DNA from: Sphingobacteriales bacterium
Lineage (GTDB): Bacteria; Bacteroidota; Bacteroidia; Sphingobacteriales; Sphingobacteriaceae
Assembly (NCBI GenBank): GCA_025353765.1
Contig: JANXOD010000024.1
Location: forward strand, 1-64,000
DNA: 64,000 nt
Direction: 5' to 3'
Program-made: the position numbers and the translations under genes
Part shown: in pieces, positions 1 to 64,000 of the stretch
How positions within the stretch are numbered: the stretch's first letter is position 1
Layout of the letters: every line of letters starts with the position of its first letter
Notes under the pieces: model-generated
Told to the model about the DNA's origin: nothing
The model's database searches: none
Seen by the model: only the letters and a program-made list of their open reading frames with translations

Positions 1-1394
1 CGGTACCACCAGATGCATTTGTTCATTCACCAACTTGGTATTATCGGCCTTGGTTAATTCCTTGTTATAAGTTAGGGGCCCTTTTGGAAATGCTTTATCT
101 TCAGAAATCTCTATCACCCATTTATTTTCATAATTAGGGTACATAATTTCTTTCTCCATGCCAATCGGCCAGGGATTTTTCAGGGCACCCTCATTTTCAG
201 GAATTGAGCTAAGCAGCTGGGCAGCCGCCGGACCCAGGCCAATTGCGAAAAAGGCATCCTGAACAGAGTGTAATTCTAAGGAATTAGCACCAAATTGAGC
301 TTTAGCAGCCTGTTCAGCAGCCTCCCGAAAATTTACCCAAGTTGTAGCTTCACCATATGGAGGTAAAAACTCAGTCATGATCCGCCATAGAATTTGCTCG
401 GCATGATTCACTCCAATACCTGCTACACTAAATAAAGACTTTGATTTATCTTGATCTATATGGCCCGAATCTCCAATAGACAAAAGATACAACCAGTAGG
501 GAATAAGAGTAGAATTTTTATGTACCTCCTTGCCTGACTGATCATAATTGGTGCCTTTGTAAGTAGTGGGATAGCCGGAAGTCTTTATGGAAACAGGGCT
601 ACTTGCATCATAATAAATTTTATTTTGTGAACCTTTAAACGTCCAATCGAAAATATAAACAGCGTTGGGGTCTGTTCGTTACTTTTTTGGAAGTTCTGTT
701 GCAAATAAAAATTTTTAGCCAATATTCCGAATGCGTCACCTATTGACTCATGAATATATCCAAGCTCACAATCGCCCTTATACGGCAATCCACGGTATGC
801 CAGTATTTGATGTGTAGTTTCATGGCCTGCTATCTCTAAAGTATAGGCTTGATGCTTTTGATTAAAATGAATACGAGTATTACCCAGAGATATATTAGAT
901 ATACCGCTTGTAGCAGCTTCTCCATCATTCATTCCATTTCCTGCTATGCGTAACGTAAGTGTTTCAGTAGGTATATTGCTAAGGCCAGCGTAACTAAGAC
1001 CTGTAGTAATAATACTTAAATTATGATAGTACTCCAGCACTTTGCAAGTGGTCCAATATGCAGTAACGCCTTCTTCTCCATTAATTACATAATCATTGAT
1101 GATATATGGACCATTGCCACTATTTATTTTGTCATAAAACAAATAGTCGTCACCAGAAGTAGCCGGGTAATTAAGACAAAAACGGGTTTCTATTTTAGGT
1201 ATTGAGTTTGGATTTTGAGGGTCCCGCACATTTTTAAGATAGTATTTGCCATTATCAACATCATGGTATACTTGCACGTCCTGATCATCATAATACAGAG
1301 TATGTAATTTTCGGGTAATCATTTGTGCCTTTATAGCTGATATTGGCACCAAGGCCATAATGAATAGCCAAATACATAAAAATTTATTCATCAT
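1..1394 (-). pseudogene. Secreted M4 (thermolysin-family) metallopeptidase, frameshifted and cut by the window edge
   Basis: The reading frame opens at 1394 with a signal peptide (cleavage near AIKAQ) and carries the zinc site HETTH at about residues 191-195 and the third-ligand motif ESIGD at about 216-220, both diagnostic of M4 peptidases. Near 660-670 the frame is lost: as read it runs on to a stop at 585. The homologous continuation (NAVYIFDWTFKG, later GVNHAEQILWR and the helical C-terminal domain) lies in another frame and stays open to the left edge. One extra C in the CCCC run (GGGG at 667-670 on the plus strand) would rejoin the two. There is no FTP/PepSY propeptide between signal peptide and catalytic domain, which is unusual for secreted M4 enzymes. 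The C-terminus lies outside the window. Either a true pseudogene or a base-calling error. Confidence 0.8.
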
Positions 1395-1735
1395 TTTAAT
1401 TTAATAAAGTATTCCATTTTGTAATAAAAACTGTTCCATTTAATAAATAAAGCATCAGCAAAATAAATCAACAATGATAATAATACTTTAAAATTAGCTG
1501 TAAAAATTATTGACTTGAAATTCTTTTATTCTGATCAACCATAATACTTTATGCTCGAGACCTAATAGATTCGTCTATTTATTTATCAGAATACCCTGAA
1601 AAAGAAAAAGCCCTAATTCTATTAGAATTAAGACTTCATATTTCATATAATTTCCCCATTTGGGAACGGAATAGGGTTTCTTGGTAAATTAGATAAAAAT
1701 ATACTTTCAATTGAAAGTATATTTATTATCAATAG
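1395..1735. other. Intergenic region between the M4 gene and the surface operon
   Basis: This AT-rich gap of 341 bases holds no convincing gene. It contains the palindrome listed separately at 1697-1724. Around 1609-1675 there is a second inverted-repeat area: AATTCTATTAGAATT on the plus strand, and AACCCTA pairing over a long loop with TAGGG followed by CTTTTTC on the minus strand. The latter could be a back-up terminator for the operon to its right. The promoter of the M4 gene should lie near 1400-1440, but I see no clear TAnnTTTG box. Confidence 0.5.
1690..1724 (-). terminator. Rho-independent terminator of the surface operon (28-bp perfect palindrome)
   Basis: Positions 1697-1724 form a perfect 28-bp palindrome centred on TTTCAATTGAAA. 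On the minus strand the hairpin is followed by TTTTATC, and it starts 12 bases after the stop codon at 1736. It therefore fits an intrinsic terminator for the four-gene minus-strand operon. Confidence 0.75.
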
Positions 1736-3748
1736 CTAAAACCGCTTTTTAACTTCTTGCTTTGCCATAGTTATGATAGTAGGAGGTGATTTTAATACTG
1801 GAGGAACTTTTGTTACCTTAAATTCAGTACGACGGTTTAACTGATGTTCTAATTTAGTGCATTCGACACCATCTTTACAGTTATTCAGTAATTCTGTTTC
1901 ACCAAGTCCTAAAGCAGATAATCGTGAAGGTTCTATTCCCCCTGTTTTTAAATACCCGACAGCAGAATTGGCTCTTTTTTGAGACAACCATAAATTATAT
2001 TTAGCCGCTCCGCGAGAGTCTGTATGAGAACGCAATTGTACCGTTACATTAGGTGTAGCGTTCATAAAAACAATTACTTTATTTAATTCGGGCATGGCAT
2101 CCTCACGGATATCCCATTTATTAAAATTATAGTAAATGTCATTTAAATGCACCAGGTAAGCATCTTGTGCTTTCTCTAATTCAAACGTAACATTAAATAC
2201 AGTAGATTCTTTTACATCTTTGGTTGATATTTGGCCTTCTTGCTTAGAATAAAATTTTGCAGAATCGCCTCTTAGGAAATAATCTGTATTTTCTTCCAGT
2301 TCAAAGTGAAATTTCCCTGTATCATCAGAAAGTACCGAGATCTCTTTTCCTGTAGTCTTATTAACCAGGTATACCAATATATTATTGATGGGTAAGTTTG
2401 TGCCTTTGTCCAGCACATGCCCATTTATAGCCAGACTGAGTGGCTGCTTCTCTATCTTTTTAACAGTATTTATAGTAAACCGGTAAATATCATCGAGTCC
2501 CTTCCCTCCTTTACGATTAGATGAAATAAAACCCGACTGTTCGTTTAGAAATAAAATGCCGAAATCATCTTTTGTAGAGTTTAAAGGGCTTTTCAAATTC
2601 TCTGCAACAGCAAAATCAGTATAACTTCCTTTTGCTGAAAAAATATCCAATCCACCCATTCCTATATGCCCTTTTGAGGAGAAATAGAGCTGGCCATCAG
2701 ACCGAACTGATGGAAACACTTCGTCTTCTGTTGTATTCACATTTTCACCGCAGTTTTTTGGTGCTCCCCAAGTACCATCTGCTTGCTTACGCGATGCGTA
2801 AAGATCCATTCCTCCATATCCTCCGGGCATATCTGATGAGAAATACATGATTGTTCCATCAGGGGAGAGTGTAGCATGTTGTACAGAGTAGCTTCCGGTT
2901 GTATTAAAGGGTACTATTTGGGGTTCTCCCCAATCTGCACCAGTTTTAACTGAGTAATAGATGAACTTTCTGGCCTGTTTCTTTTTATCAATATCTATAC
3001 GTGTAAAATACATCCCATTCCCATCGGGAGTAAACACTGCAGGACCATTATGGAATTCGTTATTAATAAGTTTAGGTAGTACCGTTATTTTAGGTGAAGC
3101 CGAATTAAGCGTATCGGCTTCATATAATTTTAGATAAGGATTACCTGTCCAGCCGGACATTTCCTTTTTTTTACCGGTTTCCGTTCCCTGTACATATAAT
3201 CTGTCTGATACAAATACATACCCCGAATTATATTTTACAGGGCAAAAATCAGAATATGAAGAATTTAATAGCAGTTCATTTTCTATACGCACATTGGCAT
3301 CCGGATTTTCTACCCAAACACGGGCAACATCACAGGTGTTTGCCATCTTCTGTGCTTCTTCTGCCTTATTGGGAACAATTTGGGCATATAGCAGGTAGTT
3401 TCTTTTAGCTTCATCAAATTTTCCATTTTCTTTTAGAACATCCGCATAATATTTGTAGTTATTAACATCACAATCTTTAAAAGAAAGTACCCTTTCATAG
3501 GCTTTTTCAGCTAAGTCGGAATTATTTATAAAACGATAACAATTGGCTAATTTTTGTGCAACCTCTAATGAAGGTTTTTTAAGCATGATTTTTTCATAGA
3601 TCACAATCGCATATTTGTAGTCATACTTTTCGTAATATCTATTTGCCTTATCAATACTGTCGGAAAAGATATTTTGAGGCATAAAATATATAAACAAACA
3701 AACTAATAAGGCTAATCCGTTTTTTTGATAATGACTCATTTTTAGCAT
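1736..3748 (-). CDS. PorE-like OmpA-family protein (TPR, beta-propeller, carboxypeptidase-regulatory domain, OmpA_C)
   Basis: A 670-residue secreted protein with a hydrophobic N-terminus (about 10-30). TPR-like helices follow at about 31-150. PD40/WD40-like blades (FTPDGNGMYFTR, LSPDGTIMYFSSD, VRSDGQLYFSSKG) lie at about 165-430. Next come a carboxypeptidase-regulatory-like beta-sandwich at about 440-540 and a C-terminal OmpA domain with YNFNKWDIR and SHTDSRGAAKYNLWLSQKRA, the peptidoglycan-binding signature. This domain order matches PorE, the T9SS component that anchors PorP-associated machinery to peptidoglycan in Porphyromonas. The start is the first ATG (3748); the ATG at 3739 is an alternative. 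It is last in the operon, 10 bases after the PorP/SprF gene. Its role here, linking the outer-membrane protein to the cell wall, is inferred from that family and from context. Confidence 0.85.
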   Translation of the reverse strand: MLKMSHYQKNGLALLVCLFIYFMPQNIFSDSIDKANRYYEKYDYKYAIVIYEKIMLKKPSLEVAQKLANCYRFINNSDLAEKAYERVLSFKDCDVNNYKYYADVLKENGKFDEAKRNYLLYAQIVPNKAEEAQKMANTCDVARVWVENPDANVRIENELLLNSSYSDFCPVKYNSGYVFVSDRLYVQGTETGKKKEMSGWTGNPYLKLYEADTLNSASPKITVLPKLINNEFHNGPAVFTPDGNGMYFTRIDIDKKKQARKFIYYSVKTGADWGEPQIVPFNTTGSYSVQHATLSPDGTIMYFSSDMPGGYGGMDLYASRKQADGTWGAPKNCGENVNTTEDEVFPSVRSDGQLYFSSKGHIGMGGLDIFSAKGSYTDFAVAENLKSPLNSTKDDFGILFLNEQSGFISSNRKGGKGLDDIYRFTINTVKKIEKQPLSLAINGHVLDKGTNLPINNILVYLVNKTTGKEISVLSDDTGKFHFELEENTDYFLRGDSAKFYSKQEGQISTKDVKESTVFNVTFELEKAQDAYLVHLNDIYYNFNKWDIREDAMPELNKVIVFMNATPNVTVQLRSHTDSRGAAKYNLWLSQKRANSAVGYLKTGGIEPSRLSALGLGETELLNNCKDGVECTKLEHQLNRRTEFKVTKVPPVLKSPPTIITMAKQEVKKRF

Positions 3749-3758
3749 ACTTATACAT

Positions 3759-4742
3759 TTAAAAATACCTTGGGGTAGGTAAAGAAATGGTTTTTTTCTT
3801 TGTCTTTAATACTACACCTAATGATATTTCATGTGTTCCATTAGAATAATCACCCAATGAAGATAACAAATAATCATAAGAATAACCCAAACGGAATTTC
3901 TTTGCAACAAACATCTCTACTGTTCCAATCAGGGAGTTTTGTTTAATTAATCCCTTATTAAAATCTGTTTTTTTCAGGAAGTTAAGCCCTGTTCTGTATG
4001 ATGCTCCTAGCCAAACTGTTTCTTTTATTAAAAAAAATGAACTAAAATCAATGTCAGTAGGACTTTTAGCAGCTTCTCTAACCATTATAGAGGGCTTATA
4101 TTTGACATTTTGTGTAAGATCGATCAAATAACCTGCTGTGAAGAAAAACTGTTTCTCCTGCTTTATCATTTGATCTACTCCGGCCTGATGGTAATCCAAT
4201 GTTGGTGCAAGCAAATTGATGACAGATGCACTTGCATAAAGTTTTTTATTGCTGAAATACAATCCAAATTTTGCATCCGGAGTAAAATAAACTTGTTTCC
4301 CTTCATTAAAATTGGGATCATCCGGATTATCAATATGAGCCTGGTTTTCGTCAAGGGTATATTGAGCCATACCCACTGCAAGGCCAAATGCTAAACGGTC
4401 ATCATTTGCTCCAACCTTTATACGATAGGAATAATTAACATATGCGGATGTATGTCCTTGTAATCCTATCTTATCATTCACAATGGCTAAACCCAAACCT
4501 ACTTTTGGATTATTAAAAAAAATACCATCAGCAATGATAGATTGTGTTTTAGGAGCGCCCTGCAAGCCCACCCATTGGTCACGATTTAGTAGACTTATGT
4601 TAAGCTCTCCTTTGTAACCAGCGTAAGCCGGGTTTATAACCAAAGTATTAAACATATACTGGCTATATTGTGCCTCTTGCTGTGCTATAGCATATAACTT
4701 AAGCATAAAAATAAATATGAATGTGAGAAGAACTGTTTTCAT
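3759..4742 (-). CDS. PorP/SprF family type IX secretion outer-membrane protein
   Basis: This 327-residue protein has a signal peptide ending near AIAQQ, followed by the family hallmark QYSQYMFNTLVINPAYAG and then alternating beta-strands of an outer-membrane barrel (LLNRDQWVGLQGAPKTQS, VGLGLAIVNDKIGLQG). PorP/SprF proteins serve as outer-membrane partners for T9SS cargo with type B C-terminal domains, as with SprB and SprF of Flavobacterium johnsoniae. The gene starts one base after the stop of the type B cargo gene and is followed by a PorE-like gene, so a dedicated attachment or export role for its upstream neighbours is likely. Length is normal for the family. Confidence 0.92.
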   Translation of the reverse strand: MKTVLLTFIFIFMLKLYAIAQQEAQYSQYMFNTLVINPAYAGYKGELNISLLNRDQWVGLQGAPKTQSIIADGIFFNNPKVGLGLAIVNDKIGLQGHTSAYVNYSYRIKVGANDDRLAFGLAVGMAQYTLDENQAHIDNPDDPNFNEGKQVYFTPDAKFGLYFSNKKLYASASVINLLAPTLDYHQAGVDQMIKQEKQFFFTAGYLIDLTQNVKYKPSIMVREAAKSPTDIDFSSFFLIKETVWLGASYRTGLNFLKKTDFNKGLIKQNSLIGTVEMFVAKKFRLGYSYDYLLSSLGDYSNGTHEISLGVVLKTKKKTISLPTPRYF

Positions 4743-4743
4743 A

Positions 4744-5952
4744 TTAGTCTTTCTTTAACATCGTAATAAACCCTTTATATACTTTTGGAGCTCCGCTTAT
4801 ATTGACCTTTAAAACATAAAAATAAGTACCCGAATTCATATTCGTTCCATTCCATGCATTATTTAAATTATAGCCCTTTGCCTTAAATACTTCATCACCC
4901 CAACGATTAAATATCCTTAGTTCATTATCGGGAAATAAGTCTATGTTCTTAATAACCCATGTATCATTTTTTCCGTCACCATCTGGCGAGAACCCGTTAA
5001 AAAATGTAAGCGGATCATTTACTGATGCAGATGTGGCAAATGTTACAGGCAGATTTTTTAATACATCCAGAGATTTAAATAATAGTGTACGGTTTAAACC
5101 ATCGCCATAAATACCATCAGAAACGGTGGATGGTGCTGCTTTTTCCCATAAGTTTGAAGAATTATTCCAATTCACTAATTGAGTAAAAGTATCTTCTCCT
5201 GAAGTCTGCTGGTAAAATTTAGCATTGATAGTAGAAGAACCACTTTCCTGGTTTAGGATATAGTAATATTGATCGAAAACAAGATCAATATCCTCTCTTT
5301 TATTAGTTGTATTATATCCTGAATTCGATGGACTTTCATCTAAAAAAGTAATGGCAAAATTATTTATATCAGAATTTAAAGGCTCCACAGATACAGGACG
5401 ATAAAGCGGACTCGCAGATAATGAGGATCCTAAAGGAAATACATAAGGATCTGTATTATTGGTATTACGAATTAATTTCCCTTTTTGGTCTGTGCTTACA
5501 AAACCTGTACTTCGGAAAATAGCATCATTTAAAGGATTTAAAACAGATATAGTGTATTGATCAGCTTTTAATTCCTTATCATTCAGAAACAATTTTTGTG
5601 TAACATCAATATCTGCTGTTAAGGTTTTGTTTCCGTTACCCGATAGATTTAAATCAGAAAATGTCGTTTTATTTGATCCTCCAATATGTTGGTTGCCTCC
5701 TGTTAAATCAGTTAAGCCAACGGAGCGACTGTCAAACACAGTTGAACCAGGATCATTATTAAACCAATCGCCCTGGATAGTTATTTTGCCCTTATTGAAT
5801 ACATTACCGGCTATGTGCTTATAATCACCCGATACAAAAACAACCGCATTATTATCAATAAATATTTTCTCGCCGGTATTTGCCAGCTGCGCCTTCGCTG
5901 TGCTTAAAAAACATCCAGAAAGACTAATTATAAATAGTGCTCTTTTTAACAT
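4744..5952 (-). CDS. Secreted protein with gliding-motility-type (CHU_C, type B) T9SS sorting domain
   Basis: This 402-residue protein has a signal peptide (cleavage near AKAQ). Its N-terminal and middle part is beta-rich with many Asn, Gly and Ser residues and matches no enzyme I know. The last 85 or so residues are a type B C-terminal domain: FFNGFSPDGDGKNDTWVIKN, then LRIFNRWGDEVFKAKGY, then GTYFYVLKV. Proteins with this domain are exported by T9SS and held at the surface by PorP/SprF-like partners, the next gene downstream. It lies 3 bases after the collagen-like gene and one base before porP/sprF, so co-translation is likely. Plausible roles are an adhesin or an assembly factor for the collagen-like protein; its function is not otherwise readable. 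Confidence 0.85.
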   Translation of the reverse strand: MLKRALFIISLSGCFLSTAKAQLANTGEKIFIDNNAVVFVSGDYKHIAGNVFNKGKITIQGDWFNNDPGSTVFDSRSVGLTDLTGGNQHIGGSNKTTFSDLNLSGNGNKTLTADIDVTQKLFLNDKELKADQYTISVLNPLNDAIFRSTGFVSTDQKGKLIRNTNNTDPYVFPLGSSLSASPLYRPVSVEPLNSDINNFAITFLDESPSNSGYNTTNKREDIDLVFDQYYYILNQESGSSTINAKFYQQTSGEDTFTQLVNWNNSSNLWEKAAPSTVSDGIYGDGLNRTLLFKSLDVLKNLPVTFATSASVNDPLTFFNGFSPDGDGKNDTWVIKNIDLFPDNELRIFNRWGDEVFKAKGYNLNNAWNGTNMNSGTYFYVLKVNISGAPKVYKGFITMLKKD

Positions 5953-5955
5953 GGT

Positions 5956-7773
5956 CTATTGAATTACTGTAATAAAATAATTCATAGACACCATATCAAT
6001 AGGCGCCCCACTCACATTGGTAAACTTCACCTCAACAGTACTTGCTACTGATATTCTTGAGTAAGCTATAATTAGTCCATCTGTTAATGCTATGGCTGGA
6101 TTTATTGTTACAGATGAACCCACTACAGCATTAGAAACTGCAAAATTCTGTATAAATGAAGCTCCGGATGCTATCAAGGGAAGATCTATATTATTAGCAG
6201 TACCTTTAATTATATTGTTAAGTAAGCTACCATTTGATCCAAATTTGAATGTACCTTTCACCTCTAATTTAGCAGTGGGAAGAATGGTACCTATACCAAT
6301 ATTACCTCCTGTCGTAATTCGCATACGCTCATTGTTATTAGCCGCTAACACAAAGTCAAAATTATTTCGAGTTCCTATAAAATCAGCAGAACCAATATCA
6401 TTTCCATTTGTTAGCCATACATTATTAGGTGTAGGCCCAACAGGACCTTTGATATTACCTGTTTTTACCCAGGCTCCGGATTGTTTTTCATAAACATCAC
6501 CTGTAAAAACATCTAAATAAAAATCGCCATCAACTCCTGAACTGGGATCTGGAGCTCCACTATTTGAGGTTAATGCTGCTCCGTTTATACCCGGGTCACC
6601 TTGTACACCCTGATCTCCTTTATCGCCCTTAACTCCCTGTATACCCTGTGGTCCAATCGGACCAGTAGATCCCTGAGGGCCAGTCGCTCCGGTTAAGCCT
6701 TGAGAGCCAGTCGCTCCGGTTAAGCCTTGAGGACCTATAGGACCAGTGGAACCTTGAGGGCCAGTTGCTCCGGTTAATCCTTGAGAACCTGTAGGGCCAG
6801 TCAATCCCTGAGGGCCTATCGGACCAGTAGAGCCTTGGGGGCCAGTTGCTCCAGTTAATCCTTGAGAGCCAGTTGCTCCGGTTAATCCCTGAGAGCCAGT
6901 CGGACCAATAGGACCTTGAGGACCAGTTGCTCCAGTTAAACCAATCGGGCCGGTAGAACCGGTTAAGCCTTGTGGGCCAGAGGGGCCGGCAGAGCCTTGT
7001 GGGCCGGTTAATCCTATCGGGCCAGTTGCACCCGTTAAGCCTTGAGGGCCTATTGGACCGGCAGAACCTTGGGGGCCTGTTGCACCCGTTAAACCTATCG
7101 GACCAGTTGCACCTGTTAAGCCTTGGGGGCCTATCGGACCAGCAGAACCTTGAGGGCCTGTTAATCCAATATCACCCTGGTCACCTTTATCACCTTTTAT
7201 TCCCTGTATACCCTGTGGACCTATAGGACCAGTTAAGCCAATATCTCCTTGGTCTCCTTTTATTCCCTGTATGCCCTGTGGACCTATCGGACCAGTCAAA
7301 CCTATCGGACCGCTTAAGCCGATATCACCTTGGTCTCCTTTTATTCCCTGTATACCTTGTGGACCTATCGGACCAGTTAATCCAATCGGACCAGTTAATC
7401 CGATATTACCCTGTATTCCTTGGGGACCCATAGCTCCGTTAGATACATCATACCATTTATCATTCAGCCAGAAGTTAAACCGGTTAGCATCTGTATTATA
7501 AATAAGCATTCCGTTAATAGCTGTATTTGTTGTTCCATCGGTTTCAATTTGAGCATCACGTTGAGCTTGTGTTAGTCGCGGAATTAAAATTCCCTTAGAA
7601 ATAGAGGAAATATCAAGAATAGCTTTTGTATTAGGAGTTTCTGTTCCAATTCCAACAGATCCATTTTGAGCTAAAAGCTGAGTTTTAAAACTAAATAGGA
7701 GAAAAACTAGCAATGTGGAAAACTTAATCCAATTGCTTTTTAATTGTATGATTTGTAGTAAATATCTGTTCAT
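5956..7773 (-). CDS. Collagen-like (Gly-X-Y) repeat surface protein
   Basis: A 605-residue protein with a signal peptide (cleavage near LLAQ). An N-terminal segment of a type common in Bacteroidota surface proteins ([33 protein letters not shown]) follows. Residues about 113-395 are a nearly unbroken run of some 90 Gly-X-Y triplets built from [29 protein letters not shown] and similar blocks. The C-terminal 200 residues hold a linker ([19 protein letters not shown]), [17 protein letters not shown] and a small beta domain. There is no type B or type A sorting domain, so surface attachment may depend on the neighbouring gene products. Bacterial collagen-like stretches form triple helices; trimerisation here is inferred. 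It is first gene of the operon. Start at 7773 chosen because it gives an intact signal peptide. Confidence 0.9.
6590..7436 (-). repeat. DNA repeat tract encoding the collagen-like region
   Basis: About 850 bp made of imperfect 9-, 18- and 27-base units, all multiples of 9 and so in frame, encoding Gly-X-Y triplets. Blocks such as the one encoding [17 protein letters not shown] recur several times at 7160-7430, and [19 protein letters not shown] recurs at 6640-6850. The tract is prone to slippage and unequal recombination, so repeat number may vary between strains. Long open frames on the plus strand here are shadows of the repeat. Confidence 0.85.
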
Positions 7774-7783
7774 ATTGTTGATA

Positions 7784-7832
7784 TTACGGTAAAATAATAA
7801 TCAATTTAAGCATTTTTCCTTAAAGGAAAATG
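7784..7832 (-). promoter_or_regulatory. Leader inverted repeat and 9-codon upstream ORF of the collagen-like operon
   Basis: Positions 7814-7830 are a perfect inverted repeat (TTTTCCTT, one central base, AAGGAAAA), about 40 bases upstream of the start codon at 7773. On the minus strand it is immediately followed by an ATG (7813-7811) that opens a tiny frame, MLKLIIILP, stopping at 7784, 10 bases before the gene. It could be an operator or a translated leader. No clear TAnnTTTG box was found nearby. Confidence 0.3.
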
Positions 7833-7980
7833 TTTTTATTTAATTATAATCTCTGGTTTTTACGCGAAGTAAAGTATATTGTTACAAGTTATTAACATCT
7901 GGCACTTACTAATTTATACTAACACTCCTAGTATTTAAACTACAATAACTAATTTAGCAGCCTCGAATAATTCAAAAATT

Positions 7981-8826
7981 ATGAATTCAGATATAGATAA
8001 ATTACAACAGATTGCAAGCCAGGTTCGGCGTGATATTGTTAGAATGGTTCATGGCTGCCAATCCGGGCATCCGGGTGGCTCCTTAGGATGTGCTGATTTT
8101 TTTGTGGCTTTATACTTCCATATTATGAAACACAAAACAGAGTTTAACATGAATGGCACTAATGAAGATCTATTCTTTTTATCTAATGGACATATTTCAC
8201 CGGTTTGGTACAGTGTTTTAGCACGTTCGGGTTATTTTGAAGTAAGTGAACTGGCTACATTCCGGAAGTTAAATTCCAGATTACAGGGGCATCCTACCAC
8301 ACACGAACATTTACCAGGGATACGCATTGCCTCAGGATCCTTAGGACAGGGAATGTCTGTAGCTATTGGTGCCGCACTCAGTAAAAAATTGAATGGTGAT
8401 GATAGTCTTGTTTTTTCTCTTCATGGTGATGGCGAATTACAGGAAGGCCAGATTTGGGAAGCAGCCCTTTATGCTCCGTATAACAAGGTTGATAACCTGA
8501 TCTCTACCATTGATGTTAATGGACAGCAAATTGATGGTTCTACAGAAAATGTGCTATCTCTTGGCAATCTGCGTGCAAAATGGGAGGCTTTTAACTGGGA
8601 CGTATTGGAAATGAATGGAAATGACATGAATGATGTAGTTCGTGTGCTTGAGTTAGCCAGATCAAAAACGGGTAAAGGAAAACCAATTATGATCCTAATG
8701 CAAACCATGATGGGTAATGGCGTTGATTTTATGATGCATTCTCATAAATGGCATGGAGCAGCTCCTAATGATGAACAATTGGCCAGTGCTTTATCTCAAT
8801 TAGAAGAAACTTTAGGTGACTATTAA
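7981..8826 (+). CDS. Transketolase, N-terminal (thiamine diphosphate-binding) subunit
   Basis: This 281-residue protein is the N-terminal half of transketolase, which transfers two-carbon units between sugar phosphates in the pentose phosphate pathway. GHPGGSLGCADF near the start and the thiamine-diphosphate motif that begins with GDGELQEGQIWEA and ends at DVNGQQ are present, as is HKWHGAAPN near the end. Split transketolases are normal in Bacteroidota. What is odd is that the C-terminal half does not follow directly: a WG-repeat gene begins at the very next base (8827). A weak promoter match, TAATTTAG at 7950-7957, lies upstream. Confidence 0.9.
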   Translation: MNSDIDKLQQIASQVRRDIVRMVHGCQSGHPGGSLGCADFFVALYFHIMKHKTEFNMNGTNEDLFFLSNGHISPVWYSVLARSGYFEVSELATFRKLNSRLQGHPTTHEHLPGIRIASGSLGQGMSVAIGAALSKKLNGDDSLVFSLHGDGELQEGQIWEAALYAPYNKVDNLISTIDVNGQQIDGSTENVLSLGNLRAKWEAFNWDVLEMNGNDMNDVVRVLELARSKTGKGKPIMILMQTMMGNGVDFMMHSHKWHGAAPNDEQLASALSQLEETLGDY

Positions 8827-10536
8827 GTGAAGTTCAGCTTCCATAACTTTCTCAAAAGAGTAATTTTAGATTACTTATTACTAATTACCTGTTTTACTAT
8901 TTGTGATGCTCAAAATATGCCTCCTATTAAAGAAAAATCAATCCCATTTCAAAATAAAGATCAAAAATGGGGCTATATAAATGCATTAACACATCAGGTA
9001 GTCATCCAACCAAAATATGATGATGCAGGTTTATTTGAAAATGGTGTGGCATGTGTAGCTAATCTCAATAAAGGCAAAGGAAATAATGCAGAAGCCGATT
9101 TTTTATATGGGTATATAAACAGTAATGGTCAGGAATTATTTCCTCCGGTTTATGATGGTAAATATGAGGTAAAAACAAAATCTGGAAAGCCATTGGAAGA
9201 TTTAATCTCTTTTACCAAAAATGGGCAGACTGGAATTGCAAAAAAGAATGGCGAATGGATGTTTCCATTAGGGATGTACTCCAATTTTATTTTTTTTGAT
9301 TCGAATCATGTAGTTTGTAACCAGACTGATTTTTATGCAAATGGGATTAAATATCAGGCACTTAAAGGTTATACAATTTTTGATATAGATATAGAAAACG
9401 GATTATTCTATATACGTAAAGATGAATTAAGCAACGGAATATGTAAATGGACGGGTGAAATAATCATACCTGCCAGGTATATGGAAATAAAGTATCATAA
9501 AATATATAACAGGTTTGTTGCCGAAAAAAGCACATTGAAATTAAGCCCCAAAATGAGTGTAGATCAAATATCGAATGTCATGCTAAAGGCTGAAGAAAAG
9601 GGCTTAGACAGGATAGAAACAACTTTATTTGACAAAAAAGGATCTCAATTAGGGATTTATAGATCCATATACAGTTTAGACATTCAGGATAGTATGCTTT
9701 TTATCCTAAGTAAAGGGAAGGAAAGGTACATTAACATGGTTACTGGAAAGGAAATACTGAAACCAGATGGAAAATCTTCCATACTTGTAAACAATATAAC
9801 ACAATTACACTCCTCCATTTTTATAAAAGATGGGAAATATGGGCTGACTAATATTAAAGGCGATATTACCATACAGCCTATCTATAGTGATTTATCTCCT
9901 GCAAGTGAAGAATTATATACTGCAGCTAATGAAAAGGGATATGGTTTGATCGATGATAAAGGCAAAATAATCATCCCATTACAGTATCAAACTATTTTTG
10001 ATACAAAGCAATTAAATAAAACAAAAGAAACCTATTATCAGGTACAAAAAGATGATAAATGGGGCTTGATGGATAAGCACGGTAAACTCATTATTCCTAT
10101 CCAATATGGGTATGTTTCTATTGATTCAACTGATTTGGATAAAGGCTGGGTAAAAGTAGAAGATGAGCCACGAGCTAAAAATGGTGCAGTCAATATCATC
10201 ACCCATAAAAGTATTTCTATACTATATGATTTAATTATATTTCATGATGATTTAATTGAGGCAGCAATTTATCATCATGATAAGTATAATTATCAATTAT
10301 TAAACCAAGAAGGCAATCCTGTTTCTTCCGAAATTTATACATCTTTAAACTCTACGAATAACCATTTTATAGCTGAAAAAGATAATAAATACGGATTATT
10401 GGATAAGCAGGGAAAAGAAATATTAACATTTAAATACCAATACCTATCATTTAGATCAGCAGATTTATTGTTAGCTACAACTAATAATATGAAATTATAT
10501 GTGGATATAAATGGAACAGAATATATTGCAAAATAA
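8827..10536 (+). CDS. Secreted WG-repeat protein inserted between the transketolase halves
   Basis: A 569-residue protein with an apparent GTG start directly abutting the TAA of the transketolase N-half, so translation is probably coupled. A signal peptide (residues 1-29, ending TICDAQ) is followed by about nine WG-type repeats of the form K-W/Y-G-L-x-D-x-x-G-K-x-I-I-P-x-x-Y, for example KWGYINALTHQVVIQPKYDD, KYGLTNIKGDITIQPIYSD and KWGLMDKHGKLIIPIQYGY. WG repeats are thought to form a beta-propeller-like or solenoid fold for binding, with no known catalytic role. A periplasmic or surface protein is an unexpected partner for a cytosolic transketolase. Function unknown. Confidence 0.85.
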   Translation: MKFSFHNFLKRVILDYLLLITCFTICDAQNMPPIKEKSIPFQNKDQKWGYINALTHQVVIQPKYDDAGLFENGVACVANLNKGKGNNAEADFLYGYINSNGQELFPPVYDGKYEVKTKSGKPLEDLISFTKNGQTGIAKKNGEWMFPLGMYSNFIFFDSNHVVCNQTDFYANGIKYQALKGYTIFDIDIENGLFYIRKDELSNGICKWTGEIIIPARYMEIKYHKIYNRFVAEKSTLKLSPKMSVDQISNVMLKAEEKGLDRIETTLFDKKGSQLGIYRSIYSLDIQDSMLFILSKGKERYINMVTGKEILKPDGKSSILVNNITQLHSSIFIKDGKYGLTNIKGDITIQPIYSDLSPASEELYTAANEKGYGLIDDKGKIIIPLQYQTIFDTKQLNKTKETYYQVQKDDKWGLMDKHGKLIIPIQYGYVSIDSTDLDKGWVKVEDEPRAKNGAVNIITHKSISILYDLIIFHDDLIEAAIYHHDKYNYQLLNQEGNPVSSEIYTSLNSTNNHFIAEKDNKYGLLDKQGKEILTFKYQYLSFRSADLLLATTNNMKLYVDINGTEYIAK

Positions 10537-10623
10537 TAAAGAGTGAATTACAGGCAGAATCCTCAAAACCGAAATGAAAAGAAATCCTGATACTATATAC
10601 TTGATACTAAATACTATTCTCTA

Positions 10624-11577
10624 ATGAAAAAATATACATACACTGAAAAGAAAGATACCCGCTCAGGTTTTGGAGCTGGCTTGCTTGAAGCAGGAAAAAA
10701 AAATAAGCAAGTTGTTGCTTTATGTGCTGATCTGGTTGGCTCTTTAAAAATGGACGCCTTTATCAAGGAGTTCCCCGAACGCTTTTTCCAAATTGGTATT
10801 GCCGAAGCTAATATGATGGGTATTGCTGCAGGAATGACTATTGGTGGAAAAATTCCATTTACGGGGACATTTGCTAACTTCTCCACAGGACGTGTGTATG
10901 ATCAGATACGTCAGTCTATCGCTTATTCCAACAAAAATGTGAAAATTTGTGCATCACATGCCGGTTTAACTTTGGGTGAAGACGGAGCTACACATCAAAT
11001 TTTAGAAGATATTGGTTTGATGAAAATGCTTCCCGGAATGACGGTTATTAATCCATGTGATTATAATCAAACCAAAGCTGCAACCATCGCGATAGCTGAA
11101 TATGAAGGCCCCGTTTACTTACGCTTTGGGCGCCCGGTTGTACCTGTTTTTACAGATGCAGATCAAAAGTTTGAAATTGGCAAAGCCTGGATGGTTAATG
11201 AAGGAACTGATGTAACCATTTTTGCAACCGGCCATTTAGTATGGAAAGCCATTGAAGCAGGGGAAAAACTTGCAGAGCTAGGTATTAATGCTGAGATCAT
11301 AAACATTCATACTATTAAACCTTTAGACGAAAAAGCCGTCTTAGCTTCAGTAGCAAAAACAGGTTGTATAGTAACGGCAGAAGAACATAATCGTTTGGGT
11401 GGATTGGGTGACAGTATTGCACAGGTTTTAGCAAGAAATAATCCGGCTCCTCAGGAATATGTAGCTGTAAATGATAGTTTTGGCGAAAGTGGTACTCCGG
11501 ACCAATTGATGAAAAAGTATGGTTTGGAAACTGAGGATATCATAAATGCAGTTCAAAAAGTAATAAAACGTAAATAA
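10624..11577 (+). CDS. Transketolase, C-terminal (pyrimidine-binding plus C-terminal domain) subunit
   Basis: This 317-residue protein is the complementary half of transketolase. It starts with the pyrimidine-binding domain ([35 protein letters not shown]) and has the catalytic-site segments [13 protein letters not shown] and PVYLRFGRP. The C-terminal domain contains [18 protein letters not shown] and [13 protein letters not shown]. It should assemble with the product of 7981-8826. The 87-base gap upstream contains a run of degenerate ATACTA-like words and no obvious terminator, so the three genes may be one transcript. Confidence 0.9.
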
Positions 11578-11628
11578 GCATATAGTTTTTGGTTAACAGC
11601 TAAGAGCTCCGGACTATTAATAAAACAT

Positions 11629-12177
11629 ATGCAGGCAGAAGACGCAGAAATACTTGAAAAGTTTGCTGAAGAGCGTACCCGAAATGAAGCGTTCAACTTG
11701 CTTCTTAAAAAGTATCAACAAAAAATTTACTGGCATATTCGTCGTATAGTTATTAACCATGATGATGCTGACGACCTAGTACAGGAAGTGTTTGTTAAAG
11801 TATGGAAAAGTTTACTGAATTTCCGTCAAGACTCGCAATTATACACCTGGTTATATCGCATCGCCACCAATGAAAGCATTACTTTTTTAAACCGGAAAAA
11901 ATTAAAGAATAATGTTTCTTTAGATGATGTAGGTTATGATTTGTCCGATACCTTAGCCGATACTACTTATTTTGATGGTGACCGTGCTCAAATGAAACTT
12001 CAAAAAGCATTATTGACTCTTCCTGAAAAACAGCGGCTGGTATTTAATATGAAATACTTTGATGATCTTAAATATGAAGAGATATCAAACATATTAGGAA
12101 CCAGTGTAGGTGGTTTAAAAGCTTCTTTTCATTTGGCCGTTAAAAAAATAGAACATTATCTGCTAAGTATAGATTAA
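11629..12177 (+). CDS. ECF-type RNA polymerase sigma factor
   Basis: A 182-residue sigma-70 family protein with region 2 (DDADDLVQEVFVKVWKSL, LYTWLYRIATNESITFLNR) and region 4 (LPEKQRLVFNMKYFDDLKYEEISNIL followed by a helix-turn-helix recognition helix). It is the size of ECF factors. Two small genes follow closely, a single-pass membrane protein and a Spy/CpxP-like periplasmic protein. That layout fits a sigma factor with its anti-sigma and a periplasmic sensor responding to envelope conditions. The target promoters cannot be told from this window. Confidence 0.9.
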   Translation: MQAEDAEILEKFAEERTRNEAFNLLLKKYQQKIYWHIRRIVINHDDADDLVQEVFVKVWKSLLNFRQDSQLYTWLYRIATNESITFLNRKKLKNNVSLDDVGYDLSDTLADTTYFDGDRAQMKLQKALLTLPEKQRLVFNMKYFDDLKYEEISNILGTSVGGLKASFHLAVKKIEHYLLSID

Positions 12178-12207
12178 ACCTTTAAGCATAAAAAGCATCA
12201 TAGTAAT

Positions 12208-12828
12208 ATGGATTTAAATGATACAGATATGGATTGGATGAAGGATGCTCCTGCTTTAGCTGCAATGGTTAAAAAAAATCCGTTTACAATACCTGATGGT
12301 TATTTCGAAACTTTAAATGAACATTTGAATGCAAGAATCTCCATTGATAATTTAGCTTCAGTCGATTTTGATATACCTAAAGATTATTTTGAACAACTTC
12401 CCGCTCAAATTGAAGCACGTATTTCACTAGATAATATAAAAAGTATTGCTCCTGAACATGGTTTTACTGTTCCTGTGGGATACTTTGAAAATCTGGAAGA
12501 AAACATTATTTCCCAAACAACAATCAAAGGAAGTACTATAAAATCTAAAAAAGTGATCTCACTTAAATGGATTAATTATGCCGCTGCTGCATGTATTACA
12601 CTAGCTCTTGGAAGTGTTTTAGTTTTAAATCTGCGAAGCAACAGCATAGAGGCACAAATGAAAACAATCCCGGATCAGGAAATTATTAATTATTTACAAG
12701 CACATACCGATGTTGGCGATACACCTGCAATTATTGAAAATTTAGATCCCAATAATAACCTTTCGGAAACAACTAAAGGTGTTTCTACAGAAGAATTAGA
12801 ACAATATATTAATACTACCACATTATGA
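12208..12828 (+). CDS. Single-pass membrane protein with three FxVPxGYFExL repeats, putative anti-sigma factor
   Basis: A 206-residue protein with one transmembrane segment at about 127-147 (YAAAACITLALGSVLVLNL). The cytoplasmic part holds three copies of a short motif, FTIPDGYFETL, FDIPKDYFEQL and FTVPVGYFENL, spaced about 35-40 residues apart. The first two copies are followed by ARISIDN or ARISLDN. There is no HxxxCxxC zinc anti-sigma motif. Position directly after an ECF sigma gene and topology suggest it holds the sigma factor at the membrane. The periplasmic C-terminal 60 residues are acidic. Its stop overlaps the start of the next gene by 4 bases (ATGA). Confidence 0.65.
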   Translation: MDLNDTDMDWMKDAPALAAMVKKNPFTIPDGYFETLNEHLNARISIDNLASVDFDIPKDYFEQLPAQIEARISLDNIKSIAPEHGFTVPVGYFENLEENIISQTTIKGSTIKSKKVISLKWINYAAAACITLALGSVLVLNLRSNSIEAQMKTIPDQEIINYLQAHTDVGDTPAIIENLDPNNNLSETTKGVSTEELEQYINTTTL

Positions 12829-13274
12829 AAAGGGAAATAATTATTAGATGGATTGGAGTTTCTTTTATTTTACTCTCATTTACTTTGCCAGCATTAGCAC
12901 AAATGCCGCATGCAGGAATGAAAGGAGAACGGATGCAGCAGATTGAAACCGTTAAGATTGCCTTTATAACCCGTAAACTGGATTTGAGTACAGACGAAGC
13001 AAAACAGTTTTGGCCTGTATATAATAATTATCAAAAGGAATTGGAAGGCCTAATTCTACAAAAAAGGCAAGCTAAAAAAGCAACTAATACAGATGCTGAT
13101 GCTCAACTTAATGGAGAATTAGACTTTGAAGGGCGATTACTTGATTTAAGAAAAAAATATAGAAGTGAGTTCTCTAAAGTTATTCCTGCCCAAAAAGTAG
13201 TGTTATTATACCAGGCAGAACGGGAATTTAGAGAACAATTAATAAAACAATTAAAAGAACGCCGCCAGAATTAA
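12825..13274 (+). CDS. Spy/CpxP-like periplasmic protein, putative partner of the ECF sigma system
   Basis: A 149-residue protein with a signal peptide (ending TLPALAQ) and a helical, charged mature part: IETVKIAFITRKLDLSTDEA, FWPVYNNYQKELEGL, VIPAQKVVLLYQAEREFREQL. The pattern of long helices with a DLSTDEAKQFWPVYN segment is typical of small Bacteroidota periplasmic proteins encoded beside ECF sigma factors and related in style to Spy/CpxP. It is translationally coupled to the upstream gene through an ATGA overlap. A sensory or chaperone role is inferred. Confidence 0.65.
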   Translation: MKREIIIRWIGVSFILLSFTLPALAQMPHAGMKGERMQQIETVKIAFITRKLDLSTDEAKQFWPVYNNYQKELEGLILQKRQAKKATNTDADAQLNGELDFEGRLLDLRKKYRSEFSKVIPAQKVVLLYQAEREFREQLIKQLKERRQN

Positions 13275-13347
13275 AGATTGTTTGATTATATTAGTTTTAG
13301 GTTCTTTCAGTCAAATACTCTTACAAAAACTGCCAACTGATTTTTCC

Positions 13348-13355
13348 TATTTTTG
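13348..13355 (+). promoter_or_regulatory. TAnnTTTG (-7) promoter box of the aminotransferase gene
   Basis: TATTTTTG matches the Bacteroidota housekeeping -7 consensus. It ends three bases before the ATG at 13359, so the transcript would be leaderless or nearly so. It also overlaps the TTG at 13353, which rules against that upstream start. Confidence 0.6.
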
Positions 13356-13358
13356 TGG

Positions 13359-14546
13359 ATGCTTACTCCGCGTCAACTTTTTTTACTAAATACGGCTCAA
13401 ACCTCTAATTATCCACGCCTGCTGGAAGTTGAATGTGCCGATGGTATGTATATTTATGATCCGCAAGGCAAAAAATATATGGACCTGGTATCCGGATTTG
13501 CCGTTAGTAACATTGGCCACAGGCATCCAAAAGTGGTACAGGCTATAAAAGATCAGGTTGATAAATATCTTCACGTTACCGTTTATGGCGAATATATTCA
13601 GGCACCTCAGGTTAAGTTTGCTCAAAAACTATCTTCCGTTTTACCCGAAACCCTAAGCTCTGTATATTTTGTAAACTCCGGTGCCGAAGCTACTGAAGGG
13701 GCTATGAAATTAGCGAAGCGTTTCACTGGCCGGTCAGAAATAATCGCCTGCCATAATTCCTATCATGGAAGTACACAAGGTGCTTTAAGCGTGATGGGAA
13801 ACGAACATTACAAACAGGCTTATCGTCCATTGTTACCTGGCATCCGGTTTATTGAGTTTAATAACCCCGCTGATTTGAAGTTTATAACCAAAGATACAGC
13901 AGCTATAATTTTAGAAACGATACAGGGCGAAGCAGGAGTTCGTGTTCCGGATAAAGCGTATATGAAAGCTTTGCGTAAACGTTGTGACGAAACAGGAACT
14001 TTATTAATTTTAGATGAAATTCAAACCGGTTTTGGACGTACAAGTAAACTATTTGCATTTGAGCACTTTGATATTGTTCCTGATGTTTTATTATTAGCAA
14101 AAGGAATGGGTGGTGGGATGCCTATCGGTGCCTTTATTTCCAGCACTAAAATCATGGATGTGCTGAAAGAAAATCCTATTCTTGGCCATATTACTACTTT
14201 TGGCGGGCATCCGGTGAGTTGTGCAACAGGTTTAGCCACACTCGAAGTTATTCTGGAAGAAGAGTTAATAAAAGACGTATCTGCAAAAGAAGAACTTTTT
14301 CGCAAGCATTTAAAGCATCCCAAAATAAAAGAAATAAGAGGAATGGGATTAATGCTTTCCATTCAGTTGGATTCTTTTAATCAAGTAGAAAACATGAGTA
14401 AGTATTGTGTTGCAAATGGAATAATTATAGATTGGTTTTTGCATTGCGATACCGCCATGCGCATTGCCCCGCCTTTAATTATTACCACTGGTGAAATAGA
14501 AAGAGCATGTAAGATTATTTTAGATGCTGTTGATCTGTACAATTAG
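13359..14546 (+). CDS. Class III PLP-dependent aminotransferase (acetylornithine/ornithine type)
   Basis: A 395-residue fold-type I aminotransferase with VNSGAEATEGAMKLAKRFTG, the DEIQTGFGRTSKLFAFEHF segment (Asp binding the pyridine nitrogen), and the PLP lysine in LLLAKGMGGGMPIGAF at about residue 248. The family moves amino groups between omega-amino acids and 2-oxoglutarate; the exact substrate cannot be fixed from sequence and no arginine genes lie beside it. A longer frame starting with TTG at 13353 exists. I chose ATG 13359 because the TTG sits inside a TATTTTTG promoter box. Confidence 0.88.
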   Translation: MLTPRQLFLLNTAQTSNYPRLLEVECADGMYIYDPQGKKYMDLVSGFAVSNIGHRHPKVVQAIKDQVDKYLHVTVYGEYIQAPQVKFAQKLSSVLPETLSSVYFVNSGAEATEGAMKLAKRFTGRSEIIACHNSYHGSTQGALSVMGNEHYKQAYRPLLPGIRFIEFNNPADLKFITKDTAAIILETIQGEAGVRVPDKAYMKALRKRCDETGTLLILDEIQTGFGRTSKLFAFEHFDIVPDVLLLAKGMGGGMPIGAFISSTKIMDVLKENPILGHITTFGGHPVSCATGLATLEVILEEELIKDVSAKEELFRKHLKHPKIKEIRGMGLMLSIQLDSFNQVENMSKYCVANGIIIDWFLHCDTAMRIAPPLIITTGEIERACKIILDAVDLYN

Positions 14547-14652
14547 TGCTTAATTTAACTTCAAATCAAATAATACACTATTCGTTATAAAAGCCTTACC
14601 TTTACCCATTCATAAAATTCGGCAATTTTAGCTGAATCCTTAATTACAATTC

Positions 14653-15915
14653 ATGTCATTCGAAAATTTGAACCTCATTGAGCCTATTCTAAGAGCTCTG
14701 AAAACAGAAGGTTACACTATTCCAACTCCTATTCAAGAACAATCTATACCCATTATACTTCAACGTAAGGATCTATTGGGTTGTGCCCAAACAGGAACAG
14801 GTAAAACTGCGGCTTTTGCAATTCCAATTTTACAAATACTAAGCGGCGATAAAATATACGACAAAGGTCCTAAAGCGATAAAAACACTCATATTAACACC
14901 AACCAGAGAGCTTGCTATTCAAATTGGTGAGAGTTTTGCATCCTACGGAAAACATACCGGGATGAAACACGCTGTTATTTTTGGCGGAGTTTCACAAGGC
15001 GCACAAGTAGCTGCTTTAAAATCCGGAATTGATATTCTGATTGCTACTCCCGGAAGATTATTAGATCTGATCAATCAAAAATTTGTGCATTTGCATCATT
15101 TAAAAATATTTGTTTTAGATGAAGCAGATCGTATGCTGGATATGGGTTTCATTACTGATGTTAAAAAGATCATCACTAAAATCCCACAAAAGCGACAAAC
15201 CTTATTTTTCTCGGCTACGATGCCGTCCGAAATACAAAAACTGGCTAATACCATTCTAGTAAATCCAGAAAAAGTAGAAGTTACTCCCGTATCGTCAACT
15301 GCCGATACCATTGAACAAGCCATTTATTTTGTAGAAAAAGGGGATAAGAAAAAACTACTGATCCATGTATTGCAGAATCCGGAAATAAAATCTGCTTTGG
15401 TATTTACACGCACCAAACATGGTGCAGACAAGATCACAAAAGATTTGGTGAAGGCTGGTATAAAAACGGAAGCTATCCATGGAAATAAATCACAAAATGC
15501 CCGACAAAAAGCATTAAGTAATTTCAAAAATGGCCAGATCCGCGTGTTGATCGCAACAGATATTGCAGCCCGTGGAATTGATATCGATGAGTTATCACAT
15601 GTAATCAATTTCGAATTACCTAATGTTCCGGAATCGTATGTTCATCGCATTGGCCGTACCGGCCGTGCAGGAGCCAGCGGTATTGCGCTTTCTTTTTGTG
15701 ATGAAGAAGAGATGGAATATTTGAAAGATATTCAAAAACTCATCTCTAAAACCCTTCCGGTGGTAGAAGAACAACCTTACCATATGCGTGGTGCAGAATT
15801 TAAATTAACCCAACCCATTAGTAAAAAGAAAGGTTCGGGCAAAAAACCAAATGCTCCAACAGGCGGTGCGGGCACTATGGGCCGTGCTAAAAAACGTTTT
15901 GGTAATAGAAGGTAA
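14653..15915 (+). CDS. DEAD-box ATP-dependent RNA helicase (RhlE-like)
   Basis: A 420-residue helicase with all core motifs: Q motif (TPTPIQEQSIP, about 23-33), Walker A AQTGTGKT (45-52), PTRELAIQ, DEAD (156-159), SAT, and the C-terminal RecA lobe with VLIATDIAARGIDI and HRIGRTGRAG. The last 40 residues are basic and Gly/Lys-rich (SKKKGSGKKPN and following), typical of RhlE-type RNA-binding tails. Likely roles are ribosome assembly, RNA turnover or cold adaptation. It stands alone, with 106 bases upstream and about 200 downstream. Confidence 0.93.
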   Translation: MSFENLNLIEPILRALKTEGYTIPTPIQEQSIPIILQRKDLLGCAQTGTGKTAAFAIPILQILSGDKIYDKGPKAIKTLILTPTRELAIQIGESFASYGKHTGMKHAVIFGGVSQGAQVAALKSGIDILIATPGRLLDLINQKFVHLHHLKIFVLDEADRMLDMGFITDVKKIITKIPQKRQTLFFSATMPSEIQKLANTILVNPEKVEVTPVSSTADTIEQAIYFVEKGDKKKLLIHVLQNPEIKSALVFTRTKHGADKITKDLVKAGIKTEAIHGNKSQNARQKALSNFKNGQIRVLIATDIAARGIDIDELSHVINFELPNVPESYVHRIGRTGRAGASGIALSFCDEEEMEYLKDIQKLISKTLPVVEEQPYHMRGAEFKLTQPISKKKGSGKKPNAPTGGAGTMGRAKKRFGNRR

Positions 15916-15984
15916 AGAATTAGTATAGCGTAATGTGTATTGCGGCTAATTCGCGAAACTCTAAGACCAATCCACCCCTAACAA

Positions 15985-16044
15985 TCTGGCTTCAGTTTGA
16001 AGCTGAAGCTTAACAGATAGTTTAAGTCTCAGCCTTAAACCAGA
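15985..16044. ncRNA. Candidate structured RNA: two 7-bp hairpins closed by a 4-bp stem
   Basis: Two perfect 7-bp stems, each with a 7-base loop, sit side by side: GCTTCAG/CTGAAGC (15989-15995 with 16003-16009) and GTTTAAG/CTTAAAC (16020-16026 with 16034-16040). They are enclosed by TCTG/CAGA (15985-15988 with 16041-16044), which abuts both stems, giving a compact three-way junction. It lies in the noncoding gap between the helicase and the minus-strand VOC gene, followed on the plus strand by a T7 run at 16064-16070. It resembles no riboswitch or tRNA I know. It could instead be a REP-like element or part of a terminator. Confidence 0.35.
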
Positions 16045-16115
16045 AAGGTGTTATGCAGTCGGCTTTTTTTGTCCAATTGCGGCAAACTATTTCATTATTT
16101 TTTGTTGTGTTACCG

Positions 16116-16547
16116 TCAATTTGGTTCCCATAGTTCTATTTTGTTTCCTTCTGTGTCCATTATATGTACAAATTTTCCAATACCATCGTAAGTCTCAATA
16201 CTGTCAAGTATAGTTACTCCGTTTCCTTTGAGCTTGTTTACAAGTTCTTCCATATTTTGTACAGTATAATTGATCATGAATTCCTTTTTTGAAGGTGCGA
16301 AATGTTCGCTTCCTTTTTTAAAAGGACACCATTGGAGATTATTAATTTCCTCAGGTTTGTTTACATTTCTGGATTCAAAGCTCGAAGAACCCCAATCATT
16401 TATTTCAATTCCTAAATTTTGGGTATACCATTCTTTCGTTTTCTTCAGATCGTCTGAATAAAAGAAAATACCGCCAATTCCTGTTACCTTAGGAGTTGTG
16501 TCTTTAGTTGAAGGTGTGTTTGTCATTTCATTTTTTTCTTCTTCCAT
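16116..16547 (-). CDS. VOC (glyoxalase/bleomycin-resistance fold) family protein
   Basis: A 143-residue protein with the VOC signature halves: GGIFFYSDDLKKTKEWYTQNL near the start and FVHIMDTEGNKIELWEPN at the end, the last Glu being the usual metal ligand. The first 20 residues are an extra polar tail, and internal ATGs could give a shorter form. VOC proteins are small metal-dependent enzymes or binding proteins; the substrate cannot be told. It lies 26 bases downstream of the DUF4199 gene on the same strand, so they are probably co-transcribed. Confidence 0.85.
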   Translation of the reverse strand: MEEEKNEMTNTPSTKDTTPKVTGIGGIFFYSDDLKKTKEWYTQNLGIEINDWGSSSFESRNVNKPEEINNLQWCPFKKGSEHFAPSKKEFMINYTVQNMEELVNKLKGNGVTILDSIETYDGIGKFVHIMDTEGNKIELWEPN

Positions 16548-16573
16548 TTTATTTATTTTTAATTATCAGATAA

Positions 16574-17122
16574 TTATTGCGAGTCGGTTGCACGTGTTTT
16601 TCTTTTAAGAATCAAAGCACTAATTAAAGTTATTAAAATCCCAATAGGGAGTATTTCCATATAGGTATACATCGCAAAGAAAAACGGGTTGTGCTTGTAA
16701 TTGTAATTTGCACTTTCTATGCTTTTAATACCTTTGTCAAGCGCTGCACCCGATATACCGCTTGCCTTTAATTGCTTAACCTGCATAGCAGAGTACTTGT
16801 CCATAAAATCTGGCATAAAGAAATGGAATTCTACTCCCCAGGTAATAACATAAAGTGTAGAGGCAATAAGACTGATCATAAAGCCGAGTAAAAATCCCTG
16901 GCCAAATGTTATCGTTCCGCCATTTTGTTTGTCGCGGTAATTTTTAACACCTACAAATATAAAAGAGAATGCTACAGCCATGGCGCTAAAGCCAATAATC
17001 ATACTGCCGGTTCCACCATCCTTATCGCCACTGCCGTAAGACATTATCGCCATAGAAACTCCCATGAACGTGCTGATTATTACTCCTGAAATGGCTCCGA
17101 AAACTAAACTATTTTTTTTCAT
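16574..17122 (-). CDS. DUF4199 family membrane protein
   Basis: A 182-residue protein with four predicted transmembrane segments (about 5-27, 38-60, 72-95 and 150-172). The conserved features of DUF4199 are present: GFSAMAVAFSFIFVGVKNYR, the GGTITFGQGFLLGFMISL segment, and a periplasmic or cytoplasmic loop with FMDKYSAMQVKQLKASG. The family is common in Bacteroidota and its function is unknown. Upstream on the same strand lies a broken LuxR-type regulator. Confidence 0.85.
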   Translation of the reverse strand: MKKNSLVFGAISGVIISTFMGVSMAIMSYGSGDKDGGTGSMIIGFSAMAVAFSFIFVGVKNYRDKQNGGTITFGQGFLLGFMISLIASTLYVITWGVEFHFFMPDFMDKYSAMQVKQLKASGISGAALDKGIKSIESANYNYKHNPFFFAMYTYMEILPIGILITLISALILKRKTRATDSQ

Positions 17123-17241
17123 TTTATTTAATTTAAAGATTTAATATGTTGCAAAAGTACCTTCAGTTTCTTCATTTTTCTTCATCCTTTTGGGTGATTT
17201 TTATACTAATTTGCAGTTTTCATACTAAAGTGGGAGTTCAA

Positions 17242-17721
17242 CTACAGTATGATATTCAGCCGTTTAGCTTTTTCTACAGCTTGAGTCCGCCTTTTTACAT
17301 CCAATTTCAAAAAAATATTAGAAGAATGTGTTTTTACAATATTCAAACCTATAAATAATTCCCCGGCAATTTCCTCATTGCTTAAACCGGTAGCCATTAA
17401 ATTTCATACATCCAGTTCGCGTTTGCTTATGCCCAGCTTTGTTATCTCTTGTTGGTTGATTGCCGTTTGGACGGAATTATCTATATAAACTTCCTTTTCA
17501 ATAATACGGGTTTCCACTTTTGGTTTTACAAGTTTAAGCGCCAACCAAATACCCAGAACCGTAAACAGGATAGCGATGGCGCCAATAAAAAAATCAAGGC
17601 GATAATTAAAAACAATGAAATATGCTTCGAGCCATTTGAGTAAAAATAATAACAAGGCCATGGAAATACAATAAATGAGGATCTCTTTACTCTTGGTGCT
17701 TAATTGCACTCCAAATTTCAT
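17242..17721 (-). pseudogene. Membrane-anchored LuxR-type regulator split by an in-frame TGA
   Basis: The 5' part (from 17721) encodes two transmembrane segments (IYCISMALLLFLLKWLEAYF, FFIGAIAILFTVLGIWLALK), a short linker and the start of a LuxR-type domain, GISKRELDV. There the frame meets TGA at 17406-17404. The same frame then continues without gap through NLMATGLSNEEIAGELFIG, NIVKTHSSNIFLKLDVKRRT and QAVEKAKRLNIIL to TAG at 17242, the rest of a complete helix-turn-helix. In related regulators the position of the stop is normally a Leu, so a single TTA-to-TGA change explains it. The ATG at 17397 could restart translation of a bare helix-turn-helix. Pseudogene, error, or read-through. Confidence 0.8.
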
Positions 17722-18022
17722 GCTTTTTACTTTTTTTCCATTGCTGCTATTAGTCCAATCATTTTGTCTTTCTATTTTTTACTGTCGTGTCGTCTTTTAA
17801 GCTGCCTCATAACTCCTAAATATACGCAACAAACATTCGTATATCCACCCAAAATGAATAGTATCTGTGAATATTTATTTCGCCTAATCTCAAGTATATC
17901 AATTAAAATCGCTTTGCTGACTGAAGAACGTCCCTCATCTCTGAAGCTTTCTTTAATGTGTCTAAGCTATTCGCTTTTTATCCTTTAACACACTTGTATG
18001 AACGCCGCCTTAAAATATACCG
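17722..18022. other. No convincing gene between the broken regulator and the 84-bp repeat
   Basis: A plus-strand frame of 94 codons (17704-17988) overlaps the regulator and has an unlikely Ser/Leu/Ile-rich composition. On the minus strand, 64 codons are open before a TAG at 17749-17747, ending MRQLKRRHDSKK, without a good start or a recognisable family. This looks like decayed sequence. Confidence 0.3.
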
Positions 18023-18253
18023 ACAGATGAAAAAAATAGGGTGCCGCCTGTCAAAAATACCCTAGCAGATGAAAAAAATAGGTCAACAGCATCAATAAAT
18101 ACAAGGACAGATTGAGAAAATAGAATGCCATCTATTAAAAATAGACCAACAAGTGAAAAAAACAGGTTAATAGCATTAGTAAATACAATGACAGATGAAG
18201 AAAAGAGAGCACCACCTGCCAAAAATACCCTGGCATCATTAAAAAATACAATG
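18023..18253. repeat. 84-bp imperfect tandem repeat, about 2.75 copies
   Basis: Copies lie at 18023-18106, 18107-18190 and 18191-18253; the last lacks an internal 21 bases. A partial fourth start (ACAGATGAAGAT) follows at 18254. Each copy has two related halves of about 42-45 bases, each with a GATGAAAAAAATAGG-like and an AAAAATAC-like block. The unit is a multiple of 3. In one plus frame it reads TDEKNRVPPVKNTLADEKNR and variants, with a TGA in copy 2 at 18113-18115. On the minus strand a 95-codon hydrophobic frame (18297-18010) is fully open. Which strand, if any, is translated is unclear. Confidence 0.7.
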
Positions 18254-18320
18254 ACAGATGAAGATAGGAAAAAGGAAATATTCATTCTATCATTCAATCA
18301 TTCTCTCAATCATTCCTTCT

Positions 18321-19133
18321 CTACAAAACCGCTTCTCTAACCCGTATCAATTTAATGAGTAAATCTTCCAGTAAATCTAGGTGAAGCATATTGGCACCGT
18401 CAGATTTGGCATTTGTCGGATCGGGATGTGTTTCTATGAATAAACCATCTGCACCAACAGCTATTGCCGCTTTTGCAATGGTTTCAATCAATGCAGGTTT
18501 ACCACCCGTAATACCACTGGTCTGATTAGGTTGTTGCAGGGAATGGGTACAATCCATCACTACAGGAACGCCAAAACTTTTCATTTCTGGAATTCCGCGA
18601 TAATCTACAATAATATCCTGGTAGCCAAAGGTGTTTCCTCTGTCTGTTAAAATCACCTTATCATTTCCTGATTCGATAATTTTATCCACTGCAAATTTCA
18701 TAGAACCGGCTGATAAAAATTGTCCTTTTTTCACATTAACCGTTTTACCCGTTTTTGCTGCCGCAATTAATAGATCTGTTTGTCGGCATAAAAAGGCAGG
18801 AATTTGCAATACATCCACATATTCTGCAGCCAATGCAGCTTCATGGCTTTCATGGATATCCGTTACTGTGGGTACACCAAATTCTTTGCTCACTTTAGCC
18901 AGAATCTTCAATGCCTTTTCATCGCCAATACTGGTAAAAGAATCTAAGCGGGAACGATTTGCTTTACGATATGATCCTTTAAATATATACGGGATTTTTA
19001 ATTTATCTGTAATAGAAATAATTCGTTCTGCAATTCTTAAAGCAATTTCTTCGCCCTCAATAACACAGGGGCCCGCCATTAAAAAGAAATTATTGGTGTT
19101 TGTATATTTTATTTGGGGGATATTATCAATCAT
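18321..19133 (-). CDS. kdsA: 3-deoxy-8-phosphooctulonate (Kdo-8-phosphate) synthase
   Basis: A 270-residue enzyme that condenses arabinose 5-phosphate with phosphoenolpyruvate to Kdo 8-phosphate, an early step in LPS inner-core synthesis. Signatures include FLMAGPCVIEGEE, FKGSYRKANRSRLDSF, VDVLQIPAFLCRQTDLL, VNVKKGQFLSAGSMKFAVDK and VMDCTHSLQQPN. Its ATG overlaps the recQ stop by one base (TAATG), so it is translationally coupled to recQ. The preceding enzyme of the pathway, KdsD, is encoded on the other strand at 21415. Confidence 0.95.
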   Translation of the reverse strand: MIDNIPQIKYTNTNNFFLMAGPCVIEGEEIALRIAERIISITDKLKIPYIFKGSYRKANRSRLDSFTSIGDEKALKILAKVSKEFGVPTVTDIHESHEAALAAEYVDVLQIPAFLCRQTDLLIAAAKTGKTVNVKKGQFLSAGSMKFAVDKIIESGNDKVILTDRGNTFGYQDIIVDYRGIPEMKSFGVPVVMDCTHSLQQPNQTSGITGGKPALIETIAKAAIAVGADGLFIETHPDPTNAKSDGANMLHLDLLEDLLIKLIRVREAVL

Positions 19134-21319
19134 TAATTTCCTAATTCAGATAAAAATTTAATACGCATTAATTGGACTTCTTCACGGGTGTAATCTTCAT
19201 CGCCTAATTCTGTTAGAGCTGTTTCAATAGAATCTATCTCTGTACCTCTAAAATAATCGTAAACCTCATCCTGCCGGTCTTCTTCAATCATTTCATCGAT
19301 GTAATAATTCAGATTTAGTTTGGTACCTGAATTTACAATCGTTTCCACTTCCTTTAAAATTTCATCGTATGACATGCCTTTTGCTGATGCAATATCATCC
19401 AATGCAATCTGTCGATCTATATTTTGAATGATAGAAACCTTTAATGCTGATTTATTGGCCGCACTTTTAATCACTAAATCAATCGGGCGATCAATATCAT
19501 TATCCTCCACATATTGTTTAATTAACTCAATAAAGGGCGGGCCAAATTTCAACGCTTTCCCAGAGCCTACACCTTGAATCTGCTTTAATTCATCCAAAGA
19601 GACCGGGTAATGAGTGCACATTTCCTCTAAAGATGGATCCTGAAAGATGACAAAAGGAGGAAGATTTTTTTGTTTGGCGATTTTCTTACGAAGATCTTTA
19701 ATCATTTGAAGCAACTGAGTATCCAAAGCACTATTTTGCTGCTGTGCTTCTTCTATTTCATCTTCAGCTGTATCAATTAAATAATTTAGAATAAATTTTA
19801 TAGCATGTGGGGCCTCTATAAATGCCTTTCCTAACTTTGTCAGTTTGAGTAATCCATAATTATCAATATCTTTTTGAACGTAATTGTTTAAAACCGCTTG
19901 GCGCATTAAAGACTTCCATAAAATTTCGCCTTCCTCTTTTCCTGAACCAAAAATGGGAAGTTTATCATGCTCGTATGATGAAATCTGTGCATTATCTACT
20001 CCCATCATAATGTTGATGAAGTATTGATCATCAAACTTCTCACCTAAATTCTTTACCAGAGTTAATACTTTCTTTAATGGCTCTTCCGCATCAAAATATT
20101 TTTTAGGGTGCCTGCAATTATCGCACATATTATTGCAACCGGCTTCATTAAAGTTCTCGCCAAAATAATGAAGGATTTGTTTACGCCTGCAAACAGATGA
20201 CTCGGAATAATCAATGACTTCTTTTAATATCTGTGTACCTATTTCACGTTCAGAAACAGGCTTATCCTTCATAAATTTAGTAAGCTTATCAATATCTTTT
20301 TGAGCATAAAAAGCTAAACATACGCCTTCGCCACCATCACGGCCAGATCTGCCGGTTTCCTGGTAATAACCCTCCATACTTTTAGGGATATCATGGTGAA
20401 TCACATACCGTACATCCGGTTTATCTATTCCCATACCAAATGCAATAGTTGCTACAATTACATCAACATCTTCCATCAGGAAATTATCCTGAGTTTCGGC
20501 CCTGGTTTTAGGATCTAAACCCGCATGATACGGCAATGCTTTAATTCCATTTAATTGTAAAGCCTCTGCAACTTCCTCTACCTTTTTACGGCTAAGGCAA
20601 TAAATAATTCCGGATTTACCAGCATTCATTTTAGCATATCTTACAATTTCTTTAATCACGTTACGTTTTGCACGTACTTCATAAAACAAATTGGGCCGGT
20701 TGAATGATGATTTAAATAGGACTGCATTATTCATTTGCAAATTCTTCTGAATATCCTGCTGAACTTTGGGAGTAGCTGTTGCTGTTAAAGCAATAATTGG
20801 AATGTTATCTCCAATATTATCAATTACCTGGCGTATTCTTCTATACTCGGGCCTAAAATCATGTCCCCATTCGGAGATACAATGCGCTTCATCAACCGCT
20901 ACAAATGAGATAGTAATGCCACGTAAAAATTCAATATTTTCTTCTTTGGTTAATGATTCCGGAGCTACATATAAAAGCTTGGTTAATCCTTTGGTAACAT
21001 CTTCTTTAACCCGGATTATATCTGCCTTGTTTAATGAGGAGTTTAAAAAATGAGCGATGCTATCGGTTCCTCCAAATGCCCGGAGCTGATCTACCTGATT
21101 TTTCATCAATGCGATAAGAGGCGATATAACTATAGCAGTTCCTTCACTTATTAAGGCTGGCAATTGATAACAAATTGATTTACCACCACCAGTGGGCATA
21201 ATCACAAATGTGTCTTTCTTTTGAAGTATACTGTTGATAATTGCTTCCTGGTCGCCTTTAAAGTTATCAAAGCCGAAGAAATTCTGTAAATTATCAAATA
21301 ATGATTTGTTGATTTCCAT
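19133..21319 (-). CDS. recQ: ATP-dependent DNA helicase RecQ
   Basis: A 728-residue RecQ helicase. Walker A is MPTGGGKSICYQLPA (about 41-55), and DEAHCISEWGHDFRPEY begins at 143. The second RecA lobe contains IVATIAFGMGIDKPDVR and QETGRSGRDGGEG. The RQC zinc site has the CRRKQILHYFG and CNNMCDNCRHP cysteines, and an HRDC domain (LEEMCTHYPVSLDELKQIQG) follows at about 530-600. A C-terminal extension of some 120 residues (after IDLVIKSAANKS) is longer than in E. coli RecQ (about 610 residues) and usual in Bacteroidota. It acts in recombination and fork repair. Confidence 0.95.
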   Translation of the reverse strand: MEINKSLFDNLQNFFGFDNFKGDQEAIINSILQKKDTFVIMPTGGGKSICYQLPALISEGTAIVISPLIALMKNQVDQLRAFGGTDSIAHFLNSSLNKADIIRVKEDVTKGLTKLLYVAPESLTKEENIEFLRGITISFVAVDEAHCISEWGHDFRPEYRRIRQVIDNIGDNIPIIALTATATPKVQQDIQKNLQMNNAVLFKSSFNRPNLFYEVRAKRNVIKEIVRYAKMNAGKSGIIYCLSRKKVEEVAEALQLNGIKALPYHAGLDPKTRAETQDNFLMEDVDVIVATIAFGMGIDKPDVRYVIHHDIPKSMEGYYQETGRSGRDGGEGVCLAFYAQKDIDKLTKFMKDKPVSEREIGTQILKEVIDYSESSVCRRKQILHYFGENFNEAGCNNMCDNCRHPKKYFDAEEPLKKVLTLVKNLGEKFDDQYFINIMMGVDNAQISSYEHDKLPIFGSGKEEGEILWKSLMRQAVLNNYVQKDIDNYGLLKLTKLGKAFIEAPHAIKFILNYLIDTAEDEIEEAQQQNSALDTQLLQMIKDLRKKIAKQKNLPPFVIFQDPSLEEMCTHYPVSLDELKQIQGVGSGKALKFGPPFIELIKQYVEDNDIDRPIDLVIKSAANKSALKVSIIQNIDRQIALDDIASAKGMSYDEILKEVETIVNSGTKLNLNYYIDEMIEEDRQDEVYDYFRGTEIDSIETALTELGDEDYTREEVQLMRIKFLSELGN

Positions 21320-21370
21320 TTATCTTTCTGGAAAAAATTGAAAAAGGGTCATAATAATGTTCAAAATACA

Positions 21371-21378
21371 TATTTTTG
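21371..21378 (+). promoter_or_regulatory. TAnnTTTG (-7) promoter box for kdsD
   Basis: TATTTTTG lies 36 bases before the TTG start of kdsD in the divergent gap between recQ and kdsD. It matches the Bacteroidota -7 consensus. The expected start of transcription is near 21385. Confidence 0.55.
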
Positions 21379-21414
21379 TCGTAAAATATAGCTTTATATA
21401 AAATATATTCCTCC

Positions 21415-22380
21415 TTGAAAAACAATCAACAAATTTTAGAACTTGCTAAAAAGACGTTAAAAATAGAGTCAGAAGGCTTGAAACGGATTTCAAGCCAGTT
21501 AAATGAAGATTTTCCGGAAGTAGTTAAATGTATTTTACAGTTGAATGGTCGCATAATTGTTACAGGAATTGGTAAAAGCGCTATCATTGCACAAAAAATA
21601 GTTTCAACTTTTAATTCAACCGGAACACCTGCAATTTTCATGCATGCTGCCGATGCCATACATGGCGATTTGGGCATGATTCAAAAAATGGATCTGATCA
21701 TCTGTATTTCTAAAAGTGGAAATACTCCTGAGATAAAAGTCCTGATCCCATTATTGAAACAGTCAAAAAATACATTGGTTGCTATGGTTGGAGATATGGA
21801 TTCATTTTTGGCTAAACAGGCTGACTTTGTTTTGGATACTACCATTGAAACAGAGGCCTGCCCGCATAACCTGGCTCCTACCACAAGCACCACAGCTCAA
21901 TTAGCCATGGGCGATGCTTTGGCAGTATGTTTGCTGGAAAGCAGAGAATTTACAAGTGCTGATTTTGCAAAATATCATCCCGGGGGTTCATTGGGTAAAC
22001 GCCTATATTTAAAAGTAAGCGATCTGGCAGCGCAGAATGAAAAACCCCAGGTTTTATTAAACACACCTGTTAGAGAAGTTATCATTGAGATTACGAAAAA
22101 CAGATTAGGTGCGGTTGCGGTTGTAGACAGAGATCAAATTGCCGGTATTATTACTGACGGGGATATAAGACGAATGATGGAAACACATCATACCATTGAA
22201 GGCCTTACTGCTAAAGATATTATGGGTAAAAATCCAAAATATGTGGATAAGGATGAGTTAGCTGTACATGCACTTGAGCTTTTAAGAGCTAATAATATTA
22301 CACAAATACTAGTTGGTTCAAACAATAAGTATGAGGGAATCGTACACCTTCATGATCTGTTAAAAGAAGGAATTATCTAA
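21415..22380 (+). CDS. kdsD: Arabinose-5-phosphate isomerase (KpsF/GutQ family)
   Basis: A 321-residue protein with an N-terminal SIS domain (GRIIVTGIGKSAIIAQKIVST, ISKSGNTPEI, ATTSTTAQLAMGDALA-type loop) and two CBS domains at about 205-320 (GIITDGDIRRMME, ITQILVGSNNKYEGIVHLHD). It interconverts ribulose 5-phosphate and arabinose 5-phosphate, the substrate of KdsA. The start codon is TTG at 21415: the frame has a TAA at 21382 and no ATG until well inside the SIS domain. It is followed 19 bases later by a mannose-1-phosphate guanylyltransferase, so the two surface-sugar genes form an operon. Confidence 0.93.
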   Translation: MKNNQQILELAKKTLKIESEGLKRISSQLNEDFPEVVKCILQLNGRIIVTGIGKSAIIAQKIVSTFNSTGTPAIFMHAADAIHGDLGMIQKMDLIICISKSGNTPEIKVLIPLLKQSKNTLVAMVGDMDSFLAKQADFVLDTTIETEACPHNLAPTTSTTAQLAMGDALAVCLLESREFTSADFAKYHPGGSLGKRLYLKVSDLAAQNEKPQVLLNTPVREVIIEITKNRLGAVAVVDRDQIAGIITDGDIRRMMETHHTIEGLTAKDIMGKNPKYVDKDELAVHALELLRANNITQILVGSNNKYEGIVHLHDLLKEGII

Positions 22381-22399
22381 AATGTATTTAATATAAATA

Positions 22400-23482
22400 A
22401 TGAAAAACTATTATGCCCTTATAATGGCAGGTGGTATTGGCAGTCGCTTTTGGCCCATTAGCCGTACCTCACATCCTAAACAATTTATTGATATCCTGGG
22501 AACAGGAAAAACACTTATACAGCATACTTATGACCGGTTTCTTAAAATAGTTCCTAAAGAAAATATATTCATTGTTACGAATGAAGGCTATATTAACCTG
22601 GTTAAAGAACAATTGCCTGGATTAGATGAGCAACAGATTTTAGCCGAGCCTGTTATGCGCAATACAGCGCCTTGTATAGCCTATGGTTGTCATAAAATCA
22701 GTAAGATTAATCCAAATGCATCTATCGTAGTTGCACCATCAGATCATTTAATTGTAGATACCGATGAATTTGTAAAATGCATTAATCAATCTCTTGAAAC
22801 GGCTGCAGTTAATGACATTTTGATAACGTTGGGTATAAAACCTTCTCGCCCTGATACAGGTTATGGGTATATTCAATTTAACACCCATCGATTGGGCGAT
22901 GATTTTAATAGAGTAAAAACATTTACTGAAAAACCCAACCTCGAATTAGCCAAAACATTTATACAGAGCGGCGAATTTTTATGGAATGCCGGAATATTCG
23001 TTTGGTCTGCTAAAAGCATCTTGAAAGCATTTGAAGATCATTTACCAGACATGAACGATATTTTTAAAGAAGGCCACGCAGTTTATAATACTGCTGATGA
23101 ACATGAATTTATACAATCTGCCTATTATCAATGCACAAATATTTCTATTGATTATGGCATTATGGAAAAAGCAGATAAGGTATATGTTTTACCTGCTGAA
23201 TTTGGCTGGTCTGACTTGGGTACCTGGGCATCTGTGTATGATCTGGCAGAAAAAGATTATGTTGGAAATGCAGTTATCCCATCAGAAAGGGTAATTATGT
23301 ATGATTCTTCAAATTGTATGGTTAATGTTCCTAAGGGGAAGCTCGTTATATTACAGGGCCTGCATGATTTCATTGTAGTTGAGGATAATAATACCTTGCT
23401 CATTTGTCCACGCGAAGAGGAACAACACGTAAAACAAATTGTAGGTGATGTAAAACAACGTTTTGGCGTAGATTTTATTTAG
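22400..23482 (+). CDS. Mannose-1-phosphate guanylyltransferase
   Basis: A 360-residue nucleotidyltransferase with the signature IMAGGIGSRFWPISRTSHPK near the start, then LAEPVMRNTAPCIAYG, VAPSDHLI, FTEKPNLELAKTFI, and FLWNAGIFVWSAKSIL. It makes GDP-mannose from GTP and mannose 1-phosphate for surface polysaccharides and glycoproteins. It lacks the C-terminal isomerase (cupin) domain of bifunctional ManC/AlgA enzymes. Its last 8 bases overlap the 3' end of the convergent rlmB gene. Confidence 0.92.
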   Translation: MKNYYALIMAGGIGSRFWPISRTSHPKQFIDILGTGKTLIQHTYDRFLKIVPKENIFIVTNEGYINLVKEQLPGLDEQQILAEPVMRNTAPCIAYGCHKISKINPNASIVVAPSDHLIVDTDEFVKCINQSLETAAVNDILITLGIKPSRPDTGYGYIQFNTHRLGDDFNRVKTFTEKPNLELAKTFIQSGEFLWNAGIFVWSAKSILKAFEDHLPDMNDIFKEGHAVYNTADEHEFIQSAYYQCTNISIDYGIMEKADKVYVLPAEFGWSDLGTWASVYDLAEKDYVGNAVIPSERVIMYDSSNCMVNVPKGKLVILQGLHDFIVVEDNNTLLICPREEEQHVKQIVGDVKQRFGVDFI

Positions 23483-24260
23483 CACTCATTTTTTGCCTTA
23501 CCACTTCATACAATAAAACTCCGGCAGATACCGAAACATTGAGTGATTCAATCTCTCCAAACATGGGTATTTTAGCCAAATGATCGGCAATTCGAATGAG
23601 TTCTGTTGAAATCCCGTCTTCTTCAGAACCCATAATTACAGCAGTAGGTGCAGTATAATCCGGCTGGTACAAATAATCATTGGTTTTTTCTGTGCAGGCA
23701 ATAAGCTGCAAACCAGATTCCTGTAAAAACTTAGCTGTCTTTATTAAACTATCATGTCTGCAAACGGGTATTTTATACAAAGCGCCTGCAGAAGTTTTGA
23801 TTGCGTCCGGGGTAATTTGCGCTGATCCTTTTGAGGGTACTATAATGGCATGAATACCTGCACACTCTGCCGTCCGGGCAATCGCTCCAAAATTTCTCAC
23901 ATCAGTTATGCCATCTAAAATCAAAATAAAGGGTACTTCTCCCTTTTCATAAATAGTTGGAATGATATTTTCAATTTTATCATACGTAATAGGAGATATA
24001 AATGCGACAGCGCCCTGGTGATTTTTTTGCGTTAACCTGTTTAACTTTTCAACCGGCACTAACTGAAATCCTATTTCATGTTCTTTTAATATACTGCGCA
24101 GTTCAAGAATTATCTCGCCGTTAAGTCCTCTTTGCAAATACAAACTTTCAATTTCTTTTCCGCTTTTAATAGCTTCAATTACCGCCCGGATTCCAAATAC
24201 CATTTGGTTAGATTCCCTCGGACTAAAGTCACGCTTATTATGATAAGAGTTAGTGTTCAT
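23475..24260 (-). CDS. rlmB: 23S rRNA (guanosine-2'-O-)-methyltransferase RlmB
   Basis: A 261-residue SpoU/TrmH-family methyltransferase. The N-terminal substrate-binding domain holds VFGIRAVIEAIKSGKEIESL and KLNRLTQKNHQGAVAF. The knotted catalytic domain has LDGITDVRNFGAIARTAECA, IMGSEEDGIS and IPMFGEIESLNVSVSAGVLL. It methylates a conserved guanosine (G2251 in E. coli numbering) in the ribosomal peptidyl-transferase loop. It is convergent with and overlaps the guanylyltransferase gene by 8 bases. Confidence 0.93.
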   Translation of the reverse strand: MNTNSYHNKRDFSPRESNQMVFGIRAVIEAIKSGKEIESLYLQRGLNGEIILELRSILKEHEIGFQLVPVEKLNRLTQKNHQGAVAFISPITYDKIENIIPTIYEKGEVPFILILDGITDVRNFGAIARTAECAGIHAIIVPSKGSAQITPDAIKTSAGALYKIPVCRHDSLIKTAKFLQESGLQLIACTEKTNDYLYQPDYTAPTAVIMGSEEDGISTELIRIADHLAKIPMFGEIESLNVSVSAGVLLYEVVRQKMSAK

Positions 24261-24535
24261 TTATACTGATTCTAAGAACCGGCAAGGTAGCTATAATTTC
24301 TTTTTCAGAATGTGGAGGCACTAAATAGTGAAAAGTATTTTGGAGTTATAAACATCTCTTAAAGTTTTGAACATCATATTCTAATAAGCTTAATCATCAT
24401 TAATATAAAAAAGCAAACATTTTATTAACATTAGATGTGAATAACAATAGCGTTTGTCCTATGAATATCAAATAGTGTGTTTTGCTAAAATTTTACACTG
24501 TGAAAAACTTAAAAAATTGCTCACCCTTTTTTATA

Positions 24536-24543
24536 TATTTTTG
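24536..24543 (+). promoter_or_regulatory. TAnnTTTG (-7) promoter box for dnaB
   Basis: TATTTTTG ends five bases before the dnaB ATG (24549), in a T-rich tract. A TTG at 24517-24519 could serve as the -33 element with a 16-base spacer. The mRNA would be leaderless or have a leader of one to three bases. Confidence 0.6.
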
Positions 24544-24548
24544 TAGCC

Positions 24549-26117
24549 ATGAGTTTAGATAACGAACAGGATTTTAGCCGAAACAAAAAAAATACTCAAA
24601 CTACTGATCGCCGCAGTCGTTTAAGTGGAATGGTTAGTGGCCTGGGGAAATTACCGCCACAAGCTGTTGATTTAGAAGAGGCTGTTTTGGGAGCTCTGAT
24701 GCTGGAGAAGGACGCACTTTCTGCGGTAATTGATATCTTAAAGCCTGATATTTTTTATAAAGACAACCATCAAAAAATATTCGAAGCTATTCAGGTACTG
24801 TTTCAAAAGTCTTCTCCTGTAGATATTTTAACCGTTACTGCACAATTGCGCCAACAAGGTGATCTGGAAATGATTGGCGGAGCCTATTATATTACCGAAC
24901 TTACAAATCGTGTTGCTTCGGCAGCAAATATTGAATATCATGCCCGCATCATTTCACAAAAATTTATTCAGCGTGAACTAATTCGAATCTCCACCGAAAT
25001 TATCAGCAATGCCTATGAAGATACCACTGATATTTTTGATTTATTAGATCACGCAGAAAAAAACCTATTTGAAATTGCCCAAAATAACCTCCGCCGTGAT
25101 TCCCGGAAAATGGATGATATCATCCGTGAATCTCTGGATAATCTGGAAAAAATTAAAGATCGGGTAGATGGCTTAACAGGTGTAGCATCGGGCTTTACGG
25201 CTTTAGATCGTATCACTTCCGGATGGCAACCTTCCGATTTAATTATTATAGCTGCCCGTCCGGCAATGGGTAAAACTGCATTTGTATTAAGTTGCGCCCG
25301 TAATGCGGCTGTTCAATTTAATAAACCAGTTGTAGTTTTTTCATTAGAAATGTCATCCGTGCAATTGGTAAATCGTTTAATTTCCGGCGAAACTGAAATT
25401 GAGCAGGAAAAAATCCGTAAAGGCCATTTAGCTGAATGGGAATGGCAGCAACTGCATTCTAAAATTGGTAAACTCACCGAAGCGCCTCTTTTTATTGATG
25501 ATACGCCGGCTCTTAATATTTTTGAATTCAGAGCAAAATGCCGTAGATTAAAAGCACAATACGATATACAAATGATCATTGTAGATTATTTGCAATTAAT
25601 GCATGGCAAAGGTGACGGAAAAAATGGTAATCGTGAGCAGGAAATTGGTAGCATTTCGCGGGCATTAAAATCTGTTGCTAAAGAATTAAACGTTCCGGTA
25701 ATTGCACTTTCACAGTTAAGCAGAGCGGTAGAAACCCGGCCAGGTGCAAATAAAAAACCAATGCTCTCCGATTTACGAGAATCTGGTTCAATTGAGCAGG
25801 ATGCAGATATGGTTTTATTCCTTTACCGGCCCGAGTATTATGGCTTAACAGAAGATGAACAAGGCCGTTCAACTGTGGGCATTGGTGAAGTAATTATTGC
25901 CAAGCACCGTAATGGAGAAACCGGTACTGTACCCCTTAAATTTATAGGTAAATTTGTAAAATTCACAGATATGGACGAAGATTTTTCTGCCCCATCTTCA
26001 TTCAGTAACCCCAACCCATTTGCAGGAATTAACCCTTCTCCTGATTTTGAAAAACCCAATAACTTTATTATCCGCCCATCCCGTATGGATGATATGGATG
26101 ATGAACCGCCATTTTAA
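24549..26117 (+). CDS. dnaB: Replicative DNA helicase DnaB
   Basis: A 522-residue helicase. The N-terminal domain (LPPQAVDLEEAVLGALMLEK, then YYITELTNRVASAANIEYHA) is followed by the RecA-like domain with Walker A in ARPAMGKTAF (about 236-245), Walker B MIIVDYLQLM, and SDLRESGSIEQDADMVLFL. It unwinds the replication fork. No intein is present. The C-terminal tail after residue 480 is acidic and Pro/Asn-rich. The gene stands alone and faces the convergent chromate transporter. Confidence 0.96.
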   Translation: MSLDNEQDFSRNKKNTQTTDRRSRLSGMVSGLGKLPPQAVDLEEAVLGALMLEKDALSAVIDILKPDIFYKDNHQKIFEAIQVLFQKSSPVDILTVTAQLRQQGDLEMIGGAYYITELTNRVASAANIEYHARIISQKFIQRELIRISTEIISNAYEDTTDIFDLLDHAEKNLFEIAQNNLRRDSRKMDDIIRESLDNLEKIKDRVDGLTGVASGFTALDRITSGWQPSDLIIIAARPAMGKTAFVLSCARNAAVQFNKPVVVFSLEMSSVQLVNRLISGETEIEQEKIRKGHLAEWEWQQLHSKIGKLTEAPLFIDDTPALNIFEFRAKCRRLKAQYDIQMIIVDYLQLMHGKGDGKNGNREQEIGSISRALKSVAKELNVPVIALSQLSRAVETRPGANKKPMLSDLRESGSIEQDADMVLFLYRPEYYGLTEDEQGRSTVGIGEVIIAKHRNGETGTVPLKFIGKFVKFTDMDEDFSAPSSFSNPNPFAGINPSPDFEKPNNFIIRPSRMDDMDDEPPF

Positions 26118-26201
26118 AACCTTTTTAAGAATAAAGGCACAAAAATCAAATATAAGTATCAGAAATAAAGAGCTTATGTTTTACGGTTAGTGTGGGGATT
26201 A

Positions 26202-27401
26202 TTAAAAGAAAAATCCTATTAAAATTCCTGTTAATATCAATATTGGTGTCTTTATTTTTGTAAAGGCCAATAGCAGAAATGTAGTAATCATGATGCTTAT
26301 GGACATGGTATTTAACCCCATAGGCTGAAGTAAAAAAAGAAAGGCTGCACCCAGAAATCCAACTGAAACGGCATTAATTCCAGATAAAGAATTTTTTATA
26401 CGGGTAATTTTCTTCAGATCATTCCAAAATGGAACTATAAAAAGGATCAGTATTAATCCTGGTAGGTTTATACCCAATACAGCTACTAGACTGCCTAACA
26501 TCTGTCCATAAGGTCCATAACCGGCATTTTTGAGAGTCATGCTTCCCACAAAGGAAGTAAAAGAAAATGTAGGTCCTGGCAATGCTTGTTGCAAAGCAAA
26601 TCCTGATAAAAACTCTTGGGATGTAAGATAGTGCTTCATTTCAACGAACTCTGTAAACATAAAAGGTATGAGTACCTGTCCTCCGCCAAATATCATAATT
26701 CCGTTACGATAGAAATTTTCAAATAAACGTATAGGCAAACTAAAAGGTGAAGTCCGATTAATAATAGCTCCTAAGGCTGCGAAGAATAATAGGATCCCAA
26801 TAAAATAAGCAATCTTTTTAGGATTAATATTAGAAAACAATTTCGACCGGAGGTTAATTTCTTCCACAGGCGTATCAATAGCAGATGAAAGAATTCCTCC
26901 AAGTAAGATAAGAATAGGAAAAATATAAGCATTTTTTAAAATTAATGTAGCTATTAGAGAGGCAATAGCAAGCCAAATAGACGTATAACTTTTTAGAATA
27001 GCTTTTCCAAAAGCATATGCTGCAAAGGCAACAACACCTACAGCAATGGGTTGAATAAAGCTAAGGATATGTTCAAATTTAGCTTTTTGGCCAAGCAAGG
27101 AATAACTAATAGCCGCAAATCCCATGATTGCAGCAGATGGAAGTATCCAGATGAGGAAAGTGATGATAGCAAGCGGCAATTTGCCAACTTTATAAGCTAT
27201 ACCGACCAAAGTTTGGGTGGATGATGGCCCCGGCAAAATTTGTGTTAGGGCATTAAGTTCTAATAATTCATGCTCAGTAATGTATTGCCTTTTATATACA
27301 AAACTTTTAAGCATCATACCGATATGAGCCTGTGCACCGCCAAAAGCAGTTAGAGTATACCATACTACATCACGCAGAAAAATAAGTTTTCGCTTGCTCA
27401 A
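26202..27401 (-). CDS. chrA: CHR-family chromate/anion transporter
   Basis: A 399-residue membrane protein with two homologous CHR halves. Each begins with a FGG motif (LTAFGGAQAHIGMM; GIMIFGGGQVLIPFM) and a PGP motif (TQILPGPSSTQTLVG; QQALPGPTFSFTSFVG), separated by several transmembrane helices. This is the two-domain (long-chain) form that exports chromate. Family members may also carry other anions. It lies 10 bases downstream of a small TPR gene on the same strand. No chromate regulator lies nearby. Confidence 0.9.
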   Translation of the reverse strand: MSKRKLIFLRDVVWYTLTAFGGAQAHIGMMLKSFVYKRQYITEHELLELNALTQILPGPSSTQTLVGIAYKVGKLPLAIITFLIWILPSAAIMGFAAISYSLLGQKAKFEHILSFIQPIAVGVVAFAAYAFGKAILKSYTSIWLAIASLIATLILKNAYIFPILILLGGILSSAIDTPVEEINLRSKLFSNINPKKIAYFIGILLFFAALGAIINRTSPFSLPIRLFENFYRNGIMIFGGGQVLIPFMFTEFVEMKHYLTSQEFLSGFALQQALPGPTFSFTSFVGSMTLKNAGYGPYGQMLGSLVAVLGINLPGLILILFIVPFWNDLKKITRIKNSLSGINAVSVGFLGAAFLFLLQPMGLNTMSISIMITTFLLLAFTKIKTPILILTGILIGFFF

Positions 27402-27411
27402 AATAAATAGA

Positions 27412-27747
27412 TTAATCGTCTTCGTAATCTAATCCTGTTGCAGAATTATAAACTCCCTGCAACTCAGAAAAAGCATGCATATCTTTGGTATTTCTGGCTA
27501 TAATCATTCCAGCTTGGTATGTTTTTATAGCATCAGCTTTACGATTAAGGGCTTCATACAATTTACCTAAATGATAATAAGTGCCTACATAATCAGAATG
27601 ATTAGTTATCAAATCTTGATAATATATAAGTGCTTTATCTGCTTCATTAGCGTTCAAATATTCGGTTGCAAGGGCATATTTAAGGAATGGATCATTGGGT
27701 TCATTCTCTATAAAATCCAAAAGCTTTTGTAATCGATTACGATGCAT
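27412..27747 (-). CDS. Small TPR-containing protein
   Basis: A 111-residue protein made of about three tetratricopeptide units (PFLKYALATEYLNANEADKA, VGTYYHLGKLYEALNRKADA, IKTYQAGMIIARNTKDMHAF). There is no signal peptide, so it is cytosolic. It probably mediates protein contacts; its partner is unknown. It diverges from etfB with only 45 bases between starts and is followed closely by chrA. Confidence 0.8.
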   Translation of the reverse strand: MHRNRLQKLLDFIENEPNDPFLKYALATEYLNANEADKALIYYQDLITNHSDYVGTYYHLGKLYEALNRKADAIKTYQAGMIIARNTKDMHAFSELQGVYNSATGLDYEDD

Positions 27748-27768
27748 TTTAAATTTGGCTTTTTTGAG

Positions 27769-27776
27769 TAGATTTG
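27769..27776 (+). promoter_or_regulatory. TAnnTTTG (-7) promoter box for etfB
   Basis: TAGATTTG followed by C lies 16 bases before the etfB ATG (27793), matching the Bacteroidota -7 consensus. This implies a leader of about 10 bases. Confidence 0.5.
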
Positions 27777-27792
27777 CAAAAACAGAATCTAG

Positions 27793-28530
27793 ATGAAAGT
27801 ATTAGTTTGTGTGAGTAACGTTCCGGATACTACGACAAAAATAACCTTTACGAATGATAATACCCAATTCAATACAGCGGGTGTTCAATTCATTCTTAAC
27901 CCATATGATGAGATTGCTTTAGCTCGTGCAATTGAGTTATGCGAAGGCGGTAAAGGTACAGTCACTGTAATAAATATAGGTGAAGTAAGTTCTGAACCTA
28001 CCATTCGCAAAGCCTTAGCTATTGGTGCCGATGATGCTGTTCGTATAAATGCAGCTCCACGCGATGCTTATTTTGTATCTTATCAAATTGCTCAGTACGC
28101 AAAAGATAAAGGATTTGATATGATTTTAACCGGCCGGGAATCTATTGATTATAACGGCTCTCAAGTTGCAGCTATGGTTGGAGAATTTTTAGATATTCCA
28201 TCCATTTCCATTATTAAAAAACTTGACTTTGACGGAAGTAATGCAACAATTCAGCGTGAAATTGAAGGCGGTAAAGAAATGTTAAGTGTACCTGCTCCAT
28301 TTATAGCAAGTTGTGCAGAAGGTGTTGCTGAAGCTAAAATTCCAAATATGCGTGGGATCATGTCTGCCAGAACAAAACCCTTGCAGGTTGTTGAAGCAGT
28401 TGAAATAGAAAAAGTGGCAGACATAAAACATTATGAAACTCCTGCCCCACGCGGTTCTGTAAAATTAGTGCCAGCAGAAGAAACTGATCAACTGATAAAT
28501 CTATTGCATACAGAGACAAGAGTTATTTAA
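27793..28530 (+). CDS. etfB: Electron transfer flavoprotein, beta subunit
   Basis: A 245-residue EtfB: MKVLVCVSNVPDTTTKITF, NPYDEIALARAIELCEG and the nucleotide-binding segment LTGRESIDYNGSQVAAMVGE. The DxxxxxN-type loop and C-terminal PNMRGIMSARTKPLQVVE fit the family. With EtfA it carries electrons from acyl-CoA dehydrogenases to the quinone pool. etfA follows after 90 bases. Confidence 0.95.
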   Translation: MKVLVCVSNVPDTTTKITFTNDNTQFNTAGVQFILNPYDEIALARAIELCEGGKGTVTVINIGEVSSEPTIRKALAIGADDAVRINAAPRDAYFVSYQIAQYAKDKGFDMILTGRESIDYNGSQVAAMVGEFLDIPSISIIKKLDFDGSNATIQREIEGGKEMLSVPAPFIASCAEGVAEAKIPNMRGIMSARTKPLQVVEAVEIEKVADIKHYETPAPRGSVKLVPAEETDQLINLLHTETRVI

Positions 28531-28593
28531 ATCTCAAATTTTATTTGGTGCAAAAAGATTTAAATTATAAATTATTTATTCATTAAAATTCAT

Positions 28594-28616
28594 CCGCTTA
28601 AGCGGGATTAAGGAGG
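28594..28616 (+). promoter_or_regulatory. 12-bp palindrome plus strong Shine-Dalgarno upstream of etfA
   Basis: A perfect palindrome, CCGCTTAAGCGG (28594-28605), is followed by AAGGAGG at 28610-28616, four bases before the etfA ATG. A near-perfect anti-SD match is rare in this clade and I see no comparable one elsewhere in the window. The short stem so close to the site could tune etfA translation relative to etfB. Confidence 0.5.
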
Positions 28617-28620
28617 CTAA

Positions 28621-29598
28621 ATGTCAATTTTAGTATACGTAGAGAATGCAGATGGCAAGTTTAAAAAATCTACTTTTGAAGTAGTATCTTATGCCAAGGC
28701 GATAGCAGATCAATTAAATACGAATGTGGTAGCTGTTTCCATTGGGAGTGTTGATCAAACCGGATTAAGCAATTTAGGTAAGTATGGGGCTTCAAAAGTT
28801 TTGAACGTGTCTAATGAAAAACTAAAATCTTTTGTTAACCAGGCCTATGCATCCATCATTGCAGAAGCAGCTAAAAAAGAAAATGCGAATGTGGTTATTT
28901 TAGCTAATTCATTTAGTGGTAAAGGCCTTGCCCCGCGTATAGCTGTAAAATTAAAAGCTGGTTTAGCTGATGGTGCCGTAGAATTACCAAAAACAGATGG
29001 CGGTAAGTTCAGTGTTAAAAAAACGGCGTTTTCTGGCAAAGCATTTGCTTCGGTAGAGTTAACTTCAGAAATAAAAATCATTGCTTTAAACCCTAATTCC
29101 TACCAGGTTATAGAGTCTGGTTCTACAGCAAGTATTGAAGATTTTCAATCAGAAGCTAAAGAATCTGATTTTAGAACTATGGTGAAAGAGATTGTTAGAG
29201 CTACGGATAAGATTGCGCTACCAGATGCAGAATTAGTAGTTTCTGCCGGCCGTGGAATGAAAGGTCCCGAAAATTGGGGAATGATAGAAGAATTAGCAAA
29301 GGTTTTAGGTGCGGCAACGGCTTGCTCAAAACCAGTTTCAGATGCCGGATGGCGCCCGCATGAAGAACATGTTGGACAAACAGGAATTGCTGTTAGTCCT
29401 AATTTGTATATTGCGATAGGTATATCAGGCGCAATTCAACACTTAGCCGGTGTAAGCTCATCAAAAACGATTGTAGTGATAAATAAAGATCCAGAAGCTC
29501 CATTTTTTAAAGTTGCTGATTATGGCATGGTTGGAGATGCATTTGAAATCGTACCAAAATTAATTGAATCTATAAAATCATATAAAGCTCAAGTCTAA
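28621..29598 (+). CDS. etfA: Electron transfer flavoprotein, alpha subunit
   Basis: A 325-residue EtfA. The N-terminal domain (MSILVYVENADGKFKKSTFE) is followed by the C-terminal FAD-binding domain with VSAGRGMKGPENWGMIEELA, CSKPVSDAGWRPHEEHVGQTG, YIAIGISGAIQHLAG and VINKDPEAPFFKVADYGMVG. It binds FAD and pairs with EtfB. The unusual leader with a palindrome and AAGGAGG is listed separately. Confidence 0.95.
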   Translation: MSILVYVENADGKFKKSTFEVVSYAKAIADQLNTNVVAVSIGSVDQTGLSNLGKYGASKVLNVSNEKLKSFVNQAYASIIAEAAKKENANVVILANSFSGKGLAPRIAVKLKAGLADGAVELPKTDGGKFSVKKTAFSGKAFASVELTSEIKIIALNPNSYQVIESGSTASIEDFQSEAKESDFRTMVKEIVRATDKIALPDAELVVSAGRGMKGPENWGMIEELAKVLGAATACSKPVSDAGWRPHEEHVGQTGIAVSPNLYIAIGISGAIQHLAGVSSSKTIVVINKDPEAPFFKVADYGMVGDAFEIVPKLIESIKSYKAQV

Positions 29599-29683
29599 TA
29601 TAGTTGGTAATGGAATAGTTAGCAGTAGGCATCAAAAAACTGTTAACTGTAAACCTTAAACTACTAGCTATTAACTAATTGTT

Positions 29684-30280
29684 ATGAAAAAGATCAAGTT
29701 AGATATTGTTGGGTTATCCTATAGTCAAACACAATCTGGTGCTTATGCACTTGTTTTAGGAGAAGTTAACGGCCGACGCCGATTACCAATCATCATAGGC
29801 GGGTTTGAAGCACAGGCTATTGCGATCGAGATTGAAAAAATGACTCCAAGTCGCCCATTAACGCATGATCTTTTTAAATCTTTTGCTGAATCTTACCACA
29901 TTAATGTGCAAGAAGTAATTATCTATAACCTAATAGATGGCATTTTTTATGCTAAACTCCTTTGTAATGATGGTAAAAAAACTGTTGAGATAGACGCACG
30001 AACTTCGGATGCTATTGCTCTATCAGTACGTTTTGAATGCCCAATATATACTTATGAGTTTATTCTGGCCACAGCCGGTATTATTATTGAAGGAAATGAT
30101 TTTGTTTTCCTTGAAAATATAGAAACTTCAACTGAAGAACAGGCAATAGGTACAACCTTAAATTTAACGTCTTTAACAGATGAAGAGCTTAAAACCAGAT
30201 TAAAGGAAGCCTTAACTGAAGAGGCCTATGAAAAAGCTGCAAAAATAAGAGATGAGCTTACCAAGCGAAAATCTTCATAA
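29684..30280 (+). CDS. Bifunctional nuclease (BFN/DUF151) domain protein with a C-terminal UVR motif
   Basis: A 198-residue protein. The BFN domain spans about 1-140 (LPIIIGGFEAQAIAIEIEKM, RPLTHDLFKSFAESY, VEIDARTSDAIALSVRF). A UvrB/UvrC-type motif follows at about 160-195 (LKEALTEEAYEKAAKIRDEL). This fusion is usual in Bacteroidota. BFN domains have reported nuclease activity in plants and thermophiles, and the UVR motif mediates protein contact. It follows etfA after 85 bases of degenerate short repeats. Confidence 0.88.
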   Translation: MKKIKLDIVGLSYSQTQSGAYALVLGEVNGRRRLPIIIGGFEAQAIAIEIEKMTPSRPLTHDLFKSFAESYHINVQEVIIYNLIDGIFYAKLLCNDGKKTVEIDARTSDAIALSVRFECPIYTYEFILATAGIIIEGNDFVFLENIETSTEEQAIGTTLNLTSLTDEELKTRLKEALTEEAYEKAAKIRDELTKRKSS

Positions 30281-30352
30281 ATATTCCTTAAAAGTTTATT
30301 ATTACCAATCTTATTTCTAAATTTCCCTCTTAATTCAGAATTAAATTCTTTT

Positions 30353-31627
30353 ATGGAAAGATTTACCGGCCTTATTGGCATTGTCCTTATTTTTGCTATA
30401 GCCTTCCTGATGTCAAATAATCGGAAAGCAATCAATTACCGGTTAGTATTCTCCGGATTAGCAGTTCAATTAATTTTAGCTCTATTTATTTTGAAGGTAC
30501 CCGTTGGAAAAGAAATTTTCTCCTGGCTGGGTGCTGCCGTAACTAAAATATTAGATTTTTCGCAAGCTGGTGCAGCCTTTGTTTTTGGCGCTTTAGTTAA
30601 TAAAGAATTAATGGATAAAGCTTTTGGAGCTGGTCATGATTTTATATTCTTCTTTAAAATTATTCCTACCATTATATTTGTAGCCGTTTTGGTAAGTGTG
30701 GCTTATTATCTGGGTATTATGCAGCGTATTGTAAAATTCCTGGCTTTTATAGTATACAAAGTGATGGGCGTATCCGGCTCTGAGGCATTATCAAACGTAG
30801 CTAGTGCATTTGTAGGCCAGGTAGAAGCTCAGATCATGATAAAACCCTATTTAAAAGGAATGACCATGTCGGAATTACTGGCATCAATGACTGGTAGTAT
30901 GGCTTGTATTGCAGGTGGCGTTATGGCCGTTTATATTGCTTTAGGTGTTCCTGCAGAATATTTAATAGCTGCAAGTATAATGGCAGCTCCTGCGGCTTTG
31001 GTTATATCTAAAATTGTGTGGCCAGAGACTGAAGTATCAGAAACCAAAGGTAAAGTGTCTTTAGAGATCAAAAAGACTAATGAAAATCTTGTTGATGCTA
31101 TTTCACATGGTGCCAGTGATGGTTTAAAAGTAGGGTTAAATGTAGTTGCCATGCTTATCGGATTTATTGCCATTATCGCGCTACTTGATTATGTATTAGG
31201 AAAAATCGGATCAGGTTTAGGTCATTTGGGTCTTTCTTTAGCATTTATAGGTATTGATATAAATACGTTAAGTTTAAATCAAATTCTTGGCTCTGTATTT
31301 TCAGTTTTTGCCTACGCGATGGGTGTACCGGGAAAAGATATTCATGCAGCCGGCTCGTTAATGGGTACCAAAATGGTAATTAATGAATTTGTAGCTTACC
31401 TTGACTTAGCAAAGATTAAAGCTACACTTGATGCAAAAACTGTTATAATTACCAGTTTTGCACTTTGCGGATTTGCCAATTTCAGTTCTATTGCAATACA
31501 GGTTGGCGGTATAGGGGAACTTGCGCCCGAAAGACGCACTGATTTGGCAAAGTTAGGTGTAAGAGCTTTAATTTGCGGTACATTAGCATCTTATTTATCT
31601 GCAACAATTGCCGGAATTTTAATGTAA
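30353..31627 (+). CDS. Concentrative nucleoside transporter (CNT/NupC family)
   Basis: A 424-residue membrane protein with about ten helices and CNT signatures: QAGAAFVFGALVN, GVSGSEALSNVASAFVGQVE (nucleoside- and cation-binding region), MTMSELLASMTGSMACIAGG, and ANFSSIAIQVGGIGELAPER. It imports nucleosides with Na+ or H+. It lies 72 bases after the BFN gene and 9 bases before a broken DUF3667 gene. Confidence 0.93.
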   Translation: MERFTGLIGIVLIFAIAFLMSNNRKAINYRLVFSGLAVQLILALFILKVPVGKEIFSWLGAAVTKILDFSQAGAAFVFGALVNKELMDKAFGAGHDFIFFFKIIPTIIFVAVLVSVAYYLGIMQRIVKFLAFIVYKVMGVSGSEALSNVASAFVGQVEAQIMIKPYLKGMTMSELLASMTGSMACIAGGVMAVYIALGVPAEYLIAASIMAAPAALVISKIVWPETEVSETKGKVSLEIKKTNENLVDAISHGASDGLKVGLNVVAMLIGFIAIIALLDYVLGKIGSGLGHLGLSLAFIGIDINTLSLNQILGSVFSVFAYAMGVPGKDIHAAGSLMGTKMVINEFVAYLDLAKIKATLDAKTVIITSFALCGFANFSSIAIQVGGIGELAPERRTDLAKLGVRALICGTLASYLSATIAGILM

Positions 31628-31636
31628 AAACCTGCA

Positions 31637-32664
31637 ATGAAAAAGCATTACAGAGTAGAAAATAATTGTTTAAACTGTAGTGAATTAGTAACAGGTAAAT
31701 TTTGTTCTGAATGCGGACAGGAAAATATTGAAGTAAGGGAAAATTTCTGGAGCTTGCTTACTCATAGTGTTAGCCATTACTTTCATTTTGACAATAAATT
31801 TTTCAATAGTTTTATCCCTTTAATAACTAAACCCGGATATTTAACGAATGAATACAATGCAGGACGAAGGGTTTCTCACCTTCCACCGGTAACTATGTAT
31901 TTGTTTATAAGCTTTATCTTTTTTTTATTCGTATTGCCTCATCAAAACTGGGAAGCCCAATCTTATAAAGTTCTAGATCAAGGTCGTGAAAAAGAATTAT
32001 TTACTTTAAATTCTAAACTTAAATCTTCCAATATTTCTGCACAAGAACGAACTAATATTGAAAAGAAGATTGATATTCTCCAATCTCAAAAAAATAATGG
32101 ATTAAATATCTCTTGAGGAGAGTATGATTTTTATAAAAAAGAGTTTAAGACGATTAAAGACTACGAATCCTTTCAGCAAAATCTTCCTGTCAATAAACAA
32201 GCTAGTTTTATTGAACATTTCATGACAAAGAGCAAATACAATTTAAGCAGGAAAATGGCAACAGGTCGGATTATCTTATACTAGATAGTTTCCGGCAAAA
32301 TATCCCAAAAATCATGTTTGTTTTAATGCCCCTATTTGCAATAATACTAACATTAACTTTCCATAAATCTAAAGTATATTTTATTGAACATTTAATGTAT
32401 ACTATTCATATACATTCATTTCTGTTTTTGTTATATATATTTTTCTTATTAATGAAAAAGTTGTTACCTGATTGGACCCATAGTGGACTATATTTTCTAC
32501 TAATTATTTCATCTATCTGGTATATATATCAATCTTTACGAACTGTATATAAGTACTCCAGACTAAGTACTGTATTCCGATTTTTACTCCTTAGTATATC
32601 TTATATCTTAGTAATGGTCATAAGTATTGCCTCGGTTTTAACAATTACCATAGCAACTATATAA
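31637..32664 (+). pseudogene. DUF3667 membrane protein with an in-frame TGA and a frameshift
   Basis: The first piece (31637-32116) has the DUF3667 start: an N-terminal zinc-ribbon-like part (CLNCSELVTGKFCSECGQEN), then FWSLLTHSVSHYFHFDNKFF and a first membrane helix. It stops at TGA 32114-32116, but the same frame reads on as GEYDFYKKEFKTIKDYESFQ to MTK near 32230. There the frame shifts by one base, and an extra A in the AAA at 32227-32229 would join it to EQIQFKQENGN, DYLILDSFRQNIPKIMF and the C-terminal membrane helices ending at 32664. Two lesions in one gene favour genuine decay, although the shift could be an error. Confidence 0.8.
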
Positions 32665-32692
32665 AATCCACTTAATATCAGAATAAATCATT

Positions 32693-33979
32693 TTAACGCT
32701 TATCAATATCAACAAAATCTCTATTTACTTCTCCTACATAAATTTGACGCGGGCGGCCAATAGGTTCTTTATTTTCACGCATTTCTTTCCATTGTGCAAT
32801 CCATCCCGGTAAACGACCTAAGGCAAATAACACCGTAAACATATCTGTTGGAAAACCTAAAGCACGGTAAATAATACCAGAGTAAAAATCAACGTTAGGA
32901 TATAATTTTCGCTCTACAAAGTAAGGATCGTTTAATGCTGCGGCTTCCAATTTTTTTGCAATATCTAAAATAGGATCATCTACTCCTAATTTATCTAATA
33001 CATCATCACAGGCTTTTTTAATGATTTTAGCACGCGGATCGAAATTCTTATAAACCCGGTGCCCAAATCCCATTAACCTGAAACCATCATTTTTATCTTT
33101 TGCTTTATTAATCCACTTATCTGTATCGCCACCATCATCTTTAATTTGCTCTAGCATTTCTATTACCGCCTGGTTTGCTCCTCCATGTAAAGGGCCCCAT
33201 AAAGCAGAAATTCCAGCAGAGATAGAAGCATATAAATTACAGTCGGAGGATCCCACCATGCGAACTGTTGATGTTGAGCAATTTTGCTCATGATCTGCAT
33301 GCAAAATAAGTAAGACATTCATCGCAGAAACCACAACCGGGTCAATTTCTATATCTTCTGTACGCTGGCCAAAGGTCATATTAAGGAAATTACTTACGTA
33401 ATCCAGCTTATTTTGAGGATAAATAATAGGGTGTCCTAATGATTTTTTATAAATCCATGATACTACCGTTGCCATTTTTGCAAGCAGCTTAATCATCGTT
33501 AAATTTTGTTCCTCTGCCGTTTGTTTTGGATTTAATGATTCCGGATAAAATGAAGATAGAGAGCAAATAAGAGAGGATAACTGGCCCATCGGATGAGACT
33601 TTGAAGGAAATCCATCAAAGAATTTTTTCATGTCCTCATGCACCAGTGTATGACGGGATATATCTTTTTGAAAAGCATCAATCTGAGATTTTGTTGGAAG
33701 TTCTCCATAAATCAATAAATACGCCACTTCAAGAAAAGAGGATTTCTCAGCAAGCTGCTCAATAGAATATCCACGATATTTTAATATTCCCTTTTCTCCG
33801 TCTAAAAATGTAATTGCACTTTTAGTTGCTCCTGTATTTTTATAGCCAGAATCTAAGGTAATATAGCCGCTTTCATCACGAAGTTTAGAAATATCAATGG
33901 CTTTTTCACCTTCAGTACCCGTGATTACAGGCATGTTGTACGTATTATCTCCTAATTTTAAGGATGCTTCTTCTAACAT
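32693..33979 (-). CDS. gltA: Citrate synthase
   Basis: A 428-residue type II (hexameric-type) citrate synthase. The N-terminal beta domain (ITFLDGEKGILKYRGYSIEQ) is followed by LILHADHEQNCSTSTVRMVG (catalytic His), SALWGPLHGGANQAVIEMLE (catalytic His) and MGFGHRVYKNFDPRAKII, with the catalytic Asp in the C-terminal NVDFYSGIIYRALGF. It condenses oxaloacetate and acetyl-CoA at the entry to the TCA cycle. It is convergent with the broken DUF3667 gene. Confidence 0.96.
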   Translation of the reverse strand: MLEEASLKLGDNTYNMPVITGTEGEKAIDISKLRDESGYITLDSGYKNTGATKSAITFLDGEKGILKYRGYSIEQLAEKSSFLEVAYLLIYGELPTKSQIDAFQKDISRHTLVHEDMKKFFDGFPSKSHPMGQLSSLICSLSSFYPESLNPKQTAEEQNLTMIKLLAKMATVVSWIYKKSLGHPIIYPQNKLDYVSNFLNMTFGQRTEDIEIDPVVVSAMNVLLILHADHEQNCSTSTVRMVGSSDCNLYASISAGISALWGPLHGGANQAVIEMLEQIKDDGGDTDKWINKAKDKNDGFRLMGFGHRVYKNFDPRAKIIKKACDDVLDKLGVDDPILDIAKKLEAAALNDPYFVERKLYPNVDFYSGIIYRALGFPTDMFTVLFALGRLPGWIAQWKEMRENKEPIGRPRQIYVGEVNRDFVDIDKR

Positions 33980-33996
33980 ATAAATGTATTATGAAA

Positions 33997-34004
33997 CAAA
34001 ATTA
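33997..34004 (-). promoter_or_regulatory. TAnnTTTG (-7) promoter box for gltA
   Basis: On the minus strand TAATTTTG lies 17 bases upstream of the gltA ATG (33979), matching the clade consensus. I see no good -33 TTTG at the usual spacing. Confidence 0.45.
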
Positions 34005-34173
34005 ATTAAATATGATTGTTTTCGGCCTAAAATTGAATAAACCTTTGCAATTTTTTGTTAAATAATACAAGGGAAAAGTAAAATGCAAAATGGATTTTGT
34101 AATGCAGTTAAAAACACCATGCTAATCTGCTAAATCCATCATATATCAGATTATTTTTATTTAAAATTAAAAT

Positions 34174-34716
34174 CTACTTCTTTTTTATTTCTTCCTTTAT
34201 TTCGCCACAATTTACCATGTCATCTCCGTAATATGGATTTCTTATTTTGCTGGCAGATGCTAACCAATAAGCACCTTTTCCGTCATTAGCCATAGGGCAA
34301 TAATCCACATATATTTCACCTGATACGATTTCTGCATGTTTTAATAAGGCAACGATATCAGAACTTAAAGGAATAAAGTTCAAGCGCTGATCATTAATAT
34401 TGGTAGAATTACCTATTTTTTGGGCTACTACTGCAGTATTTTCACATCCACTTATTTTTACTAAAGCTTTTGCTAGTTCATTACCAGCTTTTTTTGCATC
34501 TACCGAATCTGATGCAATTAATGCATTTTTCAAATGATTATAATGTGTATAAATTCCTTGAATTTTAGTGTCTTTTAAAACAACAATTGTGTCTGGTGAT
34601 GCTATAGTATCTTTAGAGGAATTAGTAGAAGAAATATTTTGATTATTTTTCTGATTACATGCTACAATAAATAACGATAATCCGGCTATCATTATAACTA
34701 ATTTAAGTCTGATCAT
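34174..34716 (-). CDS. DUF3347 family lipoprotein
   Basis: A 180-residue protein with a lipobox (SLFIVACNQ, Cys about residue 20), so it should be lipid-anchored. A Ser/Thr/Asn-rich linker precedes a helical domain (YTHYNHLKNALIASDSVDAK) and the family-defining C-terminal block VDYCPMANDGKGAYWL, then NPYYGDDMVNCG. DUF3347 domains often occur with copper or heavy-metal efflux proteins; the conserved Cys and Met residues suggest metal binding. No efflux genes are beside it here. Confidence 0.85.
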   Translation of the reverse strand: MIRLKLVIMIAGLSLFIVACNQKNNQNISSTNSSKDTIASPDTIVVLKDTKIQGIYTHYNHLKNALIASDSVDAKKAGNELAKALVKISGCENTAVVAQKIGNSTNINDQRLNFIPLSSDIVALLKHAEIVSGEIYVDYCPMANDGKGAYWLASASKIRNPYYGDDMVNCGEIKEEIKKK

Positions 34717-34756
34717 TTTCTTTTATTTTAATTATTAATATTAATATATTCAAAAG

Positions 34757-34790
34757 CAAAAAAATCCCGCTTTACAAGCAGGATTTTTAC
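34757..34790 (-). terminator. Rho-independent terminator of the beta-barrel gene
   Basis: A 9-bp stem (34764-34772 with 34776-34784, one G-U pair in the minus-strand RNA) with a 3-base loop is followed on the minus strand by a run of seven T. It begins 14 bases after the stop of the upstream beta-barrel gene. A T tract on the other side could also make it work on the plus strand. Confidence 0.8.
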
Positions 34791-34803
34791 TATTATTCTA
34801 GGA

Positions 34804-35349
34804 TTATCTGCTTAAATTAAATGCGTAAGCAATACGTAAAGCAACCTGTGCTAAATTATTCCCATCCTGAGCAAAGCCTTCATAACGTAAACCTAAATCA
34901 AGACCATTATTAAACCCAAGACCAATACCTGGAGCATAAACCAATGCTGTTCCTTGCCCTTTATCGGTGCCAAAAGCTGCACCGACTTCACCTGCAATGT
35001 AGAAGCGCTCTACCGGGAAAATTTTAATCCCTAATTTAACTGGAATATATCCTATACCAGTTTGGCCATCGAGGGTTTGAACGTCACCTTTAAAAGAGAA
35101 GTTCGTGTATCCTGCTGATAAAGTAGCTGATATATTACTGAAAAAATCTTTTTGCAGCTTTAAATCGCCACCTAAAGCAATATCATAGAAATCATTGGTA
35201 GGAAGTCCTACATTAAAGCCAATCCCTAATCTTACATCTTTAGAATCACCAGCAGGAGTTTTTTTAGTTTGAGCATTTGCATTGTTTGCTCCTATTAATA
35301 TTGCAATTGCAGCTACTGCATTTACAAAAAAGGTTGTACTTCTTTTCAT
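34804..35349 (-). CDS. Small outer-membrane beta-barrel protein
   Basis: A 181-residue protein with a signal peptide (ending GANNANAQT) and an OmpW/OmpX-style barrel: LGIGFNVGLPTNDFYDIALG, ISATLSAGYTNFSF, GYIPVKLGIKIFPVERFYIA, GEVGAAFGTDKGQG, and a terminal strand QVALRIAYAFNLSR ending in an aromatic pattern. A longer frame starts at 35379, but ATG 35349 gives a normal signal peptide. Function unknown; likely a structural or porin-like membrane protein. Confidence 0.8.
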   Translation of the reverse strand: MKRSTTFFVNAVAAIAILIGANNANAQTKKTPAGDSKDVRLGIGFNVGLPTNDFYDIALGGDLKLQKDFFSNISATLSAGYTNFSFKGDVQTLDGQTGIGYIPVKLGIKIFPVERFYIAGEVGAAFGTDKGQGTALVYAPGIGLGFNNGLDLGLRYEGFAQDGNNLAQVALRIAYAFNLSR

Positions 35350-35488
35350 ATTTTGTTTTATATATTTTGACTTAACCAAAAGTTAAAGCTCATCAGTATT
35401 TACAATACTGATGCCAAATTCTTCTGAGACAACTATTAAATTTAATTAATACTTTAATATAATTATTATATCTTACTAAAATAAAAAC

Positions 35489-35496
35489 TATCTTTG
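35489..35496 (+). promoter_or_regulatory. TAnnTTTG (-7) promoter box of the DUF892 gene
   Basis: TATCTTTG matches the clade consensus. It overlaps the TTG at 35494 that would otherwise be the first possible start codon, so translation should begin at ATG 35524. Confidence 0.5.
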
Positions 35497-35523
35497 TTGT
35501 ACATTAAAGCAATAATTTGCATT

Positions 35524-36060
35524 ATGAAAAAACTGCATCTTATCCTAAAACCCAGGTTTCTAAAGTTAGGTATGGGGCCAATTCTATATAATAAGGCTAA
35601 TTATATTGAAAATCTACATTTTATTTATTCAGCAGAAAACTGTTGTCTTCGCAAAATACCCCGTTTAGTTATCCTACTTGGGCGTACGGAGTTTTCAAAA
35701 TTACTAAGTGACCACATTTCTGTAATAATGGACAGATTAAACCGGCTTGACTATATTTTTTACATCCAAAAGTCTCGTGCAAAAGGAAAAATTTGTAACA
35801 CATTTAAAAATTTTATAAGCAAAGTCAATGAATTTGCTCATATCAGTGAATTCAATGATATCAAATTAAATTTGGATATTATTGATGAGTTGATGGCAAT
35901 TAGCAGATATAGAAACTATATATACAATATTCTGGCCTATACAAAAAACACACCTCCACAGAATAATATTAAATCATTAATTATAGATAGCTTAAAAGAA
36001 GAAGAAAGCTTTTATCAAGGCTTAATAAAAATGCAAATGGATGTGAATTCCATAAAGTAA
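35524..36060 (+). CDS. Divergent DUF892 (YciE/YciF-type) ferritin-like protein
   Basis: A 178-residue helical protein. The pattern fits DUF892: LHFIYSAENCCLRKIPRLVI (family: L-x-D-x-Y-x-A-E, then K-x-L-P), LLSDHISVIMDRLNRLDYIF (family: HxxxTxxQxxRLxxIF), KSRAKGKICNTFKNFI (family: GKxCxAMxGLI), and a last helix pair ending SLKEEESFYQGLIK. The Glu of SAEN and the His of SDHI match the di-metal ligands. The Tyr/Asp positions and the C-terminal glycine pattern are poorly kept, hence divergent. DUF892 proteins are stress-linked. It lies upstream of htpG in a stress-type neighbourhood. The start is discussed under the promoter entry. Confidence 0.6.
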   Translation: MKKLHLILKPRFLKLGMGPILYNKANYIENLHFIYSAENCCLRKIPRLVILLGRTEFSKLLSDHISVIMDRLNRLDYIFYIQKSRAKGKICNTFKNFISKVNEFAHISEFNDIKLNLDIIDELMAISRYRNYIYNILAYTKNTPPQNNIKSLIIDSLKEEESFYQGLIKMQMDVNSIK

Positions 36061-36156
36061 TGAGTTATTTACTCGATTAACATTCCTTTTTAGTCAATTT
36101 TTATTCATTACAATATTTTTTCTTGTCCTAAATAACAGTTAATATACATCTTTAAC

Positions 36157-36183
36157 TGACATGCTGGCATTTATCTAATTTTG
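36157..36183 (+). promoter_or_regulatory. htpG promoter: TGACA-N3-TGGCA element and TAATTTTG box
   Basis: TAATTTTG (36176-36183) matches the Bacteroidota -7 box and lies 42 bases before the htpG ATG. Seven bases upstream of it lies TGACATGCTGGCA (36157-36169), an imperfect TGnCA-N3-TGnCA arrangement placed where the -33 region should be. It could be an operator or an alternative promoter element for heat-shock control; this is inference. Confidence 0.45.
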
Positions 36184-36225
36184 GAATAGCTCTTGATAAA
36201 AGCTTATCATATATAAATAAAAAAT

Positions 36226-38118
36226 ATGCAGGACATTCAAGAAAAAGGAACTATCTCCATTCATACCGAAAACATTTTTCCAATCATTAAAAAGTTTTTA
36301 TATTCTGATAATGAAATCTTTTTGCGTGAATTGGTAGCAAATGCCGTTGATGCATCACTGAAAATTAAACGCCTATCTTCTTTAGGACAATATCAGGGAG
36401 ATATAAGTGATATTAAAGTTGAAATAGTATTTGATGAGAAGAAAAAAATAATTACAATTTCTGACAATGGCCTTGGAATGACAGCAGAGGAAATTAAGAA
36501 ATATATTAATCAAATCGCTTTTTCCGGCGCAACAGAATTTGTTGAAAAATTTAAAGATGCCAAAGATGCGAATGAGATCATTGGCAAATTCGGGCTAGGG
36601 TTTTATTCTGCTTTTATGGTAGCAGATCAGGTAGAAATTCAAACATTATCATACCAGGAAGGTGCAGAACCGGTTCGTTGGATATGTGACGGCAGTACAG
36701 AATTTGAAATTAGCAAAGGAAATCGTACAAAAAGAGGTACAGATATAATCCTTCACATTAATAAGGACTCGAAAGAGTTTCTTGATAAAAATAAACTTCA
36801 ACAGATACTGGATAAATACTGTATGTTTTTACCAGTTCCCATCAAATTTGGAACAAAAACAGAACAGAAATCTGACAGTGAAGATAAAGAAGGCAATCCA
36901 AAATACAAGTCAGTAGAAATTGATAATATCATTAATAATACGTCTCCAATATGGACAAAAGCTCCCGCTGAGCTTAAAGACGAGGATTATCTCAACTTCT
37001 ATAAAGAACTATATCCCTTCTCAGAAGATCCTTTATTCTGGATCCATTTGAATGTTGATTATCCTTTTAACCTTACAGGTGTACTTTACTTCCCTAAGGT
37101 GAAGAATGATTTTGAAATGCAACGTAATAAGATCAAACTTTTCTCACGCCAGGTATTTATTACTGATGAAGTAAAAGATGTAGTGCCGGAATTTTTGATG
37201 CTTTTACACGGAGTAATTGATTCGCCGGATATTCCCTTAAACGTATCCAGAAGCTTTTTGCAGGGAGATAGTAATGTTAAGAAGATTAATAGTTACATCA
37301 CTAAAAAAGTAGCTGATAAACTGGCTGAACTTTTCAAAAATGATCGTCAGGCTTATGAAGAAAAATGGCCAGATATTGGCCTCTTCGTTAAATATGGTAT
37401 GATCAGCGAAGATAAATTCTACGATAAAGCCAAAGATTTTGCCTTGGTAACTAATACTAAAGACGAACATTTTACCCTTGAGGAATACAAAGAAAAAATA
37501 AAACCGGTACAAACAGATAAAGATGGAACGCTGATTTATATTTATTCTACAGATATTACCAAACAAGATACATTTATACAATCGGCCAATAAAAAAGGTT
37601 ATGATGTTTTGGTGATGAACTCTCCTATTGATACTCATTTCATCAGTCAACTGGAACAAAAACTAGAAAAAACCTCGCTTAAACGTGTAGATGCAAATGT
37701 GGCTGATAAGCTGATTAATAAAGATGATAATACAGTTCATGTGCTTAATGATGATGAAAAAGCTAAAGTGAAAGCTGTTTTTGAAAAGGCTATTACTAAA
37801 CCTAATATGCATGTAGAAGTAGAAAGCCTCAATCCGGATGAGTTGCCGGTAATTGTAACGATGGATGAATTTATGCGCCGTATGAAAGATATGTCGCAAT
37901 TAGGTGGCGGAATGAGCTTTTATGGTACTATGCCTGATAATTATAAAGTAGCCATCAATGGAAATCATAAGTTAATCGGACGCATTTTACAAACAGAAAA
38001 TAAAGAGGAACAAACTCAATTAGCTAAACAGGCATTTGACCTGGCACTTCTATCCCAGGGAATGCTAACAGGTGCTGAGCTTACAGAATTCGTAAACCGA
38101 AGTGTAAGTTTAATATAG
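36226..38118 (+). CDS. htpG: Molecular chaperone HtpG (Hsp90)
   Basis: A 630-residue Hsp90. The N-terminal GHKL ATPase domain has NEIFLRELVANAVDASLKI, ISDNGLGMTAEEIKKYINQI and IIGKFGLGFYSAFMVADQ. The middle domain has NVDYPFNLTGVLYFPK, LFSRQVFITDEVKDVVPEFL and DSPDIPLNVSRSFLQGD. The C-terminal dimerisation domain ends without the MEEVD of eukaryotic Hsp90, as expected for bacteria. It folds client proteins in the cytosol under heat and oxidative stress. A terminator follows at 38152. Confidence 0.96.
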   Translation: MQDIQEKGTISIHTENIFPIIKKFLYSDNEIFLRELVANAVDASLKIKRLSSLGQYQGDISDIKVEIVFDEKKKIITISDNGLGMTAEEIKKYINQIAFSGATEFVEKFKDAKDANEIIGKFGLGFYSAFMVADQVEIQTLSYQEGAEPVRWICDGSTEFEISKGNRTKRGTDIILHINKDSKEFLDKNKLQQILDKYCMFLPVPIKFGTKTEQKSDSEDKEGNPKYKSVEIDNIINNTSPIWTKAPAELKDEDYLNFYKELYPFSEDPLFWIHLNVDYPFNLTGVLYFPKVKNDFEMQRNKIKLFSRQVFITDEVKDVVPEFLMLLHGVIDSPDIPLNVSRSFLQGDSNVKKINSYITKKVADKLAELFKNDRQAYEEKWPDIGLFVKYGMISEDKFYDKAKDFALVTNTKDEHFTLEEYKEKIKPVQTDKDGTLIYIYSTDITKQDTFIQSANKKGYDVLVMNSPIDTHFISQLEQKLEKTSLKRVDANVADKLINKDDNTVHVLNDDEKAKVKAVFEKAITKPNMHVEVESLNPDELPVIVTMDEFMRRMKDMSQLGGGMSFYGTMPDNYKVAINGNHKLIGRILQTENKEEQTQLAKQAFDLALLSQGMLTGAELTEFVNRSVSLI

Positions 38119-38151
38119 GTTTTTCGATAAAAAATATATACAAAAGGAAAC

Positions 38152-38182
38152 CGTTTCGAAAGAAATTCGAGGCGATTTTTTT
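38152..38182 (+). terminator. Rho-independent terminator of htpG
   Basis: A 9-bp stem CGTTTCGAA/TTCGAGGCG (two G-U pairs) with an AGAAA loop is followed by ATTTTTTTG. It lies 33 bases after the htpG stop on the plus strand. Confidence 0.8.
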
Positions 38183-38386
38183 GTGCAAAATTTTAGTCAG
38201 CTTAAGCTCTTATTTAATGTCTAGCAAACTAAAATTTATACTATTAAATGCCCGTCAAATAAGTTTTTTTTGTGAAATGGGTGCAAACAAACCGGGCATA
38301 TCGCAAGTTGAAATAGTATGGTATATTTTGCATTTATTATGCCAATGTAACATATACGAGAGTAGTAACTAGAAATTACTTCAATA
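38183..38386. other. Gap between htpG terminator and peroxiredoxin gene
   Basis: About 200 bases with no convincing gene; a 63-codon frame (38181-38372) starts inside the terminator and resembles nothing. A 7-bp inverted pair, ATGCCCG (38248-38254) with CGGGCAT (38293-38299), spans a 38-base loop that includes a T8 run. It might be a leader structure for the next gene or chance. Confidence 0.25.
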
Positions 38387-38878
38387 ATGTGCCGTATGTT
38401 AACTAAAAATGATATAGCCCCAGACTTTGCATTGTCTACTACTCCTGATCAAAAAATATCATTGCAGGAACTAAAAGGTAAAAATGTCATTCTTGCTTTT
38501 TACCCTGCCGACTGGAGCCCGGTTTGCGGAGATGAAATGTCACTATATAATGAAATGCTAGGATATTTTAAAAAGTATAATGCAGAAATATTGGGTATTT
38601 CTGTTGACAGTAAATGGTGCCACATGGCTTTCAGACAAGGTAGAAAATTGCATTTCTCATTACTTGCCGGCTTTGAACCTAAGGGTGACGTTGCAAAGAA
38701 ATATGGTGTTTATGATGATAAAGAAGCCCAATCTGGGAGAGCTTTATTTGTACTAGATGAAAATGGTATAATTCAATGGAGCTACCTTTCTCCTACGGGC
38801 ATTAATCCGGGTGCAGATGGCATAATTGAAGCATTAGAAAACATTACAAAGAAAAAAAATATTACCAAAAATAATTGA
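38387..38878 (+). CDS. Peroxiredoxin (AhpC/TSA family, Bcp/AhpE-like)
   Basis: A 163-residue thioredoxin-fold peroxidase: MLTKNDIAPDFALSTTPDQK, then the peroxidatic site FYPADWSPVCGDEMSLYNEM (the P-x-x-x-x-x-C pattern), ISVDSKWCHMAFRQG and the C-terminal GRALFVLDENGIIQWSYLSP. It reduces peroxides with electrons from thioredoxin-like partners. The second Cys, in SKWCHM, might act as resolving Cys but its spacing is atypical. An internal ATG at 38396 (MLTKND) is equally or more likely as the start. It is followed 2 bases later by a broken DsbA-like gene, suggesting co-transcription of thiol-redox genes. Confidence 0.9.
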   Translation: MCRMLTKNDIAPDFALSTTPDQKISLQELKGKNVILAFYPADWSPVCGDEMSLYNEMLGYFKKYNAEILGISVDSKWCHMAFRQGRKLHFSLLAGFEPKGDVAKKYGVYDDKEAQSGRALFVLDENGIIQWSYLSPTGINPGADGIIEALENITKKKNITKNN

Positions 38879-38880
38879 TC

Positions 38881-39416
38881 ATGTCAACTAAATTAACTCC
38901 CCCGGTAAGTGAGAGAGATCATATAATAGGTCAGCCGGATGTAATAATTGAATTAGTAGAATATGGAAACTATCAATGTCCTTATTGTGGCAGAGCTCAT
39001 CCTATAGTAAAGGAAATTATAAAAAATTTTGGCAGGAACTAAAGTTTGTTTTCAGGAATTTCCCTTTATCTAACGTACATGAATATGCTTTACCTGCCGC
39101 TATATCTGCAGAAGCAGCAGGCAGACAGCATAAATTCTGGCAAATGCATGATACTATTTATGAACGGCAATCAGAGCTAAGTGAATCTGCGCTAAGGGAG
39201 TTTGCCCGGGATATTGGATTAGATATGGCAGCTTTTGAAAGAGATATGCTGGATGAATCACTGGCTGAAAAGGTAGAATTAGATTTTGAAAGCGGGGTGC
39301 GTAGCGGAGTAAACGGGACACCCTCTTTTTTTATTGATGGATATAAGTATACTAGTGGTTATGATTATGCTTCATTAAACAGCACAATAAAAAAGAAAAT
39401 TCAACCAACCTTCTAA
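38881..39416 (+). pseudogene. DsbA-like thioredoxin-fold protein with a one-base frameshift
   Basis: Starting at ATG 38881 the frame reads DHIIGQPDVIIELVEYGNYQ and the redox motif CPYC (QCPYCGRAHPIVKEI), then stops at TAA 39040. The rest of the domain is in another frame: FWQELKFVFRNFPLSNVHEY, AISAEAAGRQHKFWQMHDTI and GVNGTPSFFIDGYKY (the cis-Pro loop) to 39416. One extra A in the A6 run at 39021-39026 restores a single protein of about 178 residues. There is no signal peptide, as in several cytosolic Bacteroidota DsbA-like oxidoreductases. Real mutation and homopolymer error are both possible. Confidence 0.82.
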
Positions 39417-39491
39417 TTAAAAACCAGGATAAATATTACTGCTCGTATTAAGCTGGCAGATTTTGTTAGTTATATAATTAATATAAAAAAT

Positions 39492-39923
39492 ATGGAGCCA
39501 TTTGAATATAGACTTCGCCCGAAAAGCAATTATATGATGAATGCAAGCTGGCAAGAGCTCTATAAACTTACTGAATATTGGAAAACTGAATTAGCATTTT
39601 ATGCAGATGAAATCCGCTTCTTTAAAAAACTGTTATCAACTTATAATTATACTAAACATCCTAATCTTGAAAAGATAAATCTAATAGTTGAAGATGCAGA
39701 AACCCAACTAAAATCTATTCAAAAACAGATTGAAGAACATCTTAGACATATCGCAAAATTTATAAAAATGTTAGATGAGGGTCAGAAAACAGATAATGAA
39801 GATTATGTTTTTCGAGAAGAGCATGATGTACTGGAAGATAATATTTCAGCTTTTATTGATGCATCCCGAAAGCTGAAAAAAACTGTATTCACAGAAGTAG
39901 AGCAATATATAAATACTACCTAA
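39492..39923 (+). CDS. Conserved-looking coiled-coil protein of unknown function
   Basis: A 143-residue protein with no signal peptide. Almost all of it is predicted helix, with heptad-like stretches: WQELYKLTEYWKTELAFYAD, INLIVEDAETQLKSIQKQIE and FIDASRKLKKTVFTEVEQYI. It is acidic and has no recognisable catalytic motif. It sits between the DsbA-like and HdeD genes in a stress-type neighbourhood. Function unknown. Confidence 0.65.
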   Translation: MEPFEYRLRPKSNYMMNASWQELYKLTEYWKTELAFYADEIRFFKKLLSTYNYTKHPNLEKINLIVEDAETQLKSIQKQIEEHLRHIAKFIKMLDEGQKTDNEDYVFREEHDVLEDNISAFIDASRKLKKTVFTEVEQYINTT

Positions 39924-40000
39924 AAGTACCGAACGACTTGGTAGGTTAAATCTTTTTGATATAATTAAATTAAAAAGTAGGGAATTTAAAATTAGCAATC

Positions 40001-40573
40001 ATGGAACAGTCATCATTTAAAAAGGATCTTACAGTAGTAAAAAATTGGTGGGTATTACTTATCGTAGGCCTTGTATACATCGCATTAGGGATATGGACAT
40101 TTTCAACTCCTGTAATAACTTACCTGTCACTTAGTCTCTTATTTGCTTCAGCTTTGCTTTTCTTTGGAGTACTTGAAATTTATTTTTCTATAGCCAACCA
40201 GGAAAAATTAAATGGCTGGGGATGGTATTTGGTTGGGGGGATTTTTGATATTATTCTTGGGGTTATGATATTCAGATATCCTGGCCTTACCGCATTTATT
40301 TTTGCTTTTTTTGTAGGCTTCTGGTTAATGTTTGCCGGAATAAGAGCTATAGGTACAGCGCTTGAAGTAAGAACTTATACAGCATCAGCCTGGGGATGGT
40401 TTTTACTGATTGGAATACTCTTACTAATCTTTTCCTTTTTTATAATTTGGAACCCTATTTTTGGAAGCATGGGCCTTGTAATGATGACATCTCTGGCATT
40501 ACTATCTGCCGGAATTTATAACATTTTATTATCTCTTAGAATTAGAAGGTTGCATGAGCATTTAGTTCTGTGA
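40001..40573 (+). CDS. HdeD/DUF308 family membrane protein
   Basis: A 190-residue protein of six transmembrane helices in three hairpins, with the family pattern NWWVLLIVGLVYIALGIWTF, GWYLVGGIFDIILGVMIF and WGWFLLIGILLLIFSFFIIW. E. coli HdeD protects against acid at high cell density; the function in Bacteroidota is not established. It ends the group of stress-associated genes that starts at 35524. Confidence 0.88.
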   Translation: MEQSSFKKDLTVVKNWWVLLIVGLVYIALGIWTFSTPVITYLSLSLLFASALLFFGVLEIYFSIANQEKLNGWGWYLVGGIFDIILGVMIFRYPGLTAFIFAFFVGFWLMFAGIRAIGTALEVRTYTASAWGWFLLIGILLLIFSFFIIWNPIFGSMGLVMMTSLALLSAGIYNILLSLRIRRLHEHLVL

Positions 40574-40812
40574 TTAATAATTATAAAATATAAAAGCATT
40601 TTAGAAATAATTATAATTGTTATATCCAACTTTACGAAAAAAGTTATTCTATGGGTTTAAAGGTAAATTTATTGATTTGAAGGTGAGAATTTTCCAGCAT
40701 TATTAAAAACACAAATTGTTGTACTATATTTAGAAGATAGCATTCAAAACAAAGTATAATTCCTTTTTAAGATTCTAAAAGGCAGAGGAAATGAGTTGGA
40801 GATAGCAGTATA

Positions 40813-43656
40813 TTAACCTTCTATCTCCTTTTTCAAAAACAATCCCGTATGACTTTTCTTTACTTTTATTAAATCTTCGGGAGTACCCGCAAAAAGTATT
40901 TCACCACCTCCACTTCCGCCTTCGGGGCCAAGATCTATTACCCAATCAGCTACTTTAATAACATCCAGGTTATGCTCAATCACTAAAATAGTATTACCAT
41001 GATCTACCAGGCGATTCAATACTCCTAAAAGGACATTAATATCTTCAAAATGCAAGCCGGTTGTAGGCTCATCCAAAATATAAAAGGTATTGCCAGTATC
41101 TTTTTTAGAAAGTTCTGTGGCCAGTTTTACACGTTGCGCTTCTCCTCCCGATAAGGTAGTAGACGATTGTCCTAATTTAATATACCCCAAACCAACATCC
41201 TTAAGCGTTTTAATTTTGCGGTAAATGGACGGAATAGGTTCAAAAAACGGAACGGCATCTTCAATACTCATATCCAATACATCACTTATTGATTTCCCCC
41301 GATAACGGACTTCTAAAGTTTCACGGTTATAGCGTTTACCTCCGCATTCTTCGCATGGTACCTGAACATCCGGCAGGAAGTTCATTTCTATCACTTTCAT
41401 TCCGGCTCCCTGGCAAGTTTCGCAACGTCCGCCTTTTACATTGAAAGAAAAACGGCCCGGCTTGTATCCTCTTATCTTTGCCTCAGGAAGCATTACAAAC
41501 AAGTTTCGGATATCTGAAAAAACACCGGTATACGTAGAGGGATTGGAGCGTGGTGTACGGCCAATGGGAGTTTGGTCAATCTCAATTACTTTATCAATAT
41601 ACTCTAAACCCTCTATTTTCTTATAAGGCATTGGTTTTTTCTTTGCCCTAAAAAAATGATGATTGAGTATAGGATACAGTGTTTCTGCAATTAAAGTAGA
41701 TTTACCACTCCCCGAAACTCCGCTCACACAAATAAATGTACCCAAGGGAAATTCAACGGATACATTTTTAAGGTTATTGCCCGTCGCGTTTTTCAGGCTG
41801 AGAGATTTTCCATTTCCCTTGCGCCGTTCTGTGGGTATAGCAATCTCTTTTATTCCTTTGATATAATCGTTGGTTAGGGTTTTGGCTTTTGCAAATTGCG
41901 ATGGCGTTCCCTCTCCTACTACTTCTCCTCCATGCACTCCGGCTGCCGGCCCCATATCGATCACATGATCTGCTTCCAGAATCATATCCTTATCATGCTC
42001 TACCACCAATACCGTGTTTCCAATATCCCGCAAATTCTTTAAAGCAGATATTAAACGAGCATTATCCCGCTGATGCAAACCAATACTGGGCTCATCTAAA
42101 ATGTACAAAACGTTAACTAGCTGCGAGCCAATTTGTGTAGCAAGCCGGATGCGTTGTGCCTCGCCTCCTGATAGGGTTCTTGCTGTACGATCTAAGGTGA
42201 GATAAGTTAATCCCACATCTAATAAAAAGCCAATGCGGGAACGAATCTCTTTTAGAATTTCTTTGGCGATGATGTTTTGACGATCATTTAAGCGTGTTTC
42301 GAGTCCATTAAACCAATTAGCCAGTTGGGAAATATCCATACAGGCTAATTCATAAATATTCTTTTGATCTACTTTAATATGAAGCGACTCCTTTTTCAAA
42401 CGTGCTCCTTCACAAACCGGGCAGGTTTTTAACACGCGGTAATTCTCCAGATCTTCTCCCACATCATCACCACGACGATCTGTTTGCTCTTCCAGCATTT
42501 TTATAATGCCATCAAATGAAATCTGATAATTCTGAACATTCCACTTATTATATTCTACTGGCACGGTAATAATATCCGGGGAACCGTTTAAGATAATATC
42601 CAGGGTTTCTTCCGGGATTTTATCAATACCTGCCGATAGCGAGAAATTATACTTCTTAGCCAGTACCTTTAATATCTGAAAAACCCAGGTTTCACGATAT
42701 TCTCCCAATGGTGCCAATCCGCCTTGCATAATACTCAATTTGGGATTTGGAATAACTGAATGACGGTCTACTTCAAAAATATAACCCAAACCACCGCAAC
42801 GATCACAGGCACCATAGGGAGAATTAAAAGAAAACGTATTAGGTTGGGGTTCATCATAAGAGATTCCGGAAACAGGATCCATTAAATATTTGCTGTAGAA
42901 ATATTCCTTATTCTCCTTATCGCTGATTTTAATAATGCCTTTTGATACTTTTAAAGCCGACTGGATAGAATCGTATAAGCGCTTTTTATCAGCATCGTTA
43001 ACCATGAGGCGGTCTATTACCATTTCAATATCATGGATCTTATACCTATCCAGTTGCATTTTTACGGTGATGTCTAAAATCTCGCCATCAACCCGGACTT
43101 TTAAATAACCCTGCTTGCGTATTTGTTCAAAAAGTTCACGGTAATGGCCTTTGCGCCCCTTAACCACCGGAGCCAGAATATTAATAGCCTGCCCGTCAAA
43201 TTTTTCCTGGATATTTTTCAAGATTTGATCTTCCGACATTCGCTCCATCTTTTCGCCGGTAACATAAGAATATGCTTCGCCAATACGTGCAAAAAACAAA
43301 CGCATAAAGTCATATATCTCAGTAATGGTTCCTACTGTTGAACGTGGGTTTTTACTGGTAGTTTTTTGTTCTATTGCAATTACAGGACTAAGACCTGAGA
43401 TCTTATCTACATCCGGGCGCTCCATCCCACCTAAAAACTGGCGTGAATAAGCGCTAAAGGTTTCCATATATCGGCGTTGTCCTTCGGCATAAATAGTATC
43501 AAATGCAAGCGATGATTTTCCGCTGCCGCTTAAACCGGTAATAACTACCAGCTTATTGCGAGGAAAAGAAACGTCAATATTTTTTAGATTATGAACTCTG
43601 GCCCCGAAAACTTCTACTTCACTTTGCTCGCCCAGGTCTGTATTAGATGTATTCAT
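40813..43656 (-). CDS. uvrA: Excinuclease ABC subunit A
   Basis: A 947-residue UvrA with two ABC ATPase modules. Walker A sites are [20 protein letters not shown] and [18 protein letters not shown] signatures are [20 protein letters not shown] and [20 protein letters not shown]. The zinc sites contain [31 protein letters not shown] and [14 protein letters not shown]. It finds DNA lesions and loads UvrB for nucleotide excision repair. Length is normal. No SOS-type operator was recognised upstream. Confidence 0.97.
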
Positions 43657-43774
43657 AAATTGGATATTCGCTCTGAAATTTCAATGCAAAGATGCAATTT
43701 TTTCTGCAAGACAATTGTTGTTTTAAGGTAAGGAACTAAGAATGATTGTGGAAAAATAAGCTTCAAAAATTAGA

Positions 43775-43805
43775 AAATAGAAAAGGCCAGAGTAATCTCC
43801 GACCT
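43775..43805 (-). terminator. Rho-independent terminator of the lytic transglycosylase gene
   Basis: On the minus strand AGGTCGGA and TCTGGCCT form an 8-bp stem with two G-U pairs and a 6-base loop, followed by TTTTCTATTTTC. It lies 31 bases after the stop at 43836. Confidence 0.65.
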
Positions 43806-43835
43806 GCATTCTATAATTTTTTTATAATATTAATC

Positions 43836-44666
43836 TCACAATAACTGCAAACCCATAATTGTTGCATTATGCTCAATGATCGGATTAAACTCCGGATACT
43901 TTACCCGAGGCCTAATATCAATATCAGCCAATAGTTTACGATGCTTAGTGGTATATCCATAAAGTGCCGGATTTTCAATAATTTCTTTCATTGAAATCAG
44001 CTTATAAACATAGGATGCTGTTTCCCGGTTTAATTTCATTTTAAAATAATTGTCCTGATTTTGTCGTGATATTTGACGTTTTAAACCTCCTTCTCCAATG
44101 TTGTATGCAGCTGCAACCAAGGTCCAGTTGTTAAGTTCACGAAAAAGCGACTTTAAATATTTACATGCCGCAACTGTTGATTTTTGAAGTTGTTGCCTTT
44201 CATCTACATTCCCATTCACACGTAAACCTAAGCCACGGGCAGTTTGAGGCATAAATTGCCAATAGCCGGATGCACCTTTTGGGGATGTACCGCTTTTTAA
44301 ACCACTTTCTACAAGCGGAACATATTTAAAATCTTCAGGAATACCGTATGCTTTTAATATAGGTTCTATAAGCGGAAACCATTGTGCGGCTTTGCGATGA
44401 AGCTGAGATGTTTGAAGATTCTCATAGTTATGAGCCTTTAGCATTTTATTCATTCGCCACTTTACCTGATCATCGCCCAAAGGCAAACTCTCATTAGCAA
44501 AATTTAATGAATTGTAGTATGTATCTGCTGAACTTTCGGCCTTTGCAGGAATTTCTCCGAATTTTATGGATTTAAATAAATTGACAGGTGTACCATAAAT
44601 AAACACTTTTGTGGCTACAAATAAAACCAAAATTATAGAACAAGTTGTCAGGTGTTTTTTGATCAT
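43836..44666 (-). CDS. Lytic murein transglycosylase (SLT domain, MltD-like)
   Basis: A 276-residue exported enzyme. The SLT domain starts near AYGIPEDFKYVPLVESGLKS (catalytic Glu in VES), then GASGYWQFMPQTARGLGL and LVAAAYNIGEGGLKRQI. It cleaves peptidoglycan glycan chains with formation of 1,6-anhydro ends. No LysM domain follows, unlike full MltD. A longer frame starts at 44708, but ATG 44666 is preceded by AAAGGAAAG and starts directly with the signal peptide (KHLTTCSIILVLFVATK), so I chose it. Confidence 0.88.
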   Translation of the reverse strand: MIKKHLTTCSIILVLFVATKVFIYGTPVNLFKSIKFGEIPAKAESSADTYYNSLNFANESLPLGDDQVKWRMNKMLKAHNYENLQTSQLHRKAAQWFPLIEPILKAYGIPEDFKYVPLVESGLKSGTSPKGASGYWQFMPQTARGLGLRVNGNVDERQQLQKSTVAACKYLKSLFRELNNWTLVAAAYNIGEGGLKRQISRQNQDNYFKMKLNRETASYVYKLISMKEIIENPALYGYTTKHRKLLADIDIRPRVKYPEFNPIIEHNATIMGLQLL

Positions 44667-44833
44667 AATTTCTTTCCTTTTTGGGATTAAAAACCAAAAT
44701 TTTCCCAAAGGTACAAAATATATACCTAATTATCAAATAGTTACCAGATATGCCTTTTAAGACTCTCCTTTTGCACCTTGATTTTGCACTTTCAATTTGC
44801 TATAAAAAATAGCGTAAAACAGCCCTTATCCCA

Positions 44834-44851
44834 TATTTTTGATTAGATTTG
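44834..44851 (+). promoter_or_regulatory. Two overlapping-range TAnnTTTG boxes for the pseudouridine synthase gene
   Basis: TATTTTTG (44834-44841) and TAGATTTG (44844-44851) both match the clade -7 consensus, 33-43 bases before the ATG at 44885. Either could be used. Neither has a TTTG at ideal -33 spacing. Confidence 0.5.
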
Positions 44852-44884
44852 TAACCGCTCTTTTGAAGAGTTAAAAAGCGTATC

Positions 44885-46372
44885 ATGCCACTCAAAAATA
44901 ACAGGAACAGTCGCGACGACAAATCCGAAAAGTCTAAGAAATCAACCAAGCCAGCTTCCGATCATCCGTATAAAAAAAGCCAACCTAAACCAGATCGGGC
45001 TGATGATTCTAACCCTGTAAAGAAGAGATCATTTGGAGCTGATTCCAAACCGCCATTCAAAAGCGGGTATAAAAAGACAGATAGCAAGCCCGACAGTTCT
45101 TTCTCTTCCGAAAAAAGAAGCCCTAAAAGTTTTAGTGCTAATCGTGAAGAGGGAAAAAGCTTTGGCCGTTCTGCCGCTAAAGATGATCGCCGCACTTCAA
45201 CTGATCGTCCGGAAAGAAAACCATTTAGTAGCGACAAATCAAGAGACGAAAGAAAACCTTATGGTGAGAAAAAGACTTTTGGCGAACGTAAATCATACAC
45301 AGATAAACCAACAGGTGATAAAAAGCCTTATGGTGATAAATTCAAAAGTGAACGAAAACCGTTTGGAGATAGAAAATTTGATGATAAGCGTCCTTCATCC
45401 GACAGACAAACAGATAAAGATACAAGGCCAGAAAGAAAACCTTATGGTGACAGGCCACAAGGAGACCGGATACCTTTCGGAGATAAAAACAGTGCTCCTA
45501 AACGCTTTAATGATAAACCATTTAAATCACGTGTAAAAGATGAGCCTATTTCGTTGGAAGACAGACGATACCGTTCTGATGATGGTAAGTGGAGTTCTCA
45601 AGAACGCCTGAAGCCAAACACCAGAAGTAAAAAATCTACTTCCCAAAAAGACGATGGACAAATTCGCCTTAATCGTTACATTGCTAATGCGGGTATTTGC
45701 TCCCGACGTAAAGCAGATGAATTGATTGCGGCCGGTGTAGTTTCTGTAAACGGCGAGCCTGTTACAGAATTAGGATTTAAAATTGACCCTGCAAAAGATA
45801 CTGTTCGTTATAACGGAGAAACATTAAAGCGTGAGAAAATGGTTTATGTGCTTTTGAATAAGCCTAAAGACTATATCACCACAACGGATGATCCGCAGGA
45901 GCGTAAAACGGTGATGAGTCTGGTAGAGAAAGCTTCACGAGAACGCATTTATCCTGTAGGACGCTTAGATCGTAATACAACCGGATTATTATTAATGACT
46001 AACGATGGAGACCTGGCAGAAAAATTATCGCATCCGCGAAATAATGTGACCAAAATTTATCAGGTAGAACTTAATAGAAGTGTACCACAAGGTGATATCA
46101 ATAAAATTGAGTTTGGTCTTGAGCTGGAAGATGGCTTAATTAAACCGGACCAGGTGAGTTATGTTACAGGTGGAAGTAAAAAGGAAATAGGAGTTCAAAT
46201 CCATAGCGGTAAAAACAGAATTGTACGACGAATATTCGAACATTTAGGATACGAAGTTGTTAAACTGGACCGAGTTGTATATTCAAACTTAACCAAAAAA
46301 GATCTTCCCCGTGGCAGATGGAGATATCTGGAAGAAAAGGAAATTATCCAGTTAAAGCATCTAATCAAATAA
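44885..46372 (+). CDS. RluB/RsuA-family pseudouridine synthase with a long disordered N-terminal tail
   Basis: A 495-residue protein. The first 255 or so residues are low-complexity and rich in Lys, Arg, Asp, Ser, Pro and Gly, with recurring RKPYGD, RKPFGD and DKKPYGD-like units. An S4 RNA-binding domain follows (IRLNRYIANAGICSRRKADE, about 260-310). The catalytic domain has VGRLDRNTTGLLLMTNDGDL, which contains the catalytic Asp, and IQIHSGKNRIVRRIFEHLGY-like elements at the end. It isomerises uridine in rRNA, probably 23S. Such basic tails are common on Bacteroidota RluB and may help bind rRNA. Plus-strand alternative frames over the tail are artefacts of the composition. Confidence 0.9.
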   Translation: MPLKNNRNSRDDKSEKSKKSTKPASDHPYKKSQPKPDRADDSNPVKKRSFGADSKPPFKSGYKKTDSKPDSSFSSEKRSPKSFSANREEGKSFGRSAAKDDRRTSTDRPERKPFSSDKSRDERKPYGEKKTFGERKSYTDKPTGDKKPYGDKFKSERKPFGDRKFDDKRPSSDRQTDKDTRPERKPYGDRPQGDRIPFGDKNSAPKRFNDKPFKSRVKDEPISLEDRRYRSDDGKWSSQERLKPNTRSKKSTSQKDDGQIRLNRYIANAGICSRRKADELIAAGVVSVNGEPVTELGFKIDPAKDTVRYNGETLKREKMVYVLLNKPKDYITTTDDPQERKTVMSLVEKASRERIYPVGRLDRNTTGLLLMTNDGDLAEKLSHPRNNVTKIYQVELNRSVPQGDINKIEFGLELEDGLIKPDQVSYVTGGSKKEIGVQIHSGKNRIVRRIFEHLGYEVVKLDRVVYSNLTKKDLPRGRWRYLEEKEIIQLKHLIK

Positions 46373-46379
46373 ATATCAA

Positions 46380-46402
46380 AGTCCCTAATTTAGGGGCTTT
46401 TT
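46380..46402 (+). terminator. Rho-independent terminator after the pseudouridine synthase gene
   Basis: An 8-bp stem AGTCCCTA/TAGGGGCT (one G-U pair) with an ATT loop is followed by TTTTG. It begins 8 bases after the stop at 46372. Confidence 0.82.
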
Positions 46403-46423
46403 GCTGATTTTCTATTTTACTTA

Positions 46424-47557
46424 TTAAACCAGAGCTTTAGCCAGAACCTCTTTATAATAATCCTCATAAATTGGCAGGATCAGGCTTAAATCAAATTCTT
46501 TTGCTCTTTTTAAGGCGTTTTCTTTAAATACATAAAGCCGTTCATCATCTTCTAACATAAATATGGCATGAGCAGCCATCGCACCAATATCACCTACATT
46601 ATCCATGTATCCGGTAACGCCGTCTATATTTAGTTCCGGTAAACCACCTGCATTTGAAGTAATAGCAGGCACTTTACAAGCCATTGCCTCTAAAGCTGCT
46701 AAACCAAAACTTTCAGACTCTGACGGCATGATAAACAGATCAGAAACTGATAGAATTTCTTCAACAGCATCCTGCTTACCTAAGAAACGAACATGATCAC
46801 ATATTCCTAAATCACGACAAAGCTGTTCGCAATATACACGATCAGGGCCATCGCCAACCATAAGTAGTTTTGAAGGAACTACTTTCTGAATTTTTTCAAA
46901 TATCTTAATTACATCCTGTGTACGTTTTACTTCGCGGAAGTTGGACGTGTGTGTAATGATGCGTTCGTTATTTGGAGCAATCGCTTTTTTGAAATGATCC
47001 TTTGCTTTTAAGCTAAAGCGTTTCATATCGATGAAATTAGAAATCACCCGAATTTCATTATTGATATCAAAATGTTTGTAGGTATCTTCTTTCAGGTTTT
47101 GAGATACTGCTGTAACACCGTCGGATTGATTAATAGAGAATGTAACTACCGGTTTATAAGTTGGATCTTTGCCAACCAATGTAATATCTGTACCATGCAA
47201 AGTGGTAACTACAGGAATATGAATGCCATAAGTCGCTAGTATTTGTTTAGCCATAAATGCTGCGGAAGCGTGCGGAATGGCATAATGCACATGCAGTAAA
47301 TCCAGTTTTTCAAACCGCACCACATCTACCAATTTGCTGGCTAATGCCAGTTCATAAGGCGGGAAATCAAATAAAGGATAATTTGAAACTGACACTTCGT
47401 GATAGAATAAATTGGCTGAAAAAAAATCTAATCTGGCCGGCTGGCTATAGGTTATAAAATGTACCTGGTGCCCGTTATCAGCTAAAGCCTTACCTAACTC
47501 TGATGCAACAACACCGCTACCTCCAAAGGTAGGATAGCATACAATTCCTATTTTCAT
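46424..47557 (-). CDS. bshA: N-acetyl-alpha-D-glucosaminyl L-malate synthase (bacillithiol synthesis)
   Basis: A 377-residue GT4 glycosyltransferase. The N-terminal MKIGIVCYPTFGGSGVVASE, the VSNYPLFDFPPYELALASKL segment, LHVHYAIPHASAAFMAKQIL and TTLHGTDITLVGKDPTYKPV are specific to BshA; the C-terminal lobe has PSESESFGLAALEAMACKVP. It joins GlcNAc from UDP-GlcNAc to L-malate, the first step to bacillithiol, the thiol buffer that replaces glutathione. The deacetylase BshB and ligase BshC are not recognised nearby. Confidence 0.95.
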   Translation of the reverse strand: MKIGIVCYPTFGGSGVVASELGKALADNGHQVHFITYSQPARLDFFSANLFYHEVSVSNYPLFDFPPYELALASKLVDVVRFEKLDLLHVHYAIPHASAAFMAKQILATYGIHIPVVTTLHGTDITLVGKDPTYKPVVTFSINQSDGVTAVSQNLKEDTYKHFDINNEIRVISNFIDMKRFSLKAKDHFKKAIAPNNERIITHTSNFREVKRTQDVIKIFEKIQKVVPSKLLMVGDGPDRVYCEQLCRDLGICDHVRFLGKQDAVEEILSVSDLFIMPSESESFGLAALEAMACKVPAITSNAGGLPELNIDGVTGYMDNVGDIGAMAAHAIFMLEDDERLYVFKENALKRAKEFDLSLILPIYEDYYKEVLAKALV

Positions 47558-47697
47558 TATACTAATTATCTTATTTTATGATGATTTTATCCATGCAAAG
47601 TAAATTCTTTAAAATCATACTAATGTTAGGCTAATGTAACAAATGCTGATTATTTAATTGGTGTTTCTAGCAGGGTGAGCTAAAAAATACAATCGCC

Positions 47698-49506
47698 TTA
47701 ATTTGCCTTTTGTATGGCTTCATAAATCGTATCCAATATTCGTGCACGAATGCCTAGTTTAGATAGTTTTTCACTCAAAGTAGGATTTAATCGGTTAGAT
47801 AAAAAGATATAAACCAGGTTATATTGAGGATCAACCCAAATGCAGGTTCCTGTATAACCGGTATGCCCAAATGTTTGAGATGATGACAGTTTTGATGGAT
47901 ATCCCTTATTATCGGTTCGGTCAAAACCTAAACCGCGACGACTTACATCAGATTGTTGCGCAATAAACATATTTACTGTTTCCGGTTTAAAGTACTTTAT
48001 GCCTCCATAGCTACCCCGGTTTAACAGCATTTGAAAAAGAATTCCAAGATCATTGGAGCTTGCAAATAATCCGGCATGACCGGAAACTCCTCCTACCATC
48101 GCTGCACCCTGATCGTGAACATAACCCTGAAGTAACGTTTTACGAAAGTAGGTGTCATTTTCAGTAGGCACGATCTGATCTTTTGGAAAACGATTGAGAG
48201 GATTAAAGCCTGCAGTTTTCATCCCCAATGGCTTATAAAAATTATTAAAAACAATCTTATCCAGTTTATCGCCATCTATATTTTGCACCACTTCTTTCAT
48301 GTAATACATGCTTAAATCGCTGTACACATACTGGCCACGTGTTACTAAAGGCGAGTTTAGCATTTGAGGCCACATTACATCGGTAAAATAATCTTTAAGC
48401 ATATAATAATGGTCTACCACTTTGGTTGGAAATGCCGCTGATGAATCACTGCTATAATCAGAAGGTTTAATTTTTTCGTAGAACGGAATATATGGTATAA
48501 ATCCGGCTTGGTGCAGCATTACTTCCCGCACTTTTATATCTCCCTTATCTAAATTACGTGTACGCCCGATATAATTTTTAAGAGTGCTATCCAGGTTTAG
48601 TTTACCAGTTTCTACCAGACGCATCACTTCTAAGGTTGTTGCAGAGATCTTCGTTACCGAGGCCAGATCATAAATATCATCCACGCGGGTGGCTAAGCCA
48701 TTGTCATAGGTATGCGTGCCGAATGCTTTATTATAAATTACATTTCCATCTTTAATTACCATAACCACTGCGCTTGGAGTGGCTCTTTCCCGAATAGCCT
48801 CTGCTGCGATTGCATCAATACCTTGTAGATTTTGTGCATTAATCCCTGACTCTTCGGGTACAGTATAGGTTAATCTTATTTTATTAATCTCGGTTCCGGA
48901 ACCTTCTGCGAAATTTTCCGAATAATCCTTTTTAAGCACATTGTTCACAGCTACTCCTCCAAAGATGGCCTGGGCTACAAATGAAGCACTTTCGGGTGTA
49001 TGCTGTTCACACCAAATAATGGGCGAAGTAACAGAGTCCAGCTTGGCAAGGCTTTTCCCATTTCCAAAAAGTGCAATAACTACACGCCTTTGTTGTTCAA
49101 TTTCTTTGATGAAACCTACAATCCGGGGATCAAACACAGACACATCCGAGACTTCAAGAATAAGTGTATTATAACATTTTACATCGTCTAATAAATAATT
49201 TAATGAGCTTGTGGCGATATATAAACTTGCATTAAAATGATCTGCTTTTTGATACTTATTCAGCAGGCTATCGAATATGGGTGAGTGATTAAATCCCATA
49301 TCAATGCTGGCAATTTTCATCTCATCAATAGCCAGTAATGGGAGTATTTGTTTACCGTTATTGAGAACAACTGTGCTTTGGGATGCTGCTTTCTTATTCA
49401 TCAACCATTGTTCATTAGCTGAATGAACCTGACTGCATGCCATAGAACTGATGGCTGTTATAAATATGCTTACAGATAAGAGTCGAAATAAAATAGTAGT
49501 ATTCAT
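47698..49506 (-). CDS. Beta-lactamase-fold serine hydrolase with a GH3 C-terminal-type domain but no GH3 catalytic barrel
   Basis: A 602-residue exported protein with a possible lipobox (AISSMACSQ). Residues about 30-210 resemble the alpha/beta C-terminal sandwich of GH3 beta-N-acetylglucosaminidases (AASQSTVVLNNGKQILPLL, KIASIDMGF, FGNGKSLAKLD). After a linker, a class C beta-lactamase-like domain runs from about 230 to the end, with the S-x-x-K motif in DLASVTKISATTLEVMRL and a YSDLSMYY motif. In many Bacteroidota these two parts follow a full GH3 barrel in one protein of about 1000 residues; here the barrel is absent. Probably acts on peptidoglycan fragments. ATG 49506 is preferred over 49536, which would overlap the upstream gene. 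Confidence 0.82.
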   Translation of the reverse strand: MNTTILFRLLSVSIFITAISSMACSQVHSANEQWLMNKKAASQSTVVLNNGKQILPLLAIDEMKIASIDMGFNHSPIFDSLLNKYQKADHFNASLYIATSSLNYLLDDVKCYNTLILEVSDVSVFDPRIVGFIKEIEQQRRVVIALFGNGKSLAKLDSVTSPIIWCEQHTPESASFVAQAIFGGVAVNNVLKKDYSENFAEGSGTEINKIRLTYTVPEESGINAQNLQGIDAIAAEAIRERATPSAVVMVIKDGNVIYNKAFGTHTYDNGLATRVDDIYDLASVTKISATTLEVMRLVETGKLNLDSTLKNYIGRTRNLDKGDIKVREVMLHQAGFIPYIPFYEKIKPSDYSSDSSAAFPTKVVDHYYMLKDYFTDVMWPQMLNSPLVTRGQYVYSDLSMYYMKEVVQNIDGDKLDKIVFNNFYKPLGMKTAGFNPLNRFPKDQIVPTENDTYFRKTLLQGYVHDQGAAMVGGVSGHAGLFASSNDLGILFQMLLNRGSYGGIKYFKPETVNMFIAQQSDVSRRGLGFDRTDNKGYPSKLSSSQTFGHTGYTGTCIWVDPQYNLVYIFLSNRLNPTLSEKLSKLGIRARILDTIYEAIQKAN

Positions 49507-49510
49507 TCTC

Positions 49511-51139
49511 TTATTTGCTATAAACTTTTTCACCATTAATATATGTTTTTAAAACTTTAGTTTTTAGCAAAGCAGATGGTTCAACCTGCATAATATCCTG
49601 ATCAAGAATTACAAAATCAGCAAATTTACCTGCTTCTAAACTTCCTTTTTCCTTTTCCTCAAAACTACCTTTAGCTGCCCATATCGTCATCCCACGCAAG
49701 GCTTCTTCCCTACTTAGTGCATTTTCCATCTGAAATCCTTTTGCAGGAAATCCTTTTGAATCTTTACGGACTACTGCTGCATAAAACGTGAGTAGTGGAT
49801 CAATATTTTCTACCGGGAAATCTGTTCCCAAAATTAGCCAGCCATTTTGTTTTAGTAAATCTTTATAGGCATAGGCTCCTTTCATACGTTCTGCACCCAA
49901 ACGGTCACCCACCCAGTACATATCTGATGTGGCATGAGTAGGTTGTACAGACGGAATGATATTATTCGCTCCAAACAAATTAAAATCTGCTTTATTAATA
50001 ACCTGCGCATGTTCAATGCGCCATCTCAAATTATTTTTTCCTTTTAGCACATTTGCATAAACGTTTAATATTTCACGATTTGCAGAATCGCCTATTGCAT
50101 GTGTATTCATTTGGAAACCTTTATCAGCAATTTTTTGCGCCACTTCTGCAAAATGTTTTTTATTGCTTAACAAAAATCCAGAATGGCCGGGCTTATCACT
50201 ATAAGGTTCTAAAAGACAAGCTCCACGTGAACCTAAAGCACCGTCGGCATATACTTTAAATGACCTGACATCCAGACGGTCTGTTTTAAACGCACCATTT
50301 TTAAAGAGGTAATCATAATTAGCCGGCGAATCTGAAAGCATAATATACATCCGCATTTTAAGTTGATTACTTTTTTGAAGATCATCAATGGGCTTAATAA
50401 CCTGATAATCTAACCCACAATCTACCACAGAAGTTAAACCTACGGCAAAACAATTCCGTTGGGCATCAAATACGGCTTTTAAAGATTGGCTTTTTGTAAG
50501 TGCAGGAACTTTAGAATACACCAGTTCGGTCGCATTATCTATTAAAATACCTGTCAACTTTCCATTCAGCGTTTCTATTTCACCTCCTGTAAGTGTTTGT
50601 CCGGGTTTTATACCAGCTAAATCTAAGGCTGCTTTATTTGCAATAACGGCATGACCGTCAATACGGGATAAAATGACAGGCCGATTGGGAAATAATTCAT
50701 TTAATTTCTCATTGTTTGGGAATTCTTTATTTGCCCAATCATTTTGATCCCAGCCTCTGCCGATGAGCCACCCTTCTTTATTTTCGGCAGCAAAGGATTT
50801 TAGCTTGGATAGTATTTCCTCCCAGCTTTTCGTAGCTACCAGGTTTGCTTCCTGTAAGCCTTTACCATATTCATAAAAATGTGAATGACCATCAATAAAT
50901 CCCGGGTAAACGGATTTATTTGCTGCATTGAGCATCTCTTTACTTTGGTATTTTTTAAGAATATCAGCAGATTTCCCTACTTCTATGATCTTACCATCTT
51001 TTACAGCAAAGGCTTCAGCCATTGTAAACTTGCCATCTACGATATATACTTTTGCGTTGTATACTATTAGATCTGCCGGCTTTTTTACTGAAAATGACAT
51101 CAGGAAAAGTGATGTGACTAAGAATAAGAATTGTTTCAT
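49511..51139 (-). CDS. Secreted amidohydrolase (YtcJ-like, Amidohydro_3)
   Basis: A 542-residue metal-dependent hydrolase with a signal peptide (LFLVTSLFLMSFSV). Key sites are VYPGFIDGHSHFYEYGKG (HxH metal ligands), FQMNTHAIGDSANREILNVY, RWRIEHAQVINKADF and GTDFPVENIDPLLTFYAAV, ending with ADFVILDQDIMQVEP and YINGEKVYS. YtcJ-type enzymes hydrolyse amide or N-acyl bonds; the substrate is unknown. Its stop is 4 bases before the preferred start of the beta-lactamase-like gene, so the two form an operon of exported hydrolases. Confidence 0.9.
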   Translation of the reverse strand: MKQFLFLVTSLFLMSFSVKKPADLIVYNAKVYIVDGKFTMAEAFAVKDGKIIEVGKSADILKKYQSKEMLNAANKSVYPGFIDGHSHFYEYGKGLQEANLVATKSWEEILSKLKSFAAENKEGWLIGRGWDQNDWANKEFPNNEKLNELFPNRPVILSRIDGHAVIANKAALDLAGIKPGQTLTGGEIETLNGKLTGILIDNATELVYSKVPALTKSQSLKAVFDAQRNCFAVGLTSVVDCGLDYQVIKPIDDLQKSNQLKMRMYIMLSDSPANYDYLFKNGAFKTDRLDVRSFKVYADGALGSRGACLLEPYSDKPGHSGFLLSNKKHFAEVAQKIADKGFQMNTHAIGDSANREILNVYANVLKGKNNLRWRIEHAQVINKADFNLFGANNIIPSVQPTHATSDMYWVGDRLGAERMKGAYAYKDLLKQNGWLILGTDFPVENIDPLLTFYAAVVRKDSKGFPAKGFQMENALSREEALRGMTIWAAKGSFEEKEKGSLEAGKFADFVILDQDIMQVEPSALLKTKVLKTYINGEKVYSK

Positions 51140-51357
51140 GGGGTAAATATAATATAATGGGTATTTATATCTATGCTATAGTGTGTAAGCATGGTTAAAA
51201 ATAAATTATTTATAAACGGAAAATTATTTTAGTAATAGCCACTAAAGGTATATGCTAAGATTAGTGCGTTTAAACCTCGAAATTACTGTCGTTTATACTG
51301 TCCTTTATTAGAATGATATTGTAATCTACATTGTAAAGATTCAAATGGAGTATTAAA
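51140..51357. other. Intergenic region upstream of the tiny membrane ORFs
   Basis: AT-rich and without a gene. A minus-strand frame at 51270-51470 covers the small plus-strand ORFs and has an improbable Asn/Leu/Ile composition. No clear TAnnTTTG box for either direction. Confidence 0.3.
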
Positions 51358-51459
51358 ATGGAATTTAAATACAAATACAAAACCAGGGAATGGTTTATAA
51401 AAATTGACTGGAGGTTATTAGCATTTATTGTAGCTGCTATTACAGGACTGTCATTATAG
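51358..51459 (+). CDS. Tiny single-span membrane protein, 33 residues
   Basis: A short frame reading MEFKYKYKTREWFIKIDWRL and then one hydrophobic span LLAFIVAAITGLSL. The basic and aromatic N-terminal half followed by one transmembrane helix is typical of real small membrane proteins. It ends in TAG just 2 bases before a second small ORF, suggesting a two-gene unit. No family recognised. Confidence 0.4.
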   Translation: MEFKYKYKTREWFIKIDWRLLAFIVAAITGLSL

Positions 51460-51461
51460 CA

Positions 51462-51617
51462 ATGGAACAACTTTTAATAATATTTGCAGATACAATTAAA
51501 GAACATCCCTTGTTGACTGTACTGATATTGCTAATAAGTACTCCTATAATTAAGTTTCTTATTGTTCTTGCAGCAAAACTTGCAGTTGGTTATGGAGATT
51601 ATTTAAATCCAAAGTAG
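51462..51617 (+). CDS. Small membrane protein, 51 residues
   Basis: The frame begins MEQLLIIFADTIKEHPLLTV and continues with a long hydrophobic stretch LILLISTPIIKFLIVLAAKL, ending AVGYGDYLNPK. One or two transmembrane segments are likely. It starts 2 bases after the 33-residue ORF, so the pair is probably co-translated. No family recognised; position between unrelated hydrolase genes gives no hint of function. Confidence 0.45.
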   Translation: MEQLLIIFADTIKEHPLLTVLILLISTPIIKFLIVLAAKLAVGYGDYLNPK

Positions 51618-51716
51618 TATAAATAGACTTTCTAGCAGCACTCTAAAGGCACATAGTTTTTGTCTGCTTGCCCTGTTCTTTATACTTACTCCAATTGTGT
51701 TTTGGTATCAGCCATA

Positions 51717-52649
51717 TTAGTGATAAACTTTTGTAGGATAGGGAATATTCTTTAAGCTTTCAAAAAACTCTTTACACTTTTCAAATTTATTAATGTCGTT
51801 TTCCTTAAAGAACCAGAACTTTTCATAATCGCCTTTGTTCATATAAGTTTGCATGCTTCCCTGCGACTTATGCTCGGCGATTTCCCAGTTTACTATTATC
51901 TTATAGCTCAATTGTTTATTGTATCCAAATGGTACACTTCTATCAAAGGTAAAAGATGCAGTATCAGTTAGCATGGCTGTTTCTGCATAATCCTTATATT
52001 GAGTAAAATGTTTTGGCACATCACCCTTCTCTGTTACAGAAGCTCCTAAAATAACAGGTTTATTAGCTCCCTGAAGGTTGCTAACTGTACATAAAGCTAA
52101 TAGAGTTGCTGCTTTATGACCACCATGTGTAGAAGGGTCTGGCAGTAAACAAAATACAAAATCATAGTTTGTTTTTGTCATCACCTGTTTAAGCCTTTTT
52201 TGTATTAATGGAACGTCCCAAGTGGTGTCTAAAGGCTCTTTTTCATTAAGTCCATAATGTGCATCTTTTTGATCCAGAAAATAAAAATCTCTTATACCAA
52301 TAATCTTTCCTGCATTCATCAATTCTTTTTTTCTTATTGTTGGTAAAAATTCTCTGCCAATTTTTTCATCAGTTAATTCAATTCCATAATAAGTTTCTGC
52401 CAGAGTGGAGTATTTAAATCCAGCTTCGCCATTGGTAATTACAAAAACATCTGCAACACCGTGCATTTCCTTTGTCACTTTATAAATAGTGCCTGCAAAA
52501 GCGGTTTCATCATCCGGATGTGCGATTACAATTAAAATTTTGGGCGCATTCGTGGGCTGTTGTGCATATGCTATATTGTCTGTTGAACCGCTGGTAATTA
52601 AATAGGTAGAAATTAATAAGCAGATGGGTAGGAATTTTTTCACAAACAT
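51717..52649 (-). CDS. Secreted PIG-L/LmbE-family deacetylase
   Basis: A 310-residue protein with a signal peptide (ending NIAYAQQ) and the PIG-L zinc site: AHPDDE near residue 44 and the downstream HGGH. Family members remove acetyl groups from N-acetylglucosamine conjugates. BshB of the bacillithiol pathway belongs to this family, but BshB is cytosolic and about 220-240 residues, so the signal peptide and extra C-terminal 80 residues argue for a periplasmic or outer-surface sugar deacetylase instead. Confidence 0.85.
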   Translation of the reverse strand: MFVKKFLPICLLISTYLITSGSTDNIAYAQQPTNAPKILIVIAHPDDETAFAGTIYKVTKEMHGVADVFVITNGEAGFKYSTLAETYYGIELTDEKIGREFLPTIRKKELMNAGKIIGIRDFYFLDQKDAHYGLNEKEPLDTTWDVPLIQKRLKQVMTKTNYDFVFCLLPDPSTHGGHKAATLLALCTVSNLQGANKPVILGASVTEKGDVPKHFTQYKDYAETAMLTDTASFTFDRSVPFGYNKQLSYKIIVNWEIAEHKSQGSMQTYMNKGDYEKFWFFKENDINKFEKCKEFFESLKNIPYPTKVYH

Positions 52650-52815
52650 GGTTTATGTATTTATTGTAAAAGAACAGATTAGCAGTAATAAAGGTTTTAT
52701 TTGGGGGATTATTTATTTAGTAAACAAGATATTAAATTTGACCAATATCTAATCTTCTTTTTTAATCGTTTTTGCATTTCACTCAATAGGTTATTTTATA
52801 ATACTATCTATGTAT

Positions 52816-54159
52816 TTACTCATATGGAATATTTTTCTGCTTACTAACTTTAGTTTTAATAAAATACACTATAGAGCCTGTTGAAATCGCAATTAGCCCG
52901 GCTATAATCATTGTTGCCCCTGTAGAAATAAGAATGGCTATCCACATGGTAATAGCCACTAAAACCGGTAATGGATATAAAGGCATTTTATAAGGAAACT
53001 CTGCTGTGCTGCGAGCTTTTCTTAACAGTAGGAGTCCAATTGCCTGTCCAACGAATTGGACAAGAATACGCATAGCCAGGATAGCACTAATCACATCACT
53101 AAGCTTAAACAGTAAACTAAATATAAAAGCGATAGCGCCTAAAAAGAGTAAGGAGATATGAGGAAAGTTTTTAGTGGGGTGCAGCCTGGCAAATATTTTA
53201 AAAAAAGAGCCATCAACAGCAGCAGCATAAGGAATACGGCTATAGCCCAATGTAGCAGAAAATACCGAGGCGAAAGCAATCAACAAAATAAGGCAGGTAA
53301 CTACTTTAGCTGCCGTACTTCCAGCCAATTGTTCCATAAAAGCACTAATTACAAATCCGCTGTCTTTTGCTATATTCCATGGAATAACACTTACCACACT
53401 AATATTCATGAGCAGGTATAAGATTGAAATTCCGGCAATAGAAAGAAACATACTGCGGGGAATATTCTTAGAAGGATTGATAATTTCGCCGCCCAGGTAG
53501 CATACATTATAATAGCCCAAATAACTGTAAACACTTTTAACACTGGCAAAACCAAGAGCCGCTACAAAAGCAAAATTAAAATTCAAACCATCATTTATAT
53601 GTTTTACCGGGCTTAGGAAGTTGCCATGAAAAAGTCCGCCGCCAATAATACAGAATATAGTAAGAATTACGACACACCAGAGGAATACGCTTATTTTACC
53701 TATGACCTCAATTTTACGATAAAGCAAGATCACGATCAAAATAACAACCGTACCGCTAAGCATTTTTGAAGTAATCGGACTTAAAGGCACCAGATAAGAA
53801 AAATAAGAAGCAAAGCCTATGGCTGCCGATGCAATAACCAGCGGGGCCTGTATCATGGTTTGCCATACAAATAAGAAGCTGACAAACTTACCTGCACCAT
53901 CTTTACCGTAAGCTTCTTTCAGGAAATTATAAGAGCCACCCGCTTTAGGAAATGCCGCTCCCAGTTCGCTCCACACCATCGCATCAACCAATGATAAAGC
54001 CGCACCTGCCAGCCATGCATACAGAAAGTAAGGTCCATTCATCAGGCTGATTACCATAGGAAGAGTAATGAAAGGCCCAATACCTACCATATCAATCATA
54101 TTAATGGCAGTGGCTTGTAAGAGGTTAAGACGTCTTTTAAGTTGGTTAGTTTGAGGCAT
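52816..54159 (-). CDS. APC-superfamily amino acid permease
   Basis: A 447-residue membrane protein with 12 or so helices. The first helix has the APC signature ATAINMIDMVGIGPFITLPM; AGAALSLVDAMVWSELGAAF, PKAGGSYNFLKEAYG and VYSYLGYYNVCYLGGEIINP follow. It imports or exchanges amino acids or polyamines; the substrate is not clear. The 98-base region upstream of its start is followed by the 43-bp tandem repeat array. Confidence 0.9.
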   Translation of the reverse strand: MPQTNQLKRRLNLLQATAINMIDMVGIGPFITLPMVISLMNGPYFLYAWLAGAALSLVDAMVWSELGAAFPKAGGSYNFLKEAYGKDGAGKFVSFLFVWQTMIQAPLVIASAAIGFASYFSYLVPLSPITSKMLSGTVVILIVILLYRKIEVIGKISVFLWCVVILTIFCIIGGGLFHGNFLSPVKHINDGLNFNFAFVAALGFASVKSVYSYLGYYNVCYLGGEIINPSKNIPRSMFLSIAGISILYLLMNISVVSVIPWNIAKDSGFVISAFMEQLAGSTAAKVVTCLILLIAFASVFSATLGYSRIPYAAAVDGSFFKIFARLHPTKNFPHISLLFLGAIAFIFSLLFKLSDVISAILAMRILVQFVGQAIGLLLLRKARSTAEFPYKMPLYPLPVLVAITMWIAILISTGATMIIAGLIAISTGSIVYFIKTKVSKQKNIPYE

Positions 54160-54257
54160 AATCTAATTTATTAGGGATTTGCAATTTCTAACACAGACCA
54201 AATCATCCATATTATATTCATTTAGGAATTTATATACCTGCCCTGTGAACGCTTCTG

Positions 54258-54456
54258 CAAAAGTTTGCAATACCATCCTGCACACTGCAGTGCCTATATG
54301 CAAAAGTTGACAGTACCATTCTGCACACTGCAGTGCCTATATGCAAAAGTTGACAATACCATTCTGCACACTGCAGTGCCTATATGTAAAAGTTGACAAT
54401 ACCATCCTGCACACTGCAGTGCCTACCTTTCAACTTTGGAAGTATCATTCTGCATG
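54258..54456. repeat. 43-bp tandem repeat (minisatellite) with a palindromic core, four copies plus a partial
   Basis: Full copies lie at 54258-54300, 54301-54343, 54344-54386 and 54387-54429, and a degenerate partial at 54430-54456. Copies differ at only a few bases. Each contains the perfect 10-bp palindrome CACTGCAGTG (at 54283, 54326, 54369 and 54412) inside CTGCACACTGCAGTGCC, and a conserved AAAAGTTGACAATACC block. Period 43 bp is close to four helical turns, so cores face the same side of the DNA. The array lies between the stop of the CDGSH gene (54481) and the permease start (54159), about 100 bases upstream of the latter. Confidence 0.92.
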
Positions 54457-54480
54457 GGAACGGGTATGTCGTTTGTAAAT

Positions 54481-54912
54481 TTAATCCTGAAATCCGGTAG
54501 TGGTATGCGACCCATCGCAAAAAGGTTTATTTTTTGATTGTCCGCATCTGCAAAATGCGGTAACCTTACTCTTCTTTATTTCACCACCTTTCGAATCTGT
54601 AATTAATATATTACCATAAACCAATAATGGGCCATTTGAAATAGCCTCTATCTTTGTTTCTGCGGTTAAAGCTACCGGGCTTTCTTCTGTATCCTTATTT
54701 CTAAAATAAGATAAAGCACCTGATGGGCAATGATTAACTTGATTAATGATGGTATTTGTATCTGAACCGGATAGCATAACCCAGGGCTTTTCGCGGGGGT
54801 CAAAAACTTCGGGAAGACCGTTAAAGCATTTGGCCGAATGACTACACAAATCCGGCTTCCATACTACCGTGATATCCCCGTTGGTATAGTTTTTGGTTAT
54901 TTTTCTATCCAC
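54481..54912 (-). CDS. Iron-sulfur protein: Fer4_19 (YjdI-type) domain fused to a CDGSH domain
   Basis: A 143-residue protein. The N-terminal half is a divergent mono-cluster ferredoxin domain (DLCSHSAKCFNGLPEVFD, NQVNHCPSGALSYF). The C-terminal half is a CDGSH [2Fe-2S] domain, FCRCGQSKNKPFCDGSH, with the 3 Cys-1 His ligand set. Such fusions occur widely in bacteria and probably sense or transfer electrons or clusters. Its start overlaps the end of the OsmC gene by 16 bases, so the two are translationally coupled, suggesting a shared redox-stress role. Confidence 0.9.
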   Translation of the reverse strand: MDRKITKNYTNGDITVVWKPDLCSHSAKCFNGLPEVFDPREKPWVMLSGSDTNTIINQVNHCPSGALSYFRNKDTEESPVALTAETKIEAISNGPLLVYGNILITDSKGGEIKKSKVTAFCRCGQSKNKPFCDGSHTTTGFQD

Positions 54913-55283
54913 AAGATATTCGTTTCCATGTTATTTTTTTGACTTAGCAACTTACTTACAGGACACTTATCGGCAATTTCAGTTAACCTTTCTATTTGGT
55001 CGGGACTTAATTCACCAATAAACTCTATTTCTTTTTTAATTGTATTGGTTTCCTTTTCTATATCTACCATTACCACTACTTCTTTCAAAGGCCATTGCTT
55101 TCTATCGGCATACATTCTTAAGGTAATGGCTATACAAGAGGCTAAGGAAGCAGCTAACAATTCTTTTGGAGTAAAGCCTTTGTCTGTTCCACCTTTCTCC
55201 TGGGGTTGATCAGCAAAAATCTGGTGTGTGCCGCCGGTTATTAAGGTGGCAAAATGGTCTGTTTGTATACTTGCTTTTATCAT
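54897..55283 (-). CDS. OsmC/Ohr-family protein
   Basis: A 128-residue protein with FTPKELLAASLASCIAITLR (first conserved Cys) and ADKCPVSKLL (second conserved Cys), the redox pair of OsmC/Ohr peroxidases. The family reduces organic hydroperoxides. Here it belongs to the YhfA/OsmC-like branch without a long N-terminal strand. Coupled by overlap to the CDGSH gene. Confidence 0.9.
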   Translation of the reverse strand: MIKASIQTDHFATLITGGTHQIFADQPQEKGGTDKGFTPKELLAASLASCIAITLRMYADRKQWPLKEVVVMVDIEKETNTIKKEIEFIGELSPDQIERLTEIADKCPVSKLLSQKNNMETNILWIEK

Positions 55284-55383
55284 TTTTGAATTTAGTAAAG
55301 AAATATCATTTAATTATAGGGAAATTTAATTTTAAGAAATTCTTAAAGCCTGTTTAAAGATAAAATATTGAATATATGATGCG

Positions 55384-55441
55384 GTTGGTGAGGACACCAA
55401 CAGTGGTAAAAAACCAGAGTAAAAAAAAGCAATGTACGGTG
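55384..55441. repeat. REP-like hairpin element
   Basis: A perfect 7-bp hairpin, GTTGGTG AGGA CACCAAC (55384-55401), is followed by a small TGGT/ACCA hairpin and, around 55438-55447, by GGTGTTCTCAATAC, a degraded inverted copy of the first motif. It sits in the 214-base gap between the OsmC and GH13 genes. This looks like an extragenic palindromic element of a type I believe is common in this clade. I cannot count copies elsewhere. Confidence 0.4.
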
Positions 55442-55497
55442 TTCTCAATACATACCCATTCGTTCATGAAATCTAATAATCAAATTTAAACAAGCTC

Positions 55498-58071
55498 TTA
55501 AATTAACACCGCACTGCTATATAAATGAAACTCTCCCGGCTGCAAAACTTCACCTCCATTAATTGTAGTTAATGCATTCTGATTTAAAACATCATAGTAG
55601 TTTCCTGCCGGAATAAAATTAATAGGGACTGATGGTACTACATCAAAATTTCCTACAATTACCACATTAACTCCTCCTCCACTTATTTTGATATATTTAA
55701 TAGCTCCGGCAACATTATAAGTAATTGTACCGGTTCTAAAAATACCAGGATTATTTGTTTTTAGCTTAATTAATTGGCTATATATAGCATACAACTCATG
55801 CCTTTGTGCATCCTTTGCATATCCCCAAAGAATTGGTTTTTCACCTATTCTACCGTTCTGATTAATAGGAATATCATAGCCTAACTCTCCAAATTCCCAT
55901 ATCATTTTTGGGCCTGGCGTTGATATTAAGAAGGTTGCAGCCATTTCCTGACGTTTAAGAGCAGTTGCGAGGTTTTTAATATTATAGGAGCCGGAACTAT
56001 TTCCATACATCAGATTTTTGTACATCATCCGTTCTTCATCATGGCTTTCCATATAAGTAACCAGGTTAGGTTGCGCAAAGCCATGTTTATCATAAAATGC
56101 ACGCGAAATATCTGAAGTACCTACATAACCCATGCTTGCTTCATTAAAATTATAATTCACATTATTCCACATCATCATCCCATCGGCAGATAATGCCTGC
56201 TCTTCGTTATCATTGGCAAAATGCTCTAAAATAACATAGAAATTGGGGTCGATGCTTTTGATATAACTATTATAATCTTTCCAAATGGCTACTCTACTGG
56301 CATCATAAGCTGCAAAAGAAGCATCGTCTGTAGAAGTTTTTTGAGTAAACCCTTTAGAAAGATCAAACCTGAATCCGTCTATTTTGTATTCTGTCATCCA
56401 GAAGTTCAATACATTTTTTACGAAGTATTTGGTATCTAAACTTTCGTGATTAAAATCATAACCTACATTGTATGGGTGTTTAGGATCTATATTGAACCAG
56501 GGATTATTTGAAGCTGGTTTACCGGTTGCCTCATTAAAATAAAGCTGCACCATAGGCGATTGACCAAAAGAATGATTTAAAACCATATCCTGTATTACAG
56601 CAATTCCACGAGAATGACACTCGTCTATAAAGCCTTTGAGTGCATTTTTAGTACCATAATATTTATCAGGCGCAAAATAGAGTGAGGGATTATAACCCCA
56701 GCTTGAATTTCCTTCAAATTCATTGATAGGCATTAATTCAATGGCATTAATGCCTAGATTTTGCAGGTAATCTAATGTGTCTTTTAAGGTATTATAGTTA
56801 TGTGCTGCGATAAAATCTCGTATATGGAGTTCATAAATAACCAGGTCTTTTTTATCAGGACGAGTAAAATTTGAAATATTCCAATTATAGCCAGGCTGGT
56901 TGGCCTGCATCACACTCACAATACCTGTGGTTTTTCCTGTGGGATACGGTTTAAGTTGAGGATATACCGTTGCTCCGATGAAGGGATCATTTGATGGATC
57001 TAACACTTTTTCGCAATAGGGATCAGCTACACGTAAAGAACCATCCACTAAAAATTGATAGGCATACTCCGAATTGGCATTAAGACCGTCAATCTGCACC
57101 CACCAACGCTTACCATCCGAAGTGCGATTCATGAATGTTTTAGCTTCCGGTATCCAATCATTAAAATCGCCAATTACATACGCACTGCTTTTATTGGGCG
57201 CATATAAATTAAAAATAGCTGAAGTACCGTTGTTGATAAAAGTAACTCCGTCTTTAGCTCCCGCTGGTAATGGAGCTATATTTACTGTAGCACCTTCAAT
57301 AATAAAATTCATTACAGATTCTGCTGTAGATCCACCTGCAATAGCGCTAATTTTTATTTGCTGAGGTCCGGGATTGGTAATTTTAACTTTCCCGCTAATG
57401 GTAGTCGCATTGCTTGCAGTTGCAAAACTGGTTCCGTTTAGTGTTAATGATAAGGCAGCAGATTGGGAAGAAGCCGCAGAAATACTTAATTCCTGGCCAA
57501 CCATACTTACACTGATGACTGGTTTAGGGATATAAGTAGGCTCAAACTCCGGAGAGGTAAAGCGTACAGCTAATTTGTTAGTTTCATATATGGGTATATA
57601 AATATCACTGGCATCGGTATTGCGGCAAACTTTGGTTCCATCTGCATTCCGGAAAACCATAGCGAGTTTCAGAATTTTTTCTCCATCGGGTACACCATAA
57701 AATGATCGGGGGCTTAAAATAAACTGATATTTATTATTACCTAAAGAAGTCATTTTAGTTAAAGGTTCATCAGTATTAAATGATGAGACTTTAACATATT
57801 TCCAACCACCTGCACTTTGATCAGTAATAACACCGGTATGTATATAAACATTACCTCCGGCATTAAATAACTCTTTATTTCCTTTACTTGCATCCAGCAC
57901 CAAAGTAATGGACTGGTTATCTACAGGCAGAGCAGGTGAGAACGTAACTAAGCCTGTTTCAGTAAGTGAAACTGGCGGTATTATAGGTGTGGGTTCATTA
58001 ATATCGTGCTTTTTACAAGCTGAAAAAGTAATTAAAAACAAGCTTAAGAGAATGAAGTAATTTGGTCTCAT
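55498..58071 (-). CDS. GH13 alpha-amylase-family lipoprotein with N-terminal starch-binding-like modules
   Basis: An 857-residue lipoprotein (lipobox TFSACKK). An N-terminal beta module similar to those of Bacteroidota amylase lipoproteins covers about 40-170. A second Ig-like domain lies at about 185-265 and an E-set/CBM48-like domain at about 280-380 (SSAYVIGDFNDWIPEA). The GH13 barrel starts near 409 (VIYELHIRDF), with WGYNPSLYFAPDKYYG, the nucleophile Asp in DGFRFDLSKGF (about 570), the acid Glu in VILEHFAND (about 610) and SHDEERM (about 677). It degrades starch-like glucans at the cell surface or in the periplasm. No SusC/SusD genes are adjacent, and a NUDIX regulator lies upstream. Confidence 0.92.
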   Translation of the reverse strand: MRPNYFILLSLFLITFSACKKHDINEPTPIIPPVSLTETGLVTFSPALPVDNQSITLVLDASKGNKELFNAGGNVYIHTGVITDQSAGGWKYVKVSSFNTDEPLTKMTSLGNNKYQFILSPRSFYGVPDGEKILKLAMVFRNADGTKVCRNTDASDIYIPIYETNKLAVRFTSPEFEPTYIPKPVISVSMVGQELSISAASSQSAALSLTLNGTSFATASNATTISGKVKITNPGPQQIKISAIAGGSTAESVMNFIIEGATVNIAPLPAGAKDGVTFINNGTSAIFNLYAPNKSSAYVIGDFNDWIPEAKTFMNRTSDGKRWWVQIDGLNANSEYAYQFLVDGSLRVADPYCEKVLDPSNDPFIGATVYPQLKPYPTGKTTGIVSVMQANQPGYNWNISNFTRPDKKDLVIYELHIRDFIAAHNYNTLKDTLDYLQNLGINAIELMPINEFEGNSSWGYNPSLYFAPDKYYGTKNALKGFIDECHSRGIAVIQDMVLNHSFGQSPMVQLYFNEATGKPASNNPWFNIDPKHPYNVGYDFNHESLDTKYFVKNVLNFWMTEYKIDGFRFDLSKGFTQKTSTDDASFAAYDASRVAIWKDYNSYIKSIDPNFYVILEHFANDNEEQALSADGMMMWNNVNYNFNEASMGYVGTSDISRAFYDKHGFAQPNLVTYMESHDEERMMYKNLMYGNSSGSYNIKNLATALKRQEMAATFLISTPGPKMIWEFGELGYDIPINQNGRIGEKPILWGYAKDAQRHELYAIYSQLIKLKTNNPGIFRTGTITYNVAGAIKYIKISGGGVNVVIVGNFDVVPSVPINFIPAGNYYDVLNQNALTTINGGEVLQPGEFHLYSSAVLI

Positions 58072-58154
58072 ATTTAATTAAAACAACATCAGTTTAATAA
58101 AGATACTCTTAATTTCAATTTTTCAGGACAGTAATTTGTTGAAGAAATATCATA

Positions 58155-58850
58155 TTACTTTCCAAAAGAAAGCTCATTTTGGAACAGCTTGGTATACTTT
58201 CTACGGTCGAATTTGTAAAGTTTAGCTGCCCGGTATGAAACACCTTTTTGCTTTTCATCCAGCTCTTTAAGAATACCGTAGTTGAGCATTTTTTTTCGGA
58301 AGTTTCTTTTATCCAGTTTTTTATTTAGGATAACTTCATATAAATGCTGTAACTGTGTTAATGTGAATTTTTCCGGAAGTAATTCAAATGCTATAGGCTG
58401 GTAACTAATTTTATTCCGGATTTTATCAAAACCCTTTTCAAAAATCTTGCTGTGATCAAAGGCTAGTTTAGGCAGATCATTAATTGATACCCAAACTGCT
58501 CTACGAGCATAAGAGCTTACAGGTTTAAGCTCTTTGATACCATTAAGACGAATCATAGCATAATAGGCTACAGTTACTACACGTCCCTGTGGGTGTCGAC
58601 CTACATCGCCAAATGTGTAAAACTGATCCATATAAATATCCCGTAAACCGGTAAGTTCATATAAAATGCGTTCAGCTGCATCATCAATGCTTTCATCCTG
58701 TTCAACCAAATAGCCAGGCAATGCCCACCAGTCTTTAAAAGGTTCTACATTCCGTTCAATCAACAATATCTTTAATTCGCCTTCGTCAAAGCCGAAAATA
58801 ACACAGTCAATTGAAAAAACAGATTCAAATTTAGGTAAAACAGTTTCCAA
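58155..58850 (-). CDS. NUDIX-domain transcriptional regulator (NrtR/AraR-like)
   Basis: A 231-residue protein with an N-terminal NUDIX-like domain whose box is degenerate (GYLVEQDESIDDAAERI then LYELTGL), typical of members that bind a ligand rather than hydrolyse it, and FYTFGDVGRHPQGRVVTVAY. A C-terminal winged helix follows (about 150-225; FTLTQLQHLYEVILNKKLDK, RNFRKKMLNYGIL). In Bacteroides, relatives control sugar use, so the GH13 gene is a likely target, but this is inferred from position. Start codon is TTG at 58850: no in-frame ATG lies before the NUDIX core, and a TAATTTTG box stands 17 bases upstream. Confidence 0.88.
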   Translation of the reverse strand: METVLPKFESVFSIDCVIFGFDEGELKILLIERNVEPFKDWWALPGYLVEQDESIDDAAERILYELTGLRDIYMDQFYTFGDVGRHPQGRVVTVAYYAMIRLNGIKELKPVSSYARRAVWVSINDLPKLAFDHSKIFEKGFDKIRNKISYQPIAFELLPEKFTLTQLQHLYEVILNKKLDKRNFRKKMLNYGILKELDEKQKGVSYRAAKLYKFDRRKYTKLFQNELSFGK

Positions 58851-58866
58851 GATTCTTTTAATTTTT

Positions 58867-58874
58867 CAAAATTA
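58867..58874 (-). promoter_or_regulatory. TAnnTTTG (-7) promoter box for the NUDIX regulator
   Basis: TAATTTTG on the minus strand, 17 bases before the TTG start. About 55 bases farther upstream (58928-58942) is a perfect 7+1+7 palindrome, ATTCATA T TATGAAT, a possible operator. Confidence 0.45.
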
Positions 58875-59011
58875 AATATAATATATAAGGGTGATAGATC
58901 ATATAAAAGTATTGCAAATATTGCTTAATTCATATTATGAATATGATTTATTTACCTTCAAATTTTAATCTGTTAAAAAACCTATCAACCGATTATCTTA
59001 TCAACTAAAAA

Positions 59012-59248
59012 CTATTTTAGCTTACCTATTGGTTTAAATTTTTCAAATACCAAATGTGTATGCGGAGCATCTTTTAACTCTTCTGTTAAATCCTGCCCGG
59101 CCCAATGTTCATAATGCTTCCCCTTTTTCCATAGCCTACTATTAGAAACATCGTAAATAATGCCTTTATAAGCTATCCAAATTTCTGGTTTATCCTGTCC
59201 GTTGCGTAATGCAAGCTGTGATTTTGTAAATGCAGGAAGTAAGTTCAC
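59012..59248 (-). CDS. Small cytochrome b5-like heme-binding domain protein
   Basis: A 78-residue protein consisting of one cytochrome b5-type fold: FTKSQLALRNGQDKPEIWIA, YKGIIYDVSNSRLWKKGKHY, HWAGQDLTEELKDAPH. Candidate heme ligands are the His in KHYEHWAG and a His in APHTH. No signal peptide or membrane anchor. It overlaps the lycopene cyclase gene by 4 bases (ATGA), so it is part of the carotenoid operon. It might deliver electrons to a carotenoid-modifying enzyme such as a hydroxylase or ketolase, but none is encoded here. Confidence 0.82.
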   Translation of the reverse strand: MNLLPAFTKSQLALRNGQDKPEIWIAYKGIIYDVSNSRLWKKGKHYEHWAGQDLTEELKDAPHTHLVFEKFKPIGKLK

Positions 59249-59931
59249 GCGATGACCTTTTTATGCCGGTTACAGAAAAACTCAAAGAATAAAACATTCA
59301 TCAGCAATAAAGACATGGAATAAAAGTGATCTTCGAAAGGAATTGTTCCTATTCTATAACCCATATTCTGTGCATTATTATACATTACAATGGGTATTGA
59401 TGTCAGGATACCATTAATGATATAGAACGGAAGTAATGAAATAATATAGGCGAAATAGAATCTACTTAAAGCCGTTGCATTCACAATAAATTCCGCGTAA
59501 ATAAGTATTGCTGCTAAAAGCCCGAACGTGATGAGTGTATATACTTTAGTATGGAAGTAAAAAAGCAGTATCGCCGAAAGGCACAATAAAAAAATACTGA
59601 TGACCTTTGAAAATGATTTAAGCGGGTTTTTTTTAATGTACTGATTTAAGCATTCATAAATAAAAATGCAGGCGAATGGTACTGTGATAAAAAATAAGAT
59701 TTCTTCTATGGGAAGATTTAGTATATAAATACCTATTATATAGTTTGGATTGAATGACCATACCTTATAAATTGTAAACAGGTAATCCCATCCTAAAAAT
59801 AATATTCCGGTTATAAAAAGCCCTGGCAACAAATATTTCCAGCTTTTATAAAACTGAACACGCTTATCAAATGATAGTATTATTGGAAAAATTACCGTTA
59901 GCAAATTGATAAGAAGGTATGAGAACTTCAT
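59245..59931 (-). CDS. Lycopene beta-cyclase, fused CrtYc/CrtYd membrane type
   Basis: A 228-residue membrane protein with about six helices in two homologous halves, each with a cyclase-domain motif: NLPIEEILFFITVPFACIFI in the first, matching the P-x-E-E-x-L-F-F hallmark, and a degenerate IPFEDHFYSMSLLLMNVLF in the second. It closes both ends of lycopene to beta-carotene rings. Context with crtB and crtI supports the call. The upstream gene ends 9 bases away. Confidence 0.9.
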   Translation of the reverse strand: MKFSYLLINLLTVIFPIILSFDKRVQFYKSWKYLLPGLFITGILFLGWDYLFTIYKVWSFNPNYIIGIYILNLPIEEILFFITVPFACIFIYECLNQYIKKNPLKSFSKVISIFLLCLSAILLFYFHTKVYTLITFGLLAAILIYAEFIVNATALSRFYFAYIISLLPFYIINGILTSIPIVMYNNAQNMGYRIGTIPFEDHFYSMSLLLMNVLFFEFFCNRHKKVIA

Positions 59932-59940
59932 ATCTTAATA

Positions 59941-60471
59941 TTACACATACTTTTTGAAAAGTACAATTTCTGAGGTTGAACAGCGCTTAGACATCACCAT
60001 AAACCTGGCAATACTTTGTATTAAACTATGGTCTGTAATGCCAAATGCCTTATTCTTAAATTGGGATACGATTACTTTTCGGTCTTCATCTAAATCTTTA
60101 CTGTACCCTAAAAATGAAGGTGTGTAATGCTGTATAGAAAAGCGCATAAATCTGATTTCCAGGTTATTGGGCTCTTTATCCACTGAAATTTTCATAGTAG
60201 ACCGAGACTGTACTACATATTTAATTTTATTATAGGGATTCCAGGAATGTTTTGCCTTTAAAGCCTCCAACGTACCAACATATGCAATAATTAAAGCATC
60301 TTTAGATTTTTTTGAGATTAGCTTAGTGTATAATGAATCAGTTACACTTGAACTTTCAACTGCACATATCATAGCTTTTTTAATATCTGTGATTTCTTCT
60401 TTACTAACAGGTTCAGAATAAGAATTTGTAAAGGCAATTAGCAATAATATACAAAAAGTAACGTGTTTCAT
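59941..60471 (-). CDS. Exported protein of unknown function in the carotenoid operon
   Basis: A 176-residue protein with a signal peptide (CILLLIAFTNSYS). The mature part is helical and charged, with no motif I recognise: YTKLISKKSKDALIIAYVGT, LEALKAKHSWNPYNKIKYV, ARFMVMSKRCSTSEIVLF. It sits one base after crtB and 9 bases before the cyclase gene, so it is part of the pigment operon. Its position suggests a role linked to pigment or membrane, not an enzymatic step I can name. Confidence 0.75.
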   Translation of the reverse strand: MKHVTFCILLLIAFTNSYSEPVSKEEITDIKKAMICAVESSSVTDSLYTKLISKKSKDALIIAYVGTLEALKAKHSWNPYNKIKYVVQSRSTMKISVDKEPNNLEIRFMRFSIQHYTPSFLGYSKDLDEDRKVIVSQFKNKAFGITDHSLIQSIARFMVMSKRCSTSEIVLFKKYV

Positions 60472-60472
60472 T

Positions 60473-61306
60473 TTATATGGCGTTTACTTTATTTTTGAGC
60501 AATGCCTGTGCCAGTAACCATATTTTTTTGCGATCTGTTACTCTAATACGATTTTCGGAAATGGTTTTAGCTGGAGAACTTTTTATTTTTTTAAATAATT
60601 CCAAGTAATAGGCATAGGCTATATATACTCCTTTTCTACAACCTCGAGGCAATTTCTTAATTCCATCAAGAGCATTATTAAAATCGGTTTCTATATCATT
60701 TTCTATTTTCTCCTTATCTGCTTCTGTAAACAATTCGAAATTAATCTGAGGAAAATAAGTACGACCACGTTCTTCAAAATCTGATTTAATATCTCGCAAA
60801 AAATTAATTTTTTGAAATGCAGAACCTAAGCTTTTCGCTTGCGACATAAGTCTTTTATAGGTATCATCATCATTTTCACAAAATATTTTCAGGCACATTA
60901 ATCCAACAACTTCTGCCGAGCCATAAATGTATTCTTTATAAGAATCTTCATTATGAGTCGTTTTATCCAGATCCATTTCCATAGATCTTAAAAAAGACTC
61001 TATTAAATGACAATCTATTTGATATTCATTTACAATTTTCTGAAATGAGTGAAGTACCGGGTTAAGACTAATTTGAGCATGGATAGCTTCAAAAGCTTCC
61101 CGTTTAAAATCAGTAAGGAGTTTGAGTTTATTATATCCATGAAAAGTATCTACAATTTCATCTGCATAACGCACAAAACCATAAATAGCATAAACTGGAT
61201 AATGGAAACGTTTAGCAAATGCTTTAATACCCAGACTAAACGAAGTACTGTATTTATGAGTGATTAACTTACTGCACTCAAAGCATGTTTCATCGTATAA
61301 ATCCAT
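60473..61306 (-). CDS. crtB: Phytoene synthase
   Basis: A 277-residue squalene/phytoene synthase family enzyme that joins two geranylgeranyl diphosphates to phytoene. The two Asp-rich motifs are DEIVD in VRYADEIVDTFHG and the FLRDIKSDFEERGRTYFP segment; GSAEVVGLMCLKIFC lies between. It is first in the minus-strand operon, diverging from crtI with 94 bases between starts. Confidence 0.94.
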   Translation of the reverse strand: MDLYDETCFECSKLITHKYSTSFSLGIKAFAKRFHYPVYAIYGFVRYADEIVDTFHGYNKLKLLTDFKREAFEAIHAQISLNPVLHSFQKIVNEYQIDCHLIESFLRSMEMDLDKTTHNEDSYKEYIYGSAEVVGLMCLKIFCENDDDTYKRLMSQAKSLGSAFQKINFLRDIKSDFEERGRTYFPQINFELFTEADKEKIENDIETDFNNALDGIKKLPRGCRKGVYIAYAYYLELFKKIKSSPAKTISENRIRVTDRKKIWLLAQALLKNKVNAI

Positions 61307-61326
61307 TCTATATTAAAGTGGTTTTT

Positions 61327-61334
61327 CAAATCTA
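61327..61334 (-). promoter_or_regulatory. TAnnTTTG (-7) promoter box for crtB
   Basis: TAGATTTG on the minus strand, 20 bases upstream of the crtB ATG, in the shared divergent region with crtI. Implies a leader of about 14 bases. Confidence 0.5.
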
Positions 61335-61383
61335 CAAAAAACAATAGCTTCTTATTTTAAACATTAAACATAATACGTTTATT

Positions 61384-61391
61384 TATCTTTA
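61384..61391 (+). promoter_or_regulatory. Weak -7-like box for crtI
   Basis: TATCTTTA has one mismatch to TAnnTTTG and ends 9 bases before the crtI ATG. As crtI is flanked by an ECF sigma gene, an ECF-type promoter is also possible; I cannot distinguish the two. Confidence 0.3.
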
Positions 61392-61400
61392 GGGCAGACA

Positions 61401-62876
61401 ATGAATAAAAAAAATATTGCTGTTATAGGATCTGGATTTGCCGGCCTTTCGGCTGCTGCCTTACTAGCTAAACAAGGTTTTAATGTTACTATTTACGAAA
61501 AAAATGATCAGCCCGGAGGTAGAGCCAGAATATGGAAAAAAGACGGATTTCATTTTGATATGGGCCCCAGCTGGTATTGGATGCCTGATATTTTTGAGGA
61601 CTATTTTGCCTTGTTTGATAAAAAAGTTAGTGACTATTATGATCTAAAACGTTTAGATCCGGGTTACCGCATTTATTTTGGGAAAGACGACATCTTGGAT
61701 ATTCCTGTTGGGATGAATGAACTGGAAGCTGTATTCGAAGAACATGAAAAAGGAAGTGCCATAAAACTCAGGAAATTTTTAAAGCAGGCAAAATATAAAT
61801 ACGAAGTGGGAATGGGGGAATATGTATTCCGCCCTTCACTCTCTATAACCGAATTTATTGATCCACGCCTCATCCGCGAAAGCTTTCGTATACAAATGCT
61901 AACCAGTATGAGCAAACATGTACGCTCTAATTTTAAAAATCCTAAACTTATTAAGTTACTTGAGTTTCCGGTTTTGTTTTTAGGTGCAACTCCTCAGAAT
62001 ACACCAGCTATGTACAGTATGATGAATTACGCTGATCTGGCTTTAGGAACCTGGTATCCGATGAATGGAATGAATGAAATTGTGAAAGCCATGGTTGCTG
62101 TTGCTGAAGAGCAGGGAGTAAATATTAAACTAAATACAGAAGTTAATCACATCCGTATAGAAAATAGAATTGCCACAGGCATAGAAACAAATAATGGATT
62201 TTACAGTGCAGATTTGATAATCTCTAATGCAGATTATCAGCATACAGATCAAAAACTTTTGGATAAGCCTTACCGAAGCTATTCGGAAAAATACTGGAAT
62301 AGCCGTATTTTATCTCCTTCCAGCTTGCTTTTTTATATTGGAATAAATAAAAAAGTAGAGAGTATTGAACATCATAATTTATTTTTTGATGAGGATTTTG
62401 AACTTCATGCAAACGAAATTTATACAGATGCCCAATGGCCAACTAAGCCTTTGTTTTATGTTTCCTGCACTTCAAAAACAGATCCTACTGTAGCTCCGAT
62501 TGGTGGAGAGAATTTATTTTTTTTAATGCCTATTGCCCCTGGTTTAGAAGACGGTGATGAAGTACGCGAGTATTATTATAATTTAATGATGGATCGTTTT
62601 GAGCATATTATAAGGCAAAACATACGTGATTCTGTAGTAGTAAAACGCAGCTATGCTTTGGCTGATTTTTCTACTGATTATCATTCCTTTAAAGGAAATG
62701 CATACGGTTTAGCTAATACACTCTCTCAAACGGCATTTTTTAAACCAAAAATGCGATCAAAAAAAATAAAAAATTTATTTTTTACAGGACAGCTAACCGT
62801 CCCGGGGCCAGGCATACCGCCATCATTAATATCAGGTCAGGTGGTAGCTGCTGAAGTAGGGAACTATTTTAGATAA
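61401..62876 (+). CDS. crtI: Phytoene desaturase (CrtI type)
   Basis: A 491-residue FAD-dependent desaturase. The dinucleotide-binding start is VIGSGFAGLSAAALLAKQGF, then YEKNDQPGGRARIWKKDGFH and FDMGPSWYWMPDIF. The C-terminal FAD signature is FFTGQLTVPGPGIPPSLISG. It introduces the double bonds that turn phytoene into lycopene. It diverges from the crtB operon. Related carotene ketolases and saturases share the fold, but the cluster makes desaturase the best call. Confidence 0.93.
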   Translation: MNKKNIAVIGSGFAGLSAAALLAKQGFNVTIYEKNDQPGGRARIWKKDGFHFDMGPSWYWMPDIFEDYFALFDKKVSDYYDLKRLDPGYRIYFGKDDILDIPVGMNELEAVFEEHEKGSAIKLRKFLKQAKYKYEVGMGEYVFRPSLSITEFIDPRLIRESFRIQMLTSMSKHVRSNFKNPKLIKLLEFPVLFLGATPQNTPAMYSMMNYADLALGTWYPMNGMNEIVKAMVAVAEEQGVNIKLNTEVNHIRIENRIATGIETNNGFYSADLIISNADYQHTDQKLLDKPYRSYSEKYWNSRILSPSSLLFYIGINKKVESIEHHNLFFDEDFELHANEIYTDAQWPTKPLFYVSCTSKTDPTVAPIGGENLFFLMPIAPGLEDGDEVREYYYNLMMDRFEHIIRQNIRDSVVVKRSYALADFSTDYHSFKGNAYGLANTLSQTAFFKPKMRSKKIKNLFFTGQLTVPGPGIPPSLISGQVVAAEVGNYFR

Positions 62877-62933
62877 AGATTTCTTTGAGAGTCTTAAAAT
62901 TTCTTACATTCATATTAACCAAACTTAACAATC

Positions 62934-63464
62934 ATGAAACTTCTAAAAATTCTTGGGGGCATAGTCATCGTACTTGCTCTTGTTTTCTTCTTAGGCGGCT
63001 TGCTGCTTCCTAAAACTTATTCTATCAGCAGAACTACTGTTATTAACGCTCCCGATAGTACAGTATTTAATAACGTAGCAGATTTTAATAACTTCCTAAA
63101 ATGGAACCCATGGACTAAAATGGAACCCAGTGCAAAAGTTGTAATCACAGGTACTCCTTCACAAACAGGGCATTTATGGCAGTGGGCTGGAAAAGAAACA
63201 GGAAAAGGACAAATGGAAATTGTTGGAGTACAACCAAATTCTGAAATAAATTATAAACTTACATTTACAGAACCCATGCAAAGCGTTGCAAATTGCAATT
63301 TTAATTTCAAGCCTGTAGATGAGGGTACTCAGGTTACATGGAGTATGAATGGTGAAGCTACCAATATGATGGAAAGATGGTTTTTTCTAAATATGGACAA
63401 TATGATGGATAAAGATTTTACAAATGGATTAGGAAATTTAAAACAGCTTTCAGAGACAAAATAG
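62934..63464 (+). CDS. SRPBCC (START-like) family protein with an N-terminal membrane helix
   Basis: A 176-residue protein. Residues 4-27 are one transmembrane helix or signal anchor (ILGGIVIVLALVFFLGGLLL). The remainder is an SRPBCC fold of the polyketide-cyclase/DUF type: SISRTTVINAPDSTVFNNVA, FNNFLKWNPWTKMEPSAKVV, GTQVTWSMNGEATNMMERWF. Such proteins bind hydrophobic ligands, so a lipid or pigment ligand is conceivable. It is 57 bases downstream of crtI on the same strand. Confidence 0.85.
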   Translation: MKLLKILGGIVIVLALVFFLGGLLLPKTYSISRTTVINAPDSTVFNNVADFNNFLKWNPWTKMEPSAKVVITGTPSQTGHLWQWAGKETGKGQMEIVGVQPNSEINYKLTFTEPMQSVANCNFNFKPVDEGTQVTWSMNGEATNMMERWFFLNMDNMMDKDFTNGLGNLKQLSETK

Positions 63465-63479
63465 TTTTTTGAGATAAAA

Positions 63480-63515
63480 TAAAGAGCGTTTATGTAGACT
63501 CTAAACGCTCTTTTA
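63480..63515 (+). terminator. Bidirectional rho-independent terminator
   Basis: A perfect 10-bp stem AGAGCGTTTA/TAAACGCTCT (63483-63492 with 63502-63511) and 9-base loop, flanked by A and T runs. It lies between the convergent SRPBCC and ECF sigma genes and can serve both. Confidence 0.88.
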
Positions 63516-63533
63516 TTAAATGCAAAACAACAT

Positions 63534-64000
63534 TTAATTTATTTCTTCATAGGTAGGTCTCTTTATTCCATTTTCATAAGGCCTTAAACATTTTTTAAGC
63601 AATTTACGGGCAACATGAATACGTGTTTTAACCGTTCCAATTGGAATTGTTAAATGCTCAGCAATCTCATGATACTTATGTCCCTCAAAATACATGGTAA
63701 AGGGAACATAATATTCATCAGGTAGTTTTCCCAAGGCATTTTTGATATCGTCCATGACAAATTTAGATTCTCCTGCGTTTTTTGTTGAGCTAAAAACCAG
63801 TTTTGACGAAGGAATATCATCGGCTTTTGAAACAAACGAACTTGTTTTAACAAAACGACGATAATTATTGATAAATGTATTTTTCATGATGGTATAAAGC
63901 CATCCTTTAAGATTCGTACCTTCTTTAAACTTGCTGTAGTACGTAATAGCTTTTAGCATTGTATCCTGTACTAAATCATTAGCGTCATCAGCATCATGAG
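63534..64000 (-). CDS. ECF-type RNA polymerase sigma factor (5' end outside the window)
   Basis: The frame is open to the right edge and reads [20 protein letters not shown] (region 2), [20 protein letters not shown] and, in region 4, [20 protein letters not shown] then the helix-turn-helix [20 protein letters not shown]. The first 30 or so residues are missing. Its closeness to the carotenoid genes recalls light- or stress-controlled carotenogenesis driven by ECF factors such as CarQ of Myxococcus, but any such link here is inference. Confidence 0.9.

Follow-up and report, generated by a model that had tools for sequence, protein, structure and literature searches.

Operons that combine a T9SS substrate gene with genes for PorP and PorE proteins have been described before. 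Five of them are reported for F. johnsoniae in the accessible portion of PMC12618676, and the substrate of one such operon with a PorE-like neighbour, Fjoh_3952, was seen to be static according to the same portion. For P. gingivalis, a complex of PorE, PorP and a substrate (PG1035) is described in the accessible part of PMC9143113. An earlier, sequence-only reading of the operon studied here had presented a PorE-like gene at its end as an added feature; given the F. johnsoniae operons, as far as the available text of PMC12618676 describes them, that feature is not new. Among the open-access papers listed for the topic, none joins a collagen-like gene with PorP/SprF, and PMC12560110 (collagen-like, Bacteroidetes, type IX secretion) holds in its accessible part only a reference title and a mention of T9SS absence.

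Here we analyse a predicted operon in a window of 64,000 nucleotides (the whole stretch of DNA analysed) from a Sphingobacteriales bacterium. What is new here is a conserved, signal-less, tail-fibre-like partner of a substrate/PorP/PorE-like operon.

Results

Organization and conservation of the operon

Four contiguous genes on the minus strand encode a collagen-like protein (gene 1), a type B T9SS substrate (gene 2), a PorP/SprF protein (gene 3) and a PorE-like protein (gene 4), with intergenic gaps of 3, 1 and 10 bases (gene 1/2, 2/3 and 3/4, respectively). Coordinates and gaps agree with the sequence-only reading, and its gene identities (Gly-X-Y protein, type B protein, outer-membrane partner, PorE-like protein) are borne out by Pfam and NCBIfam. 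A gene 2 orthologue was found in 26/300 genomes of the order, and these 26 span five genera; environmental carriers include Pedobacter chitinilyticus and Hufsiella arboris. The C-terminal part of gene 1 occurs in the same 26 genomes at more than 120 bits (the next match has 67), directly upstream of gene 2 and separated from it by -4 to +9 bases. PorP follows the substrate in 26/26 loci and the PorE-like gene is present in 25/26 (locus L088 is without it); all four genes stand in the same order in 25/26, and the same transketolase adjoins the operon in 26/26. The features of the operon are:

1692..1730, minus strand: AT-rich hairpin 3' of gene 4, probable terminator (-15.0 kcal/mol, z -5.9)
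1736..3748, minus strand: gene 4, PorE-like protein (TPR-like, PD40, CarboxypepD_reg-like, OmpA), 670 aa, below the PorE and CHU_0125 cut-offs
3759..4742, minus strand: gene 3, PorP/SprF outer-membrane protein, 327 aa (Pfam/NCBIfam)
4744..5952, minus strand: gene 2, type B T9SS substrate, 402 aa (Pfam/NCBIfam)
4762..5007, minus strand: gene 2 type B C-terminal domain, residues 316-397 (PF13585, TIGR04131)
5464..5895, minus strand: gene 2 N-terminal region, residues 20-163, probable beta-helix (match to pectate lyase 4z06)
5956..7773, minus strand: gene 1, collagen-like, tail-fibre-like protein, 605 aa (ORF, Pfam)
5959..6216, minus strand: gene 1 C-terminal head, residues 520-605, predicted beta-sandwich like phage tailspike/tail-fibre tips (pLDDT mostly >90)
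6574..7437, minus strand: Gly-X-Y run of gene 1, residues 113-400, tandem DNA repeats; missing from 9/26 orthologues
7438..7665, minus strand: gene 1 N-terminal domain (residues 37-112, GIGT...) after the signal peptide, from the alignment; also beside substrate relatives outside the family
7774..7980, no strand: divergent control region common to gene 1 and the transketolase N-half gene (159-228 bases in 26/26 loci)

The sequence-only reading would have been refuted, by its own account, if the collagen-like gene were not conserved beside the other three in relatives or were transcribed separately. On the point of conservation it was not refuted: 25/26 loci have all four families side by side in one unchanged order. 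Its proposal of a surface-fibre module stands insofar as the families are kept together; the PorE-like addition is no novelty, however, and the collagen part is not constant.

Architecture of gene 1

Gene 1 is collagen-like by the general definition, with 96 uninterrupted Gly-X-Y triplets (residues 113-400, encoded by 27/81-base DNA repeats) and 151 bits to Pfam Collagen (PF01391, cut-off 27.2). Collagen is not the hallmark of the gene, a correction to the sequence-only reading, and was rejected as a defining feature: 9/26 orthologues have no collagen or only 15 residues of it, with both end domains retained. These nine genomes form one clade, a distribution consistent with a single loss. Judged from the aligned orthologues, the conserved parts of gene 1 are the N-terminal domain and the tail-fibre-like C-terminal tip, and the collagen stalk is dispensable. 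The signal peptide probably ends before QNGS, and the Q at position 36 is invariant in 26/26 orthologues. In Pfam scans of the N- and C-terminal parts of the 26 members, only weak single-member matches appeared beyond collagen; a dUTPase match to the N-terminal parts reached 0.043 at best (4/26).

The view that the first gene is without a sorting domain of its own held up. No sorting domain was found in the window protein with Pfam and NCBIfam, and type A and B sorting families were not among the matches to the 26 C-terminal parts. T9SS substrate domains were likewise not among the matches listed for gene 1; they appeared for gene 2 with the same method.

In fold comparisons, the modelled last 86 residues of gene 1 resemble phage tail-fibre and tailspike tips, which makes this C-terminus a predicted fold match to such tips. 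At E 0.001 or below, 28 viral models were matched by the head, three of them with an rmsd of 1.3 over 84-85 columns and 26-33% identity. The likeness to the solved structure 6tku (Z 8.5, rmsd 2.6, 83 residues) is modest, as best Z values of 7-8 are usual without a clear match, and Foldseek gave no match in the PDB at E 0.001 or below for the gene 1 or gene 2 model. The stretch before the head matches PHROG 9942 at 3.6e-7, and phage tail-fibre families match this stretch in 5/26 members. When viral contigs were scanned with the C-terminal alignment, the pattern matched 73 times and tblastn revealed no relative; the profile of this part, run against PDB sequences, gave only hits at E 1.4 and 3. 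A distant common origin of the gene 1 domains and phage fibres is likely.

Genes 2 to 4 and flanking sequence

Gene 2 has a type B C-terminal domain, for which both models score over cut-off (CHU_C, PF13585, 87.6 bits against 27; TIGR04131 type B sorting domain, 47.5 against 35). Its signal peptide probably ends before QLAN. Q22 is invariant in 26/26 orthologues, in keeping with a predicted N-terminal glutamine of the kind that, by the rule given in the accessible part of PMC5837995, is exposed by signal peptide cleavage. The whole structure model is weak (mean pLDDT 58). Within the N-terminal region (residues 20-163), block means are 77-90 as far as residue 120 and drop to 54-77 thereafter; this region matches pectate lyase 4z06 (Z 8.1, rmsd 3.7, 134 residues), and the C-terminal domain is like that of the T9SS substrate 8glk_D (Z 8.6, 75 residues; block pLDDT 47-77).

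Gene 3 scores 253.4 bits with PorP_SprF (cut-off 22.3) and 258.7 with TIGR03519 (90.55) and lies 1 base from gene 2; family model and adjacent type B gene together identify it as PorP/SprF. Gene 4 combines PD40 (53.6 bits) and OmpA (53.2 bits) matches over cut-off in one protein, plus TPR and carboxypeptidase-regulatory-like matches that are both under cut-off. We call it PorE-like only, because it scores below the cut-offs of the curated PorE model (396.1 bits against 600) and of CHU_0125 (441.7 against 620). Across the genome, gene 4 is the best of 17 places matched by the PorE model, none of which is over cut-off. SprA is present.

Of the "strong terminator" in the sequence-only reading, the hairpin remains. 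It follows the gene 4 stop directly, with a U-rich stretch behind it; a consensus terminator scan does not list it, however, and the region shows no excess of terminator-like sites (4 found against 7.1 expected in shuffles). It is a probable terminator on account of its fold and position. A second hairpin lies at 1607-1637. Upstream of gene 1, 14/26 loci have TAnnTTTG, which we take to be the Bacteroidota -7 element, at a distance of up to 200 bases (5.0 in shuffles). One clade has it in each of its nine loci, at -71 to -80; it is not found in the window itself. As an operon start signal the motif is suggestive only. The upstream region in the window contains a hairpin, and no common structure was seen when the folds of the 26 upstream regions were compared by eye.

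Relatives outside the family and other collagen genes

Outside the family, the gene run of 11/27 near-full-length substrate relatives includes a gene that encodes the N-terminal domain of gene 1, in changed orders; in 16/27 no such neighbour was seen, some of the contigs being cut. This gene 1-type link was found in four other families. In Chitinophagaceae bacterium DXS the order is substrate, PorP, PorE-like, collagen-like. The N-terminal domain of gene 1 is present in 3 of 74 loci that were collected mostly through type B domains belonging to other substrates. PorP is very divergent in the 11 relatives (in ten of them 12-44 bits to the gene 3 profile; in the eleventh no PorP was found).

We also inspected 64 places with collagen genes, which are the best-scoring matches listed and no random draw; the following counts are not corrected for kinship. 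At 26/64 of these places a type B gene, and at 22/64 a PorP gene, lies on the same strand no more than 6 kb away; the remaining 38/64 are without a type B gene in this range. On this ground we rejected the idea that, as a rule, collagen genes in the order go with T9SS tethers. Counted as negatives are five places (L102, L210, L220, L229, L233) in which the collagen ORF was not called; type B, PorP and PorE-like genes do lie on the stretch in L102, L210 and L233. Nine of the collagen-gene places encode a small type B protein, 167-182 aa long. In four loci (L198, L201, L041, L042) a tail-fibre-like or collagen gene comes after PorP with no PorE-like gene between.

Discussion

We lean towards reading the operon as a static surface adhesin, in which a tail-fibre-like gene 1 product is seated via the gene 2 adaptor, PorP/SprF and a PorE-like tether. 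Given the signal peptide seen in its sequence, gene 1 would be exported to the periplasm and may trimerise into a fibre of N-terminal domain, collagen triple-helix spacer and head, the latter predicted to bind a ligand, perhaps a glycan. By textbook geometry, a collagen triple helix of 96 triplets measures about 80 nm. Having no recognised sorting signal, gene 1 would cross the outer membrane with gene 2 or be captured outside by it. Gene 2, with its predicted beta-helix and its type B domain, would serve as an adaptor on which the fibre is seated. The cognate gene 3 barrel would collect gene 2 and keep it at the surface, as published for other PorP/SprF pairs, and gene 4 would link the barrel to peptidoglycan, as proposed for P. 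gingivalis. The stalk would be dispensable, with end domains and tether kept. We infer that gene 1 is at the surface, and there via the gene 2 substrate.

Gene 1 might instead be a T9SS substrate itself through an unrecognised signal in its last domain or elsewhere in the protein, with gene 2 a separate adhesin merely sharing operon and site. ChiA offers a precedent, since its published type C signal lies outside the A and B families (accessible part of PMC10202324), and the C-terminal domain of gene 1 is retained in all 26 orthologues. That last domain matches phage proteins, however, the matches listed for gene 1 include no T9SS substrate domains, and type A and B models match none of the 26 C-terminal parts; we regard this explanation as rather unlikely. 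Quite unlikely, in our judgement, is docking of gene 1 on gene 3 (the PorP barrel) or gene 4 (PorE-like), which would leave gene 2 as a second surface subunit or a mere guide. A mirror-tree distance correlation of the four proteins with transketolase as species control (24/26 loci, L039 and L088 left out) points at first sight to PorP as the partner: corrected for transketolase, gene 1 correlates with PorP at 0.52-0.54 vs 0.11-0.12 with gene 2. With one genus removed the values become 0.59-0.63 and 0.53-0.58, respectively, and as the contrast thus depends on the clade taken, the correlation, which does not favour gene 2, counts as evidence for neither partner. The four loci with a fibre or collagen gene after PorP agree with docking on the barrel; the divergence of PorP in the 11 relatives argues against it.

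A periplasmic or released gene 1 protein that shares only its regulation with genes 2-4 would fit the lack of any recognised export signal beyond the signal peptide. It is at odds with the one-to-one linkage in 26/26 and with the link in four other families, and a rod of about 80 nm exceeds the width of the periplasm; we consider it very unlikely. We give almost no credence to the idea that gene 1 is a tail-fibre gene recently captured from a phage next to an ordinary type B operon. PHROG 9942 and the viral models for the head point towards phage, yet gene 1 is old, with the same neighbours in 26 genomes of five genera, and the viral contigs gave no tblastn relative of its C-terminal part. Phage genes around the locus were looked at via the ORFs of the window and the loci.

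The adhesin reading may be extended: a signal-less tail-fibre-like trimer would be exported across, or seated at, the outer membrane by piggyback on a dedicated type B adaptor, with the sorting signal residing in the adaptor and not in its passenger. The 167-182 aa type B proteins beside collagen-like genes would be stripped-down adaptors, and many Bacteroidota would mount interchangeable tail-fibre-like passengers on a single type of T9SS tether. We offer this generalisation tentatively and with some doubt. If many such proteins are adaptors for signal-less fibres, a signal-based list of T9SS-displayed proteins is incomplete; Bacteroidota surface fibres with phage-like heads would, if it is true, be predictable from gene order. 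The stalk-less clade, in which head and tether are kept, provides a natural test of stalk function.

Comparison with known systems

Lcl of Legionella and Scl1/Scl2 of Streptococcus combine, like gene 1, a long Gly-X-Y region with non-collagen end domains. Gene 1 does not belong to these adhesin families: the NCBIfam matches (170, 160 and 140 bits) are all under the cut-offs (500, 325 and 400), and their strongest stretches fall on the Gly-X-Y repeats. KP32gp38 depolymerase (6tku) and R-type pyocin fibres share a head fold like that of the gene 1 model (Z 8.5 and 5.8, respectively); unlike phage fibres, gene 1 has a signal peptide and sits in an operon with T9SS genes. In SprB/SprF of F. johnsoniae, a type B substrate stands beside its own PorP/SprF, as in genes 2-3. 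SprB moves and, as far as the accessible sources describe it, has no adjacent PorE-like gene, whereas 25/26 loci of the present family have one. Closest are Fjoh_3950-3952 of F. johnsoniae and PorE-PorP-PG1035 of P. gingivalis, which comprise the same three kinds of protein as genes 2-4 and which the accessible text describes as static or complexed. In contrast to these systems, for which the accessible parts of PMC12618676 and PMC9143113 mention no such gene, the operon in the window begins with a signal-less gene that has a tail-fibre-like head.

A conserved four-gene operon

The operon comprises four genes, each assigned from its ORF and from family models:

5956-7773, minus strand: gene 1, collagen-like protein
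4744-5952, minus strand: gene 2, type B T9SS substrate
3759-4742, minus strand: gene 3, PorP/SprF protein
1736-3748, minus strand: gene 4, PorE-like protein

From gene 1 to gene 4 the intergenic gaps are 3, 1 and 10 bases, and an AT-rich hairpin with a U-rich tail is located directly past the gene 4 stop (folding at -15.0 kcal/mol, z -5.9). The source genome (2.83 Mb in 44 contigs, 99.79% complete) harbors a SprA gene, and all five of its collagen matches fall in the gene 1 ORF alone.

Our search of 300 genomes of the order identified 26 full-length orthologues of the substrate (gene 2) at ≥228 bits, with a single one in each genome. This count excludes a paralogue of 233 bits found in the genome of the window and, in genome G113, one of 224 bits belonging to a different kind of locus. 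A profile of the gene 1 C-terminal part scored above 120 bits at 26 places, which lie in these 26 genomes and are each directly upstream of the substrate. The next-best place reaches 67, and some match at E ≤1e-5 is seen in 38 of the 300 genomes. Five genera (labels g1, g3, g6, g9 and g17) are represented among the carriers, which include Hufsiella arboris, Pedobacter chitinilyticus, Pedobacter sp. ASV17, Nubsella zeaxanthinifaciens and the MAG Pedobacter sp. UBA4863. In all 26 loci genes 1 and 2 are spaced by -4 to +9 bases, PorP is next after the substrate, and the same transketolase N-half gene diverges from the operon at 159-228 bases. The PorE-like gene is found in 25 loci (locus L088 is without it), and in L039 a run of unknown bases splits gene 1.

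Several further features were observed in the window and its genus. A gene for a WG-repeat protein of 569 aa, with a GTG start (8827-10536, plus strand), separates the two halves of a split transketolase; none was found in 25/25 other loci, where the halves are 13-167 bases apart. Past the operon, a 269-aa ORF (585-1394, minus strand) matches thermolysin-like PF01447 at 17.4 bits, under the cut-off of 22.4, and is perhaps a truncated peptidase. Tandem DNA repeats occupy 54256-54425 (four 43-base copies, 94% match) and 18022-18228 (2.5 84-base copies). The window's own genome also contains a second such module (L092, G000:C27, 2920-14161). It opens with two genes (1227 and 864 aa) that match the N and C domains weakly and lack collagen; next come a substrate at 35% identity, PorP and a 793-aa PorE-like gene. 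Four more genomes from the same genus as the window (L198, L201, L206, L209) have PorP followed by a long gene whose matches to the N-terminal domain and the head are weak, and upstream of this PorP three of the four have a type B gene (20-25 bits).

The collagen stalk is optional

Collagen is not the defining feature of gene 1. Gly-X-Y runs of 36-522 residues occur in 17 of the 26 orthologues; among the remaining nine they are absent in eight and 15 residues long in one. These nine proteins measure 238-263 aa, and little sequence separates their N-terminal part from their C-terminal part. In a tree of the three other proteins, rooted at the midpoint and covering 25 loci without printed support values, the nine loci form one clade, whose sister L093, of the same genus, keeps the stalk, so that a single loss can account for all nine.

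Predicted folds and export signals

From six sequences, AlphaFold2 models the final 86 residues of gene 1 (the head) as a beta-sandwich, for the most part at pLDDT above 90. Comparison with viral models gave 28 matches at E ≤0.001, most of them uncharacterised phage proteins; three of the 28 share 26-33% identity at an rmsd of 1.3 across 84-85 columns. Foldseek found no solved structure for the head at E ≤0.001. A second structural comparison placed the Klebsiella phage depolymerase 6tku on top (Z 8.5, rmsd 2.6, 83 residues). The tool cautions that models lacking a clear match commonly reach a best Z of 7-8, and the viral models are therefore the stronger evidence. Other phage tailspikes and the R1 pyocin fibre ranked lower (Z ~6), followed by snail agglutinin and dUTPases (Z ~5.5). 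The sequence preceding the head matches phage tail-fibre families in 5/26 members (PHROG 9942 at 3.6e-7 in the window protein), and the N-terminal part weakly matches families of this type (PHROG 30742 in 18/26, best 7e-7, window protein 0.046). Tail-fibre-type folds of this kind are trimeric.

The gene 2 model is poor (mean pLDDT 58), and Foldseek returned no solved structure at E ≤0.001. In this pLDDT-weak model residues 20-163 resemble a beta-helix (Z 8.1 over 134 residues with pectate lyase 4z06), and residues 314-399 resemble T9SS substrate C-terminal domains (8glk_D, at a modest Z of 8.6 over 75 residues); the tool's note on Z applies here as well.

Glutamine follows the probable signal-peptide cleavage site in gene 1 (Q36, invariant in 26/26) and likewise in gene 2 (Q22), a rule for Bacteroidota stated in PMC5837995. 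Neither the window gene 1 protein nor the 26 gene 1 C-terminal parts had type A or type B sorting models among their matches; within this pair a sorting domain of these types is recognised on gene 2 only. A T9SS signal outside these two types, type C, is described in PMC10202324.

Substrate relatives and collagen genes elsewhere

Within the class, 104 of 395 genomes contain a substrate match at E ≤1e-35, many limited to the N-terminal part. Outside the family, 27 near-full-length relatives (match from residue ≤48 to residue ≥370 of the substrate) occur among the matches listed, and all 27 loci were annotated. The gene 1 N-terminal domain (≥47 bits) is present in the gene run of 11, before or after the substrate (L286-L290, L302-L305, L308 and L309, in the four other families f10, f16, f20 and f21), and eight of these 11 neighbours carry collagen runs. 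The order in Chitinophagaceae bacterium DXS is substrate, PorP, PorE-like gene, then collagen-like gene. No such neighbour at comparable score was found in the other 16 relatives, some on cut contigs; seven of these, plus L306, belong to one family, f43. The same query also led to 74 further loci (L121-L194), where it mostly matched the type B domain of other substrates; three of these loci have the gene 1 N-terminal domain (32-43 bits). L122, from this set, is itself a substrate relative, and its cut contig shows no such neighbour. Judged from sequence, the partnership of gene 1 and the substrate extends past this operon.

The f43 loci (L294-L300, L306) have a substrate relative without a PorP match, adjoining a 574-713-aa gene without a recognised N-terminal domain, possibly a different partner.

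In a sample of 64 collagen-gene places in the order, drawn from the best-scoring matches listed, a same-strand type B gene is located within 6 kb in 26, PorP within 6 kb in 22, and a same-strand PorE-like gene within 8 kb in 13. From PorP matches per genome (0 to at least 15), the chance expectation for PorP near a collagen gene is estimated at roughly 2%, ignoring relatedness. In nine of the 64, the type B protein has just 167-182 aa, comprising a signal peptide, ~60 residues and the sorting domain; from this composition it reads as an adaptor more than an adhesin. These nine loci (L040, L041, L042, L218, L219, L225, L228, L232, L253) also show a divergent PorP of 292-316 aa, and a PorE-like gene was not found on the stretch. 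A different collagen context recurs in eight others (L212, L216, L221, L222, L223, L231, L239, L252), where a 216-310-aa collagen-run gene adjoins a gene of ~975-1010 aa, with PorP and PorE-like genes absent from the stretch.

Proposed mechanism and comparison with known systems

What the sequences show is the gene content, its order and conservation, and a recognised sorting domain on gene 2 only; the head fold is predicted. Gene 1 would trimerise, be exported together with gene 2 or be caught by it, and display its head at the end of a stalk whose length varies, the fibre being tethered via PorP and the PorE-like protein to peptidoglycan; we hold this whole reading to be slightly better than an even bet. 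A distance-correlation test did not favour gene 2 above PorP as the docking site of gene 1.

According to PMC12618676, type B substrates rely on a PorP/SprF partner for secretion, one substrate that neighbours a PorE-like protein is static, and F. johnsoniae possesses five operons of the gene 2-4 kind. In PMC9143113, PorE, PorP and PG1035 form a complex, and six porP-like genes adjoin porE-like genes. Genes 2-4 together are an already published kind of operon. We found no account of a conserved signal-less tail-fibre-like partner in the open-access literature. This partner is what is new, together with the collagen stalk that it may or may not carry and the recurrence of the link in other families.
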